A DNA stretch of 10,000 bases from positions 1 to 10,000 of the forward strand of contig JAIWOS010000008.1 in assembly GCA_020217265.1 (NCBI GenBank), given 5' to 3'. The notes beneath the pieces are model-generated. The model ran no database searches, was not told the DNA's origin, and saw only the letters and a program-made list of their open reading frames with translations. How positions within the stretch are numbered: position 1 is the first letter of the stretch; the number at the start of each line of letters is the position of its first letter. Below, piece by piece: positions 1 through 10,000 of this stretch. A program made the position numbers and the translations under genes. This stretch comes from Thiobacillus sp. GTDB lineage: Bacteria > Pseudomonadota > Gammaproteobacteria > Burkholderiales > Thiobacillaceae.

Positions 1-133
1 CGTGGGCGAATTCGCCGACGCCGGCAAGGAAGCCGCGGCGCCCGCCGCTGCCGAGCCAGCGAAGCCGGCCGCAGAAGCTGCGCCCGGCGCGGACGCCGAC
101 GCGATCAGCAAGGGAATTTCGGGCCTGAAATAA
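1..133 (+). CDS. C-terminal end of an upstream protein (possibly EpsD-family peptidyl-prolyl isomerase)
   Basis: An open frame enters from the left edge (codons from base 2) and stops at TAA 131-133, giving 43 residues of C-terminus. The tail is rich in Ala, Pro and Glu, starts VGEFADAGKE and ends ISKGISGLK. No catalytic domain lies inside the window. A low-complexity Ala/Pro tail like this resembles, from memory, the end of EpsD-family SurA/PpiC-like isomerases that accompany EpsE-I genes in XrtB loci; that assignment is inference from context and a weak resemblance. A terminator-like hairpin follows 36 bases after the stop, so this gene appears to end its own transcript. The frame itself is well supported by GC3 bias and by the stop sitting just before a terminator. 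Confidence 0.55.
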   Translation, partial: VGEFADAGKEAAAPAAAEPAKPAAEAAPGADADAISKGISGLK

Positions 134-141
134 GGCAGATA

Positions 142-215
142 CAAGACGCAAGAGGCAAGATGCACTTGGGCGCGCGCATGCGCGCGCCGCTTTTTGACTT
201 GAACCTTGCTTCTTG
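142..215. repeat. Outer inverted repeat enclosing the terminator hairpin
   Basis: The arm at 142-159 and the reverse complement of 198-215 agree at 14 of 18 positions (CAAG.A/C.GCAAG...CAAG type). The two arms flank the GC-rich palindrome at 169-188 nearly symmetrically, so the whole intergenic region could fold into a long, nested, interrupted hairpin. No protein-coding content is seen here, and no convincing -35/-10 pair lies between the terminator and the next gene. Confidence 0.5.
169..195 (+). terminator. Rho-independent terminator after the upstream gene
   Basis: Bases 169-188 are a perfect 20-base palindrome (GGCGCGCG, CATG, CGCGCGCC). It can fold as an 8-bp all-GC stem with a CATG loop, followed two bases later by five T residues at 191-195. 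This is the classic intrinsic terminator layout for the + strand. No comparable T-run is placed for the opposite strand, so it looks unidirectional. It separates the partial upstream gene from the CPBP protease gene. Confidence 0.75.
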
Positions 216-234
216 AACGACGAGCCTGTTCTTG

Positions 235-894
235 ATGTCTCCCATTATCGTCCGAGCCCTGCCGTTCGCGCTGTATATCGCGCTGCTGGCAATCGAGGGC
301 GTATTGCCCGATCTGGCGCCCGCCTTCGACGTGCGCTGGCTCTACCCGCTGAAAGCCGGGCTGGTGGCGCTGGCGCTGGCGGTATTGTGGCGGCATTACG
401 CCGAACTCAAGGCCTGGGGCTTGTCGGCGGCCAATCTTGCGGTGTCGGTTGCGGTTGGCGTCGCGGTGCTGGTGCTGTGGGTGAATCTCGACGCCGGCTG
501 GATGCTGATGGGCGAGCCGGGCAAGGGCTACGACCCGCGCGACGCTGCGGGCAACATCGACTGGCTGCTGGTCGCTTTCCGCATTGCCGGCGCCGCGCTG
601 GTGGTGCCGCTCATGGAAGAACTCTTCTGGCGCTCGTTTCTGCAGCGCTGGGTGCAGCAGCCCGATTTTCTCGCGCTCGACCCGGCAAGGATAGGCGTCA
701 AGGCACTCGTCATCGCCAGTGCGCTGTTCGCCATCGAGCACCTGCAATGGTTTGCCGGCCTCGTCGCCGGTCTGGCCTACGGCTGGCTCTATATTCGCAC
801 CCGCACGCTGTGGGCGCCGGTCGTTGCGCACGCCGTCACTAACGGCGGACTCGGCGCCTATGTCGTCGCAACGGGGCAGTGGAGCTTTTGGTGA
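235..894 (+). CDS. CPBP-family (CAAX prenyl protease-related) intramembrane protease of exosortase loci
   Basis: This 219-residue, very hydrophobic multi-pass membrane protein has the three signatures of the CPBP/ABI family (PF02517): EExxxR at E128-E129-R133, FxxxH at F165-H169 and HxxxN at H199-N203. In the Rce1-like family these residues form the glutamate-type protease active site in the membrane. Its setting beside EpsL and an exosortase points to the CAAX protease-related subgroup found in PEP-CTERM/exosortase bacteria; its substrate is not known. ATG 235 is chosen over TTG 232 immediately before it; no good ribosome binding site precedes either. The stop overlaps the GTG start of epsL (GTGA), so the two are likely translated together. 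A role in processing sorted or lipid-linked proteins is inference. Confidence 0.85.
   Translation: MSPIIVRALPFALYIALLAIEGVLPDLAPAFDVRWLYPLKAGLVALALAVLWRHYAELKAWGLSAANLAVSVAVGVAVLVLWVNLDAGWMLMGEPGKGYDPRDAAGNIDWLLVAFRIAGAALVVPLMEELFWRSFLQRWVQQPDFLALDPARIGVKALVIASALFAIEHLQWFAGLVAGLAYGWLYIRTRTLWAPVVAHAVTNGGLGAYVVATGQWSFW
881..884 (+). promoter_or_regulatory. Ribosome binding site that decides the epsL start
   Basis: GGAG at 881-884 lies six bases before GTG 891 and twelve before ATG 897. Spacing favours GTG 891, which overlaps the upstream TGA stop by four bases. The site lies inside the end of the protease gene. Confidence 0.55.
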
Positions 895-2147
895 GCATGC
901 GGCTGGTCTGGGCAGCGGCGGCCGCGCTGCTTGCGTTGCCCGCGCAGGCGCGCGAGGGCGACACCTTCCGGCCCTTTCTTTCAGCCGGCTACTACAACGA
1001 CAGCAACCTGTTCCGCCTGGACGAGAACGAAAGCCCAGGCACCCCGCGTTCAGACCGCTACGCGCTGTATCAGGGAGGGTTCAACGTAGACTGGAAGCCG
1101 GGCCGCCAACAGGTGGTCGTCAACGCCACCAAGACGCTGATCCGCTACGACCGCAACACCTTTCTGGATTTCGACGGCGACGACCTCAAGGCGACCTGGA
1201 ACTGGCGTCTGGGCAACCGCCTGTCGGGCAACCTCGGCGCGTCGAAATCGACCAGCCAGAGCAGTTTTTCCGACATCGGTCTGGTGAACAACAGCGTCGA
1301 CCGCGAACGTCGCTACGGTCGTGCCGAGTGGGAATTCCACCCGCGCTGGCGCATCGGCGGCGGGGTGGAGCGGCTGGATAACACCAACAGCGCAGCCTCG
1401 CAGGCCTCACAAAACGTGACGCAGACCGCGCGCGACGTGCTGCTGAGCTACCGGACGCCCAAGGGCAGTTCGTTAAGCGCACAGGTGCGGCGCACCGACG
1501 CGGAATTTCCCAATCCGCAGGTGCTGGCCCAGACCTGCTCGGTTTTCATTTTCTGCCCTCCGTTCCCTTTCATCCCGAGCGTAGTGGCAGACAACAGCTT
1601 CAAGCAGACCGAGTACAACCTGCTGGGCGACTGGCGCATCTCTTCCAAACTCAGCCTGCGTGGCCAGGCCGGCTGGGTCGATCGCAGCTACGAAAACGTG
1701 CTGCGCGGTAATCTGGCCGGGCCGCCGCAACTCAAACAGCGGCCCGATTTTTCCGGCTTTGCCGGTCGTGCCAGTGCCGACTGGTTTCCCACTGTGCGTA
1801 CTCTGCTGAGTATTGTCGCCTACCAGGAACTGGGCGGCGCCACTGACCTCAATGCCAGCTCGGTGCTGAAAAAGGGCGCGAGCCTCAACGGCGTGTGGCT
1901 GTTTCGCGAAAAATGGCGGCTGAACGCCGGTGCCACGTTCGAGAACCGCGCCTACAAGGGTGATCCCGGCACAACGGCGACGCAGCGCAACGACGACACG
2001 CTGGGCGGATCGCTCGGCGTGAGCTACACGCCGATCGACGCGGTCTCGATCGACCTGGGCCTGCAGGCGGGGCGTCGGGATTCCAACTTTTCCGGCGAGA
2101 ATTACAGCTTTCGCACGCTGTATCTGAATGTGCGGGGGGATTTCTAA
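891..2147 (+). CDS. epsL: EpsL-type outer-membrane beta-barrel of XrtB exopolysaccharide loci
   Basis: This 418-residue exported protein would act in the outer membrane during polysaccharide secretion. A signal peptide runs from the start to about residue 20 (Ala-rich core, cleavage after AQA). The mature part has many alternating polar/aromatic strands with D/N/G-rich turns (for example SAGYYNDSNLFR near the N-terminus), and the last residues LYLNVRGDF end in Phe, the usual beta-barrel assembly signal. This matches the exosortase-associated polysaccharide outer-membrane protein EpsL in size and neighbourhood. Two Cys, C216 and C222, lie six residues apart in a Pro/Phe-rich stretch and could form a disulfide in a loop. 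GTG 891 is chosen from the GGAG at 881-884; ATG 897 is the alternative and would shorten the signal peptide by two residues. It is translationally coupled to the protease gene. Confidence 0.85.
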   Translation: MSMRLVWAAAAALLALPAQAREGDTFRPFLSAGYYNDSNLFRLDENESPGTPRSDRYALYQGGFNVDWKPGRQQVVVNATKTLIRYDRNTFLDFDGDDLKATWNWRLGNRLSGNLGASKSTSQSSFSDIGLVNNSVDRERRYGRAEWEFHPRWRIGGGVERLDNTNSAASQASQNVTQTARDVLLSYRTPKGSSLSAQVRRTDAEFPNPQVLAQTCSVFIFCPPFPFIPSVVADNSFKQTEYNLLGDWRISSKLSLRGQAGWVDRSYENVLRGNLAGPPQLKQRPDFSGFAGRASADWFPTVRTLLSIVAYQELGGATDLNASSVLKKGASLNGVWLFREKWRLNAGATFENRAYKGDPGTTATQRNDDTLGGSLGVSYTPIDAVSIDLGLQAGRRDSNFSGENYSFRTLYLNVRGDF

Positions 2148-2149
2148 GG

Positions 2150-2182
2150 GTTCGCGGCAGATGTGGGCCGGGAACGGGTTTT
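2150..2182 (+). terminator. Weak terminator-like hairpin after epsL
   Basis: Bases 2150-2158 pair with 2167-2175 (GTTC and CGGC against GCCG and GAAC) with one central G-G mismatch and an 8-base loop. Three G and four T (2179-2182) follow. The mismatch and the displaced short T-run make it a weak candidate, and it overlaps the putative sigma-54 element, so only one of the two readings may matter in vivo. Confidence 0.35.
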
Positions 2183-2185
2183 GCA
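2170..2185 (+). promoter_or_regulatory. Candidate sigma-54 (-24/-12) promoter upstream of epsE
   Basis: The sequence GGGAACGGGTTTTGCA matches the sigma-54 consensus TGGCACGNNNNTTGCA at all fixed positions except the first and fourth. The essential GG (2171-2172) and GC (2183-2184) are spaced by exactly ten bases. A start site near 2196 would leave a leader of about 76 bases before epsE. Sigma-54 control with the PrsK/PrsR two-component pair is known for PEP-CTERM genes in some exosortase bacteria; its use here is inference. One such match could occur by chance. Confidence 0.35.
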
Positions 2186-2205
2186 CACAAAGACTAATTC
2201 AGTAG

Positions 2206-2243
2206 ACAAGGCAGGCAGGGGTTGTCTGTAACCTGAACCTTGT
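2206..2243 (+). promoter_or_regulatory. Possible leader hairpin before epsE
   Basis: ACAAGGCAGG (2206-2215) can pair with CCTG and CCTTGT (2232-2243, with a two-base AA bulge), giving ten base pairs around a 16-base loop. It would lie in the epsE leader if transcription starts near 2196. The nearest T-run (2257-2261) is 13 bases beyond the stem, so it is not a standard terminator. Function is unknown. Confidence 0.25.
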
Positions 2244-2271
2244 ACCTTGCAAGAGATTTTTGGAGAGAGCA

Positions 2272-3066
2272 ATGAACAAGCTGTGGCGTAGTGTCTGGAT
2301 GGTGTGCGCGCTCTTGCTGGCCATGCCGGCGTGGAGCGCGGACAGCGAGTACCGCATGGGGACCGGCGACGTGGTGCGCATCACCGTGTACGGCAACCCG
2401 GACCTCACCACCGAGGCGCGCGTCGGCGAGTCGGGCAGCATCACCTTCCCGCTGATCGGCCAGGTGAAGGCGGCCGGCCAGACGCCCGCCGCGGTGGAAA
2501 AGGACGTGGCCTCGCGTCTTTCCAAGGGCGGTTTCATCGTCGATCCCAACGTCAACCTCAACGTGGTGCAGTACCGCGGCCAGCAGGTGTCGGTGCTGGG
2601 CCGAGTCAACCGTCCCGGCAAGTACAACCTGGAGCGCAGCAGTCGTGTGACCGACGTGCTTGCGCTCGCCGGCGGCGTGATCATCGACGGCGCCGACACC
2701 GCGACCCTCGTGCGCACCCGCGACGGCAAGACCGAATACCGCGACATCGACCTCATCGCCCTGTTCAGGCCGGGCGGCGAGACGAACGATGTGCCGGTGC
2801 AGGACGGCGACATCCTCAACGTTGCGCGCCAGCCCATGTTCTACATCTACGGCGAAGTGCAGCGTCCCGGCGCCTTCCGCCTGGAGCAGAACATGAGCGT
2901 GGTGCAGGCGCTGTCGCTGGGCGGCGGCGTCACGCCGCGCGGTACCCAGCGGGGAATACGCATCCTGCGCCGCGATGACAAGGGGGGCATGCAGGAAATC
3001 GAGGTCAAGCTCGCCGACCCGGTGAAAAAGGACGACGTGATCTACGTCAAGGAAAGCCTGTTCTGA
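2272..3066 (+). CDS. epsE: EpsE, periplasmic/outer-membrane polysaccharide export protein (Wza/OPX family)
   Basis: This 264-residue protein belongs to the outer-membrane polysaccharide export family, which forms or feeds the channel carrying polymer through the periplasm. A Sec signal peptide covers residues 1-23 (cleavage at AWSA|DSEY). A Poly_export domain follows (YRMGTGDVVRITVYGNPDLTTEARV through the DPNVNLNVVQ region), then two SLBB-type modules, one beginning at VSVLGRVNRPGKYNL and one at FYIYGEVQRPGAFRL, each ending in a Gly-rich ALAGG/SLGGG turn. No lipobox Cys is present: C12 lies in the signal core without the expected LxxC context, so this protein is probably not a Wza-like lipoprotein. 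ATG 2272 is preceded by GGAGAGAG at 2262-2269; an in-frame TTG at 2260 is rejected. First gene of the tight epsEFG-xrtB-epsI run, 12 bases before epsF. Confidence 0.93.
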   Translation: MNKLWRSVWMVCALLLAMPAWSADSEYRMGTGDVVRITVYGNPDLTTEARVGESGSITFPLIGQVKAAGQTPAAVEKDVASRLSKGGFIVDPNVNLNVVQYRGQQVSVLGRVNRPGKYNLERSSRVTDVLALAGGVIIDGADTATLVRTRDGKTEYRDIDLIALFRPGGETNDVPVQDGDILNVARQPMFYIYGEVQRPGAFRLEQNMSVVQALSLGGGVTPRGTQRGIRILRRDDKGGMQEIEVKLADPVKKDDVIYVKESLF

Positions 3067-3078
3067 GGACCGCCGAAC

Positions 3079-4467
3079 ATGAACTTCACCCAATTCCTGC
3101 TGATTCTCAACGCGCGCAAGTGGATCATATTCGGCGTGCTCGCGCTCACCGTTGCCGTTACCGCCGCCGTCAGCCTGCTGCTGCCGAAGGAATACACGGC
3201 ATCTACCCAGGTCATCGTCGATTCCAAGAGCAAGGACCCGTTCACCGGCCAGCTGCTCCCGGCGCAGATGTTCCCCGGCTACATGGCGACCCAGATCGAC
3301 ATCATCAACAGCGACAATGTCGCGCGCCGGGTGGTGCGCGAACTCAAGCTGGCCGACAACCCGGCCACGCGCACCGCCTTCCAGCAGGCCACCGATGGCA
3401 AGGGCGACATCGAAGCCTGGCTGGCGAGTGTGCTGCTGCCCAAGCTCAAGGCCGAGCCCTCACGTGAATCGAGCATCATCAACATCAGTTACTCGGGGGC
3501 CGATCCGCAATTCGCAGCGGCGCTGGCCAATGCCTTCGCCAAGGCCTACATCGAAACCAGTCTCGACCTGAGGCTTGCCCCGGCCAAGCAGACCGCCGAA
3601 TGGTTCGACCGACAGATCACCCAGCTGCGTGCCAACCTCGACCAGGCCCAGCAGAAGCTCACGGCCTACCAGCGCGAGAAGGGTATCGTCGAATCCGAAG
3701 AACGGCTCGACGTGGAAACCCGCCGCATGGCCGATCTTGCCGGGCAGATCGTGGGCGCGCAGTCGCTGGCATTCGACGCCAGCTCACGCACGCGCGACAG
3801 CGCCAACCTGCCCGAGGTGAACAACAGCCCCGTCGTGCAGAATCTGAAAGTGCAGATCGCACAGGGCGAGGGCAAGCTCGCCGAAATGGGCAAGCGCGTA
3901 GGCGTGAACCACCCGGACTACCAGCGCCTGCAGGCCGAAGTGGCAAGCTACAAGGCCAAGCTCGCGACTGAACTCGGCACCGCCACGCGCGGCGTGGGCG
4001 CCACCGCCGGTGCGGCGCGCCAGCGGGTGAGCGAACTCTCCGCTGCGTTCGAGCGCCAGAAAGCCAAGGTGCTGGCACTCAAGCAGCAGCGCGAGGAAGC
4101 TGCTCTACTCGCGCGTGACGTGGAAAACGCCCAGCGAATTTACGATTCCGCTTTGCAACGCTATGGGCAGAGCCGCATGGAAGCGCAATCGACGCAGACC
4201 GACCTGTCGATCCTCAACCCGGCCACGCCGCCGACACAGGCGTCCAAACCGCGGGTGTTTCTCAACATCCTGATTGCGCTCTTCATGGGCACCTTGCTGG
4301 GTGTGGGCATCGGCTTCCTGGTCGAACTGCTCGACCGTCGCGTGCGTTCGGGGCAGGACATCTCCGCCGCGCTGGAAATCCCGGTGCTTGCCGAAGTGCG
4401 CACCCGCAGCCGTTTCACCGACATGCTGCACCGCCTGTTCCGCCGCAACCGTGCGGCGATGGCCTGA
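3079..4467 (+). CDS. epsF: EpsF, Wzz-type chain-length determinant / co-polymerase
   Basis: This 462-residue inner-membrane protein belongs to the polysaccharide co-polymerase family, which sets polymer chain length and works with a BY-kinase. The first membrane helix lies at about residues 15-35. The Wzz domain follows (KEYTASTQVIVDSKSKDPF region), then a long Gln/Ala/Lys/Glu-rich helical stretch, likely coiled coil, through about residue 370. A Pro-rich NPATPPTQASKP segment at 380-391 precedes the second membrane helix at about 393-418, and a basic cytoplasmic tail of 44 residues ends the protein. The kinase domain is absent and supplied in trans by EpsG, as is usual for the EpsF/EpsG pair. 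The Shine-Dalgarno GAGG (3065-3068) overlaps the epsE stop, which suggests coupled translation. Confidence 0.93.
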   Translation: MNFTQFLLILNARKWIIFGVLALTVAVTAAVSLLLPKEYTASTQVIVDSKSKDPFTGQLLPAQMFPGYMATQIDIINSDNVARRVVRELKLADNPATRTAFQQATDGKGDIEAWLASVLLPKLKAEPSRESSIINISYSGADPQFAAALANAFAKAYIETSLDLRLAPAKQTAEWFDRQITQLRANLDQAQQKLTAYQREKGIVESEERLDVETRRMADLAGQIVGAQSLAFDASSRTRDSANLPEVNNSPVVQNLKVQIAQGEGKLAEMGKRVGVNHPDYQRLQAEVASYKAKLATELGTATRGVGATAGAARQRVSELSAAFERQKAKVLALKQQREEAALLARDVENAQRIYDSALQRYGQSRMEAQSTQTDLSILNPATPPTQASKPRVFLNILIALFMGTLLGVGIGFLVELLDRRVRSGQDISAALEIPVLAEVRTRSRFTDMLHRLFRRNRAAMA

Positions 4468-4486
4468 GAAAGAATCGAGGTTCCCC

Positions 4487-5374
4487 ATGAATTCCCCCAT
4501 CTCTCCCAGCGCGCAGTCCAGCATCGTCGAGGCCGCCGCCACCATCCGCGCCGAGGCCAACATCGGCAAGCTGCTGCAGGATGCGGGCAAGCTGAAACCG
4601 CAGGACATGGAGCGCGTGCTCGCGCTCCAGCAGAAGGAAAACCTGCGCTTCGGCGAAGCCGCGCAAAAGCTTGGCCTGGTCACCGAGGACGACATCCGGC
4701 TGGCGCTGTCGCAGCAGTTCGAGTATCCCTATATTCCCGCGGCTGAAGCCGGCCTCAACCCGGAACTCTTTGCCGCCACCGCGCCCTACGGCAAGCAGGC
4801 CGAGGCCCTGCGCTCGGTACGCTCCGAACTTCTGCTGCGCTGGTTCAAGGACGGCCGCAAGACGCTGGCCATCGGCAGCGCGCGCGCCGACGAAGGCGCA
4901 AGCACGCTTGCCGCCAACCTCGCCGTGCTGTTCGCGCAGATGGGCCGCAAGGTGCTGCTGGTGGACGCCAACATGCGTACGCCCCGCCAGCAGGGCATCT
5001 TCAAGCTCGACAACAGCATGGGGCTGTCGGACATCCTGGCCGAGCGGGTGCCTTCGGTACAGGTGCGCGGGGTCAAACCCTTCAATACGCTGAACATCCT
5101 GCCCGCCGGTTCGCCGCCGCCCAACCCGGCCGAACTGCTGGCGCGGCCGGCATTTGGCGCGCTGCTCGCCGGGCTCGAAACCAGCTACGACATCGTGCTG
5201 ATCGACACCGCGCCCTCGCAGGCGGCCTCCGATTTCCAGCTCGTCGCCGCGCGCGTCGGCGGCGTGCTCCTTGCCAGCCGCCGCAACGTCAGCCGGCTCA
5301 CGCCGCTGATCGAGCTGAAGGACAAGATCGTCATGACGGGTGCCCAGGTCGTGGGTGCCGTGGTAATGGACTGA
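4487..5374 (+). CDS. epsG: EpsG, BY-kinase-like ATPase partner of EpsF with N-terminal MshEN-like domain
   Basis: This 295-residue cytoplasmic protein would partner EpsF to control polymerisation. Residues 25-48 and 54-77 form two 24-residue motifs of the GxxLxxxGxL...L..Q type separated by exactly five residues, the layout of the MshEN cyclic-di-GMP-binding domain (R54, Q48 and Q77 kept; N25 where Arg is usual). The C-terminal part is a ParA/Wzc-like ATPase: Walker A region GSARADEGAST (130-140), Walker A' LLVDANMR (157-164) and Walker B IVLIDTAP (236-243). The Walker A Lys position is A138 and the second Asp of Walker A' is N162. Only four Tyr occur (80, 82, 101, 234) and none near the C-terminus, so no classical Tyr cluster. 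ATG 4487 has GAGG six bases upstream; an in-frame extension to 4274 would run through epsF and is rejected. Confidence 0.9.
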   Translation: MNSPISPSAQSSIVEAAATIRAEANIGKLLQDAGKLKPQDMERVLALQQKENLRFGEAAQKLGLVTEDDIRLALSQQFEYPYIPAAEAGLNPELFAATAPYGKQAEALRSVRSELLLRWFKDGRKTLAIGSARADEGASTLAANLAVLFAQMGRKVLLVDANMRTPRQQGIFKLDNSMGLSDILAERVPSVQVRGVKPFNTLNILPAGSPPPNPAELLARPAFGALLAGLETSYDIVLIDTAPSQAASDFQLVAARVGGVLLASRRNVSRLTPLIELKDKIVMTGAQVVGAVVMD

Positions 5375-5381
5375 ACGCATC

Positions 5382-6293
5382 ATGAATACGCTCGCCCCCC
5401 GTGAACCGCTGCTCGCCGCGCTGTCGCCCCTCAAAACCTGGTGGCCGGTGGTGGTCGGCCTCCTGGTGCTCTACGTGCCCACCTACTCGATGCTGGCGCA
5501 CGGCTTGTGGAATTCCGACGACCACGCCCATGGCCCCATCGTGCTGGCGGTTGCGCTCTTTCTGCTGTGGCAGAAGCGCGCCGTGTTCGAGGCCGCCGCC
5601 GCCGTGCCCACCCGTGGCCAGGTTATGGCGGGCTGGGTCTTGCTCGTCGTCGGCCTGCTGGCCTATGCGCTCGGCCGCTCGCAGGACATCCTGCTGTTCG
5701 AGGTCGGCTCGCAGATCCCGGTCATTCTGGGGGCCATCCTCGTCACCCAGGGCATGCGGGCCGCGCGGGCGGTGTGGTTCGCCTTGTTCTTCCTGCTGTT
5801 CATGATTCCGCTGCCGGGCTTCGTGGTGGACGCCGCCACCGGCCCGCTCAAGCAGTACATTTCCATCATCGCCGAGCAGGTGCTGTACGCGGCGGGATAT
5901 CCCATCGCGCGCAGCGGCGTTACGCTCACCGTGGGGCAGTACCAGCTGCTGGTGGCGGATGCCTGCTCCGGCCTGCACTCCATGTTCAGCCTGTCGGCCA
6001 TGGGCCTCCTGTACCTGTACTTGATGCAGCACACCAGCCTGGCGCGCAACCTCGTGATCATGGCGGCCATCCTGCCGATTGCGTTTGCCGCCAACATCGT
6101 GCGCGTGATGGTGCTGGTGCTCGTGACCTACCATCTGGGCGACGAGGCCGGGCAGGGCTTCCTGCACGGCTTTGCCGGCATCATGCTGTTCATCATCGGC
6201 CTCCTGTTCCTGTTTGCGCTGGACGGCCTGCTGGGCTTCATCTTCCCCGACCGGCCGCGCAGCCAGCCGGCTAACCAAGGGAGCGCATCATGA
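5382..6293 (+). CDS. xrtB: Exosortase B (XrtB/EpsH)
   Basis: This 303-residue polytopic inner-membrane protein is a cysteine transpeptidase-like enzyme thought to cleave PEP-CTERM sorting signals. The invariant residues are visible: C195 in ADACSGLHSM, R241 in ANIVRVMV and H262 in GFLHGFAG, each at the expected helix edge. About eight hydrophobic segments span residues 22 to 290. Its placement between epsG and a separate epsI identifies the B-type (EpsH of Methylobacillus) rather than fused exosortase types. The start ATG 5382 is seven bases after the epsG stop with only a weak ribosome binding site, consistent with coupling. Its stop overlaps the epsI start (ATGA). No PEP-CTERM substrate is encoded in this window, so substrates must lie elsewhere. 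Confidence 0.95.
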   Translation: MNTLAPREPLLAALSPLKTWWPVVVGLLVLYVPTYSMLAHGLWNSDDHAHGPIVLAVALFLLWQKRAVFEAAAAVPTRGQVMAGWVLLVVGLLAYALGRSQDILLFEVGSQIPVILGAILVTQGMRAARAVWFALFFLLFMIPLPGFVVDAATGPLKQYISIIAEQVLYAAGYPIARSGVTLTVGQYQLLVADACSGLHSMFSLSAMGLLYLYLMQHTSLARNLVIMAAILPIAFAANIVRVMVLVLVTYHLGDEAGQGFLHGFAGIMLFIIGLLFLFALDGLLGFIFPDRPRSQPANQGSAS

Positions 6294-6985
6294 CCGCATT
6301 CAGCCTCAAGCACCTCGTCGTTGGCCTGTGCATGCTCGCCGCCGCCGGGCTGGCGCTGGCGCTGAAGCCCACGCAGCGCATTGCCGACGCCGGCCCCAAG
6401 ATCGATCTCGAAACGCTGATCCCCAAGGAATTCGCCGACTGGAAGATCGACGCAACCATTGCTCCGCTCATCGCCAACCCCGAGCAGGAGGCGCTCATCA
6501 ACAAGATCTACAACCAGACGCTCACGCGAACCTACGTCAACGCCAAGGGCGAACGCGTCATGCTCTCCATCGCCTACGGCGGCGACCAGAGCGACAACAT
6601 GGCGGTGCACAAGCCCGAGATTTGCTACCCCGCGCAGGGCTTCCAGATCCTCAAGAGCCCCGCCATCAGCACCTTCCGCACCGGCGAAGGCGATATTCCC
6701 GTCAAGCGCCTGGTGGCCGGCCAGGGGCCGCGCATCGAACCTATCACCTACTGGACGACCGTGGGCGACGCGGTCGAAGTCAGCGGCCTGAAATGGAAGC
6801 TGAAACAGCTCAAGTACGGCCTCACCGGCCAGATTCCGGATGGCCTCTTGTTCCGCGTTTCCAGCATCCAGGCCGACGATGCCGCCGCGTATCGCATCCA
6901 GGACGAGTTCACGCGGGCGATGCTGAAGGCAATGAATCCGCAACAACGCGAGCGCATCATCGGCAACCCGGCCAGCGCGGGTTAA
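6290..6985 (+). CDS. epsI: EpsI, exosortase B-associated protein
   Basis: This 231-residue protein has one N-terminal membrane anchor (about residues 7-25) and a periplasmic domain. The segment H107-K108-P109-E110-I111-C112-Y113-P114 followed by G117 is the hallmark conserved stretch of the EpsI family. In B-type loci EpsI is a separate protein encoded directly after the exosortase, as here; in other exosortase types it can be fused. Its biochemical role is unproven, but it is needed for methanolan-type polymer synthesis or for exosortase function in systems described so far. GGGAG just upstream of ATG 6290 gives a clear ribosome binding site, and the start overlaps the xrtB stop by four bases. 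Its stop is 31 bases before gmd. Confidence 0.92.
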
Positions 6986-7016
6986 TCGCGCCCAACTCCA
7001 ACCACTCCATATCAAC

Positions 7017-8102
7017 ATGAATAAAAAAGCACTCATCACCGGCGTTACCGGCCAGGACGGCGCCTACCTCGCAGAATTCCTGTTGAACAAGGGCTACGAG
7101 GTTCACGGCATCAAGCGCCGCACCTCGCTCTTCAACACCGACCGCATCGATCACCTCTACCAGGACCCGCACGAGACGAACCGCAAGTTCATCCTGCACC
7201 ACGGCGACCTCACCGATTCGTCCAGCCTGATCCGCATCATCCAGCAGGTGCAGCCCGACGAAATCTACAACCTCGCCGCGCAGAGCCACGTGGCGGTGAG
7301 CTTCGAGGAACCCGAATACACCGCCAACTCCGACGCGCTCGGCGCGCTGCGCATCCTCGAAGCCATCCGCATCCTGGGGCTGGAAAAGAAAACCCGCTTC
7401 TATCAGGCGTCCACCTCCGAACTCTTCGGCCTGGTGCAGGAAATCCCGCAAAAGGAAACCACGCCGTTCTACCCGCGCAGCCCCTACGCCGTCGCCAAGC
7501 TCTACGCCTACTGGATCACCGTCAACTACCGCGAGGCCTACGGCATGTATGCCTGCAACGGCATCCTGTTCAACCACGAGTCGCCCATCCGCGGCGAAAC
7601 CTTCGTCACCCGCAAGATCACCCGCGCGCTGGCCCGCATCAAGCTGGGGCTGCAGGACTGCCTGTTCCTGGGCAACATGGACGCCAAGCGCGACTGGGGC
7701 CACGCCAAGGACTACGTGGAAATGCAGTGGCTGATGCTGCAGCAGGAGAAACCCGAGGACTTCGTCATCGCCACCGGCGTGCAGTACAGCGTGCGCGACT
7801 TCGTCAACGCCGCCGCGAAGGAACTCGGCATGAGCATCCGCTGGGAAGGGCGGGGCGTCGATGAAAAAGGCTACGATGCCAATGGCAAGTGCATCGTCGC
7901 CGTCGATCCGCGCTACTTCCGTCCCACTGAGGTCGAAACCCTGCTCGGCGACCCCGCCAAGGCCAAGGCCAAGCTGGGCTGGACGCCCAGAATCACGTTC
8001 GACGAACTCGTCGCCGAAATGGTGCGCGAAGACCTGAAAGCCGCCGAGCGCGACGAACTGGTGAAGAAGCACGGCTACAAGGCCATGGATTACCATGAGT
8101 GA
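7017..8102 (+). CDS. gmd: GDP-mannose 4,6-dehydratase
   Basis: This 361-residue short-chain dehydrogenase-fold enzyme converts GDP-D-mannose to GDP-4-keto-6-deoxy-D-mannose, the first step to GDP-L-fucose and related sugars. The NADP-binding GVTGQDG lies at residues 9-15. The catalytic residues T133, E135 (ASTSELFG), Y157 and K161 (SPYAVAK) are at the same numbers as in the E. coli enzyme. Length is normal and the C-terminus [10 protein letters not shown] is intact. The 31-base gap after epsI shows no clear promoter and the ATG lacks an obvious ribosome binding site. The last 8 bases overlap the start of the first nucleotidyltransferase gene. Its usual partner, fcl, is displaced about 1.6 kb downstream by two toxin-antitoxin pairs. 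Confidence 0.97.
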
Positions 8103-8520
8103 AAGCCTGTCCTTGTCCGGGCCAGAAGAGGCATCGGCCGAGCTGTTGAACAGACTCAGGACATTGCTTGAGGGCACGGCCGGGCTGGATTTTGCCGTGC
8201 TGGTCGGCAGCCGCGCCGCCAATCGCGCGCGTTTCGACAGTGATTGGGACATCGCCGTGCAATGGCATGCGACCGGGCCCTGGGTGCAGATCCTGGGCGA
8301 ACAGGAAACCCTCCGCAGGGCCATTGCAGAAACCCTGAATGTGACGCCCGACTGCATCGACCTCATCGACCTCGCGCGCGCGAATCTGGCCATGCGGGCC
8401 AGCGTGGCGGAAGACGGCCGGGTGCTCAAGGGTGAAGATTCGCTCGAATGGGCACGCTTTCTCACGCGGACCTGGCGCGAACTCGAAGACTTCTATTGGG
8501 AACAGTCCCATGCGTCTTGA
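8095..8520 (+). CDS. mntA: MntA-like nucleotidyltransferase antitoxin, pair 1
   Basis: This 141-residue protein has a minimal nucleotidyltransferase (MNT) fold. G38-S39 followed after ten residues by D50-W-D52 is an exact GSX10DXD metal-binding motif, and a third acidic site follows in the CIDLID segment (D89). In the MntA-HepT (type VII) toxin-antitoxin family this enzyme AMPylates the Tyr of the HEPN toxin and so neutralises it. The ATG lies inside the end of gmd (8-base overlap, ATGAGTGA) and the gene overlaps the next one by 11 bases, so its translation is probably tied to gmd. No strong ribosome binding site of its own is seen. Assignment to the family is firm from the motif and the partner; antitoxin activity is inferred. 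Confidence 0.88.
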
Positions 8521-8920
8521 CCTGTACCAGGCAGAAACAGCACGCATTGCGACCGAGCAATCCGCCTTGCTGGCCGTGGCCAGAAAACGCCTTGCCGACG
8601 GGCTGGCCCTGAGCCCGCTGGAGCAAAGCGGCGTGCTGCACGCCTTGCAGAAACTTATCGAGAATGCCATCGGGAAAGCCAAGCAACTCCTCAAGACGCA
8701 TGACGAAGTTGTACCGGTTTCAGCCTACGATGCCTTCGCCGCATTGGCGCGGCGCGGGACTATTCCCCAGGACCAGCTCCCGGCCTGGAATGCTGTTATC
8801 GGCCTGCGTAATCGGATCGTTCATGACTACATGAACATCGACATTGCGCGTGTTCAGGAACTGGTTGCTCAGGGGCGCTACGAATTCGTGACGGAATTCC
8901 TGCTGAAACCCGTTCGATGA
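8510..8920 (+). CDS. hepT: HepT-like HEPN ribonuclease toxin, pair 1
   Basis: This 136-residue, mostly helical protein carries the RX4HXY motif of HEPN toxins: R100, H105 and Y107 in RNRIVHDY. In HepT-type proteins Arg and His form the RNase centre and the Tyr is the target of AMPylation by the partner nucleotidyltransferase. The motif lies toward the C-terminal third, as in the family. ATG 8510 is chosen because the family-like sequence starts MRLDLYQ there and it overlaps the antitoxin by 11 bases; an open frame back to 8432 exists but would be read inside the antitoxin gene. With all signature residues intact the toxin is predicted to be functional. Composition drops toward about 50% GC at the 3' end. 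Confidence 0.87.
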   Translation: MRLDLYQAETARIATEQSALLAVARKRLADGLALSPLEQSGVLHALQKLIENAIGKAKQLLKTHDEVVPVSAYDAFAALARRGTIPQDQLPAWNAVIGLRNRIVHDYMNIDIARVQELVAQGRYEFVTEFLLKPVR

Positions 8921-8930
8921 ATAGGCGTGT

Positions 8931-8936
8931 GGAGAA
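8931..8936 (+). promoter_or_regulatory. Strong ribosome binding site of the second antitoxin gene
   Basis: GGAGAA at 8931-8936 lies about six bases before ATG 8942. It decides the start against an upstream in-frame GTG at 8927, and it shows that the second pair has its own translation signal, unlike the first pair. Confidence 0.6.
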
Positions 8937-8941
8937 AGTTC

Positions 8942-9331
8942 ATGGACCTGAATGATCGCGTTCGGCAGACACTGGAACAGCACGGCGGTACCCGCTTGGC
9001 CATTCTGTTTGGCTCGCTGGCCAAAGGGCGCGCGACCGCGGAGAGCGATCTTGATCTGGCCGTGCTGATGGAGGCCCCCTTGTCCGCTGAAACGCGAATC
9101 GCCTTGATGGGTGACTTGTCACAAGCAATCGGACGTCCTGTAGACCTGATCGATCTCAGCACGGCGGGTGAAGCGGTACTGGGGCAAATACTCAAACACG
9201 GCATTCGCCTGCTTGGCAGCGATGGTGACTACGCCGAGCTGATCAAGCGGCATTTGTTCGACGAGGCAGACTTCATGCCCTATCGCAGAAGAATACTGAC
9301 CGAGCGGAGGCAGGCGTGGATCGGGACGTAA
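8942..9331 (+). CDS. mntA: MntA-like nucleotidyltransferase antitoxin, pair 2
   Basis: This 129-residue MNT-domain protein is closer to the standard MntA form than the first copy. G24-S25, ten residues, then D36-L-D38 make a perfect GSX10DXD motif, with the third acidic residue D68 in RPVDLIDL. The C-terminal tail is basic (YRRRILTERRQ). It starts 21 bases after the first HEPN gene with a good ribosome binding site, and overlaps the next gene by 16 bases. It is expected to AMPylate and silence the adjacent HEPN toxin. Apart from the motifs it shares little obvious sequence with the first MNT protein, so the two pairs do not look like a recent duplication. Confidence 0.92.
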   Translation: MDLNDRVRQTLEQHGGTRLAILFGSLAKGRATAESDLDLAVLMEAPLSAETRIALMGDLSQAIGRPVDLIDLSTAGEAVLGQILKHGIRLLGSDGDYAELIKRHLFDEADFMPYRRRILTERRQAWIGT

Positions 9332-9732
9332 TTGAGCAGAAAATCGAATCGCTGCGCCGCTGCGTGGCGCGCGTCCGGCAAAAATGCCCGGCCACGGCGG
9401 AAATCCTGGCGAATGATGTCGATGCCCAGGACATTTTGACGCTGAACCTGACCCGTGCGGTTCAGCTTTGTGTGGACATAGGCGCGCACCTGATTGCAGC
9501 AGCAGACGTCCCGGCTCCGGAAACGATGGGGCAAACGTTCGATGTTCTGGCTGCACTCGGTACGATCTCCCCAGAACTTGCCGCTCGCATGAAAAAAGCT
9601 GTCGGGTTCAGGAATATCGCCGTCCACAACTATGAAGCCATCGACTGGCAGATCGCTCACGCAATCGCCACACGGCACATGGAAGACTTCTCTGCCTTTG
9701 CAGGCGCTATCGCTGACACTATGGGAATTTGA
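9316..9732 (+). CDS. hepT: HepT-like (DUF86) HEPN ribonuclease toxin, pair 2
   Basis: This 138-residue protein is a typical DUF86/HepT sequence. R99, H104 and Y106 in RNIAVHNY make the RX4HXY motif, preceded by a helical region with the family-like [24 protein letters not shown] segment. It would act as an RNA-cleaving toxin held inactive by AMPylation from its neighbour. The start is GTG 9316, with GGAGG at 9306-9310 five bases upstream, both inside the antitoxin gene. It stops 11 bases before fcl. The gene is complete and appears functional. Confidence 0.92.
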
Positions 9733-9743
9733 GTCCTGCCGGA

Positions 9744-10000
9744 ATGAAACTCACTGACAAAATCTACATCGCCGGCCATCGCGGCCTCGTCGGCTCCGCC
9801 CTGCTGCGCAACCTGCGCGACAAGGGTTACGCCAACTTCCTCACCCGCACCCACGCCGAGCTCGACCTCACCGACCAGGCCGCCGTCGAGTCCTTCTTTG
9901 CCGCCGAAAAGCCCGACTACGTTTTCCTCGCCGCGGCCAAGGTCGGCGGCATCCACGCCAACAACACCTACCCCGCCGAGTTCATCCGCGACAACCTCGC
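9744..10000 (+). CDS. fcl: GDP-L-fucose synthase, N-terminal part
   Basis: The first 85 residues of a short-chain dehydrogenase-fold epimerase/reductase are present and the gene continues past the window. The NADP-binding G11-H-R-G14-L-V-G17 near the N-terminus and the segments [32 protein letters not shown] and FIRDNL are highly characteristic of Fcl/WcaG. The enzyme turns GDP-4-keto-6-deoxymannose, the product of Gmd, into GDP-L-fucose. Usually it follows gmd directly; here about 1.64 kb of toxin-antitoxin genes separates them. The ATG has only a weak ribosome binding site (CCGGA just upstream), as expected for a gene once coupled to an upstream one. The catalytic Ser/Tyr/Lys region is not in the window. 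Confidence 0.95.

Follow-up and report, generated by a model that had tools for sequence, protein, structure and literature searches.

Two unlike MntA–HepT toxin–antitoxin pairs between gmd and fcl in Thiobacillus, at a junction occupied by varied small modules in relatives

The window, by which we mean the whole 10,000-nucleotide stretch of Thiobacillus sp. DNA that was analysed, carries two MntA–HepT pairs, mntA1-hepT1 (8095-8920) and mntA2-hepT2 (8942-9732), between gmd and fcl (Table 1). The original prediction held that both pairs are intact, that they exactly fill the space between gmd and fcl and that they run in the direction of the polysaccharide operon, and each of these points is borne out. 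The first 8 bp of mntA1 overlap the end of gmd, the ATG of fcl at 9744 lies 11 bp past the hepT2 stop, and all genes are on the plus strand. Within each pair the antitoxin gene lies upstream of the toxin gene and overlaps it, by 11 bp in pair 1 and 16 bp in pair 2. All four proteins exceed the NCBIfam equivalog cut-offs (60 bits), and the GSX10DXD and RX4HXY motifs can be read in both sets of translations. The score of fcl falls below the NF047922 cut-off because the end of the window cuts the gene.

Table 1 Genes at the gmd-fcl junction of the window
Feature	Coordinates	Strand	Evidence
gmd, GDP-mannose 4,6-dehydratase, upstream flank	7017..8102	+	TIGR01472 601.4 bits, cut-off 415
mntA1, MNT antitoxin (putative adenylyltransferase), GSX10DXD read as GS-X10-DWD	8095..8520	+	NF047752 66.2 bits, cut-off 60; PDB 7ae2 MNT antitoxin E 5.1e-6
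hepT1, HEPN RNase toxin (predicted), RX4HXY read as RNRIVHDY	8510..8920	+	NF047751 74.1 bits, cut-off 60; PF01934 68.5 bits; PDB 6m6u HepT E 7.3e-6
mntA2, MNT antitoxin (predicted), GSX10DXD read as GS-X10-DLD	8942..9331	+	NF047752 92.4 bits, cut-off 60; PDB 5yep MntA E 1.9e-7
hepT2, HEPN RNase toxin (predicted), RX4HXY read as RNIAVHNY, GTG start	9316..9732	+	NF047751 140.5 bits, cut-off 60; PDB 6m6u HepT E 1.6e-20
fcl, GDP-L-fucose synthase, 5' part only, downstream flank	9744..10000	+	NF047922 E 1e-32, N-terminal 85 residues

The HepT-like Pfam family PF01934 matches both HEPN proteins and PF18765 (Polbeta) matches both MNT proteins; PF01909, at a threshold of E 1e-3, matches MntA2 and not MntA1, which has PF18765 only. 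PF01934 together with PF01909 marks the class I pair of type VII MntA–HepT (PMC7641770), a combination present in pair 2. Gene order and intact motifs are shared with the type VII system SO_3165-SO_3166 of Shewanella oneidensis (PDB 5yep, 6m6u), in which MNT comes first and HEPN second. HepT2 is close to that type, whereas HepT1 belongs to a distant subfamily (aligned over 82 residues), MntA1 lacks the PF01909 match, and two unlike pairs stand here in tandem within a gmd-fcl operon. MntA1, whose own function is a predicted one, also aligns over 105 residues with the HEPN/MNT pair of PDB 7ae2 and 7ae9, and HepT1 has no match at E 1e-3 to the HEPN chain of that pair. A tandem duplication of one pair was rejected because identity is low between the toxins (27% over 66 residues) and between the antitoxins (31% over 118 residues). 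Judged by genes and motifs, both are confirmed as complete, non-duplicate type VII toxin–antitoxin pairs, and no HepT gene other than hepT1 and hepT2 passes the Pfam cut-off in the assembly (2.14 Mb, 84.6% complete).

No promoter-like site was found in 6900-10000, and the two terminator-like sites there both lie on the minus strand. Nothing in the window scored above an Rfam gathering score, and an Rfam RNA family was rejected on that ground. Since neither a promoter nor a terminator was seen that would belong to the cassettes, and mntA1 begins before gmd has ended, the gene arrangement indicates that they are probably expressed from the glycan operon, and the co-transcription originally proposed stays plausible. 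Placement within a presumed transcript would also suit operon regulators, with HepT trimming or degrading gmd-fcl mRNA and tuning GDP-fucose output, for which the repression of the mannitol operon by the HEPN protein MtlR offers a parallel (PMC3710099). We consider this reading very improbable, given that unlike modules take the site in relatives, that 66 of 89 intervals hold none at all, and that a second gmd-fcl copy in the window's own assembly, with 7 bp between the genes, is an empty allele.

As expected from the original prediction, no mobile-element gene accompanies the pairs within the window. No inverted repeats were detected in 7900-9900 at the settings used, scanning the proteins of the insert and its neighbours revealed no mobility gene, and a transposon unit was rejected for these reasons. 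Within the scope of these scans, the insert edges show neither the terminal repeats nor the mobility genes of a transposon or integron cassette.

The original prediction had also called for comparing related gmd-fcl intervals. The distance from gmd to fcl exceeds 150 bp in 23 of 89 intervals and is 150 bp or less in 66, the longer ones comprising 13 of 32 intervals from 60 related genomes, with the window counted, and 10 of 57 from a broader sample of the order. The close sample covers 41 of 42 over-cut-off gmd matches (the window and 40 others, with G036:C13 left out), nine of which lack a downstream fcl within the stretch; in two of the nine, fcl lies upstream instead. For the order sample, 80 gmd matches were taken best first, with some skipped, from a longer set; 22 have no measurable downstream fcl, seven of these with fcl upstream, and locus L365, chosen for its HepT2, is left out of the count. 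Empty gmd-fcl alleles are common.

The cargo of the 23 occupied intervals is mixed. MNT-HEPN genes of several subfamilies are found in eight, S23 in six, ORF6N in three, FkbM in two and PIN-type toxin–antitoxin genes in three, with S23 and PIN-type genes together in one interval (L332), and a gmd paralogue also occurs. The MNT-HEPN genes alone are of at least four kinds, namely the HepT1 type, the HepT2 type, the type of locus L325, and a kind in which the MNT is paired with a HEPN-like protein (L292, L299, L306). These HEPN-like partners carry RX4HXY; none of the three has a Pfam match, and the two tested have no NCBIfam match. Inserts are mostly 0.4-1.8 kb, and no integrase, IS or transposon gene is present among the ORFs read from them. 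The same junction is thus empty in some relatives and filled with alternative cargo in others, which suggests that the gmd-fcl gap has repeatedly gathered small modules of this sort.

The most elaborate interval is that of L038, which before fcl holds mntA1-hepT1, a copy of the fcl 5' end (47 bp, 98% identical), a PIN pair, an MNT/NTase_sub_bind module and mntA2-hepT2, the last with a truncated hepT2. In L306 a copy of the gmd 3' end (221 bp, 94% identical) lies behind the cassette and is, on its sequence, a trace of recombination. The order sample further contains two degenerate copies, hepT2 of L294 and mntA2/hepT2 of L299. With its four toxin–antitoxin-like modules, the L038 gap resembles the TAS islands of Makarova 2009 (PMC2701414), in which unlike pairs likewise cluster in one place other than by duplication. 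TAS islands, however, are statistical chromosomal clusters, whereas the present case concerns a single defined junction, flanked by two partners of one pathway, that is found again in different genera. The junction also shares with the defence and toxin–antitoxin hot spots reviewed in PMC12548467 a conserved site that collects alternative cargo; it differs from them in lying within an operon and in its small inserts devoid of recognisable mobility genes.

A single ancestral insertion is unlikely, given the changes counted on two trees. On the Gmd tree, MNT state must change 11 times or more to account for 13 MNT entries among 94; support on this tree is low, the starred branches force only two MNT changes in a grouped comparison, and five of the 13 entries (L038, L049, L050, L073, L365) were picked for carrying HepT. 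The mntA1-hepT1 tree, built from the window and the best 80 of 167 confirmed HepT1 loci, requires 10 changes of gmd/fcl location, of which starred branches force five. Location is clustered on this tree, an equally low count arising in 1 of 500 shuffles, and part of the gmd/fcl location is therefore, as far as the tree tells, inherited rather than new insertion.

The original prediction linked the pairs to sugar-nucleotide or surface-glycan operons. The bias stands: across 36 genomes of the genus, 5 of the 27 HepT genes that pass the cut-off are found inside the gmd-fcl gap (two of the five being the window's own), and 15 of 81 mntA1-hepT1 loci (the window and the best 80 of 167) adjoin gmd or fcl. 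Chance co-location of common toxin–antitoxin genes with gmd and fcl is hardly credible at binomial p values of about 3e-11 and 3e-22, or 1e-6 (3/25) and 1e-20 (14/80, best 80 of 167) with the window omitted, values that assume a rough 2,500 junctions per genome; the loci are not mutually independent. Specificity did not hold. In the same 81-locus set, 66 loci lie elsewhere and 48 adjoin none of eight tested marker genes; five split the methionine-cycle pair ahcY-metF, and other copies split wzm-wzt or slbb-wzz.

Control junctions, counted by tblastn, point the same way, with 4 of 27 trpB-trpA and 5 of 30 rmlB-next junctions occupied. The trpB-trpA junctions of the same genomes contain Mrr, HicAB or BrnT; three of 30 trpB loci, outside the 27, have no trpA within 1.48 kb and a next gene that is Mrr-like (Pfam-confirmed for L369 only). 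With the window omitted, the MNT-HEPN excess at gmd-fcl over these controls has p 0.042 overall and p 0.12 when restricted to the same 60 genomes. The gmd-fcl preference is not exclusive, and gmd-fcl as the sole junction used was rejected by the controls and the ahcY-metF copies.

The mixed cargo, the degenerate copies, the use of trpB-trpA and rmlB and the empty second copy would all suit tolerated, neutral passengers, small mobile modules at junctions that permit read-through and with no effect on the glycan locus. We regard this as possible, if rather unlikely. Against it, purifying selection acts on each of the four genes, with dN of 0.05-0.24 and dS of 0.5-1.3 relative to their nearest relatives, and the catalytic motifs are nearly always intact in homologues: GSX10DXD in 78 of 79 for MntA1 and RX4HXY in 77 of 80 for HepT1 (best 80 of 167), one of six search patterns having itself contained the HXY part.

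Phage defence tied to surface glycans, raised in the original prediction alongside addiction, would give the pairs a different role, in which a phage, or changed operon expression, disturbs MntA and the released RNase halts the infected cell. It would fit the bias toward glycan loci, the Mrr restriction-type, HicAB, BrnT and PIN-type genes at junctions of the same genomes, and the countering of phages by some toxin–antitoxin systems (PMC12548467). Of the candidate-system models in PADLOC, PDC-S09 (E 6e-14) and PDC-M05A hit MntA2, and MntA1 is hit by one of them at E 1e-4; however, such matches may reflect only the common nucleotidyltransferase domain, neither HEPN protein matched any PADLOC model, and other copies split the non-glycan pair ahcY-metF. 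We judge this role improbable.

We favour, at roughly even chances, a reading in which selfish type VII cassettes of different subfamilies have lodged at a tolerated, often exchanged junction and may stabilise the glycan locus. A third-position GC of 0.63-0.75 in the toxin–antitoxin genes, compared with 0.88 in gmd, counts in its favour. The sequences establish the placement, the repeated filling and turnover of the junction, the intact motifs and the purifying selection, while toxicity, its neutralisation by MntA, transcription from the operon and addiction are inferred. The two cassettes would occupy an insertion hot spot inside an exosortase-B type exopolysaccharide operon and be read from its transcript. 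HepT would act as an RNase silenced by MntA, which would adenylylate the Tyr of RX4HXY, as established for the Shewanella homologues (PMC7641770). Passengers of this kind would persist at such a junction, and by putting a cost on loss or replacement of an occupied allele they may stabilise the locus. In E. coli, plasmids are stabilised by an MNT-HEPN pair from Shewanella (PMC4621449). Addiction would be weak if adenylylated HepT remains inactive after gene loss. We count against this proposal the degenerate or truncated copies, the common empty alleles, the majority of loci away from gmd/fcl, the clustering of gmd/fcl location on the pair's tree, the use of other junctions and the p values of the excess over controls.

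A bolder extension, which we hold to be unlikely and offer tentatively, is that allele-addicting type VII cassettes prefer, as their niche, the junctions between obligate partner genes in surface-glycan operons (gmd|fcl, wzm|wzt, slbb|wzz), a niche shared by the HEPN-like family of L292, L299 and L306. A recombinant gaining an empty allele would lose MntA, free HepT and be counter-selected, and such modules would then help to fix surface-glycan types.

The original prediction suggested that the association may be undescribed, and we found no published description of MntA–HepT pairs in a gmd-fcl operon in the literature searched. The purpose of chromosomal toxin–antitoxin genes is usually argued in general terms, and the locus turns it into a testable case: one defined junction with natural empty and occupied alleles, sometimes within one genome, repeatedly refilled by unlike modules. 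Should occupied alleles prove hard to replace, toxin–antitoxin modules would have a hand in deciding the surface sugars that a lineage retains, and hence how it deals with phages and forms biofilms; should they be replaced freely, the site illustrates the spread of small modules through operons in which no transposase is visible.

The original prediction of two intact MntA-HepT (type VII toxin-antitoxin, TA) pairs between gmd (GDP-mannose 4,6-dehydratase) and fcl (GDP-L-fucose synthase) was borne out, as all four TA proteins in the 10 kb window pass the NCBI type VII models (assembly 2.14 Mb, 84.6% complete). The gene order is epsF, epsG, exosortase B, epsI, gmd, mntA1, hepT1, mntA2, hepT2, fcl. 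Overlaps join gmd to mntA1 (8 bp), mntA1 to hepT1 (11 bp) and mntA2 to hepT2 (16 bp), with spacers of 21 bp from hepT1 to mntA2 and 11 bp from hepT2 to fcl. Within window positions 6900-10000, neither promoter-like sites nor terminator-like sites on the TA genes' strand were found. This close packing and lack of sites would be compatible with, though not proof of, operon read-through into the pairs.

Judged by sequence, the two pairs differ in kind. Of the toxins, HepT2 lies near that of Shewanella (E 1.6e-20) and HepT1 far from it (E 7.3e-6); HepT1 and HepT2 share 27% identity over 66 residues, MntA1 and MntA2 31% over 118.

Coordinates of TA and S23 features between gmd and fcl (L-numbers denote individual loci in relatives)
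Feature	Locus	Coordinates
mntA1-hepT1	window	8095-8920
mntA2-hepT2	window	8942-9732
four stacked TA-like modules	L038 (labelled Sulfuriferula)	8411-10800
S23 gene bounded by inverted repeats, TTACAAGTTTCAAG kind	L122	7117-7597
S23 gene bounded by inverted repeats, TTACAAGTTTCAAG kind	L135	7115-7779
S23 gene bounded by inverted repeats, TTACAAGTTTCAAG kind	L149	7196-7757

The junction was compared across 60 relatives' genomes, where 42 gmd loci passed the family cut-off and 41 of them were examined. A same-strand fcl followed in 32 of the 41, at 4-88 bp in 19 and at >150 bp in 13. These 13 wide gaps held MntA-HepT (three: the window, L137, L147), a 23S_rRNA_IVP/S23 gene (three), an ORF6N gene (three, with N bases interrupting the L143 copy), an FkbM methyltransferase (two), an RHH-like/PIN pair (one) or a Phd/PIN pair with an HTH gene (one); some S23 and ORF6N copies were assigned by Pfam, the remainder by likeness to Pfam-tested copies. 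The window's genome has a second gmd-fcl copy only 7 bp apart (L119), and genome G035 one occupied copy (L137) and one empty (L130). At L129 and L144, gaps of 83-88 bp lack the S23 gene and resemble S23-bearing gaps in their 3' part, as if they were remnants of an S23 insert.

In a wider order-level sample, the gap was measurable at 57 of 79 gmd loci (L365 left out) and exceeded 150 bp at ten. Five of these carried MNT-HEPN genes (L292, L294, L299, L306, L325), hepT2 being broken in L294 and a degenerate mntA2/hepT2 lying next to an intact pair in L299. Three held S23 (one with a PIN pair too), one a gmd paralogue (by likeness) and one no credible gene. The gaps of L292, L299 and L306 encode RX4HXY-bearing HEPN-like proteins, 159-171 aa long and adjoining an MNT gene; no Pfam model matches them, nor any NCBIfam model the two tested (L292, L306), and the PDB gave nothing better than E 0.5 for that of L292. 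In total, the proposed presence/absence comparison found 23 of 89 pooled gaps occupied, 8 by MNT-HEPN genes, with other cargo or none elsewhere.

Two control junctions, trpB-trpA and rmlB-to-next-rml, were taken from the same 60 genomes (30 listed loci each). The first exceeded 150 bp in 4 of 27, three further loci having no trpA in range, and contained Mrr, HicA/HicB, BrnT and MT-A70 genes (the first three kinds in the trpB-trpA region of L369, L371, L385 and L386); an Mrr-resembling protein also lies behind trpB at L380 and L388. The second exceeded 150 bp in 5 of 30, with S23 in three, a CopG-like gene just below the cut-off in one and no credible gene in one. None of these 27 and 30 loci showed MNT-HEPN genes. 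The p values in brackets leave out the window, which is the discovery case. Occupancy was 13/32 at gmd-fcl vs 9/57 in controls, p 0.012 (0.020), or vs 12/60 with the three trpA-less loci scored as occupied, p 0.049 (0.078); for MNT-HEPN genes, 8/89 vs 0/57 gave p 0.023 (0.042) and 3/32 vs 0/57 p 0.044 (0.12). Control gaps are filled too, so operon junctions more generally receive inserts in these genomes, and gmd-fcl is a frequent but non-unique target.

Some gaps contain partial copies of the flanking genes: 47 bp of the fcl 5' end behind the first module in L038, 221 bp of the gmd 3' end behind the cassette in L306 and, by eye, a short fcl-like start ahead of fcl in L034. They suggest gain through recombination in the flanking genes, not transposition. 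The L038 hepT2 3' end also resembles the neighbouring NTase_sub_bind gene (83% over 87 bp). The gmd tree requires at least 11 state changes and the mntA1-hepT1 tree at least 10 location changes, five forced by well-supported branches; gmd/fcl location is clustered on the latter, so part of it is inherited.

A bias to sugar-nucleotide operons was supported, though it is not an exclusive one. Among 81 mntA1-hepT1 loci (the window plus the best 80 of 167 HepT1 relatives in a species-genome scan), 15 touch gmd or fcl, five lie between ahcY and metF, three between wzm and wzt and three between slbb and wzz; 48 adjoin none of eight marker genes. The ahcY-metF copies (L047, L062, L066, L067, L072) are in gammaproteobacterial genomes, at a non-glycan gene pair. 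Pfam counts for neighbouring genes (65 upstream, 60 downstream) agree: GDP_Man_Dehyd in 11 of each, AdoHcyase 6, MTHFR 6, ABC2_membrane 4, Poly_export 4, Wzz 4, Wzt_C 3 and PemK 3. In 36 same-genus genomes, the gmd-fcl gap houses 5 of 27 over-cut-off HepT genes (two in the window, one each in G031, G035 and G027). Other same-genus HepT genes occupy further loci of glycan type: at L185, wzm- and wzt-like genes enclose an MNT-HEPN pair from one more subfamily, and T. denitrificans RG (L186) has mntA2-hepT2 then mntA1-hepT1 upstream of such genes.

That the association may be undescribed agrees with the literature searched. Full-text searches, with supplements and most subscription journals outside their scope, returned no paper joining gmd/fcl with toxin-antitoxin and nucleotidyltransferase, and none joining HEPN with O-antigen; titles and abstract openings among the matches listed (operon insertion, lipopolysaccharide, addiction and S23 topics) described no TA pairs at gmd-fcl. 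The word 'polysaccharide' is absent from the main text of two HEPN/TA surveys (PMC2701414, PMC3710099).

The four TA genes have dN/dS of ~0.1-0.25 vs their nearest relatives, and third-position GC of 0.63-0.75 vs 0.88 in gmd. The main rival explanation would make the cassette a neutral passenger at the junction. In the Shewanella pair, MntA is known to adenylylate the Tyr of HepT, an RNase toxin (PMC7641770), and the pair to stabilise a plasmid in E. coli (PMC4621449); by analogy, adenylylation, RNase toxicity and plasmid-type stabilisation may carry over to the window's pairs. On the favoured reading, each would be a selfish cassette lodged at a tolerated, transcribed junction, possibly resisting replacement of its allele.
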